DNA from: Pseudanabaena cinerea FACHB-1277
GTDB lineage: Bacteria > Cyanobacteriota > Cyanobacteriia > Pseudanabaenales > Pseudanabaenaceae
DNA length: 58,817 bases
Direction of reading: 5' to 3'
NCBI RefSeq assembly: GCF_014696345.1
Contig: NZ_JACJPY010000017.1
Location: 1-58,817, forward strand
A model generated the notes under the pieces. The model was not told where the DNA came from. It saw only the letters and a list, made by a program, of their open reading frames with translations, and did no database searches. How positions within the stretch are numbered: position 1 is the stretch's first letter; each line of letters begins with the position of its first letter. Shown one piece after another: positions 1 through 58,817 of this stretch. Position numbers and translations under genes: made by a program.

Positions 1-62
1 GGGTGATTTGTTGTAATACCAGCAAATGTAGCTATGTCAATGGCATAGCCCTTCATTTGTAA

Positions 63-446
63 TTACAGGCGGTAATTAGCATTGTTAATGCGTTCGCGTA
101 CCATTGACTCGTCAGGGCGCTTCAAGGTGAAGCTATCCGCATTAGCGGTGATCAGTTCCTTTTGAGCTTCGGTAAGCCCAGGGATCGCTAAAACATCATC
201 TAGAGACTGATAGGGGGCATTGTCAATGATGATTCGCCCCAGGGTGGGGTACATACCACGCACCCTGCGGAAGGTATTGATATTAGAATTATTCAGGTCG
301 ATCTTGCTAAGGTCTTGGGTATAAAAATTAGTGGGTGGCAACTCTTCGGCAAATGCAGCGCTAGTGCCGAAAGAACCTAAAAAGCTAGTTGCCCAAATTG
401 ACGCGATCGCCACTAATAAAACAGAAAAGCGTATCAGTGCTTTCAT
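63..446 (-). CDS. psbU: Photosystem II 12 kDa extrinsic protein PsbU
   Basis: The 127-residue product begins with a signal peptide: positive MKALIR, a hydrophobic stretch, and an AFA-like cleavage site near residue 33, consistent with export to the thylakoid lumen. The mature part reads like PsbU, with a conserved segment around NNSNINTFRRVRGMYPTLGR and a helix-hairpin-helix-like fold region (SLDDVLAIPGLTEAQKELI). Known role of the family: a lumenal extrinsic subunit that stabilises the oxygen-evolving Mn cluster together with PsbO and PsbV. Length is normal. The gene is divergent from ndhD, with a 393-bp gap between them. The start at 446 is the only ATG giving a full signal peptide. Confidence 0.93.
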   Translation of the reverse strand: MKALIRFSVLLVAIASIWATSFLGSFGTSAAFAEELPPTNFYTQDLSKIDLNNSNINTFRRVRGMYPTLGRIIIDNAPYQSLDDVLAIPGLTEAQKELITANADSFTLKRPDESMVRERINNANYRL

Positions 447-839
447 GCCTAAAATCTCTCAATTTAAAAAATAATTTATTCACTTTCGAGATTACCAGAA
501 AATTGCAAACCCCTAGCCCTTTGGCTCTATAAATCCCTTTTCTAAATTCATCGAATTGAAGTTATATAAATTTTTGTTGCTAATTGTTAAGGATTTGTTA
601 CATATTTTGTGAGGTATAAATACCGATCCAATGCTGATGGGAGTCGATTCAATGCTTGATGCTGTCATGATCCCAGAGTTAAAAACCCTAATATTATCTA
701 AGATTTAGCGATCGCTGTCACCATTGGAGGCATCAATACATTTTTAAGTAACTATAAATAACCCATGCTTTGCAGGAGAGCGTAGGTACAATGACTGTCT
801 AGAAATAGGGCGGGTAATTACAACGGTTAATTTTCAAAT
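447..839. promoter_or_regulatory. Divergent intergenic region psbU/ndhD
   Basis: This 393-bp AT-rich gap lies between the psbU start (minus strand) and the ndhD start (plus strand), so it should hold both promoters. A TATAAA-like box lies at 615-620 with TTGTTA at 595-600, but the 14-nt spacing is short and I do not assign it firmly. A small AGGAG-preceded ATG-ACT-GTC-TAG unit lies near 774-795. No structured RNA or additional gene was recognised. Confidence 0.35.
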
Positions 840-2426
840 ATGTTAAGTCTCGAAAACTTTCCTTGGCTCACGTTTATCATCGCCTTCCCCATAGTTATGG
901 CCCTTGCGGTTGCCTTTGTCCCCGACAAGGGTGATGGCAAAACCATCCGTTGGTTTGCGCTGGTGGTGGGACTGATCGACTTTGCAGCGATCGTCTATGC
1001 CTTTTGTACAAAGTATGACTACAGCAACCCCAGTTTGCAACTAGTCGAAAGATACGAGTGGGTTCCCCAATTGGGGCTGAACTGGTCTGTGGGTGTAGAT
1101 GGACTCTCGATGCCCTTGGTTTTGCTGACAGGATTTATCACCACGCTTGCTGTCTTGGCATCTTGGCCCGTCACCCTCAAGCCCCGTTTATTTTATTTCC
1201 TGCTGCTGTCGATGTATGGCGCACAGATCGCCGTCTTCGCGGTGCAGGATATGCTGCTGTTTTTCTTGACATGGGAGTTAGAGCTAATTCCTGTATATCT
1301 ACTCCTATCGATTTGGGGCGGCTACAAGCGTCTCTATGCAGCCACTAAATTTATTCTTTACACAGCGATCGGCTCTTTGTTTATCCTGGTGGCAGGGCTA
1401 GCGATGGCTTTTTATGGCGATACCATCTCCTTTGATATGCAAACCCTCGCCAACAAAAACTACCCTCTCACCTTCCAATTACTCGCCTACGGTGCATTCC
1501 TGATTTCCTACGGGGTCAAGCTGCCAATCTTCCCCCTGCACACATGGCTACCCGATGCTCACGGTGAGGCAACCGCCCCTGTGCATATGCTCCTTGCAGG
1601 TATCTTGTTAAAAATGGGGGGCTATGCCCTGATGCGGATGAATGCGGGGATGCTCCCAGAGGCACACGCCTACTTTGCACCGATCCTCGTGATCTTAGGT
1701 ATCGTCAATATCATCTATGCGGCGCTAACTTCCTTTGCCCAACGCAGTCTCAAACGTAAGATTGCTTATTCTTCCATCTCCCATATGGGCTTTGTGCTGA
1801 TTGGGCTGGCTTCGTTTACAGACCTTGGCACAAGCGGCGCTATGCTGCAAATGATCTCCCACGGTTTGATCGGCGCAAGTCTATTCTTCCTCGTAGGTGC
1901 AACCTACGATCGCACCCATACTCTAATCCTCGATGAGATGGGCGGCGTAGGTCAAAAAATGCCCAAGATCTTTGCAATGTTTACTACCTGCTCCCTCGCA
2001 TCTCTGGCATTACCAGGCATGAGTGGCTTTGTGGCGGAAGTGATGATCTTTGTCGGTTTTGCCACCAGTGATGCCTATAGCGGCACATTTAAGTTAATTG
2101 CGCTGTTATTGATGGCGGTCGGCGTAATTTTAACACCGATCTATTTGCTGTCGATGTTGCGGGAAATCTTCTATGGTGAAGAGAATAAGGAACTTACTTC
2201 CCATCAAGAGCTAATTGATGCGGAACCCCGTGAGGTCTTTATTATTGCTTGCCTTTTGATTCCCATCATCGGCATTGGGTTTTATCCTAAGGTCGTTACA
2301 CAAATCTATGACAGCACCACCACCAAGTTGGCTGCCACATTGCGAGCGGCAGTGCCAGCACTAGCTGAAAAACGGCAGGACAATCGCTTAGCCAGTATGC
2401 AGCTTAAATCTGCTCCTAAGCTCTAA
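840..2426 (+). CDS. ndhD: NAD(P)H-quinone oxidoreductase chain 4 (NdhD1 type)
   Basis: This 528-residue polytopic membrane protein is one of the antiporter-like proton-pumping subunits of the thylakoid NDH-1 complex, used in respiration and cyclic electron flow. Family hallmarks visible are the [18 protein letters not shown] segment, [20 protein letters not shown] with its conserved His and Glu, and [18 protein letters not shown]. The sequence reads closest to NdhD1 rather than the CO2-uptake NdhD3/D4 forms, judged from remembered family sequences. The C-terminal end is soluble and variable. No clear Shine-Dalgarno precedes the ATG. A strong intrinsic terminator starts two bases after the stop, so the gene is probably monocistronic. 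Confidence 0.93.
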
Positions 2427-2427
2427 C

Positions 2428-2456
2428 AAAAAAGCGGCGCATCGCGCCGCTTTTTT
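2428..2456 (+). terminator. Intrinsic terminator of ndhD
   Basis: A perfect 13-bp inverted repeat (AAAAAAGCGGCGC, loop ATC, GCGCCGCTTTTTT) begins two bases after the ndhD stop and ends in a T run. It can act in both directions and would also stop the opposing thiS transcript. Confidence 0.9.
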
Positions 2457-2465
2457 GTTTAGATA

Positions 2466-2669
2466 TCAGCCACCACCAACGATAGTGACTATTTCGAGGC
2501 GATCGCCAGCTTTGATAACAGTTTCTTGCCAAAGTTGACGATGCAAAATCTCTCCGTTATGTTCCACCGCCACAAGGCGCGGATTCATATTTAAAAATTC
2601 TAATAATTCCACCATATTGCGATCGGGGTGGCATTGGCGCTCTTCACCATTTATTTGCAAGGCGATCAT
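2466..2669 (-). CDS. thiS: Sulfur carrier protein ThiS
   Basis: This is a small beta-grasp protein of 67 residues from the ATG at 2669. It ends in VTIVGGG, the C-terminal di-glycine tail that is adenylated and thiocarboxylated to carry sulfur for thiazole synthesis in thiamine biosynthesis. The pattern INGEE, VELLEF, VAVEHNGEI, GDRLEIVTIVGGG matches ThiS. A longer frame opens with GTG at 2774, but it would start inside a hairpin, so it is unlikely. Two ATGs near 2703-2708 are alternatives adding 12-13 residues. It lies downstream of ftrC on the same strand, with a hairpin between them. Confidence 0.82.
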   Translation of the reverse strand: MIALQINGEERQCHPDRNMVELLEFLNMNPRLVAVEHNGEILHRQLWQETVIKAGDRLEIVTIVGGG

Positions 2670-2762
2670 AGGCTGGCGATCGCTGTCATTGTTAGCTGTA
2701 AGCATCATGTTTTGCGGGGAAGATTGCGAACAAAGGTTGGGATTTCCTTCAATCCCAAAAGC

Positions 2763-2796
2763 AAGTATTGACACTTTGCATCAATACTCGCTTTTT
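2763..2796. terminator. Hairpin between ftrC and thiS
   Basis: The inverted repeat AGTATTGA...TCAATACT is followed on the plus strand by CGCTTTTTTG and on the minus strand by a weaker TGCTTTT. It probably ends the ftrC transcript and overlaps the improbable long thiS start. Confidence 0.55.
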
Positions 2797-2804
2797 TGTT
2801 AAGG

Positions 2805-3170
2805 TTAAGCATCATAAACGATATCTATAACTTCCAACTCCTGTTTTGTACCGACAAAAGGATTGTCTTCGGTTAAAAACAGCATACAGTGACATTCCTT
2901 GCGTTCCCGCATTGGTACACAAGGACAGTTCCAATAGGTATCTTTGACCTCTGCTTCTTTGTCTTCGTAATAACGGCAGGGACAGAGAGGAGAGCCTAAC
3001 TCTTCCTTGTGCTTTGCCAAGCCCTCAATCACGGCATTAGTGACACTAGGATCGACACAGAAAAATGTTCCTGTGTTCTTGGCATATTTCTCTGAAAATT
3101 TTCGCATCGCTTCAAAGCTCTTTGAAGAAGCTTTATTTTTACCGCGATCTGATTCTGGGGTTGGGGACAT
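2805..3170 (-). CDS. ftrC: Ferredoxin-thioredoxin reductase catalytic chain
   Basis: The 121-residue protein carries the exact signature of the FTR beta chain: CPC, 16 residues, CPC, 8 residues, CHC (LCPCRYY ... NCPCVPM ... ECHCM). These cysteines hold a 4Fe-4S cluster and the redox-active disulfide that passes electrons from photosystem-I-reduced ferredoxin to thioredoxin. The N-terminal ESDRGKNKASSKS stretch is variable. Size is normal for cyanobacteria. It is transcribed toward thiS. Confidence 0.95.
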   Translation of the reverse strand: MSPTPESDRGKNKASSKSFEAMRKFSEKYAKNTGTFFCVDPSVTNAVIEGLAKHKEELGSPLCPCRYYEDKEAEVKDTYWNCPCVPMRERKECHCMLFLTEDNPFVGTKQELEVIDIVYDA

Positions 3171-3341
3171 GATCTTAAAATATCTTGCAAACTACTAATA
3201 CTACCTATATCACGAAACCGTTACAAGCCTTGACAAGGGCTTCAGATCCGTCAGATGAGAAATAACATAGTCATTTTCTAATCTGGTCGATCGCATCATC
3301 AACCGCGAAAAAGCTATATTATTACTACTTGTGTTGGTGAT

Positions 3342-4010
3342 ATGGGAAATAATGTGATATCGAGGGCTAATTTCTTTGTTGGATTAACAGTTGCATTAGT
3401 GGCTATTGCGACTGGGGCGATCGCGGCTGAAACGATGATCGCTAATAATGCTAGTGCCAACAAGTTAGGAACCTCTAGAAGTCTGCCTTCTTTGCAAACA
3501 AGGGCGCGTCCACCATTACAACCTGAAACCCTGCACTTGGGAATGTTGGAAACGCAGTTTTTTGCCTATGCTCAAGACAATAACTGGGCGGCGATCACCA
3601 CGGTGCGCCGCGAGCATTATGCCATGCACAGATTACAACCAGGGGGCGAAGGGCTGTATGCCCTGCCTGATCGCCAATTGATCTATGTCAGGGGATTTGT
3701 GGCGGATATTTATTTTGAACGCGATCGCCTTGTGGGGATTCGATTATTTCCCGATAATCGCGATCGCCCGATTACCGCAAAGAATGTTTTGGTTTTGGTC
3801 AGGGCTTGGTTTCCCGATGATGTTGTCAGCGTGATCTATCAGGTTGCGCCCACTGACCCGCGCCAAATCGTCATCGAGACTTTAATTGGCAATATTCCCC
3901 CCGTATTTAAGCAAGACCTTGGCAAGGTGGCACTGCCCTTTTGTCGGGCGATCGTTTTCCCTGCCCCTGTTTCGATAAATACCCTTTCGACCTGTAATAT
4001 AGATTCTTAA
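3342..4010 (+). CDS. Secreted hypothetical protein
   Basis: I do not recognise a named family. The 222-residue product begins with an N-terminal signal peptide or anchor (NFFVGLTVALVAIATGAIAAE, with likely cleavage after AIA). A low-complexity Ser/Pro/Arg linker follows to about residue 62. The rest is a mixed alpha/beta domain with repeated beta-like segments (RQLIYVRGFVADIYFERDRLVGIRLF) and two Cys near the end (FCRAI, STCN) that could form a disulfide. This suggests a periplasmic or lumenal protein. It ends 8 bp before the longest trpS frame, so the two may be co-transcribed. Confidence 0.6.
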   Translation: MGNNVISRANFFVGLTVALVAIATGAIAAETMIANNASANKLGTSRSLPSLQTRARPPLQPETLHLGMLETQFFAYAQDNNWAAITTVRREHYAMHRLQPGGEGLYALPDRQLIYVRGFVADIYFERDRLVGIRLFPDNRDRPITAKNVLVLVRAWFPDDVVSVIYQVAPTDPRQIVIETLIGNIPPVFKQDLGKVALPFCRAIVFPAPVSINTLSTCNIDS

Positions 4011-4078
4011 GTAAGCCCATGAATGCGCTCCATTGGGACGTATCCATGGGCTACATTCATCGCATCTCCATCATTTCC

Positions 4079-5077
4079 ATGCAAAAAAGAGTTTTATCGG
4101 GCGTACAACCAACTGGCAATCTGCATATCGGCAACTATTTGGGAGCGATTCGTAACTGGGTAGAGACGCAAGCGGATTATGAAAGTTTCTTTTGTGTTGT
4201 CGACCTCCATGCCATTACTGTCCCCCATGACCCTAAAACCTTAGCGGTGAATACCCGTGATATCGCGGCACTGTATATCGCCTGTGGCATTGACCCGCAA
4301 ATATCGACCATTTTTGTGCAGTCCCATGTGTCAGCCCATGCTGAGCTAACATGGCTACTTAATTGCATTACGCCGCTAAACTGGCTAGAAAGAATGATCC
4401 AGTTTAAGGAGAAGGCAATCAAACAGGGGGAAAATGTGGGCGTGGGTTTGCTGGACTATCCTGTGCTGATGGCGGCGGATATTTTGCTATATCAAGCGGA
4501 TCTTGTGCCTGTGGGTGAGGATCAAAAGCAACATTTGGAATTAACAAGGGATATTGCGGGCAGATTTAATGATCAATTTGCGGCGGTGTTGAAAGTACCT
4601 GAGCCATTGATTCGCAAGGAGGGGGCGCGGGTGATGAGCCTCACCGATGGCACGAAAAAAATGTCTAAGTCCGATCCCACGGAAATGAGTCGCATTCATC
4701 TGTTGGATAGTGCCGATGAAATTACTAAAAAAATTAAAAAATGTAAAACTGACGCGATCCGAGAGTTAGCCTTTGATCAAAGCGATCGCCCCGAAGCTCA
4801 TAATTTATTGGGGCTATACGCAATTTTTGCTAATAAAACTAAGGCAGAGGTGGAGGCTGAGACGGCGACATGGCGGGGTTGGGGCGACTTTAAAACGGTG
4901 CTGACTGAGGCGGCGATCGCGCATTTAGAGCCGATTCAAACTAAATATCGCGAAGTGGTGCAGGAATCTGGCTATCTGGATCAAGTTTTGCGGGACGGTC
5001 GAGAAAAGGCATCTGAGACAGCTTTTAAAACTCTCGATGCGGTCAAAGAGGCAATGGGCTATTTGACCAAAATTTAA
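4079..5077 (+). CDS. trpS: Tryptophan--tRNA ligase
   Basis: This class Ic aminoacyl-tRNA synthetase charges tRNA-Trp. The HIGH-type motif LHIGNYLGA lies near residues 15-23, and the KMSKS loop appears as KKMSKSDPT in the second half. GVQPTGNLHIG at the start is characteristic. An upstream in-frame ATG at 4019 would add 20 residues unlike the family, so the ATG at 4079, opening MQKRVLSG, is chosen; length is then 332 aa, usual for bacterial TrpS. A palindromic element follows the stop. Confidence 0.95.
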   Translation: MQKRVLSGVQPTGNLHIGNYLGAIRNWVETQADYESFFCVVDLHAITVPHDPKTLAVNTRDIAALYIACGIDPQISTIFVQSHVSAHAELTWLLNCITPLNWLERMIQFKEKAIKQGENVGVGLLDYPVLMAADILLYQADLVPVGEDQKQHLELTRDIAGRFNDQFAAVLKVPEPLIRKEGARVMSLTDGTKKMSKSDPTEMSRIHLLDSADEITKKIKKCKTDAIRELAFDQSDRPEAHNLLGLYAIFANKTKAEVEAETATWRGWGDFKTVLTEAAIAHLEPIQTKYREVVQESGYLDQVLRDGREKASETAFKTLDAVKEAMGYLTKI

Positions 5078-5100
5078 GAAGTTGCTTTAAAAGTTGTCTA

Positions 5101-5175
5101 GATCCCCCCAGCCCCCCTTATTGAAGGGGGGAGAATTTTCTTCATCCCCCTTCACAAGGGGGATTGAGGGGGATC
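5101..5175. repeat. C/G-rich palindromic intergenic element
   Basis: A 75-bp element bounded by GATCCCCCC and GGGGGATC carries two internal hairpins (CCCCCCTT-ATTG-AAGGGGGG and CCCCCTT-CAC-AAGGGGG). Such elements are common between cyanobacterial genes. It sits between the convergent ends of trpS and sppA and may end both transcripts. Confidence 0.7.
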
Positions 5176-5190
5176 ATTAGCGCTTTTATT

Positions 5191-5994
5191 TTAGCCTTGC
5201 CACATCCACAGAGGCATTCCGCTAGTTTCCATCTCAAATTGAAAACGGGCGATCGCATTGTCGCTGCCCCCTGGTAAAAATTTAGCGGCAAAGGACTTGG
5301 GTGGCTTGATGGTAAATACTTTCGTATTTTTAGGATCGAGTCCTGCTAGTTCTGCTGCCCATTTTCGTGCATCTTCTTCCGTACCAAGGCGATCGACTAG
5401 CCCCAAGGCCAATGCCTGCTCGCCTGTAAATACGCGCCCATCGGCAAAGGAGCGCACCGTGGCGGGACTAAGCTTGCGCCCTTCTGCGACTGTATTCACA
5501 AATTGATCATAGCTAGTATCGATCAGGGATTGCAAAATCACGCGCTCTTCAGGGGTAATTTCGCGATCGAAGGCAAGAATATCTTTATAAGCCCCCGACT
5601 TAATCACCTTAAAGGAAACCCCAATTTTATCCAGCAGTTTCTCAATATTGTTGCCTCGCAAAATTACGCCGATGCTGCCTGTAATTGTGCCTGGGTTAGA
5701 GACGATGTAATCTGCGCCCACACCGATATACACGCCACCACTGGCGGAAATATTGCCAAAACTAGCAACCACTTTTACCTTTTCGCGCAGGCGTTTGAGG
5801 GCATCGTAGATTTCTTGGGAATCGCCCACGGTTCCACCAGGGCTATCGATTCGCAATAACAAGGCAGGAAATTTCTGTTCTTCTACGAATTCTAATGCCT
5901 CCAAAACTCTGGTTCTGGTGCTAGAGCCGATCGCGCCCGTGATTTCAATGCGGGCAATTTTTTTACGAAATTTACGTTTAAGAAAGCCTAGCAT
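5191..5994 (-). CDS. sppA: Signal peptide peptidase SppA, short form (S49 family)
   Basis: This 267-residue S49 serine protease cleaves leftover signal peptides in the membrane. Motifs seen are LLLRIDSPGGTVGDSQEIYDAL, NISASGGVYIG with the likely nucleophile Ser85, and KSGAYKDILAF with the likely general-base Lys137, which together give the Ser/Lys dyad of the family. The short length matches the single-domain form. The N-terminus is basic (KRKFRKKIAR) with no clear transmembrane helix, so membrane association may be peripheral. Convergent with trpS. Confidence 0.88.
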   Translation of the reverse strand: MLGFLKRKFRKKIARIEITGAIGSSTRTRVLEALEFVEEQKFPALLLRIDSPGGTVGDSQEIYDALKRLREKVKVVASFGNISASGGVYIGVGADYIVSNPGTITGSIGVILRGNNIEKLLDKIGVSFKVIKSGAYKDILAFDREITPEERVILQSLIDTSYDQFVNTVAEGRKLSPATVRSFADGRVFTGEQALALGLVDRLGTEEDARKWAAELAGLDPKNTKVFTIKPPKSFAAKFLPGGSDNAIARFQFEMETSGMPLWMWQG

Positions 5995-6057
5995 TAGGTT
6001 ATTAATTATTTATGTTGAGTTTGTTAACGAATCTTTACTATAGCGCTTTGAGCTTAA

Positions 6058-6092
6058 CCCCAAAGCCAAAAAAAATTACAAGTGGGGCTTTG
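6058..6092. repeat. Inverted repeat upstream of the GT2 gene
   Basis: CCCAAAGCC and GGCTTTGGG flank an A-rich loop in the 200-bp gap between the divergent sppA and glycosyltransferase genes. It could be an operator or a hairpin; no function is assigned. Confidence 0.4.
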
Positions 6093-6195
6093 GGACAATT
6101 GCAATTTTTTTTGCCTCTGATCCCGATCGCGATCGGCGAATAAAAAGCGGTATCCTGAATAAAGCTAAACATTTCGCAATATATCTAAATCCTCA

Positions 6196-7572
6196 ATGCA
6201 CGAGATGGACTTACGAAACAGCCTTCAGACAGGGGGCGATCGCCGCAGACTCAAGACCATAATGGCACTTGCCATAGTCTATGGCTTTACCTTTGGGATG
6301 CATCTAGTCCCTTGGGGGCAATGGCTGCTACTGGGGCTTTTTAGCATTCAAGCCCTACGCCTCATCTTTGCGCCACCTCTACCCCCCCTTGGCATTTCGC
6401 AATCATTACCTGCCTCGTCTGCCAAGCCTCTAGAATCAGAGACCTTGCCATTTTTTTCGCTCATAGCATCCGCTAAAAACGAAGAAGCGGTTATTGCTAA
6501 TCTCGTCCAAAATCTCTGTCAACTAGACTATCCTAGCGATCGCTTTGAGGTCTGGATCGTTGATGACAATAGCAGCGATCGCACTGCCGATGTGTTGGAA
6601 TTACTCAAGACAAAATTTCCGCAGTTAAAAACCCTGCGGCGGGGTGCTGGTGCTCAGGGGGGCAAATCGGGGGCGCTAAACCAAGTGCTGCCCAGGACTC
6701 AGGGTGACATTATTGGCGTGTTTGATGCCGATGCCCAAGTAACCCATGATGTGCTGCGATCGCTAGTACCTGTATTTCAGCAGCCTAAAATTGGGGCGGT
6801 ACAACTACGCAAGGCGATCGCCAATGCCAATGAAAATGCTTGGACAGCAGGGCAGTCGGCGGAGATGGCACTAGATTTATGCTTGCAGGATTTACGGATC
6901 AGGGTGGGCGGCACGGGCGAACTGCGGGGCAACGGGCAGTTTGTGAAGCGTCAAGCCCTCGATAGTTGCGGCGGCTGGAATGAACAAACCATTACCGATG
7001 ATCTAGACTTAACAATTCGCTTGCATCTCCATCAATGGGATATCGCCTGTTTGTACAACCCTGCGGTACAGGAAGAGGGAGTCGTCACTCTCAAGCAACT
7101 ATGGCATCAGCGCAATCGCTGGGCTGAGGGTGGCTTTCAGCGCTACCTTGATTACACAATCCCTCTGCTGAGCAATCGCATGGGCTTCTTAAAGAGCTTT
7201 GATGCCTTTCTATTTGTGATTAATCAATATCTGCTTACCATTGCCTTTATTCCTGATACCCTAGCCGCGATCGCCTTCCATCACGCGCCCCTATTGCCAC
7301 CGATCGCCATTTTCTCCCTCTCCCTCACTTCCGTGACGATGGCATTTGGCTTGCGGCGTTCCTATCAAATGCCTTGGCGATCGGCGATTTGGCGAACCAT
7401 ACCTGGCATGATCTATATGCTGCATTGGATTCCTGTGATTGCTTGCGTCACCTTGCGGATGTGCGTAGTGCCGAAACGCCTCAAGTGGGTTAAGACCCAA
7501 CATCAAGGCGCAGGTAAGACCAGTATTTTAGAAGATTTAGAAGATATTGAATTGCAGGAAATTGGCGGGTGA
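6196..7572 (+). CDS. mgdA: GT2 glycosyltransferase, probable glucosyl-diacylglycerol synthase
   Basis: The 458-residue protein has two N-terminal membrane helices (about 20-50), a GT-A catalytic domain and several C-terminal helices. Catalytic motifs seen are VDDNSSD, DADAQV (the DXD metal site), TDDLDL and QRNRW, as in processive-type GT2 enzymes. Topology and size fit the cyanobacterial enzyme that transfers glucose from UDP-glucose to diacylglycerol, the first step toward galactolipids (Synechocystis sll1377 type). Assignment to that specific enzyme is by overall resemblance and is less certain than the GT2 call. The start could be the second Met (residue 4). Confidence 0.6.
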   Translation: MHEMDLRNSLQTGGDRRRLKTIMALAIVYGFTFGMHLVPWGQWLLLGLFSIQALRLIFAPPLPPLGISQSLPASSAKPLESETLPFFSLIASAKNEEAVIANLVQNLCQLDYPSDRFEVWIVDDNSSDRTADVLELLKTKFPQLKTLRRGAGAQGGKSGALNQVLPRTQGDIIGVFDADAQVTHDVLRSLVPVFQQPKIGAVQLRKAIANANENAWTAGQSAEMALDLCLQDLRIRVGGTGELRGNGQFVKRQALDSCGGWNEQTITDDLDLTIRLHLHQWDIACLYNPAVQEEGVVTLKQLWHQRNRWAEGGFQRYLDYTIPLLSNRMGFLKSFDAFLFVINQYLLTIAFIPDTLAAIAFHHAPLLPPIAIFSLSLTSVTMAFGLRRSYQMPWRSAIWRTIPGMIYMLHWIPVIACVTLRMCVVPKRLKWVKTQHQGAGKTSILEDLEDIELQEIGG

Positions 7573-7806
7573 AGAGAATTGCGAAGTGATTCCCTTTCAT
7601 CAGACTTATAACTTCATGTTACGCAGAACGCAGATGATGAATCTCTGGCTGCTAGCCAAGCAGGGCAACCACGGGGGGATTACCTCTGCCTGAATAATTC
7701 ATGTTTTGTAGGGGCTGTGGATGGTGCGTGCCAGTCCGAAACCTTAGCTATCTCAGGTATTCCATCTGCGTAAGGCGAGTAATTAAACTAAAAAAGATAA
7801 AAAACT
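7573..7806. other. Intergenic gap before the FAD oxidoreductase
   Basis: This 234-bp stretch holds no gene. It contains a segment (about 7655-7740) resembling dispersed cyanobacterial repeats with complementary GGGGCAACCACGG-like pieces, and an A-rich leader just before the next ATG. Confidence 0.3.
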
Positions 7807-8982
7807 ATGTATGACTGGATTGTAATTGGTGGTGGTATTACAGGAATATCCCTAAGCTATGAATTACAAAAAGCGGGACTATCCACATTATTAATCGAAC
7901 AGCATTCTCAATTGCAGGGGGCTAGCAGTTTGGGTTATGGCGGCATTCCCTATTGGTCTGGCACAACCGCACTGACGCGGCAGCTTGGCGAAGAAGGAAT
8001 TGCAAGACAGCGAGAATTGTCTGATGAGTTGGGTATGGATACAGAGTTTCGCGATATTGACCTGTTGCTGACCCTTGAACCCGATGCCGATCCAGATTTG
8101 GTCATGGCGAACTATGCAAATTGCGCGGTCGCCCCTCAATTGCTCAATCCCCAAGAAGCGGTCGAATGTGAACCATTGTTAAATATTGATGGCATTGGCG
8201 GCGCACTAAAGTTTAAGCATAGTCATATCAATCTAAATTGCTTTGTGGCAGCCCATAGTCAAAATTTCCAAAGATTGGGGGGCAAGATTGCCTATGCTAA
8301 AGTGCAGCAATTTTTAAAGGACGGCGATCGCATTAAAGGGGTTGAGACATCGGTGGGAACATACAAGAGCGATCACGTAGTTGTTTGTGCTGGGGGAATG
8401 TCCCGCGCCCTGCTCAAAGATTCAGGAATTAAAGTCAAAGTCTACTTTACCCATGCCGAAGCCATTGATACGGAACCCGTGGATCTGCAATTGCGAGCGA
8501 TGGTCATGCCTGCCAATAGCACCCGTAACCAATTAGAGGAAGCCACCAATGATGTTGATAGTGATGAAGTTTGGGAGCAGGCAGGGATCGAACTGGTTAA
8601 GCCTGCTGTGGATGCAGGAGCGATTCAATATTGCGATCGACGCATTCGTTTTGGACAACTTAGCCGCGTTTTAACCGATTTTGATGCAGTCATTGATCCG
8701 CACCAGAGTGAGGCGGCAATTCGCAGCGCGGTGGCAAAAGTATTGCCACAAATTGCGGATCTAAAAGGTAAATGGCGCAACTGTTTAGTTGCCTTTAGCC
8801 GTGATAGGTTGCCCCTAGTTGGTGGGATGCAGGATTATCCAAATCTACACCTGTTTACAGGTTTTACTAGCCCCACAGTGTTTGTGCCTGCTCTATCTAA
8901 ACGTTTTGCTGCCAATGCAACTGGCGATCGCGACCCGATTTTGCCTTTACTATCTCCCAACCGTTTCAAATTCCCTGACTAG
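7807..8982 (+). CDS. FAD-dependent oxidoreductase (DAO/GlyOx-like)
   Basis: This 391-residue flavoprotein has an N-terminal Rossmann motif VIGGGITGISLSYELQKAG and a Glu ending the second strand (LLIEQ). A later VVVCAGGMS segment and a C-terminal LPLVGGMQDYPNLHLFTGFTS segment are typical of the D-amino-acid oxidase, glycine oxidase and sarcosine oxidase superfamily, where the C-terminal part closes over FAD. The substrate cannot be told from sequence. It is the last intact core-type gene before the accessory region; its stop is 58 bp before the toxin relic. Confidence 0.8.
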   Translation: MYDWIVIGGGITGISLSYELQKAGLSTLLIEQHSQLQGASSLGYGGIPYWSGTTALTRQLGEEGIARQRELSDELGMDTEFRDIDLLLTLEPDADPDLVMANYANCAVAPQLLNPQEAVECEPLLNIDGIGGALKFKHSHINLNCFVAAHSQNFQRLGGKIAYAKVQQFLKDGDRIKGVETSVGTYKSDHVVVCAGGMSRALLKDSGIKVKVYFTHAEAIDTEPVDLQLRAMVMPANSTRNQLEEATNDVDSDEVWEQAGIELVKPAVDAGAIQYCDRRIRFGQLSRVLTDFDAVIDPHQSEAAIRSAVAKVLPQIADLKGKWRNCLVAFSRDRLPLVGGMQDYPNLHLFTGFTSPTVFVPALSKRFAANATGDRDPILPLLSPNRFKFPD

Positions 8983-9039
8983 TAGTCTGCCAAAAGAAAT
9001 TTGCGGGATTATTGAATTGCAACTTCGGTAGTAGGTTGA

Positions 9040-9143
9040 AGTATAGGAAGTCAGTCTTCTCGAAGTAGTTCCCAATCGGATGGCAAAATCCCTTTTGACC
9101 AATGGTTTAACGCCCTGAGAGATATTCGCACACAAGCAAGAAT
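9040..9143 (+). pseudogene. Fragment of a HigB/RelE-like toxin gene
   Basis: A frame without a start codon reads ...SDGKIPFDQWFNALRDIRTQAR and then breaks off. The pattern GK-x-PF-x-x-W-x-x-x-L-R-D and QAR is typical of the N-terminal part of the phage-derived HigB-like addiction-module toxins, whose next residues should be I-x-ARI-x-R. Identity is lost exactly at 9143/9144, where the sequence switches to the block shared with 53.7 kb. The rest of the toxin and any antitoxin are missing. Confidence 0.5.
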
Positions 9144-9186
9144 GGCTGCTAATTCAATTAGGCTCTAAAAGATGACTAACGATCAA
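9144..9186. repeat. Left copy of the island-flanking direct repeat
   Basis: Two blocks abut here: 24 nt (9144-9167, from GGCTGCTAAT to TTAGGCTCTA) and 19 nt (9168-9186, AAAGATGACTAACGATCAA). Both recur identically and in the same orientation at 53674-53697 and 53793-53811, separated there by 95 bp. The copies bracket the entire CRISPR-Cas block. Confidence 0.85.
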
Positions 9187-9581
9187 TGGATGCACAAAGT
9201 TGCATACCCCAACCCAGATGCCCTCCATAGTATTGCCATGGATTTCGCAACAACCATCTTGATCGTCATTATGGGCATACTCACTCTGGGAGTAGCAAAC
9301 TGTTTGGCGCTCACACCCAGAATCAGGGATGCGATTGTAAGCATCCGATTCATCGGTATAGACTGTGGTATTTGGCAAGGTCGTTGACTCTACCTGTGGT
9401 TGAATCGTGGATTGTTGTGTATTGTCACAGACTTTCGGGCGAATCTGACCACTGTTACGCCCAACCGTGCCGACAATCGGTGGACGATCATTTGCCATTG
9501 TGTGTCTGTCTTGACGTTGATTGCTGCGCTGTCTTGGTGGGTCTGTCATCGGGTCATGTTTTGTCCCCTTTTCGCCTGCGT
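9144..9581 (-). pseudogene. IS1595 (ISXO2-like) transposase remnant
   Basis: On the minus strand the frame from about 9579 to the stop at 9154 matches the C-terminal half of ISXO2/IS1595 transposases: AGEKGTKHD, DPPRQRSN, NDRPPIVGTVGR, TVYTDESDAYNRI (catalytic Asp) and DGCCEIHGNTMEGIW (catalytic Glu). The N-terminal half is absent. Family similarity stops near 9187 (after NFVHP), and the last codons are built from the 43-nt block shared with 53.7 kb. If that block is the element's end, the right terminus is 9144. The other side ends within 3 bp of a partial CRISPR repeat, so the insertion was truncated against the array. Confidence 0.75.
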
Positions 9582-9594
9582 GAGGCTTTGAAGC
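9582..9594 (-). CRISPR. Truncated terminal CRISPR repeat (13 of 37 nt)
   Basis: GAGGCTTTGAAGC is identical to the last 13 bases of the plus-strand repeat and lies 40 bp (one spacer length) before the first full repeat. The missing 24 bases are replaced by IS1595 sequence. It marks the broken trailer end of the array. Confidence 0.8.
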
Positions 9595-9634
9595 TAGAGA
9601 TACAAAAAATAACCCGATAAGAAAGGAATCTTGG

Positions 9635-12600
9635 ATTTCAATCCCTGAAAGGGTTTTAGAGGCTTTGAAGCCAATGTCGGAGAATCGGGTAAAGCATCCC
9701 AGTCTTCGTTTCAATCCCTGAAAGGGTTTTAGAGGCTTTGAAGCCTATCCGTCTAATATCCGTCTAATATCCGTCTATCAGGTTTCAATCCCTGAAAGGG
9801 TTTTAGAGGCTTTGAAGCATTACCCAAATTTCTTAAAGCGTGCATGGTCTATTGTCGATGTTTCAATCCCTGAAAGGGTTTTAGAGGCTTTGAAGCCTTG
9901 CGTATCCGATACGTTCAATTATCGGCGGGGGGGATTGAAGTTTCAATCCCTGAAAGGGTTTTAGAGGCTTTGAAGCTCCTCTTTTTGCACCAATTAAGTA
10001 CAGAGATATACTGTTTCAATCCCTGAAAGGGTTTTAGAGGCTTTGAAGCTTGCCTTACCGATGGCTTATCGTGGGCGCACACGCAGTTTCAATCCCTGAA
10101 AGGGTTTTAGAGGCTTTGAAGCCTGACATTCTAGATACCATATGGGGGCTGTACGCTCCGTTTCAATCCCTGAAAGGGTTTTAGAGGCTTTGAAGCTCCC
10201 AATTCCAGAAGGGAGATAATTAATATTCATTAAAAGTTTCAATCCCTGAAAGGGTTTTAGAGGCTTTGAAGCGCGACATTGACGCGACAGGAGAACATGA
10301 AAAGCGCGTTTCAATCCCTGAAAGGGTTTTAGAGGCTTTGAAGCCTCTGTAGCTACATTTTGGCTGTCACACACCTTTTGTAGTTTCAATCCCTGAAAGG
10401 GTTTTAGAGGCTTTGAAGCTTTTTACTGCAATCAAGATCAAGCGGCGGCGCGATTGGGGGTTTCAATCCCTGAAAGGGTTTTAGAGGCTTTGAAGCAGTA
10501 GCCCCTACGATAGTTGCAAAAAAATGGGATGGAGCGTGTTTCAATCCCTGAAAGGGTTTTAGAGGCTTTGAAGCCAAAATAGAGCGTGATGCATCGTTGG
10601 AGAAACTTGGTTTCAATCCCTGAAAGGGTTTTAGAGGCTTTGAAGCCTTGAGGCAAGCATTAAAAGCACCACCCAAGGGTCGACCGTTTCAATCCCTGAA
10701 AGGGTTTTAGAGGCTTTGAGGCTGCAAGCAGTAGGGTTTGATAGCGTTGGCGCTCCCGTTTCAATCCCTGAAAGGGTTTTAGAGGCTTTGAAGCCATCCA
10801 AGCTAGAGAGCCAATAGCAGCTATTGGGTTTCAATCCCTGAAAGGGTTTTAGAGGCTTTGAAGCGGGAAGTGTACATCTATCACCATGCTTTGATGTAGT
10901 TTCAATCCCTGAAAGGGTTTTAGAGGCTTTGAAGCTTTATCACGCCGCAATGGTGATTTAGGAGAGAGTCGTTTCAATCCCTGAAAGGGTTTTAGAGGCT
11001 TTGAAGCAAGGATTCCTGTAGGGTGTCCCCTATCAATGCTGATGTTTCAATCCCTGAAAGGGTTTTAGAGGCTTTGAAGCCACAAGAGCCAGTGGCAAGG
11101 ATTACAGAATTCCAAGTTTCAATCCCTGAAAGGGTTTTAGAGGCTTTGAAGCTTAATGTAGCGCCGCCCACTGCCTTTCGCGGTGCGGTTTCAATCCCTG
11201 AAAGGGTTTTAGAGGCTTTGAAGCATCGGCGGCGATCATGCAATCTCAGGATTGAGTCAGTTTCAATCCCTGAAAGGGTTTTAGAGGCTTTGAAGCGTCT
11301 CACTGGCTACGGTCAAAGCGGCGCTATTCGTGTTTCAATCCCTGAAAGGGTTTTAGAGGCTTTGAAGCTTCTCTGCTTTAGCAGTCGATTGTATTCTGCC
11401 AAGTGTTTCAATCCCTGAAAGGGTTTTAGAGGCTTTGAAGCTTTATCCGTAAATATTTAATATTTAAAAACCTATTGTTTCAATCCCTGAAAGGGTTTTA
11501 GAGGCTTTGAAGCCAGACAGGTAGCTTACGATAATGGATACATCTCGTGTTTCAATCCCTGAAAGGGTTTTAGAGGCTTTGAAGCGGCGCGATCTTAGTT
11601 TTTTGCAGCAGGTAGCCGCGCGTTTCAATCCCTGAAAGGGTTTTAGAGGCTTTGAAGCGCACAAATTAGTTCTTGTTCAGTCATTTAGTGATCCGTTTCA
11701 ATCCCTGAAAGGGTTTTAGAGGCTTTGAAGCGATTTTTAGGGAGCCGTCAGCGCGTGGTACATCGTGGTTTCAATCCCTGAAAGGGTTTTAGAGGCTTTG
11801 AAGCTCCATGATGACGCAACCTTACCCGCTTCGGCACTGGCGTTTCAATCCCTGAAAGGGTTTTAGAGGCTTTGAAGCGCAATTTCGGCAATTAGCACAA
11901 GTAATGCAGCCCTGTTTCAATCCCTGAAAGGGTTTTAGAGGCTTTGAAGCAACTATTGATTAAGCGCTTAAATAGTAAATGTAAGGGTTTCAATCCCTGA
12001 AAGGGTTTTAGAGGCTTTGAAGCATTGTAAGGGAATTCTCTCTCACGATACTCTTAATGGAAGTTTCAATCCCTGAAAGGGTTTTAGAGGCTTTGAAGCT
12101 AATGGTGTATTCGTACGCGGTTTTGATAGCCTTGGTTTCAATCCCTGAAAGGGTTTTAGAGGCTTTGAAGCGTTAGTGATTCTATATGCTAGATAGCCTG
12201 TTTGCAGTTTCAATCCCTGAAAGGGTTTTAGAGGCTTTGAAGCTTTCGCCGCTTGTCGATTTGCAATTTGTGCAGTTTGTTTCTAGTTTCAATCCCTGAA
12301 AGGGTTTTAGAGGCTTTGAAGCATAAATGTTTGTAGTTAAATTTGACGATCGCACTGAAAGTTTCAATCCCTGAAAGGGTTTTAGAGGCTTTGAAGCATC
12401 AACGAGTCTAGTGGTGGAGGAGCCTCCATGAGGTTTCAATCCCTGAAAGGGTTTTAGAGGCTTTGAAGCTTGGATCGTACTATCGTGTTGCCCGCCAATC
12501 AACACGTTTCAATCCCTGAAAGGGTTTTAGAGGCTTTGAAGCATCAATGGGCAGTGGTGGGTATTAGAGATCGTGGAGTTTCAATCCCTGAAAGGGTTTT

Positions 12601-15600
12601 AGAGGCTTTGAAGCTGGTGCTGAGCTTGGTTAAGATCAATCAATTTTTCAGTTTCAATCCCTGAAAGGGTTTTAGAGGCTTTGAAGCCCATCGTATCGCC
12701 CGAATATTCAACAAAGCCAATCTTCCGAGTTTCAATCCCTGAAAGGGTTTTAGAGGCTTTGAAGCATACGCCGACCTCCGCGCCCAGCTAGAGGCATTGA
12801 TGTTTCAATCCCTGAAAGGGTTTTAGAGGCTTTGAAGCTTCGCCGAGAGGTGGGAAGGGTGTAAAAATCCATTTCGTTTCAATCCCTGAAAGGGTTTTAG
12901 AGGCTTTGAAGCAAGGATGCGATCGCGGAGAAGGGGATCGCTATCCCTGTTTCAATCCCTGAAAGGGTTTTAGAGGCTTTGAAGCGGTAAGCGCATTATC
13001 TCCCTGTACCCTGATGAGGCGTTTCAATCCCTGAAAGGGTTTTAGAGGCTTTGAAGCCGATAACAGAGGCAAATGCGCCCAATTGATTGCTTGTTTCAAT
13101 CCCTGAAAGGGTTTTAGAGGCTTTGAAGCAGAATCATTGGCGATGGATACCATTTGGCAGTGCTGTTTCAATCCCTGAAAGGGTTTTAGAGGCTTTGAAG
13201 CGAATACCTTGTATATCAACGTGGCGGCTTAAAAAGTGTTTCAATCCCTGAAAGGGTTTTAGAGGCTTTGAAGCCAGCACAACTGCCAACGGGTGCTAGA
13301 CAAGTCACACTAGTTGGTTTCAATCCCTGAAAGGGTTTTAGAGGCTTTGAAGCGATAATCGCGTCAAAGGTGGTCGGTATTACCGTAGTTTCAATCCCTG
13401 AAAGGGTTTTAGAGGCTTTGAAGCAGCTCCCCCAGAGAAGTAGTAATGCGAGAATTGCTTGTTTCAATCCCTGAAAGGGTTTTAGAGGCTTTGAAGCAAT
13501 GAACTCCGCCCCGCAAGCGCAAATCGTAGTGCGTTTCAATCCCTGAAAGGGTTTTAGAGGCTTTGAAGCGCGAAAAGATGGATTCGGCGGCGATCGCTGA
13601 TGTCCTCCGTTTCAATCCCTGAAAGGGTTTTAGAGGCTTTGAAGCGCGTTGGTGTAGTTCGGATCAATACCAAGTCTGCTCGTTTCAATCCCTGAAAGGG
13701 TTTTAGAGGCTTTGAAGCTCTTGTATTGGCGAGAAGGGAGTCATTATTCAATTCGTTTCAATCCCTGAAAGGGTTTTAGAGGCTTTGAAGCAGAAGTCGA
13801 GTTTCTGCAATCCGAAATCAGATATGGTTTCAATCCCTGAAAGGGTTTTAGAGGCTTTGAAGCTTGACAAAAATCTAGCTGAGTCCATTGAGGAGTTTGT
13901 TTCAATCCCTGAAAGGGTTTTAGAGGCTTTGAAGCTCCTGATGTCTAAGACGATCGCCACATTATTCACTGGCTATGTTTCAATCCCTGAAAGGGTTTTA
14001 GAGGCTTTGAAGCAGCAGCATCGGCAAAGATCAAGCCAGAATCAAAAAGTTTCAATCCCTGAAAGGGTTTTAGAGGCTTTGAAGCCCAAGAAAGTGGGTT
14101 GCCAGCAACATAAAACTGAGTTTCAATCCCTGAAAGGGTTTTAGAGGCTTTGAAGCGGTTGCGGCAACCGCAACATCAGGGGCGATCGCAATGTTTCAAT
14201 CCCTGAAAGGGTTTTAGAGGCTTTGAAGCGGGCGATCGCTTGTGCCAAAACTTGATGATCGACTTGTTTCAATCCCTGAAAGGGTTTTAGAGGCTTTGAA
14301 GCCTGCAAACTCATGGATTGAGCATTGCTAGTTTGGGCGGTTTCAATCCCTGAAAGGGTTTTAGAGGCTTTGAAGCATCATGGGAGGCAAACCCAAACGC
14401 CAGCGACCCGCAAAGTTTCAATCCCTGAAAGGGTTTTAGAGGCTTTGAAGCTGAAGTGACCCCCCAACCCGAAGTCACCCCTAAGATTGGTTTCAATCCC
14501 TGAAAGGGTTTTAGAGGCTTTGAAGCTTGTACAAAACCCCGATCAAAATCTATTTGACGATGTTTCAATCCCTGAAAGGGTTTTAGAGGCTTTGAAGCAT
14601 CGAAGCAATCAATGAAAAGGTTAGCAAGTCACCATCGCTGTTTCAATCCCTGAAAGGGTTTTAGAGGCTTTGAAGCAAGGCAATATCACAAGGAAATGGC
14701 TTATGTAATGGCTAAAGTTTCAATCCCTGAAAGGGTTTTAGAGGCTTTGAAGCGCTTAGCTGTGACTTCGGGTTAGCGGGACACACTAGTTTCAATCCCT
14801 GAAAGGGTTTTAGAGGCTTTGAAGCTTAACCCAATCGGGATCTTCTTCTGGTGGCTCCTGTTTCAATCCCTGAAAGGGTTTTAGAGGCTTTGAAGCCAGT
14901 ATGGGTGCTGGTGCGCCCTTGCGATCGCTCTGTTTCAATCCCTGAAAGGGTTTTAGAGGCTTTGAAGCCCTGAAAATAATAAACCAACTGGGGTTCCAAA
15001 GGCTAGTTTCAATCCCTGAAAGGGTTTTAGAGGCTTTGAAGCTGAGCAGCTAACCCTGAAAGTAGCGGCGATCGCAGGGTGGTTTCAATCCCTGAAAGGG
15101 TTTTAGAGGCTTTGAAGCTTGAATGCCCTAGAAGGCTTACCCGCAACTATTGGTTTCAATCCCTGAAAGGGTTTTAGAGGCTTTGAAGCTGTTCAGACCG
15201 ATATAGACCCCAATCATATTGCGCTGTTTCAATCCCTGAAAGGGTTTTAGAGGCTTTGAAGCGCGCATTTGCTGAGAGAGAAATCGATCTCAATAAGTTT
15301 CAATCCCTGAAAGGGTTTTAGAGGCTTTGAAGCGTTTTCAGCCAATGATGGGAGTGTCGTGATCAATTGGTTTCAATCCCTGAAAGGGTTTTAGAGGCTT
15401 TGAAGCAGGGTGTAAAAATCCATTTCGACAGTGCCGATATGTTTCAATCCCTGAAAGGGTTTTAGAGGCTTTGAAGCATCGCGATCGCGCAGTTAACCGA
15501 CTGCATCAAAATGTTTCAATCCCTGAAAGGGTTTTAGAGGCTTTGAAGCCTGAATTTCACCAGTATGGACGAAAGGGAGGTGTTGTTTCAATCCCTGAAA

Positions 15601-18600
15601 GGGTTTTAGAGGCTTTGAAGCAGTCAGCCATTCACAGCAGTTGCTCGTTTTGATGCTGTTTCAATCCCTGAAAGGGTTTTAGAGGCTTTGAAGCAATCGT
15701 TGGGCTTGCAACTCAACATATTGCACAAGTTTCAATCCCTGAAAGGGTTTTAGAGGCTTTGAAGCTACTCTTCAGGATGGTGTATCAATGGCTAACATCG
15801 GTTTCAATCCCTGAAAGGGTTTTAGAGGCTTTGAAGCGCTCCCAGCATCTAGAATCGGCGGATTGCCCTTGCAGTTTCAATCCCTGAAAGGGTTTTAGAG
15901 GCTTTGAAGCTATTCAGGAGATTAACAAGGCGATCGCGGTCTATGCGTTTCAATCCCTGAAAGGGTTTTAGAGGCTTTGAAGCATTTATCTTTTGACCCT
16001 GCTGCTGTTGCCAAGAAACAGTTTCAATCCCTGAAAGGGTTTTAGAGGCTTTGAAGCTTCGCGCAGATGAGGCGATTGCTTTAGAAAAGCACATAGTTTC
16101 AATCCCTGAAAGGGTTTTAGAGGCTTTGAAGCCAGTAACCCAAGGGACTGTGATCTACGTTCAGTGTGAGGTTTCAATCCCTGAAAGGGTTTTAGAGGCT
16201 TTGAAGCTAATTACTGTCACTGTCCTTGTACCTGGACAAACTAGGTTTCAATCCCTGAAAGGGTTTTAGAGGCTTTGAAGCATAGCGACCACACGGGGGG
16301 CTGACTCAGTACCGATATTAAGTTTCAATCCCTGAAAGGGTTTTAGAGGCTTTGAAGCAATCTGGCAACAATCGGACCAATTCAAGAGATAGGGTTTCAA
16401 TCCCTGAAAGGGTTTTAGAGGCTTTGAAGCTCGGAGAGCGGCGTGAGGGGCTTTTCCAAAGTGCTGTTTCAATCCCTGAAAGGGTTTTAGAGGCTTTGAA
16501 GCCGGTCAACAGATGAACTCGTTTACATTCACTGCTCAGTTTCAATCCCTGAAAGGGTTTTAGAGGCTTTGAAGCGCGGTAAGCAATTTCTTTGAGGCAC
16601 GGATGAAGATGTTTCAATCCCTGAAAGGGTTTTAGAGGCTTTGAAGCTGGATCTATGCCAAGAATTTGATTATAAGTCGCCTTGTTTCAATCCCTGAAAG
16701 GGGTTTAGAGGCTTTGAAGCTGCAAGCGATGCAATCTCTATGTAATTCATAGTCGGTTTCAATCCCTGAAAGGGTTTTAGAGGCTTTGAAGCTTGTAATT
16801 TTTGGCAACTTCACTTGTAACTATAAGTTTCAATCCCTGAAAGGGTTTTAGAGGCTTTGAAGCTGCGCGTAAGCGCGAAGCATATTTAAAAAGAACGTTT
16901 CAATCCCTGAAAGGGTTTTAGAGGCTTTGAAGCATTGCCGAAATTCCCACAGAAAAAGTTGAAAGCAACGGTTTCAATCCCTGAAAGGGTTTTAGAGGCT
17001 TTGAAGCAGGTCTAGGTTTGCGCTTATCGTATGGAGTATGCCCGTTTCAATCCCTGAAAGGGTTTTAGAGGCTTTGAAGCTTTGAGCATTTCCGTACCAG
17101 TTGCCTCGCGATAAACCAGTTTCAATCCCTGAAAGGGTTTTAGAGGCTTTGAAGCCAAGGTGTGGGGCAAGAATCGCACAGCTTTTTTAGTTTCAATCCC
17201 TGAAAGGGTTTTAGAGGCTTTGAAGCGCACGGGGGGTCTGCTTGCAAATGTGAACTTGATAGTTTCAATCCCTGAAAGGGTTTTAGAGGCTTTGAAGCAT
17301 AAAAAATTTGAGCGGTCTTGAGTGAGCAGTTTTTCGCCAGTTTCAATCCCTGAAAGGGTTTTAGAGGCTTTGAAGCTCGTAAAAACTAGGGCTATGGAAA
17401 TGTGGGGCGTTTCAATCCCTGAAAGGGTTTTAGAGGCTTTGAAGCTTGAAAGTCGCCGCGCTTGGCATCTCCCCAAGATCGTTTCAATCCCTGAAAGGGT
17501 TTTAGAGGCTTTGAAGCAGTTGCAGGGCGGTATTTTTACTGCCAATACTAGGGTTTCAATCCCTGAAAGGGTTTTAGAGGCTTTGAAGCGCGACTGTTGC
17601 TGGCTTTTTGGCAGTGCTTAGCCCGTTTCAATCCCTGAAAGGGTTTTAGAGGCTTTGAAGCTATATGCAAAGTTTGTCGGATCGGTTAGTCCATCTTGTT
17701 TCAATCCCTGAAAGGGTTTTAGAGGCTTTGAAGCGGGAAGGGGGGCGTAATTGACGCTAATACAGGCAAGTTTCAATCCCTGAAAGGGTTTTAGAGGCTT
17801 TGAAGCAATCAGCCGCTTGCTGTGCTGGAGACGGTGGTTTGTTTCAATCCCTGAAAGGGTTTTAGAGGCTTTGAAGCCCAATCCGCCTGTATGGGTTTGT
17901 GGCTTGCCAAAGTTTCAATCCCTGAAAGGGTTTTAGAGGCTTTGAAGCCCCGAAGTTGTTGAGGTTGAAGTTGTTGAGGTTGAGTTTCAATCCCTGAAAG
18001 GGTTTTAGAGGCTTTGAAGCGCACCTGTTTGTTGCGCGGCTACCTGCTGCAAAAGTTTCAATCCCTGAAAGGGTTTTAGAGGCTTTGAAGCGCTATGGGT
18101 TACGCCTCGGTGCGGATGATGCTCTTCAGTTTCAATCCCTGAAAGGGTTTTAGAGGCTTTGAAGCCAATATTGCAGTCAGAAAAGTACTTACAAATTTGA
18201 GTTTCAATCCCTGAAAGGGTTTTAGAGGCTTTGAAGCTTTGAGACGATCCGAGGATCATCGGCAATCAGAGCGTTTCAATCCCTGAAAGGGTTTTAGAGG
18301 CTTTGAAGCAATGAAAAAAATTAGTAAAGGTGTTTTTCTATCGATGGTTTCAATCCCTGAAAGGGTTTTAGAGGCTTTGAAGCGCGTGTTCTCAGTGGTA
18401 GGCGTGGCTCAAGGCGTGTTTCAATCCCTGAAAGGGTTTTAGAGGCTTTGAAGCAAGGCTAGATTAGCCTCTATAAGTGAAAAGCTTGTGTTTCAATCCC
18501 TGAAAGGGTTTTAGAGGCTTTGAAGCCTAAGAGTATTCACCTTAAAAAGTGTATATCTCGTTTCAATCCCTGAAAGGGTTTTAGAGGCTTTGAAGCTCAT

Positions 18601-21600
18601 TACAACACCTCTCCTGATTCTATTGCTTACGTTTCAATCCCTGAAAGGGTTTTAGAGGCTTTGAAGCTAGTTGTTATCGTACAAGTGTATTTTAAAAGCT
18701 TGTGTTTCAATCCCTGAAAGGGTTTTAGAGGCTTTGAAGCTTACTACCATGCGCGACAAAACACAGCTAATTAGCACGGTTTCAATCCCTGAAAGGGTTT
18801 TAGAGGCTTTGAAGCTCAACATACAAAACACTGCGATGACCTTAAATAATCGCGTGTTTCAATCCCTGAAAGGGTTTTAGAGGCTTTGAAGCCGTAGCTA
18901 GATAAAATGATTATTCCTAGCAGCATAGTATTAAAGTTTCAATCCCTGAAAGGGTTTTAGAGGCTTTGAAGCCTAGTCATGCCAAGTCAAGCCAAAAAGA
19001 AAGTTTAAAGACGTTTCAATCCCTGAAAGGGTTTTAGAGGCTTTGAAGCTTCCAGTTCTGAAATGTGAGAATAAAACATCATGTTTCAATCCCTGAAAGG
19101 GTTTTAGAGGCTTTGAAGCTTAAAACTTTCAATTGTTCAGCGTTAAAATGCTGGTTTCAATCCCTGAAAGGGTTTTAGAGGCTTTGAAGCACGACAGCCA
19201 AGCTTCTTTTTATCCCACAGGTATGTTTCAATCCCTGAAAGGGTTTTAGAGGCTTTGAAGCTCGCCGCCACTGCCAGAAATCCAAGGGCGATCGCCATGT
19301 TGTTTCAATCCCTGAAAGGGTTTTAGAGGCTTTGAAGCTCCCGAATTTCGGGATTTGATGGATGGCTGTCATTTGTTTCAATCCCTGAAAGGGTTTTAGA
19401 GGCTTTGAAGCCAACACACCTATAGCAGCGTTTAGAGAAAGTGCTAAGGGTTTCAATCCCTGAAAGGGTTTTAGAGGCTTTGAAGCTATGTAAGTGGTAA
19501 TTTTTGCCCTCTAACAGTCTTTCGTTTCAATCCCTGAAAGGGTTTTAGAGGCTTTGAAGCTTATAAAAGGTACTTTTGATTAATTTGCTAGCCCTGTTTC
19601 AATCCCTGAAAGGGTTTTAGAGGCTTTGAAGCAATATTGGCGGCAAGTGCCATGTCATGGACATCTTAGTTTCAATCCCTGAAAGGGTTTTAGAGGCTTT
19701 GAAGCTTATTAACAATTACATAGTTTTGAGTCTCAGTTCTGTTTCAATCCCTGAAAGGGTTTTAGAGGCTTTGAAGCTAATGATTAAATCTTTATTTTCT
19801 AATCCCCTAAAAGTTTCAATCCCTGAAAGGGTTTTAGAGGCTTTGAAGCTGTTGGGCGGCTCCTCTTGTCGCTCATCTTCAGAGTTGGAATGTTTCAATC
19901 CCTGAAAGGGTTTTAGAGGCTTTGAAGCGAAATACAGCGCTACGGATAGCGTTTTGATGCCCTGTTTCAATCCCTGAAAGGGTTTTAGAGGCTTTGAAGC
20001 CGCCATTAGGTCTAATTTGCGCTGTTGCAGGTCGTTTCAATCCCTGAAAGGGTTTTAGAGGCTTTGAAGCGCTTACAAATCTTTGCCTAGTCTGGTTTTG
20101 CGTGTTTCAATCCCTGAAAGGGTTTTAGAGGCTTTGAAGCAAAGTATCCCTAAACCTTACCGATCTAACTTGGAGTTTCAATCCCTGAAAGGGTTTTAGA
20201 GGCTTTGAAGCGTAATGATGGAAAAACAAATGACTGAACAAACAGCGTTTCAATCCCTGAAAGGGTTTTAGAGGCTTTGAAGCAATAAAATGAAACTTGT
20301 ACATCGCTACATAGAAGGTTTCAATCCCTGAAAGGGTTTTAGAGGCTTTGAAGCTTCAAAATTTGGTGCGTATCTTGCAGGGGCAAAGTTTCAATCCCTG
20401 AAAGGGTTTTAGAGGCTTTGAAGCGAAAGGTTCTAAAGAAGAGTTAGAAGCTTTTAGAAAAGATGTTTCAATCCCTGAAAGGGTTTTAGAGGCTTTGAAG
20501 CAAAATGTAGCATCTTGGCTAGCTTATAGTTTACAGCAAGTTTCAATCCCTGAAAGGGTTTTAGAGGCTTTGAAGCTTCTGGAATATTTTGGGCGCGATC
20601 GCTCTCAAAGCGGTTTCAATCCCTGAAAGGGTTTTAGAGGCTTTGAAGCCCGATCGCCTATGCCAAGCAAGCCAAGTATCACGCGCTGATGTTTCAATCC
20701 CTGAAAGGGTTTTAGAGGCTTTGAAGCTCAAGCACTTGAATGAGAGTGTTATTCGTGAGCGTGTTGGTTTCAATCCCTGAAAGGGTTTTAGAGGCTTTGA
20801 AGCTTTCGTTTTTAACATATATCGCGTGTGTATGTATTCCTGTTTCAATCCCTGAAAGGGTTTTAGAGGCTTTGAAGCAGCACCTTGAAAATTTCATACT
20901 TGCAAGTCGATAAGTTTCAATCCCTGAAAGGGTTTTAGAGGCTTTGAAGCTGCACTCATTTGATAGCGTAAATGGCTCATGGCAAGTTTCAATCCCTGAA
21001 AGGGTTTTAGAGGCTTTGAAGCATTGAGCATTTAGTCAATAAAGGCTATATCCGAAGTTTCAATCCCTGAAAGGGTTTTAGAGGCTTTGAAGCCTAACCT
21101 CATAAATTACGTTTTTGCCAAACGCTGTTTCAATCCCTGAAAGGGTTTTAGAGGCTTTGAAGCGGTAATCAGAGAAAGCTGTAATAGTCGCTTTAATGGT
21201 TTCAATCCCTGAAAGGGTTTTAGAGGCTTTGAAGCATATAGAAAGTTAAGCAAAGGAACACAAAGCCATGTTTCAATCCCTGAAAGGGTTTTAGAGGCTT
21301 TGAAGCAGTTCGCCCCTCAAAAAATCGTATTCTAAAAAACTTGTTTCAATCCCTGAAAGGGTTTTAGAGGCTTTGAAGCATTGCGAGGGGCTTTTTTTGT
21401 ATCAGGAGAAACTCGTTTCAATCCCTGAAAGGGTTTTAGAGGCTTTGAAGCATCTCTTGCCTAGATGTGCCTCCAAGGTAATCTAAGGCTGAGTTTCAAT
21501 CCCTGAAAGGGTTTTAGAGGCTTTGAAGCCGAATCGGGGGCAGATCGCGACACGATTATTAAGGCAGTGTTTCAATCCCTGAAAGGGTTTTAGAGGCTTT

Positions 21601-24600
21601 GAAGCAACAGAAAAAACATGGGAGACTATCGAAAGTCTCCCTGTTTCAATCCCTGAAAGGGTTTTAGAGGCTTTGAAGCGCAATCTTACCGCGAGTCTAT
21701 GAGTCTGTCAATGAGTTTCAATCCCTGAAAGGGTTTTAGAGGCTTTGAAGCCAACATAACCAATAGCAGCACGGATTATTGGACGGGTTTCAATCCCTGA
21801 AAGGGTTTTAGAGGCTTTGAAGCTGGAGGTGGCAGTATGAGGCAAAGTGATTGGATTGTTTCAATCCCTGAAAGGGTTTTAGAGGCTTTGAAGCCTGCGG
21901 ATGGTGCTTGGCTGACCTATTCCACTTATCAGTTTCAATCCCTGAAAGGGTTTTAGAGGCTTTGAAGCTAATATTCTGGTGACAACGACAATGCGATCTC
22001 TCTGTTCGGTTTCAATCCCTGAAAGGGTTTTAGAGGCTTTGAAGCTTTGCATGGAGGCGATCGGTAGGTTTTCTTGATTGGTTTCAATCCCTGAAAGGGT
22101 TTTAGAGGCTTTGAAGCGATCTTTGGGTCGTTTCTAAACTCTGAATGAAGTTTAGTTTCAATCCCTGAAAGGGTTTTAGAGGCTTTGAAGCTTGGCAACG
22201 ATCTCGCTAATAAATTTGGTGATACCTATTGTTTCAATCCCTGAAAGGGTTTTAGAGGCTTTGAAGCAGCGCTTTGGGCGAAAAATACGCGGAAGCAGTA
22301 TCAGTTTCAATCCCTGAAAGGGTTTTAGAGGCTTTGAAGCGGCGGCGATCATGTAGCTCAAGCAAGTCTGCAAAGTTTCAATCCCTGAAAGGGTTTTAGA
22401 GGCTTTGAAGCCTTTGAAATCCATCGGGCGGTGTGGGGTTGGTTGTCCAAAGTTTCAATCCCTGAAAGGGTTTTAGAGGCTTTGAAGCTACCCAAGCGCC
22501 CGACCTATGCTTATAAGAACCCCGTTTCAATCCCTGAAAGGGTTTTAGAGGCTTTGAAGCTTGGTCGTCCGTATCCCGTAGCGATGGATACGAAGTTTCA
22601 ATCCCTGAAAGGGTTTTAGAGGCTTTGAAGCCGATTCAAGCAGTGGCAACGTAATCGCGATCGCCTGTTTCAATCCCTGAAAGGGTTTTAGAGGCTTTGA
22701 AGCTATCAGGGACTTGATTGGGCGATCGCTTGTGCCAAGTTTCAATCCCTGAAAGGGTTTTAGAGGCTTTGAAGCCTATGCAATCCTCTCCTCTCCAGAT
22801 GGCTTGTTGAGTTTCAATCCCTGAAAGGGTTTTAGAGGCTTTGAAGCAGACAAAGCGCGGCGCTGCCCGTGCTTTGCGGTCGGTTTCAATCCCTGAAAGG
22901 GTTTTAGAGGCTTTGAAGCAGTATAGGTATATGGTCTTGTTGACAGACTCGTAGTTTCAATCCCTGAAAGGGTTTTAGAGGCTTTGAAGCGGCGGTTGCT
23001 CCGTTCGTTTTTAATTTAACCTTATGTTTCAATCCCTGAAAGGGTTTTAGAGGCTTTGAAGCGCAAGCCCTGTCTGTAAGCAGTTTTCAACCGCAGTTTC
23101 AATCCCTGAAAGGGTTTTAGAGGCTTTGAAGCCAAACAATTCCCATCGGCAAGAAATAAAATCTTTTTTGTTTCAATCCCTGAAAGGGTTTTAGAGGCTT
23201 TGAAGCGCAATCTCGCGATCGTAGATTTGAAACTTCCGATCGTTTCAATCCCTGAAAGGGTTTTAGAGGCTTTGAAGCGATGTACGCCCATTACAGCGCC
23301 CAGCCCCTGCAAGTTTCAATCCCTGAAAGGGTTTTAGAGGCTTTGAAGCATCATGAACAATTTAATGATCTTAGATCAAATACTGAAGTGTTTCAATCCC
23401 TGAAAGGGTTTTAGAGGCTTTGAAGCACGGGCGATCGCTAATGAGATTAAAAAACTCAAAGGGCGAAGTTTCAATCCCTGAAAGGGTTTTAGAGGCTTTG
23501 AAGCCTCAGGGGTAAGTATAGGGTTAAGCCCCCTTATCGCGTCTCGTTTCAATCCCTGAAAGGGTTTTAGAGGCTTTGAAGCCTGAAGAAGCAGGGCTAC
23601 GTTCCCAGAATTTGTAAGGAGAAGGTTTCAATCCCTGAAAGGGTTTTAGAGGCTTTGAAGCATTGGATCTGCCAATTTGCAAGCATCTAACCCTTGTTTC
23701 AATCCCTGAAAGGGTTTTAGAGGCTTTGAAGCAGTGGTTTAGCATCTATGATTCGGTCAAAAGGCAAAGTTTCAATCCCTGAAAGGGTTTTAGAGGCTTT
23801 GAAGCCTTCACTATTGGCGCTTTTAAGGCAAAAGAAGCGCTTAGGTTTCAATCCCTGAAAGGGTTTTAGAGGCTTTGAAGCAAAATCCCAATTACTTGCA
23901 AAAAGGTGATCGAATCACACGTTTCAATCCCTGAAAGGGTTTTAGAGGCTTTGAAGCTACTCATTTCGCCGCCGTTGCTTCTTGCGGCATTGTTTCAATC
24001 CCTGAAAGGGTTTTAGAGGCTTTGAAGCCCTCTTCTCTACCGCGTGACATCGGCGTGACATCGGCGTGTTTCAATCCCTGAAAGGGTTTTAGAGGCTTTG
24101 AAGCATCCCGTAGCGATGGATACGAATACGATTTTAGAAGTTTCAATCCCTGAAAGGGTTTTAGAGGCTTTGAAGCTAGCTACAATTGCATGGACAAAAG
24201 CCGCCGCCGATCTCAGTGTTTCAATCCCTGAAAGGGTTTTAGAGGCTTTGAAGCAAGAGGTAAAAGATGAAATTCAATTTGGTAAATCAGTTTCAATCCC
24301 TGAAAGGGTTTTAGAGGCTTTGAAGCAGCAAAAAAGTAAAGCTAGGGCTTTGTATTATAAGTTTCAATCCCTGAAAGGGTTTTAGAGGCTTTGAAGCCAG
24401 CCATATTTTGAAAGATTGTCTATGGCATATAGGTTTCAATCCCTGAAAGGGTTTTAGAGGCTTTGAAGCTTGGGCGGGGACAATTACTTCAGCCTCACGG
24501 GTTTTGTTTCAATCCCTGAAAGGGTTTTAGAGGCTTTGAAGCCTTTATACCAGACAATACAGTTGCCAGTATAATAGCCCATGTTTCAATCCCTGAAAGG

Positions 24601-27600
24601 GTTTTAGAGGCTTTGAAGCGCTGTACTGTCAGCATTTTCAAACAGCACAGTTAGGTTTCAATCCCTGAAAGGGTTTTAGAGGCTTTGAAGCCCAGTAAGG
24701 ATGATGGTTTATCCCCAATCTACTCCAGTTTCAATCCCTGAAAGGGTTTTAGAGGCTTTGAAGCGTTTGACGCTTGAGATTGATTACTCAATGCGATTTG
24801 TTTCAATCCCTGAAAGGGTTTTAGAGGCTTTGAAGAATATTCACCTTCGCGAGAAGCATTCTTGAACCTTGGTTTCAATCCCTGAAAGGGTTTTAGAGGC
24901 TTTGAAGCCTAATAAATTCTGGTGCGATTGACTTTGATGCTTACGTTTCAATCCCTGAAAGGGTTTTAGAGGCTTTGAAGCCTAACGACCTCAAAGAGTT
25001 GGCAGAAAAAGAGGGTATTGTGGTTTCAATCCCTGAAAGGGTTTTAGAGGCTTTGAAGGGCAAAGATTTGTAAGCACTAATGCTTGTGGTATCGGTTTCA
25101 ATCCCTGAAAGGGTTTTAGAGGCTTTGAAGCCAAATTAACTTATCAGTTCTGATTTAGAATGTCGTTTCAATCCCTGAAAGGGTTTTAGAGGCTTTGAAG
25201 CTCGTAGCGCAGTCACACAACCTATCTTTGAATATGTTTCAATCCCTGAAAGGGTTTTAGAGGCTTTGAAGCAGAGTTCATTGTGATTGAAGTAAGCGAA
25301 TCCACTACGTTTCAATCCCTGAAAGGGTTTTAGAGGCTTTGAAGCCAACCCGTAACAATTGTTAATGGCTGTCGCATTAGTATTGTTTCAATCCCTGAAA
25401 GGGTTTTAGAGGCTTTGAAGCATAGGGGCAATTAGTGCCATCGGGGCGCTTAAATAGGTTTCAATCCCTGAAAGGGTTTTAGAGGCTTTGAAGCCTTAGC
25501 CGCTAGACCTGCGGCGATAGCATCATTATCTGTTTCAATCCCTGAAAGGGTTTTAGAGGCTTTGAAGCCTGGGTACACATTGCAGCAAGTTCAAGATTAT
25601 CGTTTCAATCCCTGAAAGGGTTTTAGAGGCTTTGAAGCCGCGGTTTCGTCATTAGCGTTACTTCCGATGACGATATGTTTCAATCCCTGAAAGGGTTTTA
25701 GAGGCTTTGAAGCGAATTTTATTATGCTTGCGATAATGGATACATCTCGTGTTTCAATCCCTGAAAGGGTTTTAGAGGCTTTGAAGCATCACCTACCAAT
25801 GGAGACATGAGGTAAATGGAGGTTTCAATCCCTGAAAGGGTTTTAGAGGCTTTGAAGCCGCCCCCAATAATTTCACCACCACCGCCAGCTAGTGTTTCAA
25901 TCCCTGAAAGGGTTTTAGAGGCTTTGAAGCCCCCAATTCCCCGCGTAATAAGAAGCTTTCCGAGTTTTTGGTTTCAATCCCTGAAAGGGTTTTAGAGGCT
26001 TTGAAGCTTACGGCAGTATTCCCGTTTTTATCCCCATCACAGTACACGGTTTCAATCCCTGAAAGGGTTTTAGAGGCTTTGAAGCCCCGCCCCTAATTTC
26101 GCACCTACACCATCGCCTGTTACTAGTTTCAATCCCTGAAAGGGTTTTAGAGGCTTTGAAGCATTAATTCGGCAGTGGTTGTTAGCCGTGATTTCAAGTT
26201 TCAATCCCTGAAAGGGTTTTAGAGGCTTTGAAGCCACCCGTATTTTTCTAGCCCCCCGACAAGATAAAGTTTCAATCCCTGAAAGGGTTTTAGAGGCTTT
26301 GAAGCGGCAAGCCCAAAGCCAAGCGCCCTGCAAAGCGATGGTTTCAATCCCTGAAAGGGTTTTAGAGGCTTTGAAGCCCATGCGATTGATTAGGATAGAT
26401 CGCGATGGGTAGGTTTCAATCCCTGAAAGGGTTTTAGAGGCTTTGAAGCAACACCGCCAGCCGCCGCCGAATATTTCAATGCGTTTCAATCCCTGAAAGG
26501 GTTTTAGAGGCTTTGAAGCCCAAGCACGTTTTAGGAAGTTTGGATAGTTGATGTTTCAATCCCTGAAAGGGTTTTAGAGGCTTTGAAGCAATGCCTTTAA
26601 TTAAAGAAGTAATGGCTAGAGTGCCAAAAGTTTCAATCCCTGAAAGGGTTTTAGAGGCTTTGAAGCATTGAGTTCCTTTTTGAGAGCGTTTAGCTGATTG
26701 CAGTTTCAATCCCTGAAAGGGTTTTAGAGGCTTTGAAGGCTTAGGGAGGCAACCAATGCTAGGAACATCAGGGTATGTTTCAATCCCTGAAAGGGTTTTA
26801 GAGGCTTTGAAGCTAGATAGTTGGCTAAAGTCAATCTGGATAAATCGTGTTTCAATCCCTGAAAGGGTTTTAGAGGCTTTGAAGCAAGCGTCCACAATTA
26901 CCTCCTGTGGAACTTGGCGTGGTTTCAATCCCTGAAAGGGTTTTAGAGGCTTTGAAGCTCATTGAGGGAACGCCTCTATAAGCTTCACTGGCAGTTTCAA
27001 TCCCTGAAAGGGTTTTAGAGGCTTTGAAGCTTGTAATCAGCACCGTAGAATATGAATTTTACGTTCTCATGTTTCAATCCCTGAAAGGGTTTTAGAGGCT
27101 TTGAAGCAAAGAAAGCTATCGACAGTATCAAATCAGTCTAAGGGTTTCAATCCCTGAAAGGGTTTTAGAGGCTTTGAAGCTCTAATTATTACACATTACC
27201 GCCATCCTTTGAGCAACGGCGCTGTTTCAATCCCTGAAAGGGTTTTAGAGGCTTTGAAGCTCGCCGCCTGATAATTGGCAAAAGCTTGTTCCCCTTCAGT
27301 TTCAATCCCTGAAAGGGTTTTAGAGGCTTTGAAGCATCCTAAGCCAATTGCTAAGGCTGAAATTGTTGAGGCGTTTCAATCCCTGAAAGGGTTTTAGAGG
27401 CTTTGAAGCCTAACCTTTTCTCAGGTTTGGGTTGCCTACTTCCCCGTTTCAATCCCTGAAAGGGTTTTAGAGGCTTTGAAGCTGTGTTGTTGAAAGTCAA
27501 TATGAAGCGCGATAGTTTCGTTTCAATCCCTGAAAGGGTTTTAGAGGCTTTGAAGCTGTGATGGCGATAGAAATCCCCCCTAACCTAGATGATAGCCGTT

Positions 27601-30600
27601 TCAATCCCTGAAAGGGTTTTAGAGGCTTTGAAGCCTTGGCAGATTGCCCTGCGGCGATTGCTTCATTATCAGTTTCAATCCCTGAAAGGGTTTTAGAGGC
27701 TTTGAAGCACTTTTAAGGCATCTAATTTACCTGTTACCGACAAGTTTCAATCCCTGAAAGGGTTTTAGAGGCTTTGAAGCCAGCGATCGCCGCAGCCATC
27801 CAAAGGCAACGAGCGATCGCCCTGCATGTTTCAATCCCTGAAAGGGTTTTAGAGGCTTTGAAGCGCTGAAGTTCGCAGGGCGATCGAGCTAATCGAAAAA
27901 CTTTGTTTCAATCCCTGAAAGGGTTTTAGAGGCTTTGAAGCATGAAAACGATCGCCGATTTTAACCTCACGGAATCGCAGTTTCAATCCCTGAAAGGGTT
28001 TTAGAGGCTTTGAAGCGCCCACCAATCACCACCAGCACCCACGAAGCCCTCAGTTTCAATCCCTGAAAGGGTTTTAGAGGCTTTGAAGCTTAGCGTTGTT
28101 AATCCAAAATTCTGCTGTTTTTGATGTTTCAATCCCTGAAAGGGTTTTAGAGGCTTTGAAGCCATTAAATCAGGCGATCTTAAATACGGTCTAGAAGCCT
28201 GTTTCAATCCCTGAAAGGGTTTTAGAGGCTTTGAAGCTATATAACGAGCATTCTTTTAGATCGTTCAATATGGTTTCAATCCCTGAAAGGGTTTTAGAGG
28301 CTTTGAAGCCCATGGAAGTATCTTTTCGTATGAGAGAGAGCAAAAGTTTCAATCCCTGAAAGGGTTTTAGAGGCTTTGAAGCTCCATGTTTGAGCCTTTG
28401 AGCCTTCCCATTGAGGCGTTTCAATCCCTGAAAGGGTTTTAGAGGCTTTGAAGCTTAACGGAGAATTGCCCCCACACGGGACACTAGGCGGGTTTCAATC
28501 CCTGAAAGGGTTTTAGAGGCTTTGAAGCGCCAAAAACAGCAACCCCACGCAGTCGCGCCAAATCGTTTCAATCCCTGAAAGGGTTTTAGAGGCTTTGAAG
28601 CTTTGGAAAGTGGCAGAAGCAAAAACGCAGGATGAAAAAGTTTCAATCCCTGAAAGGGTTTTAGAGGCTTTGAAGCCCAAAACCAAGCGCCCTGCAAAAA
28701 CTTGGCAGTGGCAAGGATGAAAAAGTTTCAATCCCTGAAAGGGTTTTAGAGGCTTTGAAGCCAAACTGCGAGTGCCGACTGCGAGAGAATTTGCTCAGTT
28801 TCAATCCCTGAAAGGGTTTTAGAGGCTTTGAAGCTCTGGTTGCGTTGGTTCAATTCTCCATACCGCCCAGTTTCAATCCCTGAAAGGGTTTTAGAGGCTT
28901 TGAAGCGGCGATCGCCTTTTCAAGCAAGCGGGAAACCACAGTTTCAATCCCTGAAAGGGTTTTAGAGGCTTTGAAGCTATTGTCAACCCCGAATTTAGGG
29001 AACGCAGCATCGTTTCAATCCCTGAAAGGGTTTTAGAGGCTTTGAAGCGCAGATCTCGCAAGGCGAGAAGGATCAAGGCTTCTATTCTGTTTCAATCCCT
29101 GAAAGGGTTTTAGAGGCTTTGAAGCTGCTTCGACCCAATAACGGAATGGGTGTTTGTCAACCCGTTGTTTCAATCCCTGAAAGGGTTTTAGAGGCTTTGA
29201 AGCATGGACAAACTAGCAGAGTTTTGGGCTTTGAATCTTGAAGGCATTGTTTCAATCCCTGAAAGGGTTTTAGAGGCTTTGAAGCCCGTTACCTCAACCC
29301 ATCCAACCCATTTAAGCCATGTTTCAATCCCTGAAAGGGTTTTAGAGGCTTTGAAGCCAATCCCCATTTCGGAGATCATCTCGCTAAAGTGCGTTTCAAT
29401 CCCTGAAAGGGTTTTAGAGGCTTTGAAGCAGAAAGCGCTAGCCGCCGCCAATGAGAAATTGATTGAGGCTGTTTCAATCCCTGAAAGGGTTTTAGAGGCT
29501 TTGAAGCACGCAGATTTGGAGCGATTATATTCACTCTGAACTGTCGAGTTTCAATCCCTGAAAGGGTTTTAGAGGCTTTGAAGCATCGGCGACTTTATAG
29601 GCGATCTGATTTTCGCCAGCGTTTCAATCCCTGAAAGGGTTTTAGAGGCTTTGAAGCAGTATTGGCTGGTATCCTCGGTAATTTCGCCGCAGGTTTCAAT
29701 CCCTGAAAGGGTTTTAGAGGCTTTGAAGCTGGATCGTACTATCGTGCTGCCCACCAACTAGCACGTTTCAATCCCTGAAAGGGTTTTAGAGGCTTTGAAG
29801 CATCGGCAATATCCAACGGGCGATCGGCAATGAGATTAAAAGTTTCAATCCCTGAAAGGGTTTTAGAGGCTTTGAAGCATCAAATCATCTTGCCCACAGG
29901 CATTAGAGATCTAGTTTCAATCCCTGAAAGGGTTTTAGAGGCTTTGAAGCCTCGCTACCGAATACGGGTACGAATGGCGGATGGAGGAGGACGAAGTTTC
30001 AATCCCTGAAAGGGTTTTAGAGGCTTTGAAGCAAAACAGGGCTTCATTTTTGGCACTGCATTAAGCAAGTTTCAATCCCTGAAAGGGTTTTAGAGGCTTT
30101 GAAGCGAATCGCCATATTTAGGCGGTCAATCTGGGACAGGGTGCGGTTTCAATCCCTGAAAGGGTTTTAGAGGCTTTGAAGCCTCCGATTAATCACCTCT
30201 AGATCATTACCGCCCAAGTTTCAATCCCTGAAAGGGTTTTAGAGGCTTTGAAGCTATTTTTGGCAACGATCGCGCTAATAAATTTGCTTGTTTCAATCCC
30301 TGAAAGGGTTTTAGAGGCTTTGAAGCTGGATAAAATCGAACGGGCTGCCCTCAAAGCCATGGTTTCAATCCCTGAAAGGGTTTTAGAGGCTTTGAAGCTG
30401 TGGGGTTTAATTTCTAATGTCCCCCTTTTTCGTGTTTCAATCCCTGAAAGGGTTTTAGAGGCTTTGAAGCTGATTGCAAGCCTGATCGTTTCTGCACTGG
30501 GGCAAGTTTCAATCCCTGAAAGGGTTTTAGAGGCTTTGAAGCCGCCGCAGGGCAAACAGCTAAACAGCTTTTCAACTGTTTCAATCCCTGAAAGGGTTTT

Positions 30601-33600
30601 AGAGGCTTTGAAGCGAGAGTCAATCTCAGGCGATCGCGGGGCAAGATCCTGGTTTCAATCCCTGAAAGGGTTTTAGAGGCTTTGAAGCCGATCGCCTAAA
30701 TCTTGCCTTGCCAGTCGAATAAAGGTTTCAATCCCTGAAAGGGTTTTAGAGGCTTTGAAGCCGCAGGGTTTGAGCCTTGTGAATCAGTGGAATTTGTTTC
30801 AATCCCTGAAAGGGTTTTAGAGGCTTTGAAGCAGCAGCTTTTAGCGCCGCCCCACGACTTTTTTTGGCGTTTCAATCCCTGAAAGGGTTTTAGAGGCTTT
30901 GAAGCTACAAGCTATAGAGGAGCGTAAGGCGCAATCAACTGTTTCAATCCCTGAAAGGGTTTTAGAGGCTTTGAAGCATTGAATATGCCAAATACTGAAT
31001 CGTAAAGCATGGTTTCAATCCCTGAAAGGGTTTTAGAGGCTTTGAAGCCCCAAATTTCAATCTGCTGGGTGGTGTAGTTCCAGTTTCAATCCCTGAAAGG
31101 GTTTTAGAGGCTTTGAAGCGATAATATTGCGGCGCTGCTCATCAATTATTTTTCGTTTCAATCCCTGAAAGGGTTTTAGAGGCTTTGAAGCTCGCACTCT
31201 TTAATTACATTGAAATGGAATATTGGGTTTCAATCCCTGAAAGGGTTTTAGAGGCTTTGAAGCATTATGGAATATCGGTATGGATTGTTGGAGCAGTCCG
31301 TTTCAATCCCTGAAAGGGTTTTAGAGGCTTTGAAGCTAAGCCTATCCCCAAAAAGCAACCCGCGCCCAAAGGGGATGTTTCAATCCCTGAAAGGGTTTTA
31401 GAGGCTTTGAAGCAGAAGCGCAGGAAAAAAAAATTGAAATTTCTTTGCCTGGTTTCAATCCCTGAAAGGGTTTTAGAGGCTTTGAAGCCGATAAACCGTC
31501 CAGATTGCTTCAAGTGATATTCAAAGTTTCAATCCCTGAAAGGGTTTTAGAGGCTTTGAAGCCATGTGCTGAAGCGCAAAAGGATCGCCCACACCTTAAG
31601 TTTCAATCCCTGAAAGGGTTTTAGAGGCTTTGAAGCTTCTATACCACTTTTCGGGCGGCTAACATCCGAGGATCTGGGTTTCAATCCCTGAAAGGGTTTT
31701 AGAGGCTTTGAAGCAATTGCTGCTACTTCCCACGCCTGCAAGTGGCACTGTTTCAATCCCTGAAAGGGTTTTAGAGGCTTTGAAGCTTATCTTTCGGAGA
31801 GCGATCGACTTGTTTACTATGTTTCAATCCCTGAAAGGGTTTTAGAGGCTTTGAAGCTATAGACAGGGGGCGAGTCCTCCTGAGCAACAATAAGTTTCAA
31901 TCCCTGAAAGGGTTTTAGAGGCTTTGAAGCGCTTTAATTCTGCAATCTCGCGATCGTAGATTTGAGTTTCAATCCCTGAAAGGGTTTTAGAGGCTTTGAA
32001 GCTATCCCTAATGCTGTCCCCTGCTTGCTTTGCCTCAGTATCGTTTCAATCCCTGAAAGGGTTTTAGAGGCTTTGAAGCCAAGGTGATTGTCGATATTAT
32101 TCATTATCAATTCCAAGTTTCAATCCCTGAAAGGGTTTTAGAGGCTTTGAAGCTATATAGAAAGTTAAGCAAAGGAACACAAAGCCATGTTTCAATCCCT
32201 GAAAGGGTTTTAGAGGCTTTGAAGCTAGCCCCTGATATTACAGAAGCGATCAACGTGGTGTGGTGTTTCAATCCCTGAAAGGGTTTTAGAGGCTTTGAAG
32301 CGCGCAAGGGGCGACCTAAAGGCAACAGCGATCGCGCCCGTTTCAATCCCTGAAAGGGTTTTAGAGGCTTTGAAGCGCCGCAGGAGCAGCAGGGTTCGTT
32401 CGGTTCAAAAACGTTTCAATCCCTGAAAGGGTTTTAGAGGCTTTGAAGCGGTATGAGATCAAAGATCTCATCTGTCAATTTGCGGTTTCAATCCCTGAAA
32501 GGGTTTTAGAGGCTTTGAAGCCCCGAATTCACGCAAGAAGAACTTGATATGTTTGTTTCAATCCCTGAAAGGGTTTTAGAGGCTTTGAAGCGCTGCAAAT
32601 ACCTTATAAACAGCCATACCCAAGATCTGTTTCAATCCCTGAAAGGGTTTTAGAGGCTTTGAAGCGAAAATCTGGGCTTCAAGGGCGGGTAAATCGGTTG
32701 CGTTTCAATCCCTGAAAGGGTTTTAGAGGCTTTGAAGCTTTTCTCCCTCGCTCCATGAATTTAAATATACGAGTTTCAATCCCTGAAAGGGTTTTAGAGG
32801 CTTTGAAGCTAGATAGCCGCGCTAAGCGATCGCGCTGTAGGCTAAGTAGCGTTTCAATCCCTGAAAGGGTTTTAGAGGCTTTGAAGCCGGGAGCAACCGC
32901 CATGACCGCTACAACACTTCCCACCACGTTTCAATCCCTGAAAGGGTTTTAGAGGCTTTGAAGCGCAATTCAGTTGCATGAATCGTGCTGATAGCAGTAG
33001 TTTCAATCCCTGAAAGGGTTTTAGAGGCTTTGAAGCAGAAATTAAGGCTAAGAGAGAATCGGAAGAATTGGTTTCAATCCCTGAAAGGGTTTTAGAGGCT
33101 TTGAAGCTTTGCGCTTGACTTTCTCAGACTGGATCAAGCGCGTTTCAATCCCTGAAAGGGTTTTAGAGGCTTTGAAGCACAATTCCCATCGGCAAGAAAT
33201 AAAGTCTGTTTTCGTTTCAATCCCTGAAAGGGTTTTAGAGGCTTTGAAGCTTCCTGCGCTCATTTGATAGCGTAAATGGCTCATGGCAAGTTTCAATCCC
33301 TGAAAGGGTTTTAGAGGCTTTGAAGCCTTGAAGATGCGATCGAGAACGCTTTCCCTGAAAGCTATGGATTGTTTCAATCCCTGAAAGGGTTTTAGAGGCT
33401 TTGAAGCACCATGAATTTTACTAAAGGAAATTGCGGCTATGTTTCAATCCCTGAAAGGGTTTTAGAGGCTTTGAAGCGCGCACCCCCCGCCATAAAATAT
33501 TGATGCGAGATGTTTCAATCCCTGAAAGGGTTTTAGAGGCTTTGAAGCGGCAGCGATCGCCGAGGCTGTTGCAGTTTCATTCCAGTTTCAATCCCTGAAA

Positions 33601-35889
33601 GGGTTTTAGAGGCTTTGAAGCCCACACCTCAATATCAGTCCATCCAGCGATCGCTATCCAGTTTCAATCCCTGAAAGGGTTTTAGAGGCTTTGAAGCTAG
33701 CCCCCGCCTCTACCTTGATCTCTTTTTTAAAGTTTCAATCCCTGAAAGGGTTTTAGAGGCTTTGAAGCAGGCAAAGCAGAGCATTGTCAAGTTCGCTGGA
33801 ATAGTTTCAATCCCTGAAAGGGTTTTAGAGGCTTTGAAGCCTTTTAAGGCTAGGTCTCAAAGCATCGCAGGGTAAAGTTTCAATCCCTGAAAGGGTTTTA
33901 GAGGCTTTGAAGCGATTGCTATTTGGCAGTAATGCAGGGCGATCGCTCGTTTCAATCCCTGAAAGGGTTTTAGAGGCTTTGAAGCTAGCGAGGATTTAAA
34001 GCAATGGCAGTCATGAACATAGGAAGTTTCAATCCCTGAAAGGGTTTTAGAGGCTTTGAAGCAGATACATTCGCGTTCGTTGAGTTCACTTTCGACATTT
34101 AAGTTTCAATCCCTGAAAGGGTTTTAGAGGCTTTGAAGCCTGGAATGCAAAGCGCGGTACTGTCACGATTTCTGGTTTCAATCCCTGAAAGGGTTTTAGA
34201 GGCTTTGAAGCTTCATAGCAGATCCCCTGCGGCGATCGCTGATGCTGACTGCGTTTCAATCCCTGAAAGGGTTTTAGAGGCTTTGAAGCGTGGTCAGTTT
34301 TTTGATGAGAGTGGCAATCCTACGTTTCAATCCCTGAAAGGGTTTTAGAGGCTTTGAAGCGCCAAAAAGCTAGTCGCGGCGCTGGTGAATTTTATGTTTC
34401 AATCCCTGAAAGGGTTTTAGAGGCTTTGAAGCCGCCTCAAATGGCAATTCAGCCTGAATTTCTTGGTTTCAATCCCTGAAAGGGTTTTAGAGGCTTTGAA
34501 GCTTGATCGGGTATCGCTAAAATTCTTTCAATATCAGTTTCAATCCCTGAAAGGGTTTTAGAGGCTTTGAAGCTTGTGTCTGGGTACTGGAGGCAAAAAT
34601 AGTGTTTCGTTTCAATCCCTGAAAGGGTTTTAGAGGCTTTGAAGCGTTCCAGATTTTGTCGATCCGCCTAGCTTTTATGAGTTTCAATCCCTGAAAGGGT
34701 TTTAGAGGCTTTGAAGCTAGATTATTCAGCATTGGCAGCAAGCACATATGTTGTTTCAATCCCTGAAAGGGTTTTAGAGGCTTTGAAGCATCGCCTTGAG
34801 GATCTGTTCATCGTGCAATCCACTGTTTCAATCCCTGAAAGGGTTTTAGAGGCTTTGAAGCCCGCGATCAACACTGTCGATCCGCAGTCGTCCCTCGATG
34901 ATGTTTCAATCCCTGAAAGGGTTTTAGAGGCTTTGAAGCGCCTTGAAACGGTTGATACCCTAAAGTTGAAGTATGTTTCAATCCCTGAAAGGGTTTTAGA
35001 GGCTTTGAAGCGATTTTGTGTCTGGGTACTGGAGGCAATAGTGTTTCGTTTCAATCCCTGAAAGGGTTTTAGAGGCTTTGAAGCTATGGTACAGCTTGTT
35101 TTATAACAACCTTTATCAATGGTTTCAATCCCTGAAAGGGTTTTAGAGGCTTTGAAGCTCTTGGCAAAACGCCCGATCGCATCTCTAGGATGCGTTTCAA
35201 TCCCTGAAAGGGTTTTAGAGGCTTTGAAGCTCCGAATTCATTCTGATCAACCAGTCGTTAAACTCAGGTTTCAATCCCTGAAAGGGTTTTAGAGGCTTTG
35301 AAGCGAGCCGAACTGGACAGCCAATGATGCACAACGTTGGGTTTCAATCCCTGAAAGGGTTTTAGAGGCTTTGAAGCAAAACTTTCCAGTTTCAGGAAAC
35401 GGTAATTGATGCGTTTCAATCCCTGAAAGGGTTTTAGAGGCTTTGAAGCGATTGCACTGAGATTCAGTTGCAATTGAATAATCCGTTTCAATCCCTGAAA
35501 GGGTTTTAGAGGCTTTGAAGCCCTCAAGTTGGCGAAGCAAATTGATAATGGATGGATTATTAGTTTCAATCCCTGAAAGGGTTTTAGAGGCTTTGAAGCA
35601 TGGAAGCCCTTTGCAAACTGGCGATAGGTGGTACGTTTCAATCCCTGAAAGGGTTTTAGAGGCTTTGAAGCGTCCCTAAATAGTACTGTTTTTAGGACTA
35701 ATTGCGCTGTTTCAATCCCTGAAAGGGTTTTAGAGGCTTTGAAGCTGACGACACAACCTACATAATTGGCTTATGACATTGTTTCAATCCCTGAAAGGGT
35801 TTTAGAGGCTTTGAAGCTTAAAACTGGAGGGATAGATGGCGGGGGCGGAATGGTTTCAATCCCTGAAAGGGTTTTAGAGGCTTTGAAGC
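9635..35889 (-). CRISPR. Type I-D CRISPR array, about 358 repeats
   Basis: A 37-bp repeat recurs without a break; on the plus strand it starts GTTTCAATCCCTGAAAGGG and ends AGAGGCTTTGAAGC. A hand count gives 358 repeats and 357 spacers (allow an error of 2). Mean period is about 73.4 bp; spacers are mostly 33-40 nt, with extremes seen of 32 (17377-17408) and 48 (28677-28724). The minus strand ends ATTGAAAC, the usual 5-prime handle of cyanobacterial crRNAs, so transcription runs from about 35.9 kb downward, and the cas genes and leader lie at that end. Repeats are nearly all identical; variants seen are at 9635 (first base A), 10720 (A to G), 16703 (T to G) and the last base at 24836, 25059 and 26739. 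Confidence 0.98.
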
Positions 35890-36169
35890 CGCCCGCGCTT
35901 GAAAAGTATATCATATTTGGTTTTCAAGGTACAAATGCGCGAACGATCGCAATTGTAGCAGACTTGGCGCAACTTAAGCAAAATCATACTTAAGGACAAC
36001 CATCGAAAACCTAGACATAGCAACGCACACAGGAATTGCGCGAACCGAACCACCCAATCGATCGCCGCCAAAAGCATACCAGCAAACACTTGTAAACCCC
36101 AAAACCGCATATAGCCCTCAAAAACACCCAAACACCCGCGCAAACCATGAACTGAAAATCAGACGATCC
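35890..36169 (-). promoter_or_regulatory. CRISPR leader
   Basis: This 280-bp non-coding stretch lies between cas2 and the first (newest) repeat. Its position next to the adaptation genes and the repeat orientation make it the leader, where new spacers should be inserted and from which the pre-crRNA is transcribed. The array-proximal part is AT-rich and holds a promoter and an inverted repeat. Confidence 0.85.
35905..35934 (-). promoter_or_regulatory. Candidate pre-crRNA promoter
   Basis: On the minus strand TTGTAC (35934-35929) and TATACT (35910-35905) are separated by 18 bp, a good sigma-70-type arrangement. Transcription would start about 10 nt before the first repeat. An inverted repeat (CTTGAAAA at 35898-35905, TTTTCAAG at 35921-35928) overlaps the core promoter and could be an operator. 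Confidence 0.5.
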
Positions 36170-36442
36170 TCAAGCAAAGAATATCGTATTATCCCTCACC
36201 TGCTCACCACCGATACGTTCTATTTTAGGCTGACAGCAAGCACACAGCGAATAAAAACGAATACTATCCTCATCAGGCTTGATCAACCTACTCAAACGCG
36301 ATCGCAACTTGGCATATTGAGCATCAGTAAGCTCGCACTCAAACACACTAAACTGCATCCATTGACCATAGGACTTAAGGATCTTATGGATCTTAGTACG
36401 GCGCTTATCTTCGGGGATATCGTAGGAAATGACTAGGAACAT
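36170..36442 (-). CDS. cas2: CRISPR integrase subunit Cas2
   Basis: This 90-residue ferredoxin-fold protein opens with MFLVISYDIPEDKRRTKI, where Asp8 is the conserved acidic residue at the end of the first strand. QFSVFECELT is the second family segment. Cas2 dimers bridge two Cas1 dimers to form the spacer-integration complex. It is the gene nearest the leader. A CACCQ Cys pair near residue 67 is seen in several cyanobacterial Cas2 proteins. Heptad repeats (36448-36484) separate it from cas1. Confidence 0.95.
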   Translation of the reverse strand: MFLVISYDIPEDKRRTKIHKILKSYGQWMQFSVFECELTDAQYAKLRSRLSRLIKPDEDSIRFYSLCACCQPKIERIGGEQVRDNTIFFA

Positions 36443-36586
36443 GAGGATTTTAGCGATTAGCTGTTAGCGATTAGCTGTTAGCTTTTTAATTTTATTAAGT
36501 TTAAGGATAGAATTCATTAAAAATTATTAGGCTTTCGTTCCATTAGCTCTTAAATCAGCCAAAAGCTAAAAGCTAAAAGCCAAAAC

Positions 36587-37591
36587 CTACTTTAAAACCA
36601 ACGGCGGATACTTATCCGTCTCATCCATCAAATACTTAGCCAACAGCCTAGCCTGAAGCTCAAAAGCCTCCTGATAAGTACATTGACGACCCATAACAGG
36701 ATGCTTAAACTTGGATTGCTTCTTCTGCTCATACAGCGTCAAAAACACCTTTCTTGCCTCATTAGACAGAGAAATCGCCTTGCTCAAAGGCTCAGCAGTA
36801 AAATCATTAGGCGCGATCGCTTTGCGATTCATTGCCGACAACACAACAGCATCCACGATCAAGGGGCGAAACTCCTCCATTAAGTCAAGGGCAAGACTAG
36901 GGCGACCATAGCGCTCCGTATGTAAATAGCCAAGATAAGGATCAAAACCGACAATATTTAGCGCCCCCTGAACATCGTGACGCAACAGGGAATAGCCAAA
37001 ACTCAACATCGCATTCACAGGATCAGTGGGTGGGCGGCGGTTGCGAGTCGTAAAACTAAAACCATCGGCACGAATTAACTTCGGAAAAGCTTGCCAATAG
37101 ACAGCACTACCATGCCCCTCCACACCCCGCAAACTCGCGATCGCCTGAATTGCCGCCAGCGAAGCGATCGCCCGTTCGAGATCATCAATCGCCTTCTGCA
37201 AATCATTATCAGGATAATCCCGCATATGCCGCATCAACGACGCGCGATAATTTTTTAACTTACCGCGCACAAAGGCTTGCACCACATGGATCGCCTTCGG
37301 CGTTTCCCCTGCTGCATCCCACTGCGATCGCCGCACAAAAATATTTTTCGTAAGCTCAGGCTCCAAACGACCGAGAAAGCGCCCCGTTCCAGTCATAAAC
37401 GACATCGGGATCTTGCGATCAAGCAATTCCATTACTGCCGCAGGAGAAACTGTGGCACGACCAAGGATGACCACACCTTCAACCTTAATCAGAGGCACAT
37501 CAATCAACTGTTTTTTATCAGCTTTGACCGTCAAACGCTCATCAGTCTTGCCAATAAATGAATCATCGTGAGTTATGTAGAGAGTTCCCAT
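36587..37591 (-). CDS. cas1: CRISPR integrase Cas1
   Basis: This 334-residue integrase inserts new spacers at the leader-repeat junction. Metal-binding residues are visible as Glu158 (GVEGHGSAVYW), His224 (LGYLHTERYGRPSLAL) and Asp236/Glu239 (LDLMEEFRP). The N-terminal beta domain (about 1-75) precedes the helical catalytic domain. Full length, with no sign of decay. It lies in the order cas4-cas1-cas2, separated from cas4 by about 210 bp of heptad repeats. Confidence 0.96.
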   Translation of the reverse strand: MGTLYITHDDSFIGKTDERLTVKADKKQLIDVPLIKVEGVVILGRATVSPAAVMELLDRKIPMSFMTGTGRFLGRLEPELTKNIFVRRSQWDAAGETPKAIHVVQAFVRGKLKNYRASLMRHMRDYPDNDLQKAIDDLERAIASLAAIQAIASLRGVEGHGSAVYWQAFPKLIRADGFSFTTRNRRPPTDPVNAMLSFGYSLLRHDVQGALNIVGFDPYLGYLHTERYGRPSLALDLMEEFRPLIVDAVVLSAMNRKAIAPNDFTAEPLSKAISLSNEARKVFLTLYEQKKQSKFKHPVMGRQCTYQEAFELQARLLAKYLMDETDKYPPLVLK

Positions 37592-37803
37592 AGTTTTTAT
37601 TGAGCGATTAGCTTTTAGCTTTTAGCTTTTAGCTTTTAGCGATTAGCTTTTAGCTTTTAGCTTTTAGCTTTTAGCTTTTAGCGATTAGCTTTTAGCTTTT
37701 AGTGGTTATTTTTTTGAATAAATTAGACGTTTTAACTACATTGAGAAGTCGAGAGTAGCTTTTGAACCTAAAGACGGGAAAGCTAACAGCTAACAGCTAA
37801 CAG
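37592..37803. repeat. Heptad short tandem repeats between cas4 and cas1
   Basis: The gap is largely built of 7-bp units of the form TTAGCNN (TTAGCTT, TTAGCGA) at 37607-37700 and of their complements (GCTAACA) at 37775-37812, so it can fold back on itself. This resembles the short tandemly repeated repetitive sequences of cyanobacteria. Confidence 0.85.
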
Positions 37804-38391
37804 CTAACAGCCCTCTTTATACTTCCCAACCTTTTCCTTCGCCATCGGTACACATTGCTTAAACAGACTGCAACCTTTACACCGATTGCCATAGATTGCA
37901 GGAGGCATTTTGCCCGTTGCCATCATTTGCGAGATTTCGGTAATCATCGCGATCGCCTCATTTCGTAACTCAGCCGTAATCTCAATCTCTTGCCTCTGGT
38001 GGGTTTGAGCATAATAAACATAGCCCTTCGTAATTGTTTTGCCTGTCATCTCCTCCAAACAAAGCGCCTGCGCCACCACCTGCATCGCATCGTTATCCCA
38101 TTCACCTTTTTCGCCACGTTTATATTCCACAGGATAAAGACTGCCATCCACCTCTTCGATCAAGTCCGACTTGCCGATCAAGCCATACTGTTCCGACTTC
38201 AGCCAGATTGCCCTGATTTGCCAAGTCTCCTCCCTCTGATTTTCGCCAACCGTATGCACCCGTTGATGCAGATCAGTTCCTTCAATCGTGTAATGATTCT
38301 CGACAAACTCACCCGCACAAAACATCCGCCAGCAACGATGCGGACAATATGCATATTGATTAAGCGCGGCGATGGGGATTGGTTCTTTCAT
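37804..38391 (-). CDS. cas4: CRISPR adaptation exonuclease Cas4
   Basis: This 195-residue RecB-like nuclease trims prespacers and helps select those with a proper PAM. Cluster-binding cysteines are visible at C16 and C20 (YCPHRC) and C171, C174 and C180 (CKGCSLFKQC), enough for the 4Fe-4S cluster. Nuclease residues are Asp76 (GKSDLIEE) and Glu89-x-Lys91 (PVEYKRG). The C-terminus is encoded inside heptad repeats, and the stop at 37804 lies in the CTAACAGC unit. Standard type I-D partner of cas1-cas2. Confidence 0.94.
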   Translation of the reverse strand: MKEPIPIAALNQYAYCPHRCWRMFCAGEFVENHYTIEGTDLHQRVHTVGENQREETWQIRAIWLKSEQYGLIGKSDLIEEVDGSLYPVEYKRGEKGEWDNDAMQVVAQALCLEEMTGKTITKGYVYYAQTHQRQEIEITAELRNEAIAMITEISQMMATGKMPPAIYGNRCKGCSLFKQCVPMAKEKVGKYKEGC

Positions 38392-38440
38392 AGGGCTTTT
38401 GGCGGTTAGCGGTTAGCGATTAGCTTTTGGCTTTTAGGGG

Positions 38441-38800
38441 TTAGTTTTGGGATCTTAATTTTTGTAGAAAAGAGTTGAGCATTCTTTTTGTTTCGATTAG
38501 TTCTGGGTTTATGGCTTGGTATGTTTCTTGATTGATGAAGCCAAGATCTACAGATAGCAATAGCTGATATTCCAGTTCACTAGCTGATCCCATGGCTATT
38601 TGCAAAAATCTTGCAAAGTCAGCATCAGAACCTCTACCGCAACCTTCTGCAATATTTGTCGGAATCGATGAAGAAGATCGGCGCATTTGGCTAACCAGAC
38701 CATAAAGTTCTTCTTTGGGAAAACTTGCCGTAATCTTGTAAATTTTGAGGGTGATTTGATGAGAGCGTTGCCATACTTTTAATTCTTTGAAGTCTTTCAT
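38441..38800 (-). CDS. Four-helix-bundle protein (23S rRNA IVP/S23 family)
   Basis: This 119-residue protein of the S23 or intervening-sequence-protein family is recognised by FKELKVWQRSHQITLKIYKITASFP, a PxxELYGLVSQMRRSSSSIPTNIAEGCGR segment, and SASELEYQLLLS. Members form pentameric helical bundles; many are encoded in 23S rRNA intervening sequences, many others stand alone, and their function is unclear. Here it sits between cas6 and cas4 on the same strand, with heptad repeats on both sides, so it looks like a later insertion. No CRISPR role is known to me. Confidence 0.9.
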   Translation of the reverse strand: MKDFKELKVWQRSHQITLKIYKITASFPKEELYGLVSQMRRSSSSIPTNIAEGCGRGSDADFARFLQIAMGSASELEYQLLLSVDLGFINQETYQAINPELIETKRMLNSFLQKLRSQN

Positions 38801-39076
38801 AGTTTTTTAGCTTTTAGCTTTTAGCTGTTGGCTTTTAGCTTTTAGCTGTTGGCTTTTAGCTGTTGGCTTTTAGCTGTTGGCTTTTAGCTGTTAGTAATTA
38901 CAAGTATATTTTTAGATAGAGAAATAACTCCAAGAAGCTAATAGCTAACCACTAATCGCTAACAGCCTCCTCCAAAAAAAGCTAATAGCTAACCACTAAT
39001 CGCTAACAGCCTCCTCCAAAAAAAGCTAATAGCTAACCGCTAATCGCTAACAGCCTCCTCCAAAAAAAGCTAACCG
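38801..39076. repeat. Heptad repeats and a 44-bp tandem repeat
   Basis: The gap between cas6 and the four-helix-bundle gene holds TTAGCTT/TTAGCTG heptads (38808-38900). These are followed by three complete tandem copies of a 44-bp unit at 38937, 38981 and 39025 and a shortened fourth copy at 39069. The unit carries heptad complements and ends CCTCCTCCAAAAAAA. The last copy runs into the 3-prime end of cas6. Confidence 0.9.
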
Positions 39077-39970
39077 CTAATCGCTAACAGCTAACAGCCT
39101 CATAGCCATCCCCATCCCCATCGTTGTCTTCCTCCCAATCCCTGCAAACATCGCAAAATCAGCGATCGCATTAATTTGTTTAATCACTTCTGGCGAAGCA
39201 TCACCAAGAATCCGATAACCAATCTCACCGACACAACCGATAAAACTATGGGTGTCATAGTTCTTGACAACTTCGGTCTTAATGTCAAAACGGCTAGGAA
39301 AAATAGATTCGATAATTTCGGGGTTAATTGGGATTTCGCTGTACTTATTCCAGCGATCGCATAGGCTTTTAAATACATTGTCGCGAGTTGGCAATGGCGA
39401 ATCAAATTTGCCCTGACGAAAGGCGGTGGGGGTGGCGAGGTGAAAGGTAATGTTGCGTTCGGTTTCGGAGGCGCGATCGTAAATTTGTTGATAGGTGGCG
39501 AAGTTTGCCCAAGGTTGGCTTGATTGGGGTGTGCCGAGAATGCTAGTTATATAAAGATCGGCGGAACCGAGATGAAAGGGGCGATCAGGGTTGAGATTGA
39601 GCCAAAGTCCTGTGAGTTTGCCAAAGAGAACTTCATCTAAGAGGGAGATCCGCCACCAGCAGGGGGTTGAGGGGGGGATTTCTTGATTGTGCCAAGAGAG
39701 GCTTTTAGTTTTTAGCGGTTGGCTGTTAGCTTTCCTTAGCTTGGGTTTGTTCTTGTCAGAGCTAACAGCTAATCGCCAATCGCTAACAGCCAATTGAATT
39801 GGACTCAACCCGAAACCTTTGTTGGCTTTCTCACCATGCAGGCGATCGCCTAGTTCTTTATCGACAGAGCTAACTAAGGTCAGAAAAAGGGCGTGTATAT
39901 GCCGTCCTGTTAGGTATTCAGGATAAATCGGCGTTTTCGGCATAAAATTAACAACTAAACTGTGAGGCAT
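39077..39970 (-). CDS. cas6: CRISPR pre-crRNA endoribonuclease Cas6
   Basis: The 297-residue product has a Cas6-type Gly-rich C-terminal loop (GIGRKTTMGMGMA) and an N-terminal PHSLVVNFMP segment. It should cut each repeat of the minus-strand transcript 8 nt from the spacer. The start is taken at the ATG at 39970, because the longer frame needs a TTG at 40003. Two oddities are seen. About 30 residues between LSPI and CWWRISLLDE are encoded by heptad-repeat DNA (39700-39795) inserted in frame. The last residues (RLLAVSD) and the stop also lie in the repeat. The catalytic residue cannot be fixed by eye. Confidence 0.85.
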   Translation of the reverse strand: MPHSLVVNFMPKTPIYPEYLTGRHIHALFLTLVSSVDKELGDRLHGEKANKGFGLSPIQLAVSDWRLAVSSDKNKPKLRKANSQPLKTKSLSWHNQEIPPSTPCWWRISLLDEVLFGKLTGLWLNLNPDRPFHLGSADLYITSILGTPQSSQPWANFATYQQIYDRASETERNITFHLATPTAFRQGKFDSPLPTRDNVFKSLCDRWNKYSEIPINPEIIESIFPSRFDIKTEVVKNYDTHSFIGCVGEIGYRILGDASPEVIKQINAIADFAMFAGIGRKTTMGMGMAMRLLAVSD

Positions 39971-40022
39971 GATTTTTGAGGCTAACAAATATGGACGAGA
40001 CAACTATTGAGACATTGAGACA

Positions 40023-40460
40023 ATGAACGAAATAAAAGATAACACTGAGCAATTACTGAGAACATCAACAATTGATAACCCAGTAGAAACTCGCGAGCTT
40101 TTACAGAAGTTAGAAGCGAGTCTCCCGATCGCAGTGCGACTGAATGAACATGGGTTTAATAGTTTGCGAGAACAGGGTAAAAACATAAACAATGATATTG
40201 TTCTTCAGGTTGATAGCGTTCTGTATATAGGAGATATGGGTGGAATTCTCTGTGCAATTGAATGTGAAATGGGTTCTGATTCTGGCAAAGAGGTACTGAT
40301 GACTTCAATAACCCATCTTAAGATCGATCCGTCACATCCTCTGGCTGAGCAGATTAAACAATATCAGAAGAAGCGGTTGGTATCTATGGCGATCGCTGAT
40401 AGTGGAAAAAGGCGTAATAAGTTCAAGCCACAAAAGAAGAAGAGAGGTTTTGCTGGCTAG
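40023..40460 (+). CDS. Conserved-looking hypothetical, opposite strand within the cas locus
   Basis: This 145-residue product is not one I can name. It is charged, with a predicted helical start (TEQLLRTS, RELLQKLEASLP), a beta-rich middle (IVLQVDSVLYIGDMGGILCAIECEMGSDSGKEVLMTSITHL) and a basic tail (KKRLVSMA ... KRRNKFKPQKKKRG). The order and lack of shadow-like composition support a real gene. It runs against the cas operon, starting 52 bp from the cas6 start, so the two are divergent, and it converges on the next hypothetical. This could break the operon into two transcripts. Confidence 0.5.
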   Translation: MNEIKDNTEQLLRTSTIDNPVETRELLQKLEASLPIAVRLNEHGFNSLREQGKNINNDIVLQVDSVLYIGDMGGILCAIECEMGSDSGKEVLMTSITHLKIDPSHPLAEQIKQYQKKRLVSMAIADSGKRRNKFKPQKKKRGFAG

Positions 40461-40474
40461 TCCAAAAGCCCCGA

Positions 40475-40804
40475 TCACTCTAAAATTCGATCTGACCAGA
40501 TCTGTGCTTGGGCAGCAACTTCCATGCGTTGTGCTGGATCTGCCCAGATTTTTGTCCAGCGCAATTGCCACAGTGCAAGCTGAATTTGCAATTCCACCAG
40601 TTCGCCAGCCATGTCGATGTCGGCATCGTTAGCTGTCCATTCGATGAATCTTTTACTTTCATCAATTAGGCTGACAGCCACATTTGAGGCAGTTGCTCTT
40701 TGAGACAAGTTTTTAATCTTAGCTAGATTTGAAGCTATGTTTCCCAATCGAATCGGCAATTCATCTCTTAAATAGCGTTGTTTGGTGGCTTCCCAATTTC
40801 TCAT
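40475..40804 (-). CDS. Hypothetical helical protein next to csc1
   Basis: The 109-residue product is probably all-helical: RNWEATKQRYLRDELPIRLGNIASNLAKIKNLS, then a long Leu-rich helix near VELQIQLALWQLRWTKIW. No domain is recognised. It begins 6 bp downstream of the csc1 stop on the same strand, so it is probably translated from the same mRNA. An accessory or small structural partner of the effector is possible, but nothing in the sequence proves it. Confidence 0.6.
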   Translation of the reverse strand: MRNWEATKQRYLRDELPIRLGNIASNLAKIKNLSQRATASNVAVSLIDESKRFIEWTANDADIDMAGELVELQIQLALWQLRWTKIWADPAQRMEVAAQAQIWSDRILE

Positions 40805-40810
40805 CTTGTT

Positions 40811-41512
40811 CTATACCTTAAAGCGATATTTCATACGAGCAGGGATTTTGAAGCCGTCAAACTCATAAAAATGACCGTTCAGACTGACATTGCGAATCAG
40901 GCTAACGGGAGGCATATTTACAGTGTCATAGCTCAAGACTTGGTGCGTAAACATCACGTCAAGGGGATTGAGGGGATAAGGAAACATAAAATCTCCATTT
41001 CCCTGTTTAACTTTATCTAGCTCCTTGACCGTCAACTCCGCCTTACTCATCCATTTACCCAAACGAATCCATTTAGAAGGTTTAGGCAAGGGATTTTGAG
41101 ACAAGATGAAGAACTCAAAAGCACTTTCGGGCGCGATCTCCTTAGCTCTGCCAAAGCTGGGAATATTTTTTTGAGTTTTCTCCATCTCAACGTGATAGTT
41201 GTTATTGGCATATTTCCATGTATGCAATACAGAAGTATGTTGCAGCGATCGCGCAGGAGTGACATAGATCCCCACTTCATTGAGTTTGCTTAAATGCTCC
41301 TCATACATGGGAACCTGTTCGCGGCAAAAGTAACGATATTCATGTTCCTCGGATACTTGCGTACCATAGCGATCGCTATCGACTAGTCCCAAGGCATAGC
41401 AAAGAGCATAGTTATGAACGATCGCTTCGGTTTCATACAAGCGTCCGATCTCACGGGTGGCAAAGTAGAGCGAATCGTGCAATTCTAATCGAGCGCGATA
41501 GATGTGTGTCAT
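40811..41512 (-). CDS. csc1: Type I-D effector subunit Csc1 (Cas5d)
   Basis: This 233-residue RAMP protein is the Cas5-like subunit that caps the crRNA 5-prime handle in type I-D Cascade. It opens with THIYRARLELHDSLYFATREIGRLYETEAIVHNYALCYALG and holds LHTWKYANNNYHVE and a closing IPARMKYRFKV, which match Csc1 proteins of cyanobacterial I-D loci. It lies two bases after the csc2 stop, so translation is probably coupled. Length is normal. Confidence 0.9.
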   Translation of the reverse strand: MTHIYRARLELHDSLYFATREIGRLYETEAIVHNYALCYALGLVDSDRYGTQVSEEHEYRYFCREQVPMYEEHLSKLNEVGIYVTPARSLQHTSVLHTWKYANNNYHVEMEKTQKNIPSFGRAKEIAPESAFEFFILSQNPLPKPSKWIRLGKWMSKAELTVKELDKVKQGNGDFMFPYPLNPLDVMFTHQVLSYDTVNMPPVSLIRNVSLNGHFYEFDGFKIPARMKYRFKV

Positions 41513-41514
41513 GG

Positions 41515-42549
41515 TTACTTTGCCTTCGCAGGTTTCTTTTCCTTTTCGTCAGCCTTTTTGGGCTTAGCGATATGCACTGCGGCATAGGCTTTTGCCTCAT
41601 CATCAGCTTTTTTCAAAATTGCCTTGATCCCCTCTTCACTGGTAGTCAGAACCTTGACCTCATTCAATAAAGCATCAAAGTTTGCACCAATAAAATCGTG
41701 ATGTACAGTAAATTCATCAGCTAATAATTCGGCGATCGCTTCTTTAGCATTTTCCAAAACTAAATCCTCACTCAAGGGGTCAATTGATTGCAGAATGTCA
41801 GTGGGAATGCGATCGTAAATTGCCTGTGTCCATTGCAGATTGCTGGTAATTTCACCATCGGCAAACACGACACCAATCAACTCGTTACGCACGCGACCCG
41901 TCCTTGTAGTTTGCGCCCCGTAATGACGGGTTCGTAAAATGTTATTGAAAACATAGAGAAAGCCTGCTTCGGTCGGATCTTTCAGGGTGACAATGCTAGG
42001 GAAAAACACCTGTGGACGAATGTGATCCTGTTGGTTAATCCGACTGGTGATTTTGCCAACTTCAGAGCCAACTTCTCCTTTTGAAGCCATTGTGCCGTTT
42101 TCATAGGGAGCATTCAGCGTAAAGGTTTCGTGAGACTCATCAAAGGGGGTAATTGAGAAAGCGGTATCAACGACAACTTTGGATTTCTCCGAACCAGAAT
42201 CCCCGATCGCAAATCCATAAATAATACAATCAGGATTGTTCATCGCAAATTTGACATTATATTCGCATTCTTCGGCGGTCATGAATCCATAGTTGCGTAA
42301 CAACTCACGACCAACTAAACGCTCAGGTGTGGACTGCTTACGCTTAAACATAGCAAGGCGACTGATGGGAGTCCTGTTTTCATTTTTAAGCCCTGCACTG
42401 ACTCTCGCCTTATTCAATTCGCCATCGGTTTGAAAAAGTGGATAGGATTCCGTCACGCGCACAGTCAAGAAGTGAACATATTTTCCCATTGGCTTATAAG
42501 GAATTTCAGAATGAAAGAATTTGGATTCGATGGATTTTAGAAGGGTCAT
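41515..42549 (-). CDS. csc2: Type I-D effector backbone Csc2 (Cas7d)
   Basis: This 344-residue Cas7-family RAMP protein polymerises along the crRNA. The segments YVHFLTVRVTESYPLFQTDGELNKARV, FKRKQSTPERLVGRELLRNYGF and LRTRHYGAQTTRTGRVRNELIGVVFADGE match Csc2. The C-terminus is a Lys/Ala/Glu-rich tail (AKPKKADEKEKKPAKAK) that may be disordered. It is followed by csc1 and preceded by a 97-bp gap with a palindrome, the only sizeable break in the effector operon. Confidence 0.93.
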   Translation of the reverse strand: MTLLKSIESKFFHSEIPYKPMGKYVHFLTVRVTESYPLFQTDGELNKARVSAGLKNENRTPISRLAMFKRKQSTPERLVGRELLRNYGFMTAEECEYNVKFAMNNPDCIIYGFAIGDSGSEKSKVVVDTAFSITPFDESHETFTLNAPYENGTMASKGEVGSEVGKITSRINQQDHIRPQVFFPSIVTLKDPTEAGFLYVFNNILRTRHYGAQTTRTGRVRNELIGVVFADGEITSNLQWTQAIYDRIPTDILQSIDPLSEDLVLENAKEAIAELLADEFTVHHDFIGANFDALLNEVKVLTTSEEGIKAILKKADDEAKAYAAVHIAKPKKADEKEKKPAKAK

Positions 42550-42646
42550 GGTTTTGGTGATTGGTAATTGGTGATTGGTAATTTGGGATTGTAGATTGTA
42601 GGATGTGTTAGGCGTAGCCGTAACGCATCAAATCTCTAAATAAAAA
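42550..42646. repeat. Tandem GGTGATT units and a palindromic repeat
   Basis: GGTAATTGGTGATT-type short tandem units (42556-42582) are followed by a 28-bp imperfect palindrome (42602-42629, GATGTGTTAGG ... CCGTAACGCATC) of a kind dispersed in cyanobacterial genomes. It may attenuate read-through into csc2. Confidence 0.7.
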
Positions 42647-43267
42647 CTACTCTCCGATCAAAGCTTGCACAAGAATTCTCGTCAGACTATCAAGATCATT
42701 GGGAATGTAATAGTCTTCTAATCCTTGCTCGATATGCTTAGATTGACGATTTAGCCTTGCAAATTCCCAAGCTTTGCCAGTGGTAACAGCTCCGATCAAA
42801 TGGGTTTGAGGTGAGTCATCTTGCCATTGATCGAGAGCAATCAATTGAGAGATTAACTGAGTCATTCCAAAATCAAGATCCGCTTTTTTTGCTTCCACAA
42901 TCAGCAATTGATGAGGAGCTTCTAAAAAGTAATCAAGATTACCTTGTAGAAATTTAGAGACTTTGATCGAATATTCGATTCTCACCTTTACTTTTGTGTA
43001 ATGGATAAGGTCGTGAATAATAGGCGAGACCAACCATTCACGCCGCGCTGTTTCATTAGACAAGGTGACATAGGGTAAAATCTCCTCAATGCGACTTTTC
43101 GTTTGCTCAATGCGCTCTAATTCGCCAGTAAATTTTGGCAAATTCAACCACTTACGCTCAAAAGTGTAGTCGAACTCTTTAACTAAGTCTTGTGCATCAA
43201 TTTTTAGTTCAAAATACTTACTAAAAGTATAAGTTTCGTCAGGGTTTAACAGTTTAATCGTCATCAT
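42647..43267 (-). CDS. PD-(D/E)XK nuclease-like protein in the effector operon
   Basis: The 206-residue product (ATG at 43267; a longer start at 43288 is possible) has the PD-(D/E)XK core: GNLDYFLEAPHQLLIVEAKKADL, with the Asp in LDYF and the Glu and Lys of VEAKK, then a Gln-bearing helix (MTQLISQLIALDQW). The C-terminal part (HLIGAVTTGKAWEFARLNRQ) is typical of restriction-endonuclease-like proteins that read out as type I R-subunit-like folds. Whether it cuts DNA is inference. It overlaps the cas10d 3-prime end by 14 bp, so it is translationally coupled to the effector. The well-studied Synechocystis I-D operon has no such gene, as I recall it. Confidence 0.75.
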   Translation of the reverse strand: MMTIKLLNPDETYTFSKYFELKIDAQDLVKEFDYTFERKWLNLPKFTGELERIEQTKSRIEEILPYVTLSNETARREWLVSPIIHDLIHYTKVKVRIEYSIKVSKFLQGNLDYFLEAPHQLLIVEAKKADLDFGMTQLISQLIALDQWQDDSPQTHLIGAVTTGKAWEFARLNRQSKHIEQGLEDYYIPNDLDSLTRILVQALIGE

Positions 43268-46200
43268 TTTCCTCCTGTTCAGCGTCAATTGTTAGTTCAC
43301 CTTTGGCTTTACGCTCCTGATTTTCTTGATCCTGTGCAAGTCGATAAAGAAACTCGCAGGTATCACGAATCAAATTGATTTGCCGACCAGCTAAACGAGC
43401 GCGATCACCTTTAAAAGTCTCAGTAAATACATCTTTAACAAAATAATTGGCAAACTCCAGAATCTTCTGGCGCTCTTCTTCGCGATCTTTGAGAATCCAG
43501 CGACCTTCCGCAGTGGAAGCATGAACGCGATCAATTAGTTTACAAACTTCAGCAGCGACCACATGAACTAGTGCTTCACCTTGAAAGCTAGGATCGGCTT
43601 TGAGGATTGTGCTAGAAGCGACATCTATTGGTTTCAGGACGGCGTTTGCTTTGGGGTTATAAGACTTGTTTGCCCGATAGAACTGGCGATAGAGTTCTGT
43701 TAGCTTTTGAGGATGATTCAAGGGTGATTGCTCCTGTATTTCTAGTTTAATGGAATTTGTCGAATTTGGTTGATGTTTTGCGTAAGCATCGAAACGAGGA
43801 TAGAAGTTATAAGTATAGAGTTGGATTTTAGCGATGCTAGGAGCATCAACTTTGGCATTGCGAACCCATTTATTGAGATAGGCAAATACATATAGCGGAC
43901 TGGTTTCAAAGTCTTTTGCTAGTTCTGTTAATCGCCCCCAATTCGCATCGTAACCTCCTTTACTTTGTTTAGCATTAACATCAAGATGGATCGCATAGGC
44001 AGCTGTGAGCTTATTCAGGGGCGCAGGATGCTCTCCACCAGTTGGATCTCGCCAACCATCGAGAATGTAATCTAGACGGAAGCGATCGCCGCCAGTGAGA
44101 ACTCGAAACGCAGGGGGAGCGCTATCGAGAAACACGGTTTCTTCAAACTCTGTACCATCGATAAATGGCGGTACTGGGGATTCAGAAACAACGGTTTTGA
44201 CATCAAGAATCATTGGGAAAGCTAAAGCTAACCAACTTGGCATCACCCATGACTCAGTATCAGTAGCATCTCGACTTGGTGGCATTGCCATGAAATAGAA
44301 GGTCATCGGCTGATCTTCGGGATATTTCATTTTGAAGGTGTGATCTTTTCTGTCGCCTATGTCATCAAGCAAAAAAGCATCAGCACTTTGATAATTTACT
44401 GAACTAAAATCAGCCTGTAAATCCTTAGATACAAAATGATTGCGAAGACTAGTATCAAAACGGGTTTGGGCAATATTCATATAAGCCTTTTGCAAAAACT
44501 TATTAGTTTCAGGGGTGAAGTAATAAGTTGGATAGAAATAGAGATAGCGATATTTCCCATCTTCAAAAGACTTTCCAACTGCTTGCGTTTGATTCATCAA
44601 GATCTGTCGCAACATAATCTCGATTCCCGCGATGCTAGAAATATTGCGCTTAGCATTTGAGCCGCCTAGCATTTGTTTATTGGTATAGACTTGGGGCGTA
44701 AATAGTACTGATGATTCCATTTGTTCTGTCACCGTGTAAGGTGAATGGGAAATTGAGCAGATTGCTTGTTTACCTCGTCCAGATTTTTTGGCTGCGTTGT
44801 AAAAATCTAGCTCTTTTAGGAAGATATCAACTTGGTCAACATTGGCTTCAACCTCTTGACTAGGAAGCATCACCACGCGATCGCACCAATCTTTTAAATC
44901 TTGCCAAGGGTCAGCTAATTGATATTGTTCCCGAATTGGCTTAGTTAGCTCGATGAAATAATTAACCAACCGATAGCCAATATCACGCACATCTAACGAG
45001 CCTAAACCTGCTTCAGATTCTAAATACTTAGCGGCTATAAAGTACCACTCATAGGCAATCCCGCCTGTATTTTTGAGCTCTTGAAGTTCAACAACTTGCG
45101 ATCGCCAATCCTCTAAACCCAGAAATTCAAGGCAAGCGAGAGTAAGATTTAATTCACGCGGCTTTGGTATATTTTTGTCAGCCTTTCGCAAATTATTAAT
45201 CTTGATTAAATAATCTTCCCAAAGTTGTTTGACGACTAAAGCGCCAAGTTCTGCAAGATGATCGATGCGAGGATCTTCTTTAAAATCAAATTTCATATCC
45301 TCCGATAGAAATCCTTTGCGCTGGAATGTGGCTAGATTACTAGCTTTGTCGGGTGCTTTACTAGATTTAATCTTGTTAATCACCACATCAACGGAAAAAC
45401 GTAAAAACTCTTCAAAATCAAAAAATAGATTGTAATAGTCAGCAAATTTCATGCCCACATTGCCACGACTAAAACCAACTTGCCGATCGCGCAATTGGTC
45501 AGCACAGAGTTTTTTGATTTTCGCCACCACGCGATCGCTTAATCCTTCTGTCTGAACTGGCGGTGCATCTCGCAAAGTGAGATAGATTACACCCGTTGGC
45601 AAATATAAAAGCGGCTCATAGTATTGATTTTCTGCGGTATTGAGAGCAATATGAGCATCCATTAAGGCGTTATTAGCCACATTTGTAAGTACACCACGAT
45701 TCTCAGAAATACTGTGATAGGTAAATCGTAATTGACCGTCACTAAGCTGGTGCATTAGCTCCTTGAACTTAGTTTTGATGGCATCCTGTGGATGTTTCAC
45801 AATCGAAGCGAGAGAATCCGCTAAACAGGTGAGATCGGTGAGGCAGCGTAATGTGCGATCGTCTAGACTGAGATTTCTTAATCCAAAATCCGAGAAATTC
45901 CAGTTTGTATCCCATCGACATTGAGCATTGTAAGCAATACAGAGTAAATCATCAATATATTCTTTCCATTGCTCAGAACCATTACTAATAAACTGGTCAA
46001 GCCCTAAAGCAACTACGAATATCAAAATGATTTCACGATGTTCATCTAAGGAGAGTTTGCGAATGTCTTGCTCTCTCTTAGCTGATTTATATTTCTCTGG
46101 CATTTCAGGAAATAACTCATAGTTGAATTTCTCAAAGTCATGGAGAATAAATCCTGCGATGACCAGTCTGCGCTCAAATTCTCTAACTTTCCGTCTAACG

Positions 46201-46667
46201 GTTGTATTAAGTTTCTCTAATCTCTGTTCAATCAAATTTGCAGGGAATAAACCATTTAATAAATGTGTACCAAGTGATTGATCAGCAGCATTATCACGCC
46301 TTACCTTTTCTTTTCCTAATGCCTCATTTTGGCGATCGAGTTCATCAAAAAACTTACCGCCTTTGGCAGTCACACCAACCACGACAGGCAAAAGCTTAGG
46401 CAATACATATTCTGCAAAATCCGCCATCACTGGATCATTAGGATTTTGAGCCGAGATCGCCTCACGCATGAGTTTTAAAGTCAGCAGTTCTTGCTTTATT
46501 TCAATAGTGCGATCGCTTTTCTCATCAAGACCCTCATCATCAAATTCATCTAAATCAACTTCTGGATAATCTTCTTCATCTTGAAAGTTATTAGATGCTG
46601 GAATGATCTGATTGTTAAATAGCGATAGTTGAGAATCCTGAGTATTAATATTTTTAGACTTAACCAT
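43254..46667 (-). CDS. cas10d: Type I-D large subunit Cas10d with HD nuclease
   Basis: This 1137-residue large subunit begins with an acidic, probably disordered stretch (about 25-55). An HD phosphohydrolase motif (RLVIAGFILHDFEKFNYE, His176-Asp177) supplies the DNA-cutting nuclease in type I-D, whose Cas3 lacks HD. No GGDD cyclase motif is seen, as expected for Cas10d, so it should not make cyclic oligoadenylate. It recognises the PAM and nucleates the effector. The start codon lies 8 bp inside the HEPN gene and the end overlaps the nuclease-like gene. The acidic C-terminal tail EQEENDDD is notable. Confidence 0.93.
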   Translation of the reverse strand: MVKSKNINTQDSQLSLFNNQIIPASNNFQDEEDYPEVDLDEFDDEGLDEKSDRTIEIKQELLTLKLMREAISAQNPNDPVMADFAEYVLPKLLPVVVGVTAKGGKFFDELDRQNEALGKEKVRRDNAADQSLGTHLLNGLFPANLIEQRLEKLNTTVRRKVREFERRLVIAGFILHDFEKFNYELFPEMPEKYKSAKREQDIRKLSLDEHREIILIFVVALGLDQFISNGSEQWKEYIDDLLCIAYNAQCRWDTNWNFSDFGLRNLSLDDRTLRCLTDLTCLADSLASIVKHPQDAIKTKFKELMHQLSDGQLRFTYHSISENRGVLTNVANNALMDAHIALNTAENQYYEPLLYLPTGVIYLTLRDAPPVQTEGLSDRVVAKIKKLCADQLRDRQVGFSRGNVGMKFADYYNLFFDFEEFLRFSVDVVINKIKSSKAPDKASNLATFQRKGFLSEDMKFDFKEDPRIDHLAELGALVVKQLWEDYLIKINNLRKADKNIPKPRELNLTLACLEFLGLEDWRSQVVELQELKNTGGIAYEWYFIAAKYLESEAGLGSLDVRDIGYRLVNYFIELTKPIREQYQLADPWQDLKDWCDRVVMLPSQEVEANVDQVDIFLKELDFYNAAKKSGRGKQAICSISHSPYTVTEQMESSVLFTPQVYTNKQMLGGSNAKRNISSIAGIEIMLRQILMNQTQAVGKSFEDGKYRYLYFYPTYYFTPETNKFLQKAYMNIAQTRFDTSLRNHFVSKDLQADFSSVNYQSADAFLLDDIGDRKDHTFKMKYPEDQPMTFYFMAMPPSRDATDTESWVMPSWLALAFPMILDVKTVVSESPVPPFIDGTEFEETVFLDSAPPAFRVLTGGDRFRLDYILDGWRDPTGGEHPAPLNKLTAAYAIHLDVNAKQSKGGYDANWGRLTELAKDFETSPLYVFAYLNKWVRNAKVDAPSIAKIQLYTYNFYPRFDAYAKHQPNSTNSIKLEIQEQSPLNHPQKLTELYRQFYRANKSYNPKANAVLKPIDVASSTILKADPSFQGEALVHVVAAEVCKLIDRVHASTAEGRWILKDREEERQKILEFANYFVKDVFTETFKGDRARLAGRQINLIRDTCEFLYRLAQDQENQERKAKGELTIDAEQEENDDD

Positions 46668-47103
46668 TATTTTTATCCTCTAATGTTTCAAGATAGCTAG
46701 AAATTTGCTCAATATATATGGGATAGTCGGCTAGAGTTTCACCAACGGAATCAAACAAAACTGAGTAATCAATCTTGTCGTATAAGTGAACAAGAACATT
46801 TCGCATTTTTGCCGATTCTTTCAAAATGTTAGACAACTCACTATCAATTACTCCATAAATACCCATCAATACAAAAGTATCGCTATATTTTTGTATTTCT
46901 AAGCCAAAAGCTTCCGTAAGAATATGTTGATTGATGTCAATAGCAGCTTGATAAACTAGTTGCAGATATAGGCGAGATAAATCTCTCTGAATTTTATTAT
47001 TTAAATATTCTACATAGGTAGTTAGCTGCAAGTTTTCTAATTCATGAAGATGCTCATTTATAAAATCAATCTTCGCTATAATTCTTTCAATTTCAATTGC
47101 CAT
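46660..47103 (-). CDS. hepT: HEPN-domain protein, HepT-like toxin
   Basis: This 147-residue helical protein has the HEPN RNase signature R-x4-H-x-Y (RNVLVHLY, Arg101, His106, Tyr108), as in HepT toxins of the HEPN-MNT family. HepT dimers cut RNA, and partner MNT proteins silence them by adding AMP to the tyrosine. Here the gene overlaps the MNT gene upstream by 11 bp and the cas10d start downstream by 8 bp, so all three are translationally coupled. Catalytic residues look intact. Alternatively the protein may have been recruited as a CRISPR accessory rather than a free-standing toxin. Confidence 0.88.
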   Translation of the reverse strand: MAIEIERIIAKIDFINEHLHELENLQLTTYVEYLNNKIQRDLSRLYLQLVYQAAIDINQHILTEAFGLEIQKYSDTFVLMGIYGVIDSELSNILKESAKMRNVLVHLYDKIDYSVLFDSVGETLADYPIYIEQISSYLETLEDKNNG

Positions 47104-47545
47104 ACTTGATCCTCCAAGCTTTAGCAGCTAGTTTTAAATCTTGAATCTGTTGGTTCTGATGATTTTTAAAATTTTCTACACTCATCAATGATTGGTCTTT
47201 AAATTTTTCAAATTCACCAACTTCTTTTTCGTAAATTAGTAAGCCATCTCTAGCAATCACATGGGCGATCGACTTTGAGCATTCATTTAGTCTCAAAACT
47301 TCGACCAACTCAGTAGGTAAGTCAAAAATATTGGTAAGGTGACTATAAATATTTAATAGTCCACGCTTTTTAGAATCAGCGATCGCATGACGCATTTCTT
47401 CATCATAGAGCGCCGCAAAATCGTAATCACTATCTTCTCGATAGTCACCACGCGCTCTAGAACCAAATAGCACAAGCATTTTTAAATATGGCACTCGTTC
47501 TCTAATTTGTGCTGCTGAATCTTGCAAAACAGTAATATTTTTCAT
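47093..47545 (-). CDS. mntA: MNT nucleotidyltransferase, MntA-like antitoxin (second of two)
   Basis: This 150-residue minimal nucleotidyltransferase contains G28-S29-x10-D40-x-D42 (LFGSRARGDYREDSDYDF), the complete catalytic signature. Members add AMP to the HepT tyrosine and so act as enzymatic antitoxins. It overlaps hepT by 11 bp and the preceding MNT gene by 4 bp (ATGA). The paralogue upstream shares the same plan and a similar C-terminal (L/S)LMSxE segment. Which of the two pairs with HepT is not clear. Confidence 0.9.
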   Translation of the reverse strand: MKNITVLQDSAAQIRERVPYLKMLVLFGSRARGDYREDSDYDFAALYDEEMRHAIADSKKRGLLNIYSHLTNIFDLPTELVEVLRLNECSKSIAHVIARDGLLIYEKEVGEFEKFKDQSLMSVENFKNHQNQQIQDLKLAAKAWRIKYGN

Positions 47546-47988
47546 ACACCTAATACCTGTAATTTACGCTCAAGATTTTGACGTTGTTCTTGACGCATTT
47601 TTCCTGTCTGCTCATGACTCATCAAGCTTCTCTTAAGAAACTCGTCATATTCACCTGATCGCTTTTCATACAAAAGCTTGCCATCACAAGCAATCTCATG
47701 AGCCAATATTGGTGAACATCGATCTAGATCGACAATATCAACTGTTTCATTAGGAAGGTCAAATACATTCTCAAAAATAGAATATAGGCTAAACCAAGAT
47801 TTTCCTTTTTTCTTCCAATCTTGATAAATCTGTTGATCGCAGATCAAAGCAAAGTCATAATCGCTGTCTTCGTGATTTTGTCCTGTCGCTCTAGAGCCGA
47901 ACAAAATTAGAAGCTTCAAGAAAGGAATCTCTTGAACTAAATTTGGTACGAGTTGTTTTAATTCAGATAGCGATCCACTAGTACTCAT
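47542..47988 (-). CDS. MNT nucleotidyltransferase, MntA-like (first of two)
   Basis: This 148-residue paralogue of the next gene has an intact G31-S32-x10-D43-x-D45 (LFGSRATGQNHEDSDYDF). It is the first gene of the MNT-MNT-HEPN-cas10d unit, and its ATG at 47988 is therefore the likely operon start. Upstream lies a 199-bp gap with no gene. The 4-bp stop/start overlap with the second MNT gene implies coupled translation. A duplicated antitoxin is unusual, because HEPN-MNT modules normally carry one MNT. Confidence 0.88.
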   Translation of the reverse strand: MSTSGSLSELKQLVPNLVQEIPFLKLLILFGSRATGQNHEDSDYDFALICDQQIYQDWKKKGKSWFSLYSIFENVFDLPNETVDIVDLDRCSPILAHEIACDGKLLYEKRSGEYDEFLKRSLMSHEQTGKMRQEQRQNLERKLQVLGV

Positions 47989-48103
47989 ATATTTCTCTTT
48001 TTATTTGATTAGTGTAGAGGGAAGCCAAAGAATTGCTGGCTAAATTAAGTTTGGACTTTCTATAGACTCGCACGCCGCCGCAATAGCTTTGGGGGTTGAG
48101 ACG

Positions 48104-48135
48104 ACTTACGTCAGTACTTAATAGCGCAAGCTACA
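48104..48135 (+). promoter_or_regulatory. Sequence upstream of the effector operon matching the mini-array pseudo-spacer
   Basis: This 32-nt stretch is identical at 24 of 32 positions to the pseudo-spacer at 48562-48593, with an unbroken 13-nt match (GTACTTAATAGCG). It lies 116 bp upstream of the first MNT ATG. The three bases before it (ACG) do not fit the GTH PAM reported for type I-D. Confidence 0.4.
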
Positions 48136-48158
48136 TAATTAAGCTCCCCTCTAAGTAG

Positions 48159-48178
48159 TGGGGGATTTTAGTCCCCCG
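48159..48178. terminator. Hairpin after the winged-helix gene
   Basis: GGGGGATTTTAGTCCCCC forms a strong stem 10 bp after the stop of the small winged-helix gene (minus strand). The T run is weak, so terminator function is likely but not certain. Confidence 0.5.
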
Positions 48179-48187
48179 CAGATTTAA

Positions 48188-48376
48188 CTATACGACTGCT
48201 AAACTAACCAACTTATAATAAGCAGGTTTATTTCCAGCAGCTTGAATAGTATCAATCCTATATCCTTTACCTCGAAGTGCATGAATTGCTGCTCCGAAAC
48301 GATGAGTAACCTCTGCCAACTCTTTTGCTGAGTGAGGTTGCAAATCCGAAAGGATTTTTAGTATTCTCTTCTCCAT
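48188..48376 (-). CDS. Small winged-helix DNA-binding protein
   Basis: The 62-residue product reads as a compact wHTH: KRILKILSDLQPHSAKELAEVTHRFGAAIHALRGKGYRIDTI, then a beta hairpin ending PAYYKL. The pattern resembles the helix-turn-helix part of Lrp/HTH_11-like regulators. Its place between cas3 and the MNT-HEPN-cas10d unit suggests a local regulator, which is inference. A perfect inverted repeat (48471-48490) about 95 bp upstream of its start is a candidate operator. Confidence 0.65.
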   Translation of the reverse strand: MEKRILKILSDLQPHSAKELAEVTHRFGAAIHALRGKGYRIDTIQAAGNKPAYYKLVSLAVV

Positions 48377-48470
48377 TTGATTTTCTCCTTTGATTTCTGA
48401 TTACTGTTTGATCGACCACTATTATTACTAGCACAAGTAAAATTGATTGCATAGGTATCGCAGAAAAAAC

Positions 48471-48490
48471 AAATAAGTTTAGACTTATTT
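48471..48490. promoter_or_regulatory. Inverted repeat, candidate operator
   Basis: AAATAAGT and ACTTATTT flank a 4-bp centre, upstream of the winged-helix gene. The half-site AAATAAGT recurs at 48562-48569, again preceded by AAAC. Confidence 0.45.
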
Positions 48491-48524
48491 GACTGTTAAA
48501 TACGTCATGGACTACAATAGTGAT

Positions 48525-48630
48525 TAAGCTTACCTCCTGAAACCCTTTTAGGGATTGAAACAAATAAGTCTGTACTTAATAGCGTAAGCTCATTTATCTT
48601 TACATCGAAAACCCTTTCAGGGCTTGTATC
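48525..48630 (+). CRISPR. Degenerate two-repeat mini-array, inverted relative to the main array
   Basis: Two decayed repeats (48525-48561 and 48594-48630) are spaced by 32 nt. The first keeps AAACCCTTT-T-AGGGATTGAAAC (21 of the last 22 bases of the crRNA-sense repeat). The second keeps an exact 15-nt core AAAACCCTTTCAGGG followed by CTTGTATC. The crRNA-sense strand here is plus, opposite to the main array. The second repeat touches the cas3 stop. Either a relic or a small regulatory guide. Confidence 0.65.
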
Positions 48631-50813
48631 TAAGCGATCCATATCTCACCTCCTTTTTTGTTTTTAAAGGTATAAGCCAATGTATCTAGTAACATAGCTG
48701 ATTGCCCAAAGGCGATCGCATAGCTTGGCACAGGATCAAGGAGAGTTTGCTGGTCACAAATCCCATAGATCTGAAAATGCATCGGCAATAGCAACTTCGC
48801 TTTTATTTCGGCAACTGGACGATTGAGGACATAAGCAACGATCGCTTGTTTTTTCAACCGTTCATTAACTTTGTCAATCCATCGGTTATCTGGTTGCCAG
48901 ACCCCAATCCCTGAAAGGACTTGAACCTTCCAACTATCAGCAACCTCTTTAAGGTCGCCGTTATATGCAAATTTCCAGTTAGAGCGCTCCTCCCTGTAAC
49001 TCAACAACTTCATAAAGCCCATACAATACTCAAAGCGACTTTTGGGGATTGGCTGACCTGTGCGCTCTGATGTTTCCTTGAGCAGACGCATAAACGCCGC
49101 CTCAGTCATTGGCTCAATCTCTAAATTACTGAGAATGCCTGACAAGTCGTAAGTTTTAAAGCGATCGCCTTCATATGGCTCTGTCATGTCATAAAGTCCA
49201 CATTGCAACGGACTCGACCCACGAAAACTACTAGCATCTTCAGCGATCGGATTACCCTTGTCTTTATTAAATTTCTCCTGCCATTCCACTTGGCAAGCTT
49301 TTACCTTACCCGCAATCTTACCCAAACTCACACCAAAAACCTGTTCACAATCGGCGCGAAATTGGTCACGACTAGCTGCATATTGTTGAGAGATCGTCTT
49401 ATGCCCCAGCTTGCGATACAAATCAAAAGACTGCAAAGCACCCCAACGACTGTAATAATTTTTAAAATCGTTGATTCTGCGATAAGTGGTGTAAATGTTT
49501 TCACTCAAAAAAGCGCGATCATAAGTTCCATTTTTAGTAAATGGCGAATCTGCTTTCTCAAATAAACGCTCAATCAAATAATTAGGTGCAAGGGTATAAG
49601 CAACAAACCGATCAAACTTTATTTCTTGTCCATAAGCATTCACATACCCTCGATGTCGTCCCAATCTTCCCAAACGCTGAATAAAACTACCTGAATCCGC
49701 CGATTCAAAAATCAAAAAATTAATCTTAAAGTCCACACCCACATCAATCGTGCTTGTTCCCAACACCAAATCACAGGCAAGCGATCGCTCTTTCACAGTT
49801 TTGCTAGATAAGCCCGTATTTTCGCCAACCGTTAACCCATGCTTTGCAAAAGCTTCCGCAAACAAAGGCGTTAACCTTTTCACCGAAGCGATCGAATTGA
49901 GAATAATCGCGCCTTTTGTCCCACGATGTTCTAAAAAATGGTTCAAAATTAGACCTAGATTATCTTTGAGCCAAGTCTCAGATGCTTTACTCACCGATTC
50001 TAACGGTACAAAATGTAAAGTAATTTCTCGCGTTACTAGTCGCCATTTATCCTGCTCAAGTTGTTGCGATCGCACTTCAGTATCAGGGAATTGATACTTA
50101 CCCGAAGCTTTAGGATCGATTAATTTGTATCGCAATTTTGCTTTGTCTAATCTCTCCAGTAACTGCTGATCAGGAGTTGCCGACAGAAATAGAAACTTCT
50201 TACGGCGATTGGTAAGATGAATTAACAGCATTGTATTGAGAACACTCGCAATCTGGGGAGCGCTGAATACATGAAACTCATCAAATATGAACAGGTTAAA
50301 ATCCTTGTCAATTCTGCCCCAAAGCTTATCTGGACTATCTTTCGGCATTAAATAAGCGCCACGATGTAAGTAATGGAAGATATCAGGATTAGTAATTAAG
50401 ATTTCGCGTTGACTACCATGAGTAGCGATCGCTGCGGACTTTTTAATACCTTCATTCTCTGCATATAACTCTAGTTCCGCACTATTTAATCTCGCTATTC
50501 GAGGCTCATTTCGAGGTTGAAAATTTTCTACATACTGACGAATTTGATTTTCTTGATCTCGCGCCAATTCATTAGTTGGATAGAGTGCGATCGCCTCTGT
50601 ATTGCCTTGCAAGACTCCCAAATAAGCCGCTAAGCTTTTACCATCGCCAGTCATGGCAGTATTAAACACCACATCAATATCAGGATCTTGCAAAGCTCTA
50701 AATGTTTCTAACTGATGCCAAGCCAATCGCCAACCGTCAGGAACTTCGATCCCTTTTGGGGTTTCCACCGTCTCAGAATAAACAGGCTTGAGAACTATTT
50801 TGTATTCCGTCAT
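48630..50813 (-). CDS. cas3: Type I-D helicase Cas3' (no HD domain)
   Basis: This 727-residue SF2 helicase has Walker A NTAMTGDGKS (residues 51-60), a DEFH box (178-181), SAT (211-213) and motif VI QRLGRLGRHRG. It lacks an HD domain, consistent with type I-D, where Cas10d carries the nuclease; it should unwind target DNA after R-loop formation. The start ATG overlaps the stop of a small upstream frame derived from a Uma2 gene end (TTATGA). It is separated from the effector operon by the winged-helix gene and the mini-array. Confidence 0.93.
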   Translation of the reverse strand: MTEYKIVLKPVYSETVETPKGIEVPDGWRLAWHQLETFRALQDPDIDVVFNTAMTGDGKSLAAYLGVLQGNTEAIALYPTNELARDQENQIRQYVENFQPRNEPRIARLNSAELELYAENEGIKKSAAIATHGSQREILITNPDIFHYLHRGAYLMPKDSPDKLWGRIDKDFNLFIFDEFHVFSAPQIASVLNTMLLIHLTNRRKKFLFLSATPDQQLLERLDKAKLRYKLIDPKASGKYQFPDTEVRSQQLEQDKWRLVTREITLHFVPLESVSKASETWLKDNLGLILNHFLEHRGTKGAIILNSIASVKRLTPLFAEAFAKHGLTVGENTGLSSKTVKERSLACDLVLGTSTIDVGVDFKINFLIFESADSGSFIQRLGRLGRHRGYVNAYGQEIKFDRFVAYTLAPNYLIERLFEKADSPFTKNGTYDRAFLSENIYTTYRRINDFKNYYSRWGALQSFDLYRKLGHKTISQQYAASRDQFRADCEQVFGVSLGKIAGKVKACQVEWQEKFNKDKGNPIAEDASSFRGSSPLQCGLYDMTEPYEGDRFKTYDLSGILSNLEIEPMTEAAFMRLLKETSERTGQPIPKSRFEYCMGFMKLLSYREERSNWKFAYNGDLKEVADSWKVQVLSGIGVWQPDNRWIDKVNERLKKQAIVAYVLNRPVAEIKAKLLLPMHFQIYGICDQQTLLDPVPSYAIAFGQSAMLLDTLAYTFKNKKGGEIWIA

Positions 50814-50814
50814 A

Positions 50815-50874
50815 ACCTTACATCCTCATAAATATCGGAAAGAGCGATCGCTAAATTATCTACAGTCACAAATC
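50815..50874 (-). pseudogene. Uma2 gene 3-prime fragment in front of cas3
   Basis: On the minus strand this reads (V)TVDNLAIALSDIYEDVRL then TGA, the same ending as the intact Uma2 gene at 51228. It is preceded by a strong AGAGGAGGA ribosome-binding site and a possible GTG start, and its stop overlaps the cas3 ATG. It may act as a 19-codon leader coupling translation into cas3. Confidence 0.6.
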
Positions 50875-50895
50875 CTCCTCTCATTCATTCAATAT

Positions 50896-51159
50896 TCATG
50901 CTGCCTGTCGATTTTGACTTTGAATCAATGGAATATCTCTAAAATATCCCCTTGACATTTCAGCACCGTAGGCAATGCAAGCCAAAATATCCGATCTTTC
51001 AATACCCGAATATTCTTCGAGAATCTCTTCAAAAGTTGCGCCACTAGCAAGTAAATCGAGAATCGTAGAAACCCAAATACGATGCCCACGAATACAAGGA
51101 TTGCCAAAGCAAATCGCGGGATCGATAGAAATTCGTGACAGTAAATTATTGTTTGACAT
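50896..51159 (-). CDS. DUF433 small protein, possible antitoxin
   Basis: The 87-residue protein matches DUF433: RISIDPAICFGNPCIRGHRIWVSTILDLLASGATFEEILEEYSGIERSDILACIAYGAE. The family has a winged-helix-like fold and often sits next to a PIN-like (DUF5615) toxin as the antitoxin. No such partner is seen next to it. It lies between two copies of the Uma2 3-prime end, so the region may have been duplicated. Confidence 0.85.
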   Translation of the reverse strand: MSNNNLLSRISIDPAICFGNPCIRGHRIWVSTILDLLASGATFEEILEEYSGIERSDILACIAYGAEMSRGYFRDIPLIQSQNRQAA

Positions 51160-51227
51160 AGCTTTTTCTCACAGCTTACAAATTTAAAATCGATAGTTTT
51201 ATATAATAATTTTATGATAAATAGCTA

Positions 51228-51794
51228 TCATAACCTCACATCCTCATAAATATCAGAAAGCGCGATCGCCAAATCAATCGACTGCAAATGCAAACTGTCA
51301 CCCACACCCAAACACTGCACCAACCAACCATCACGATCGCGGCGATAAAGCTCTACCTTCATCTCAGACTGCGAAACTAAAACATATTCCTGCAAAGACT
51401 CCAATCTTTGATAATTAAAACGTTTCTCCCGCCGATCTAGCATAGCTGTTAAAGGTGATAGAACTTCGATTAATAGACAAGGCTTCTGTTTAACATAAGC
51501 ATCATTGTCCACGCGATCGCCTGTCACCATCACATCAGGATAGTAAGTGGCATTACTTGCCGAGGAAATTGTGAGCTTCATATCCAAAGCAAACAACCGC
51601 AAATTCCGACCACGCAAACGCTGATGAATAGTTGCAACCAGATTGCAAACAATTAAATTATGATTCGCATCCGTTCCCGCGATCGCGAAGACCTGATTAT
51701 TCACAAAATCATGCTTAATTGAACTGATGCACTCACGATCAAGATATTCCGCATAGGTCAGTTCAGGCTGCTTGACAAACGGCACTTGCAACAT
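51228..51794 (-). CDS. Uma2 family (DUF820) nuclease-like protein
   Basis: This 188-residue PD-(D/E)XK-fold protein is of the kind found in large numbers in cyanobacteria. The sequence shows LTYAEYLDRE, a YYPDVMVTGD segment with the conserved Asp, and LLIEVLSPLT with the Glu, then QEYVLVSQ. Nuclease activity is predicted from the fold, and the biological role is unknown. The last 17 codons are duplicated in front of cas3. Confidence 0.88.
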   Translation of the reverse strand: MLQVPFVKQPELTYAEYLDRECISSIKHDFVNNQVFAIAGTDANHNLIVCNLVATIHQRLRGRNLRLFALDMKLTISSASNATYYPDVMVTGDRVDNDAYVKQKPCLLIEVLSPLTAMLDRREKRFNYQRLESLQEYVLVSQSEMKVELYRRDRDGWLVQCLGVGDSLHLQSIDLAIALSDIYEDVRL

Positions 51795-51998
51795 AAAGTT
51801 AGACTCCGCAAATCAAATTTCAACATAAAATTAAATACTGTCCGTAAACTGTTGAATAAATAAATACTTGCATATAAAATATAATCTTACAACCCCATTG
51901 CAGATTAAAGTACACGGACACTTTAAGACAAGAAAAAATACTTAGCGATCGCCTATGATGAAATTAGCCAAAACTATTCCCCTGATAGGTCAACAAAC

Positions 51999-52625
51999 AT
52001 GAGACTTTTAGAAGTTTTAGCCCATACCCCCATCGACTTCTCCAACACCGAAGAACAAAGGTTAATCATCAACGGCGTGACATGGGAGCAGTACAGCACC
52101 CTTGTCAATATTTATACCGATGAATACCCCTCTCTCCACATGACCTATCTCAATGGAGTTCTAGAAATCATGACCACATCCAACGAACATGAACGCCTAA
52201 AAAAAATCTTTGCCCGACTGCTTGAGATGTATTTCGTGGAGCGACAGATCGATCTCAATGGTTATGGTCAAACCACCTTTAGACAAGAACTAGCCCAGAG
52301 AGGACTAGAACCCGATGAATGCTATTGTTTTGGCGCACTCAAAGAAGTCCCCGACATCGCGATCGAAATCGTCATCAGCAGTGGCGGCATCGACAAATTA
52401 GAAGTATATCGAGGCTTAGGCATCCCTGAAGTCTGGTTTTGGTATGTCAAACAGCAACAATGGAAACTCTATCACCTCAGAGAAACTGACAACGAACCAC
52501 AACACGAACTCATTCCCCACAGCAAATTTCTCCCAGAACTAGACTTCGATTTACTCAATCAATTTGCGAAGGAGACTAGTCAGACAAACGCGGTGATTGC
52601 ATATCGGAAGGCTATTAGCTGTTAG
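51999..52625 (+). CDS. Uma2 family (DUF820) nuclease-like protein
   Basis: This 208-residue second Uma2-family protein is on the other strand. It shows WEQYSTLVNIY, LNGVLEIMTTSNEHERLKKIFARLLEMYF, a PDIAIEIVISSGGIDKLEVYRGLGIPEVWFWY core with the conserved Asp and Glu, and an LPELDFDLLNQF tail. The stop codon falls in the first heptad repeat unit (TTAGC), so the extreme C-terminus may have been altered by the repeat. Divergent from the preceding Uma2 gene. Confidence 0.88.
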   Translation: MRLLEVLAHTPIDFSNTEEQRLIINGVTWEQYSTLVNIYTDEYPSLHMTYLNGVLEIMTTSNEHERLKKIFARLLEMYFVERQIDLNGYGQTTFRQELAQRGLEPDECYCFGALKEVPDIAIEIVISSGGIDKLEVYRGLGIPEVWFWYVKQQQWKLYHLRETDNEPQHELIPHSKFLPELDFDLLNQFAKETSQTNAVIAYRKAISC

Positions 52626-52798
52626 CTGTTAGCTGTTAGCGATTAGCTGTTAGCGATTAGCTGTTAGCGATTAGCTGTTAGCTGATGATTGCAATCAATG
52701 AATGCAGATGATAAAAATATCCATACCTCAAAAATCCCCAACCTAAAAAAGCTAAAAGCTAAAAGCTAACTGCTAACTGCTAAAAGCTAAAAGCTCCC
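52616..52798. repeat. Heptad short tandem repeats, inverted pair
   Basis: TTAGCTG/TTAGCGA heptads (52616-52683) and complementary GCTAAAA/GCTAACT heptads (52748-52795) flank a 64-bp centre and could form a long hairpin between the Uma2 and WYL genes. The same heptads occur throughout the cas adaptation region. Confidence 0.85.
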
Positions 52799-52809
52799 CC
52801 TCCCCCAAT

Positions 52810-53670
52810 ATGTCCCGTAAAGGCGAATCCATAACACTATCCATATCCGATCGCGACAAATCTCAACTCGAAGCGATCGCGCTAGAACTTGGCATGATGT
52901 GGGGCGATCGCCCAAATATCTCCAAACTAGTCGAAGCGATCGCCCGTAAGCAAATCCAAATCTCCAAAAATAATGACTGGGCAAGCGATCGCATTGAAAC
53001 ACTTTCGCGTGCTTACAGGCTTTTTGTTGACTCTGGTGACTTGGAAAAAGCACAAATCATCGCACATCTATTACTAGAACGGAGTGAACTTAACACCCCA
53101 CTCCGTCGCGACATCGAGCGATTTCTCGATAAGCCCCCCCAAATTTGGCGACATACCATCGATCGCTACATCAAGCAACAACAGCCCTTTAGTTTGCAAT
53201 ACCTTGATGCTGCCGATCATCCCTATGAATTTGCCATTTATTATGCCAAAGTTACGCCCCATGACAAACGGTTATACCTTGATTGTTGGTGCAAAGATAT
53301 TGCCAGAGCCGATACAGTGAGCGCTTTACAGCATAACCGATGTCTTAGACTTGATCGTATTCCCCATGAAGCCGCAATTACTCCCATTCAGGGCAAATGG
53401 CGATCGCAACTGGATTACATTCATGTCACTTTTAATCTATCGGGAAATCTTGCCCACGCTTACCAAGAACGAGAGGAAGACATTGATAATACATGGCTGG
53501 ATAAAAATCCGCCCACCCGTCAAATTATTCGCAAAATTAGCAGCACCTTTTGGTTCTATCGCGAGATTCTGCCCTATGCCGAAGATTGCGAAATTATTGA
53601 GCCAATGGATGTGCGCGAAAAATTCAAAGAGAAGGTGCGATCTCTTTATCTTAAATATACAAAGGAGTGA
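52810..53670 (+). CDS. WYL-domain transcriptional regulator
   Basis: The 286-residue protein has a short N-terminal DNA-binding region (residues 1-50, with DRDKSQLEAIALELGM and NISKLVEAIARKQIQI) and a WYL domain (about 110-200: RYIKQQQPFSLQYLDAADHPYEFAIYYAKVTPHDKRLYLDCWCKD and LRLDRI). A C-terminal part contains RQIIRKISSTFWFYREILPYAEDCEIIEP. In Synechocystis a WYL protein next to the type I-D locus (Sll7009) represses that array. Position and family suggest the same job here. The inverted repeat in the leader promoter is a candidate target. Confidence 0.82.
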   Translation: MSRKGESITLSISDRDKSQLEAIALELGMMWGDRPNISKLVEAIARKQIQISKNNDWASDRIETLSRAYRLFVDSGDLEKAQIIAHLLLERSELNTPLRRDIERFLDKPPQIWRHTIDRYIKQQQPFSLQYLDAADHPYEFAIYYAKVTPHDKRLYLDCWCKDIARADTVSALQHNRCLRLDRIPHEAAITPIQGKWRSQLDYIHVTFNLSGNLAHAYQEREEDIDNTWLDKNPPTRQIIRKISSTFWFYREILPYAEDCEIIEPMDVREKFKEKVRSLYLKYTKE

Positions 53671-53673
53671 CAG

Positions 53674-53811
53674 GGCTGCTAATTCAATTAGGCTCTATTG
53701 GGTTTCCTTTAGATTCTTTCGCGATCGCTGTCCACATTTATACCAAGTTCTTCTAGAATCGTAAACATATAGCTGTCGCCAGAGATAAACATAAAGATGA
53801 CTAACGATCAA
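53674..53811. repeat. Right copy of the island-flanking direct repeat, split by 95 bp
   Basis: The 24-nt block (53674-53697) starts 4 bp after the WYL stop. The 19-nt block (53793-53811) covers the ATG and first five codons of the NACHT gene. Both match 9144-9186 exactly and in the same orientation, where they abut. The 95 bp between them hold no plus-strand gene; on the minus strand they read open as a 27-codon tail (MFISGDSYMFTILEELG...). Confidence 0.85.
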
Positions 53812-56800
53812 CCGAATGATAAATCTGATCAAAAGCCAGTAATGTCAACGGATACGCGCCGACAGTTAAGGCATCAACGGGTGCAAAAAGTTGTCAAGTA
53901 TTTAGGGCTTTTGACTGGTGGTTTGGGTGTCTTTGGTTCTGTGGGTTTATGGTGGTTGGGGCATCCTTCGGCAACAATGATTCTGACGGGATTCATTACG
54001 GCGGTGGGGACGGTTTTGGCGATCGCCTATAAGTTCATCTCCAATGTCACAAATAAGGTTTGGGACAAGATCGAGGAGGAGTTAGAAGGGCTAGAAGAGC
54101 CTTTGGCAAATTGGATTGTGGCTTGGCTGAAGAATGGCGCGATCGCTTTGTACTGGAATATTAATCCTAAGTTTCAGCGCGATTATTATCAGAGTTTGAT
54201 TGATAGTTTTCGAGAATTTCGGCTTGATGGCTTTCGGGTGGGGTTGCCTGTTCTGGATTTAGAGAATGTGTTTGTACCTTTGCGGGTAATTTCGGCGAGT
54301 CCTGAAAAGATATCAGGGGCAATGATTCACACCCATAGTCATAGTGGTAGTCAGGAAATATGGGATTTTTTAAGTAAAAGTAAGAAGTTTCAGAGCTATC
54401 GCCGTTTAGCGGTGGTGGGCGCTCCTGGATCGGGCAAAACAACGCTGTTGAAGTATTTGGCGCTGATTTATGCCAAGAAGAAGAATCAAGAGCATAATGC
54501 GCCCAAGTTTATTCCTGTGCTGTTGTATTTGCGGGATATTAGCGATCGCCTTGTGACCAGTCAGCCGCCGAATCTGTGCGAATTGATCGAGAGTCACATT
54601 AAGTCATTACCTAGCCATACCGATCTTACGCCGCCGCCAAATTGGATTCAAAATCAATTAGAGATTGGTAATTGCTTGGTGATGTTGGATGGATTGGATG
54701 AAGTGGCGGATGCAGAACAACGTCAAAAGGTGAGCCAATGGGTGAACAGTCAAATGGAAATCTATCGCCAAACGCCTTTCATTTTGACTTCGCGTCCTGA
54801 TGGTTACAATAGTGCGCCTGTAGATTTGGTGGGAACGGTGCTGAAGGTGCTGCCCTTTACCCACGCTCAGATGAAGGATTTCATTCATAGTTGGTATCCG
54901 CAAACGGAAATTATGAGTCGGGCGGGGCGGGATACGCCTGCGGTGAGGGCTGAGGCGAAAAAGAATGCTGATGATTTGATCGATCGCATTATCGATAATC
55001 GGGCGATCGCGGATATGGCGACAAATCCGCTTTTGGTGACGATGATTGCAACGGTGCATTATAACGGCAGTGCGCTACCCAAAGGGCGGGTGGATCTTTA
55101 TCAAAAGATCTGTGATGTGCTGTTGGGGGCGCGTCAGGCTGCGAAGCAGAATATTACTACGGCGTTAACGGGTGTGCAGAATAAGGCGGTTTTGCAGGTG
55201 TTGGCTTTGGAGCTAATGAAAGCGAAAACCCGCGAGTTTAGTCTTGATCAAGGTGAGAAGTTGATCGCTGATGAATTGGTTAAGGTGGCGGGAGGTTCGC
55301 TAACGGCTAGGGCGTTTTTGCTGCAAATCAAGGAGATTTGTGGATTGTTAATGGAACGAGAGTTAGGGGTTTATGAGTTCGCGCATTTGAGTTTTCAGGA
55401 ATATTTGGCGGCTTCGCAAATTAAGGAATCACAGGATGATACTTTGCTGACTGCCAATTTAGATGATCCTTGGTGGGCGGAGACGATCAGGCTCTATGCG
55501 GCGCAGGGTGATGCGACAAAGTTGATTGAGGCAGCGATCGCTAAGCCCACTGTCAAATCCTTGAGTCTTGCCTTTGATTGTTTGCAGGAGGCAGCGAAGG
55601 TGGAATCGGGGACGCGCCAAAGGTTAACGGATTTGTTGGAGGCGGGTTTGGAGTCGGATGATCCGCAAATTGCGAAGTTGGCGGCGGAGGTGAGTTTGTT
55701 ACGCAGGTTGAATAATTTGTGTAAGGTGAATGAGAATCTGGAAATTGATTTGAAATACATTACTTGTGCAGAATTTCAATTGTTCCTAGATGAAAAATAT
55801 GTTCCCAATCCAAGCAATCGCTTTGATCCTAAAGATGCGCGAAATCCAGTTATCACTAACAAACTAGAGACTGTACTTGAATTTTGTAATTGGTTGAATT
55901 TAAAAGCTCCATCGCTTAGTGGTAGTGGGGAATGTCTGGATCTTGATAGCTATTATCGATTGCCAGTTGGAGCAGAACTCTTAGCTCATAATGTACATAC
56001 TTCTTCACAGGTATGTTTCTGGACAATTGCGGAGAATAAATCTACTCACAACAAAATTCGCATTGTGAGAGCTTCACTAGATGCTGACTATATTCAATTG
56101 ACTAAATATCTAGCGGCGCAGGAATGGATAAAGGCTGACAACGAGACAGTGAGAGTGATCCTCAAATTGACAAATCAAGACGAAATCAATGTTGAGACTA
56201 TGCAGATGTTGTCTAATGCTGATATCAATACGATAAATCGCTTGTGGTTGTATTACTCCCACGGACTCTTTAGCTTAGGAATACAGTTCAATATTTGGGA
56301 AAGACTAGGCGGAAATCCCATAGCATCGTACTTACCATCTGCTCTGTGGTATTCCAATAATTCTGTAAGTCCCCAAGCCCTATTTGCGACATTTGCACGT
56401 AAATGGGATCAACTAGAAAAATTACCTTTTGAAAGCTCTCTATCTCAATCTCAATTTGATGTGATTACAGTCAATGAGCAAGGACAGGAAACTCAACGAA
56501 AACAGGCTTCGTCTCGATATTTTCACGAAAGTCTCGATCAAGATATGGAGTATTTGGCGATTCATATGGTGTTAATTCCTGCGGGTAGCTTTGTGATGGG
56601 AGCGCCTGCAAATGAAAAAGAAAGCAGAGACACTGAACGTCCACAGCATGAGGTGAAGGTTCCAGAATTCTTTATGGGTAAATATCCGATTACCCAATCC
56701 CAATGGCGAGTTGTGGCGGCTATGCCTAAAATCATGATAGATCTGAAACTCGATCCTTCTGGTTTCAAAAGCGATGCTCTCTCTGTGGAGAATGTGTCAT

Positions 56801-57372
56801 GGTATGAGGCAATGGAATTTTGTGCAAGATTATCCAATCACACAGGACGCGCATATCGCTTACCTAGCGAAGCAGAATGGGAATATGCCTGTCGCGCAGG
56901 AACAACAACGCCATTCCATTTTGGCGAAGCTATCACTCCCGAAATTGTTAACCACAACGGTTATCGCCGTATCAGCCCACCACCAAATCCTGCTTTTTTA
57001 ATGCTCAAACCTGTGGGCAGTTTTCCCCCTAATGCCTTTGGTTTGTACGATATGCATGGCAATGTCTGGGAATGGTGCGCTGATGATTGGCATGACAGTT
57101 ATAAAGGAGCGCCCACGGATGGCAGCGCATGGGTTGATGGTAATCGAAAATTATATAGAGATCGCACTTTGAACAAATCTAACAATCCTTCTAAAACGCT
57201 TCAGAAGATGACAGATCTTATACTAATTTTTATGGGAGCCAATGAACCGTTAAAGCTGCTACGCGGTGGTTCGTGGCGAAGCTTTGCTTGTTATTCTGCA
57301 TATCGTATTAACGACCTTAACAATTTGGATTGCTACCCTCATGGTTTTAGAGTTGCTTGCTCTTTGCTGTGA
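53797..57372 (+). CDS. NACHT-GUN4-FGE/SUMF1 fusion protein
   Basis: This 1191-residue NLR-like protein has two N-terminal membrane helices (about 35-75). A NACHT NTPase follows, with Walker A GAPGSGKTT (208-216), Walker B LVMLDGLDEVAD (from 294) and the NACHT-associated FAHLSFQEYLAA helix (about 525-540). A GUN4-like domain (about 755-880) reads KYLAAQEWIKADNETVRVILKL ... DINTINRLWLYYSHGLFSLGIQFNIWERLGG. A C-terminal formylglycine-generating-enzyme/C-type-lectin fold (about 915-1191) has MVLIPAGSFVMG, GLYDMHGNVWEWCADDW and LLRGGSW ... GFRVAC. Bacterial NACHT proteins are often anti-phage sensors, and the CRISPR neighbourhood fits. Ligand and output are unknown. An alternative start is Met16. 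Confidence 0.85.
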   Translation: MTNDQPNDKSDQKPVMSTDTRRQLRHQRVQKVVKYLGLLTGGLGVFGSVGLWWLGHPSATMILTGFITAVGTVLAIAYKFISNVTNKVWDKIEEELEGLEEPLANWIVAWLKNGAIALYWNINPKFQRDYYQSLIDSFREFRLDGFRVGLPVLDLENVFVPLRVISASPEKISGAMIHTHSHSGSQEIWDFLSKSKKFQSYRRLAVVGAPGSGKTTLLKYLALIYAKKKNQEHNAPKFIPVLLYLRDISDRLVTSQPPNLCELIESHIKSLPSHTDLTPPPNWIQNQLEIGNCLVMLDGLDEVADAEQRQKVSQWVNSQMEIYRQTPFILTSRPDGYNSAPVDLVGTVLKVLPFTHAQMKDFIHSWYPQTEIMSRAGRDTPAVRAEAKKNADDLIDRIIDNRAIADMATNPLLVTMIATVHYNGSALPKGRVDLYQKICDVLLGARQAAKQNITTALTGVQNKAVLQVLALELMKAKTREFSLDQGEKLIADELVKVAGGSLTARAFLLQIKEICGLLMERELGVYEFAHLSFQEYLAASQIKESQDDTLLTANLDDPWWAETIRLYAAQGDATKLIEAAIAKPTVKSLSLAFDCLQEAAKVESGTRQRLTDLLEAGLESDDPQIAKLAAEVSLLRRLNNLCKVNENLEIDLKYITCAEFQLFLDEKYVPNPSNRFDPKDARNPVITNKLETVLEFCNWLNLKAPSLSGSGECLDLDSYYRLPVGAELLAHNVHTSSQVCFWTIAENKSTHNKIRIVRASLDADYIQLTKYLAAQEWIKADNETVRVILKLTNQDEINVETMQMLSNADINTINRLWLYYSHGLFSLGIQFNIWERLGGNPIASYLPSALWYSNNSVSPQALFATFARKWDQLEKLPFESSLSQSQFDVITVNEQGQETQRKQASSRYFHESLDQDMEYLAIHMVLIPAGSFVMGAPANEKESRDTERPQHEVKVPEFFMGKYPITQSQWRVVAAMPKIMIDLKLDPSGFKSDALSVENVSWYEAMEFCARLSNHTGRAYRLPSEAEWEYACRAGTTTPFHFGEAITPEIVNHNGYRRISPPPNPAFLMLKPVGSFPPNAFGLYDMHGNVWEWCADDWHDSYKGAPTDGSAWVDGNRKLYRDRTLNKSNNPSKTLQKMTDLILIFMGANEPLKLLRGGSWRSFACYSAYRINDLNNLDCYPHGFRVACSLL

Positions 57373-57534
57373 GGAATCCCTTCTCAGTTCTTTTGCCTCA
57401 GCCCATTTGCCAAAGGCGATCAAAATTTTTTTTAGTTTGGTAAGGTGCGTTATGTTCCGCTAACACACCCTACTAAACTAAATGCGATAACAAAATAACT
57501 TGCTGATTTTTCTTTGATTTGAGATTATACGCTC

Positions 57535-57580
57535 CACACCCTTCGAGTTTAAAACTTGAGGGACAATTTTTTGAGGTGAT
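57535..57580 (+). terminator. Hairpin with T run, first copy of a duplicated module
   Basis: The near-palindrome CCCTTCGAGTTT-AAAACTTGAGGG is followed by AATTTTTTG, consistent with termination downstream of the NACHT gene. A close copy with about 60 bp of similarity lies at 58080-58130. Confidence 0.65.
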
Positions 57581-57647
57581 TGAAATTTAATCTTCAAAAA
57601 ACTATCGAGTATAATAGAAATTAGTTGGAGCGATACAAATAAAAGTT

Positions 57648-57938
57648 ATGACCCCAGAAGAACTCAGACAGTTAGTTGAAAATAACGCTAGAACAGCCCA
57701 AGCCATGTTAGACACAATGGCTGACGCTAGATTAGAGCGCGAAGAACTTCGAGAAGGTATGACTACACTTCAGCAAGGCATGGGACAACTTCAGGAAGCA
57801 ATGGTTAGATTAACGAATATTCAACAAGGAGTATCCAATTTATTAGCCGCCCTTGACGAAGACCGACCAACCATTCTCAGAAAGCTGACAGCAATTGAAA
57901 ACAAACTAGATCAGGTCTTAACAAATAAACTAAACTAG
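57648..57938 (+). CDS. Small coiled-coil protein
   Basis: The 96-residue protein is almost entirely helical, with heptad-like spacing of Leu/Met/Ala (LRQLVENNARTAQAMLDTMADARLEREELREGM, then QLQEAMVRLTNIQQGVSNLLAAL and LTAIENKLDQVL). No known domain. Such short coiled-coil proteins are common in filamentous cyanobacteria, frequently beside toxin-antitoxin and IS genes. A duplicated hairpin module precedes both this gene and the next. Confidence 0.65.
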   Translation: MTPEELRQLVENNARTAQAMLDTMADARLEREELREGMTTLQQGMGQLQEAMVRLTNIQQGVSNLLAALDEDRPTILRKLTAIENKLDQVLTNKLN

Positions 57939-58079
57939 CAATTCTTATTTTTCGGTTCGGTAGAGTGCATCAATAAAATGGAACACACTCAAATCTTTTT
58001 CACACTAATCATTTATGCCTTACGCCCCCGCTAACACACGCTACCAAATTAAAGATAATTGATAATTGTTTGATTTGAG

Positions 58080-58130
58080 ATTAGATACTCCGCGCCCTTC
58101 GAGTTTAAAACTTGAGGGGTAATTTTTTGT
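58080..58130 (+). terminator. Hairpin with T run, second copy of the duplicated module
   Basis: The same CCCTTCGAGTTTAAAACTTGAGGG core and T run as at 57535-57580, preceded in both copies by TTTGATTTGAGATTA. It follows the coiled-coil gene. Confidence 0.65.
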
Positions 58131-58175
58131 TTCGTACTAACATCAAATTGAATGCAAATTTAGTGCCGTAGCCCT

Positions 58176-58442
58176 ATGATTAACCTTATTCGAGACATTC
58201 AATCCCTATCCACATTTAAACGTAATACCAGTGAACTGATTACCCAGATGAAAAACACTGGGCATCCCATAGTATTAACCATCAATGGTAAAGCAGAACT
58301 AGTCATCCAAGATGCAACATCCTATCAAAAATTACTGGATACAATTGAAGAATTAGAAACCATCATGGGAATTAAAAAAGGATTAGAAGACATTGCACAA
58401 GGACGCACTCAAATCTTTTTCACCCTAATTAGGGCTTGCTGA
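58176..58442 (+). CDS. Phd/YefM-type antitoxin, 3-prime end altered by an IS
   Basis: The 88-residue product matches the Phd/YefM N-terminus: DIQSLSTFKRNTSELITQMKNTGHPIVLTINGKAELVIQDATSYQKLLD, which includes the DNA-binding and dimerisation part. The expected C-terminal toxin-binding tail after GLEDIAQGRTQ is replaced by IFFTLIRAC, where the last codons come from sequence that looks like an IS end (GGGCTTGCTGAAAAAG). No toxin gene follows. The protein may still bind its operator, but it has probably lost its partner. Confidence 0.8.
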   Translation: MINLIRDIQSLSTFKRNTSELITQMKNTGHPIVLTINGKAELVIQDATSYQKLLDTIEELETIMGIKKGLEDIAQGRTQIFFTLIRAC

Positions 58443-58817
58443 AAAAGTAATTAGGAGGCAGGAAGAAGGCAAGTAGAAAAAGCAGACCACAGGACAGGCA
58501 AGACAGGAAATCGCCGAAATTGGTAACAATACTGCGGACATTTTTAAAAAAGGAGCCAAAAAAGCTATTCATCGGATAAGGTGCAAGTGTTGAAACAAAA
58601 CACCAAATGAATAGCATGATCGCCATAGTACCGAAGTTAGAGAGTAAAGTACAACAGAAATTTCTATCAATCCTGTTTTCAGCAATTATAGTGATGTGTG
58701 GGAAGGTAAACTTCAGAAATCTGAGTCGCTATAGCGAAATCAGTGAACGCACGTATCGACGGCAGTTTTCCCGTTCATACAACTTCATGAAAGGGAACGC
58801 AGAAATCATCAAAAAGG
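58432..58817 (+). mobile_element. Insertion sequence, left part, cut by the window end
   Basis: The element is inferred from an IS-like terminus GGGCTTGCTGAAAAAG at 58432, a non-coding lead of about 170 bp and a transposase start at 58607. The right end is outside the window. Confidence 0.6.
58607..58817 (+). CDS. Probable DDE transposase, N-terminal part only
   Basis: Seventy residues are visible before the window ends: MNSMIAIVPKLESKVQQKFLS, IVMCGKVNFRNLSRYSEISERTYRRQFSRSYNF. The FRNLSRYS-x-x-x-ERTYRRQF segment is typical of the N-terminal region of a group of IS4-like cyanobacterial transposases. Catalytic residues lie beyond the window, so intactness cannot be judged. Confidence 0.7.
   Translation, partial: MNSMIAIVPKLESKVQQKFLSILFSAIIVMCGKVNFRNLSRYSEISERTYRRQFSRSYNFMKGNAEIIKK

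What the first reader, a model, noticed from the sequence alone, without database searches (positions are those of the whole stretch)
53797..57372. NLR-like NACHT protein with an embedded GUN4 porphyrin-binding-type domain
Residues about 755-880 match GUN4 (W-x-x-AD-x-ET, DINTINRLW, YS-x-GLFSLGIQ). GUN4 binds Mg-porphyrins and controls chlorophyll synthesis. Its insertion between a NACHT NTPase and an FGE/lectin domain in a CRISPR-adjacent gene suggests a membrane-anchored sensor that might read tetrapyrrole status, a plausible sign of phage takeover in a phototroph. I know of no described defence system with this architecture.
Basis: partly seen in the sequence, partly recalled or inferred. 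Interest (0 to 1): 0.85.

Follow-up and report, generated by a model that had tools for sequence, protein, structure and literature searches.

The report
Bacterial NLR with degenerate GUN4 sensor
This cyanobacterial gene encodes a probably membrane-anchored, NLR-like putative immune protein that carries a worn-down copy of a chlorophyll-pathway (GUN4) domain, and its relatives use that same domain to hold protein ends that change extremely fast, apparently by two different mechanisms.

Summary
ORF 53797-57372 encodes 1191 aa: a hydrophobic N-terminal stretch, NACHT, an FGE-like half domain (CLec1), GUN4 (Pfam 5.9e-17; structural Z 11.9) and a C-terminal FGE/C-type-lectin domain. The proposed tetrapyrrole sensing is not supported: the GUN4 match stops at profile position 103, before the pocket residues (about 111, 126, 129), and LxNxLR is absent; five of five NACHT-GUN4-FGE proteins found are truncated alike. 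Two relatives checked lack CRISPR neighbours. None of the genome's three known templates fits it, but a Microcystis GUN4-FGE protein is a DGR target (17 of 34 template adenines changed, 1 of 96 other bases). I read it as an NLR-like antigen sensor with GUN4 as a repurposed scaffold. Relatives ending in GUN4 show something I did not find in print: a length-changing hypervariable segment in place of the ligand motif, then a conserved DNA tail read in all three frames, at 12 of 32 sites beside a Y1 transposase. One plasmid holds two copies with 99% and 98% identical flanks and unrelated inserts.

The parts
53797..57372 (+). NACHT-GUN4-FGE protein, 1191 aa
53893..54039 (+). hydrophobic N-terminal region, residues about 33-81 (one clear transmembrane helix at 58-81, second weaker)
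   Evidence: Kyte-Doolittle scan; hairpin topology is inference
54400..54897 (+). NACHT NTPase, residues 202-367, Walker A GAPGSGKT at 208, Walker B LVMLDGLDE at 294
54994..55716 (+). winged-helix and helical-repeat region, residues about 400-640 (no Pfam family at its cut-off)
   Evidence: helices in the model from residue 562 on; conserved columns in alignment A2; the domain name is inference
55744..56067 (+). CLec1: degenerate FGE/C-type-lectin-like domain, residues about 650-757
   Evidence: same region of relative L137 passes the Pfam FGE cut-off (24.5 against 23.3 bits); alignment A3
56077..56421 (+). GUN4 domain, residues about 761-875; first half well modelled, pocket half not recognisable by sequence
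56563..57369 (+). CLec2: FGE/C-type-lectin domain of the DGR-target kind, residues 923-1191
57262..57354 (+). DGR-type variable region RGGSW...GFRV, residues 1156-1186
52810..53670 (+). neighbouring WYL/WCX regulator-like gene, possible but unproven partner
   Evidence: no defence-family hit beside the G005 and G094 relatives among the ORFs scanned

Best explanation
The protein is an NLR-like (STAND/NACHT) conflict protein of a cyanobacterium, most likely Pseudanabaena. An N-terminal membrane segment is followed by the NACHT switch, and the C-terminus (CLec1-GUN4-CLec2) is a sensor that evolution swaps and diversifies. GUN4 here is a repurposed structural module, without canonical tetrapyrrole binding, that carries the variable lectin-like domain. 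A ligand, probably from a phage or a damaged self protein, would be bound by the variable end; NACHT would oligomerise, and the clustered membrane helices would damage the membrane or recruit an effector. Shown: domains, folds, loss of recognisable pocket residues, modular swapping in relatives, sequence variability of the VR, DGR diversification of a related GUN4-FGE module. Inferred: immune role, ligand, oligomerisation, membrane killing.
For: Domains and folds. The N-terminal core recurs with different ends: GUN4+FGE in G005 (65% identity, full length), G094, G204 and G339 (in G339 the NACHT part lies in a separate frame just upstream); FGE without GUN4 in G208; GUN4 with hypervariable tail in G107, G183, G194, G171, G298, G290, G070, G049 (read; NACHT scanned only in the G107 and G183 proteins); other ends in L037, L038, L042, L044 (read). 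VR 35% identical between window and G005 (7 of 20) against 74% for the FGE core (131 of 176). Microcystis aeruginosa FD4 plasmid p1FD4: a GUN4-FGE protein 38.5% identical to residues 764-1188, beside a MoxR ATPase, Avd and RT, with 17 of 34 template adenines changed and 1 of 96 other bases, P=4.4e-11. GUN4 Pfam match ends at profile 80-107 in five of five NACHT-GUN4-FGE proteins, but reaches 126-135 in the five GUN4-terminal NACHT proteins scanned.
Against: No assay of any member was found. The window VR is the product of none of the three templates known in its genome: aligned end to end it has 23 of 72, 11 of 61 and 13 of 63 non-adenine mismatches, where the two true pairs have 0; its mild adenine bias (P 0.002-0.014) is no better than that between non-matching templates and VRs. 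So this gene is not shown to be diversified now. The BLAST search for a further template found none, but it did not recover the known ones either and is a weak test. In G094 a VR-like copy 449 nt downstream is not significantly adenine-biased (4 of 22 against 6 of 107, P=0.067), and that genome has no RT match. No PADLOC model covers the whole protein; the PD-T4-6 hit lies over GUN4 only.
Confidence: 0.6

Rival explanations
1. Integrated decoy: GUN4 is kept as bait for an invader protein that attacks or mimics the Mg-chelatase/GUN4 pathway, and interference with it trips the NACHT switch.
For: Fold kept while ligand residues are lost; NLRs of plants use integrated decoys (recalled); Kaur et al. 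discuss inactive enzyme domains as decoys in such conflict systems (PMC7159879, passage).
Against: GUN4 is less conserved than the whole protein (48% against 65%); a version without GUN4 exists (L148).
Confidence: 0.17
2. Tetrapyrrole-status sensor: GUN4 binds porphyrin or bilin and gates NACHT.
For: The GUN4 fold is real; a GUN4 sensor role was proposed in print for conflict systems (PMC7159879); binding by other residues is not excluded.
Against: F196, N211 and R214 equivalents are not recognisable. Loss of LxNxLR in GUN4 paralogs is read in print as loss of bilin binding (PMC10156173, passages). In that paper the N219G change removed bilin but not porphyrin binding, so porphyrin binding is not excluded by that residue alone.
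Confidence: 0.12
3. Non-immune signalling protein (for example a stress or cell-differentiation switch) whose lectin domain binds a host ligand.
For: PMC7517822 reads DGR targets of cyanobacteria as regulatory-pathway tuning (title, abstract start and passages).
Against: NACHT with a variable lectin end is the layout proposed for putative antigen sensors (PMC10907252, passages); the gene is sporadic: a full-length match in 1 of 25 same-genus relatives.
Confidence: 0.11

Closest known systems
NACHT/STAND putative antigen sensors with DGR-diversified CLec/FGE domains (PMC10907252, passages seen)
   Same: Central NACHT, C-terminal FGE/CLec with VR, proposed antigen sensing
   Different: GUN4 (and CLec1) before the CLec; no RT found on the window contig; VR fits none of the genome's three known templates
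VMAP/MoxR ternary conflict systems with GUN4 and FGS domains (PMC7159879, PMC8195603, passages seen)
   Same: GUN4 and FGS used as modules of cyanobacterial conflict proteins; the Microcystis FD4 GUN4-FGE protein sits beside a MoxR ATPase
   Different: Here they are fused to NACHT; no MoxR or vWA partner was noted among the neighbours scanned, which are not all of the window
Canonical GUN4 (Mg-chelatase cofactor; own-genome copy C168, L001)
   Same: Fold
   Different: Pocket half degenerate, motif LxNxLR absent
Bacterial NACHT antiphage proteins (NCBIfam EruA; bNACHT and Avs recalled)
   Same: Residues 292-461 resemble EruA, 1.8e-8
   Different: Far below the EruA cut-off (33 of 1000 bits); different ends; no phenotype known

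Membership tests
GUN4 tetrapyrrole-binding proteins | GUN4 fold | tested here: met
   Pfam 5.9e-17; Z 11.9 to 7e2t, 11.7 to 7e2r_A
GUN4 tetrapyrrole-binding proteins | pocket residues F196, N211, R214 / LxNxLR | tested here: not met
   profile match ends at 103 of 141; motif absent in residues 741-925
GUN4 tetrapyrrole-binding proteins | binds porphyrin or bilin | not testable with these tools
   needs purified protein
STAND/NACHT NLR-like proteins | NACHT with Walker A and B | tested here: met
STAND/NACHT NLR-like proteins | tripartite effector-switch-sensor layout | tested here: inconclusive
   switch and C-terminal domains shown; the N-terminal effector is only a hydrophobic segment
STAND/NACHT NLR-like proteins | antiphage activity | not testable with these tools
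   needs phage challenge
DGR variable protein | FGE/CLec fold ending in an RGGSW...GFRV variable region | tested here: met
DGR variable protein | template repeat with adenine-only mismatches | tested here: not met
   three known own-genome templates: 23 of 72, 11 of 61 and 13 of 63 non-adenine mismatches; an unknown further template is not excluded, as the BLAST test was weak and the genome is in 179 contigs
DGR variable protein | RT in cis | tested here: not met
   own-genome RVT_1 matches only on contigs C137, C122 and C1, not C79
CRISPR-associated ancillary gene | neighbourhood conserved in relatives | tested here: not met
   no PADLOC hit among the 8 other ORFs listed beside G005 and 8 of the larger ones beside G094; contigs of 11 and 19 kb only
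Hypervariable-tail GUN4 proteins (relatives) | 29-nt DNA tail element at the 3' end | tested here: not met
   own-genome matches only on C29 and C153, none at the window gene

The most novel reading that the evidence does not exclude
The GUN4 fold has been turned in cyanobacterial conflict proteins into a scaffold for diversified ends, and two mechanisms act on it: DGR rewriting of an attached lectin domain (the window gene's kind), and an apparently undescribed, transposase-linked system. In the latter a G-rich segment of 17 to about 100 nt, not bound to one reading frame, is renewed between the conserved GHLP codons and a conserved DNA tail that gives a stop in each of the three frames. It replaces exactly the ligand motif of GUN4, so each gene would carry a new binding tip, rather like junctional diversity in antibody genes.
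Probability: 0.5. Interest if true: 0.94.

Novelty: new variant of a known kind. Interest (0 to 1): 0.76.

Why it matters
It replaces the idea of an NLR that reads chlorophyll status with a testable one: a photosynthesis-pathway fold borrowed as a scaffold for fast-changing sensor ends. If the hypervariable GUN4 tails are made with the help of the neighbouring Y1 transposase, this would be a prokaryotic way, besides DGRs, to diversify a defined part of a protein, and one that changes length and reading frame, which I know of in no other system (recalled, not searched beyond the calls named). The close paralogues in Cylindrospermopsis make the question open to direct experiment.

Tried and rejected
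Tetrapyrrole sensor: considered first, put low after the pocket comparison.

Window VR as target of the genome's own DGRs: rejected for the three known templates. The local alignment to TRb was too short to decide, made while checking this report, aligned all three end to end.

G094 VR-like copy as a live template: not significant.

PADLOC PD-T4-6 hit as identification: rejected, it covers only residues 737-870, that is GUN4.

CRISPR accessory gene: not supported.

Hypervariable tail as pseudogene decay: rejected. 50 of 50 variable segments are open in the gene frame against 20.8 expected from shuffles, and 44 of 100 in the other two frames. The segments were defined by an in-frame motif, which favours open ones; of 53 tail sites 3 had no segment defined (L066 at a contig edge, L109 broken, L110 open but motif missed). 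Copying from nearby DNA: not seen, longest exact match to the own locus 10.1 against 9.6 for shuffled segments over 35 loci, only L105 standing out with 35 nt. Copying from elsewhere in the genome: not seen for the one 99-nt segment tested. Tail element in viruses: 0 exact matches in IMG/VR. Three near-identical plasmids (Tolypothrix PCC 7712, PCC 7601, Fremyella NIES-3275) were fetched to look for variation within a strain; the first two carry GUN4 proteins of the same accessions, I read only the PCC 7712 protein ends, and they lack the usual tail peptides, so they decide nothing. A Fremyella NACHT region was fetched and not analysed.

Paper searches on RAYT: one search gave 17 papers, 10 listed, none on the subject (the word start matched other words); one unrelated paper; none.
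Full report
1. The observation. The ORF at 53797-57372 (+) is intact and 1191 aa long. Pfam finds NACHT, GUN4 and FGE-sulfatase above their cut-offs. A model of residues 562-1191, made from 13 aligned sequences, is of middling quality (mean pLDDT 65.6; 78-90 over the first 60 residues of GUN4, 40-75 over the rest of it). VIA-align puts it on solved GUN4 structures (7e2t Z 11.9, rmsd 5.3, 150 aligned; 7e2r_A Z 11.7, rmsd 2.3, 108 aligned) and puts the end on PvdO and on the DGR protein TvpA. So the GUN4 fold is there and is not a chance motif.

2. (a) A second, degenerate FGE-like domain precedes GUN4: the same region of relative L137 passes the Pfam FGE cut-off, 24.5 against 23.3 bits, and the window sequence aligns with it. 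(b) The protein ends in a variable region of the kind rewritten by diversity-generating retroelements, RGGSW...GFRV. Between window and G005 the FGE core is 74% identical (131 of 176), the VR 35% (7 of 20, 4 gap columns) and GUN4 48% (36 of 75), against 65% over the full alignment. Over all 15 pairs among window, G005, G094, G204, G339 and G208, VR identity is 19-55% and core identity 60-74%.

3. The genome. The window is a whole contig, C79, of a 4.77-Mb, 179-contig genome. Two contigs of genomes labelled same genus (G018:C57, 27674 bases; G002:C27, 296195 bases) have the lengths of named Pseudanabaena contigs that also carry the tail element (L198, L201), so the genus is very probably Pseudanabaena (inference). 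The genome has 8 GUN4 domains: one canonical (C168), two in NACHT-GUN4 proteins (C29, C153), the window's, and four in proteins that I read as kinases (C179, two domains; C1) or a short protein (C35). It has 12 FGE matches and 3 RT matches. Two DGRs lie on C122 and C137: template and variable region differ at 15 of 32 adenines and 0 of 96 other bases (C122), and at 14 of 32 and 4 of 111 (C137). The window VR fits none of the three templates: 23 of 72, 11 of 61 and 13 of 63 non-adenine mismatches end to end, where the true pairs have 0 of 75 and 0 of 68. A BLAST search for another template found none but is weak, since it missed the known ones too.

4. Relatives. A full-length relative was found in 1 of the 115 other genomes (G005); G094 matches in two pieces of one frame. 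Later searches added G204 and G339; in G339 the NACHT part lies in a separate frame just upstream. In a survey of 386 cyanobacterial genomes with the CLec1-GUN4 alignment, 26 had a match at 1e-30, of which 10 (own included) began at profile position 1-5 and ran into GUN4. In the same survey size, a NACHT-GUN4 protein of another genome of the genus (L063) matched up to and into GUN4 in 15 of 386 genomes, one of them (G341) only from residue 287 on; this is a lower bound, as two candidates a genome were scored. The NACHT core carries at least four kinds of end: GUN4+FGE, FGE alone (L148), GUN4 with a hypervariable tail, and CLec1 with long inserts. In five of five NACHT-GUN4-FGE proteins the GUN4 Pfam match ends at profile position 80-107, while five GUN4-terminal NACHT proteins reach 126-135 and the Microcystis FD4 one 133.

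5. The pocket. Aligning the canonical own-genome GUN4 places SynF196, N211 and R214 at profile positions of about 111, 126 and 129 (residue roles from passages of PMC8967248 and PMC10156173). The window match ends at 103 and LxNxLR is absent. Of 44 GUN4 domains aligned (43 with the tail element, 1 canonical), only the canonical one has the motif. A porphyrin-sensing proposal for GUN4 fusions is in print (PMC7159879); for this protein the sequence speaks against it, though binding by other residues is not excluded.

6. Is GUN4-FGE diversified anywhere? Yes. On Microcystis aeruginosa FD4 plasmid p1FD4 a SAV_2336-GUN4-FGE protein, 38.5% identical to window residues 764-1188, sits beside a MoxR ATPase, Avd and RT. 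Template against VR: 17 of 34 adenines and 1 of 96 other bases differ, P=4.4e-11; a second target shows 14 of 34 and 1 of 97. In G094 the comparable test was not significant and no RT was found.

7. A second kind of variable end. GUN4-terminal relatives agree up to GHLP (or GELP and similar) and then differ, ending in one of three kinds of short peptide (FSRIETC.., LFSHRDL, LASRLVKCN..). These are one DNA element read in three frames. With up to 3 mismatches the 29-nt element occurs in 37 of 116 genomes, 20 of 59 genera, and the reversed pattern in none. Of 53 distinct sites read, frames 0, 1 and 2 are used 22, 16 and 15 times; the element ends an ORF of at least 100 aa in 50, and a GUN4 motif was recognised in 48 by a pattern of mine. 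Exact search of genome contigs (84,980 species) gave 39 loci, all titled as cyanobacteria; 32 of 39 showed a GUN4 motif by pattern, two more (L167, L175) look like GUN4 by eye, and five end very short frames, one of them (L195) at the edge of its locus. None was found in IMG/VR. The canonical GUN4 has GHLPLSNQLRG...FSHPAW at this place, so the variable segment stands where the ligand motif was. A model of the C29 GUN4 domain (pLDDT 88) still has the GUN4 fold (Z 18.0 to 4xkb, rmsd 2.4, 141 aligned).

8. Evidence that it is hypervariable. Over 50 sites, 104 pairs with upstream identity above 70% have means of 0.77 upstream, 0.88 in the tail (chosen by pattern, so biased up), 0.70 in the 130 nt from the tail on, and 0.43 in the segment against 0.40 for shuffled segments; for the 8 pairs above 85% the figures are 0.88, 0.91, 0.69 and 0.44 against 0.41 (pairs are not independent). 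Segments are G-rich (G 41%, T 33%, A 16%, C 11%) and 17 to about 100 nt long, with no clear preference for multiples of three (21, 14, 15 of 50). Best case: on the Cylindrospermopsis curvispora GIHE-G1 plasmid two GUN4 genes are 99% identical over the last 100 nt before the segment and 97.6% over 250 nt after it, while the segments are 67 and 35 nt and unrelated (36%).

9. Link to a transposase. In 18 of the 37 genomes with tail sites I searched Y1_Tnp: 64 matches in about 101 Mb. Of the 32 tail sites there, 12 have a match within 1 kb downstream (my count from the coordinates; nine on the opposite strand, one of which, G107, has a stop inside, and three on the same strand), where about 0.02 would be expected if they lay at random. 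The transposase beside the second Cylindrospermopsis gene is Y1_Tnp at 9.5e-18. Against: 20 of 32 sites have none near, and G021 has a tail site but no Y1_Tnp match at all, so a transposase in cis is not needed for the tail to persist. RAYT is my label; only the Y1_Tnp family was tested. How the segment is made is unknown.

10. Reading. The window gene is best seen as one member of a modular NLR-like group in which GUN4 is a platform for changeable ends. Its own end is of the DGR type, apparently unserviced now. Immune function is inference from architecture and from published proposals (PMC10907252, passages). I found no paper joining GUN4 with NACHT and FGE in this order, or GUN4 or RAYT with hypervariable tails (one search listed 10 of 17 papers and 15 of 48; open-licence library only).

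Noticed in passing
L003/L118 (own genome C29), L005/L117 (C153), L064-L133, L167-L205: GUN4-terminal proteins end in a length-variable hypervariable segment followed by a conserved 29-nt DNA tail read in all three frames.
   Followed up: yes
L212:9344-10474 and 17366-18460 (Cylindrospermopsis curvispora GIHE-G1 plasmid): Two GUN4 paralogues with 99% and 97.6% identical flanks and unrelated 67- and 35-nt segments, a Y1 transposase next to the second; further GUN4 genes and a psbA copy on the same stretch.
   Followed up: yes
Downstream of tail sites, for example G000:C29:168-509, G060:C1:426653-426988: Y1_Tnp transposase within 1 kb at 12 of 32 tail sites in 18 genomes.
   Followed up: partly
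L206 (Microcystis aeruginosa FD4 plasmid p1FD4): DGR with a SAV_2336-GUN4-FGE target and a second FGE target, beside a MoxR ATPase.
   Followed up: yes
L012, L013 (own genome C137, C122): Two DGRs whose template and VR differ only at adenines within the VR; C137 also carries a further template-like repeat, TRb.
   Followed up: partly
window 9636-35883: Very long CRISPR array: 357 exact copies of one 30-mer, spacing mostly 71-74.
   Followed up: no
L037, L038, L042, L044: Relatives of the NACHT core in which CLec1 holds long inserts; L037 has many RDLDRDRD-like repeats and ends near GIRIVR like the lectin fold.
   Followed up: no
PADLOC model PDLC04062: The PD-T4-6 defence model matches plain GUN4 sequence (residues 737-870), so it may give false calls in cyanobacteria.
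   Followed up: no
about 100 nt after tail sites, for example L075, L078, L084: A further conserved non-coding stretch, often with GTTACCTGKCACC, follows the tail in many loci (seen by eye in the alignment).
   Followed up: no
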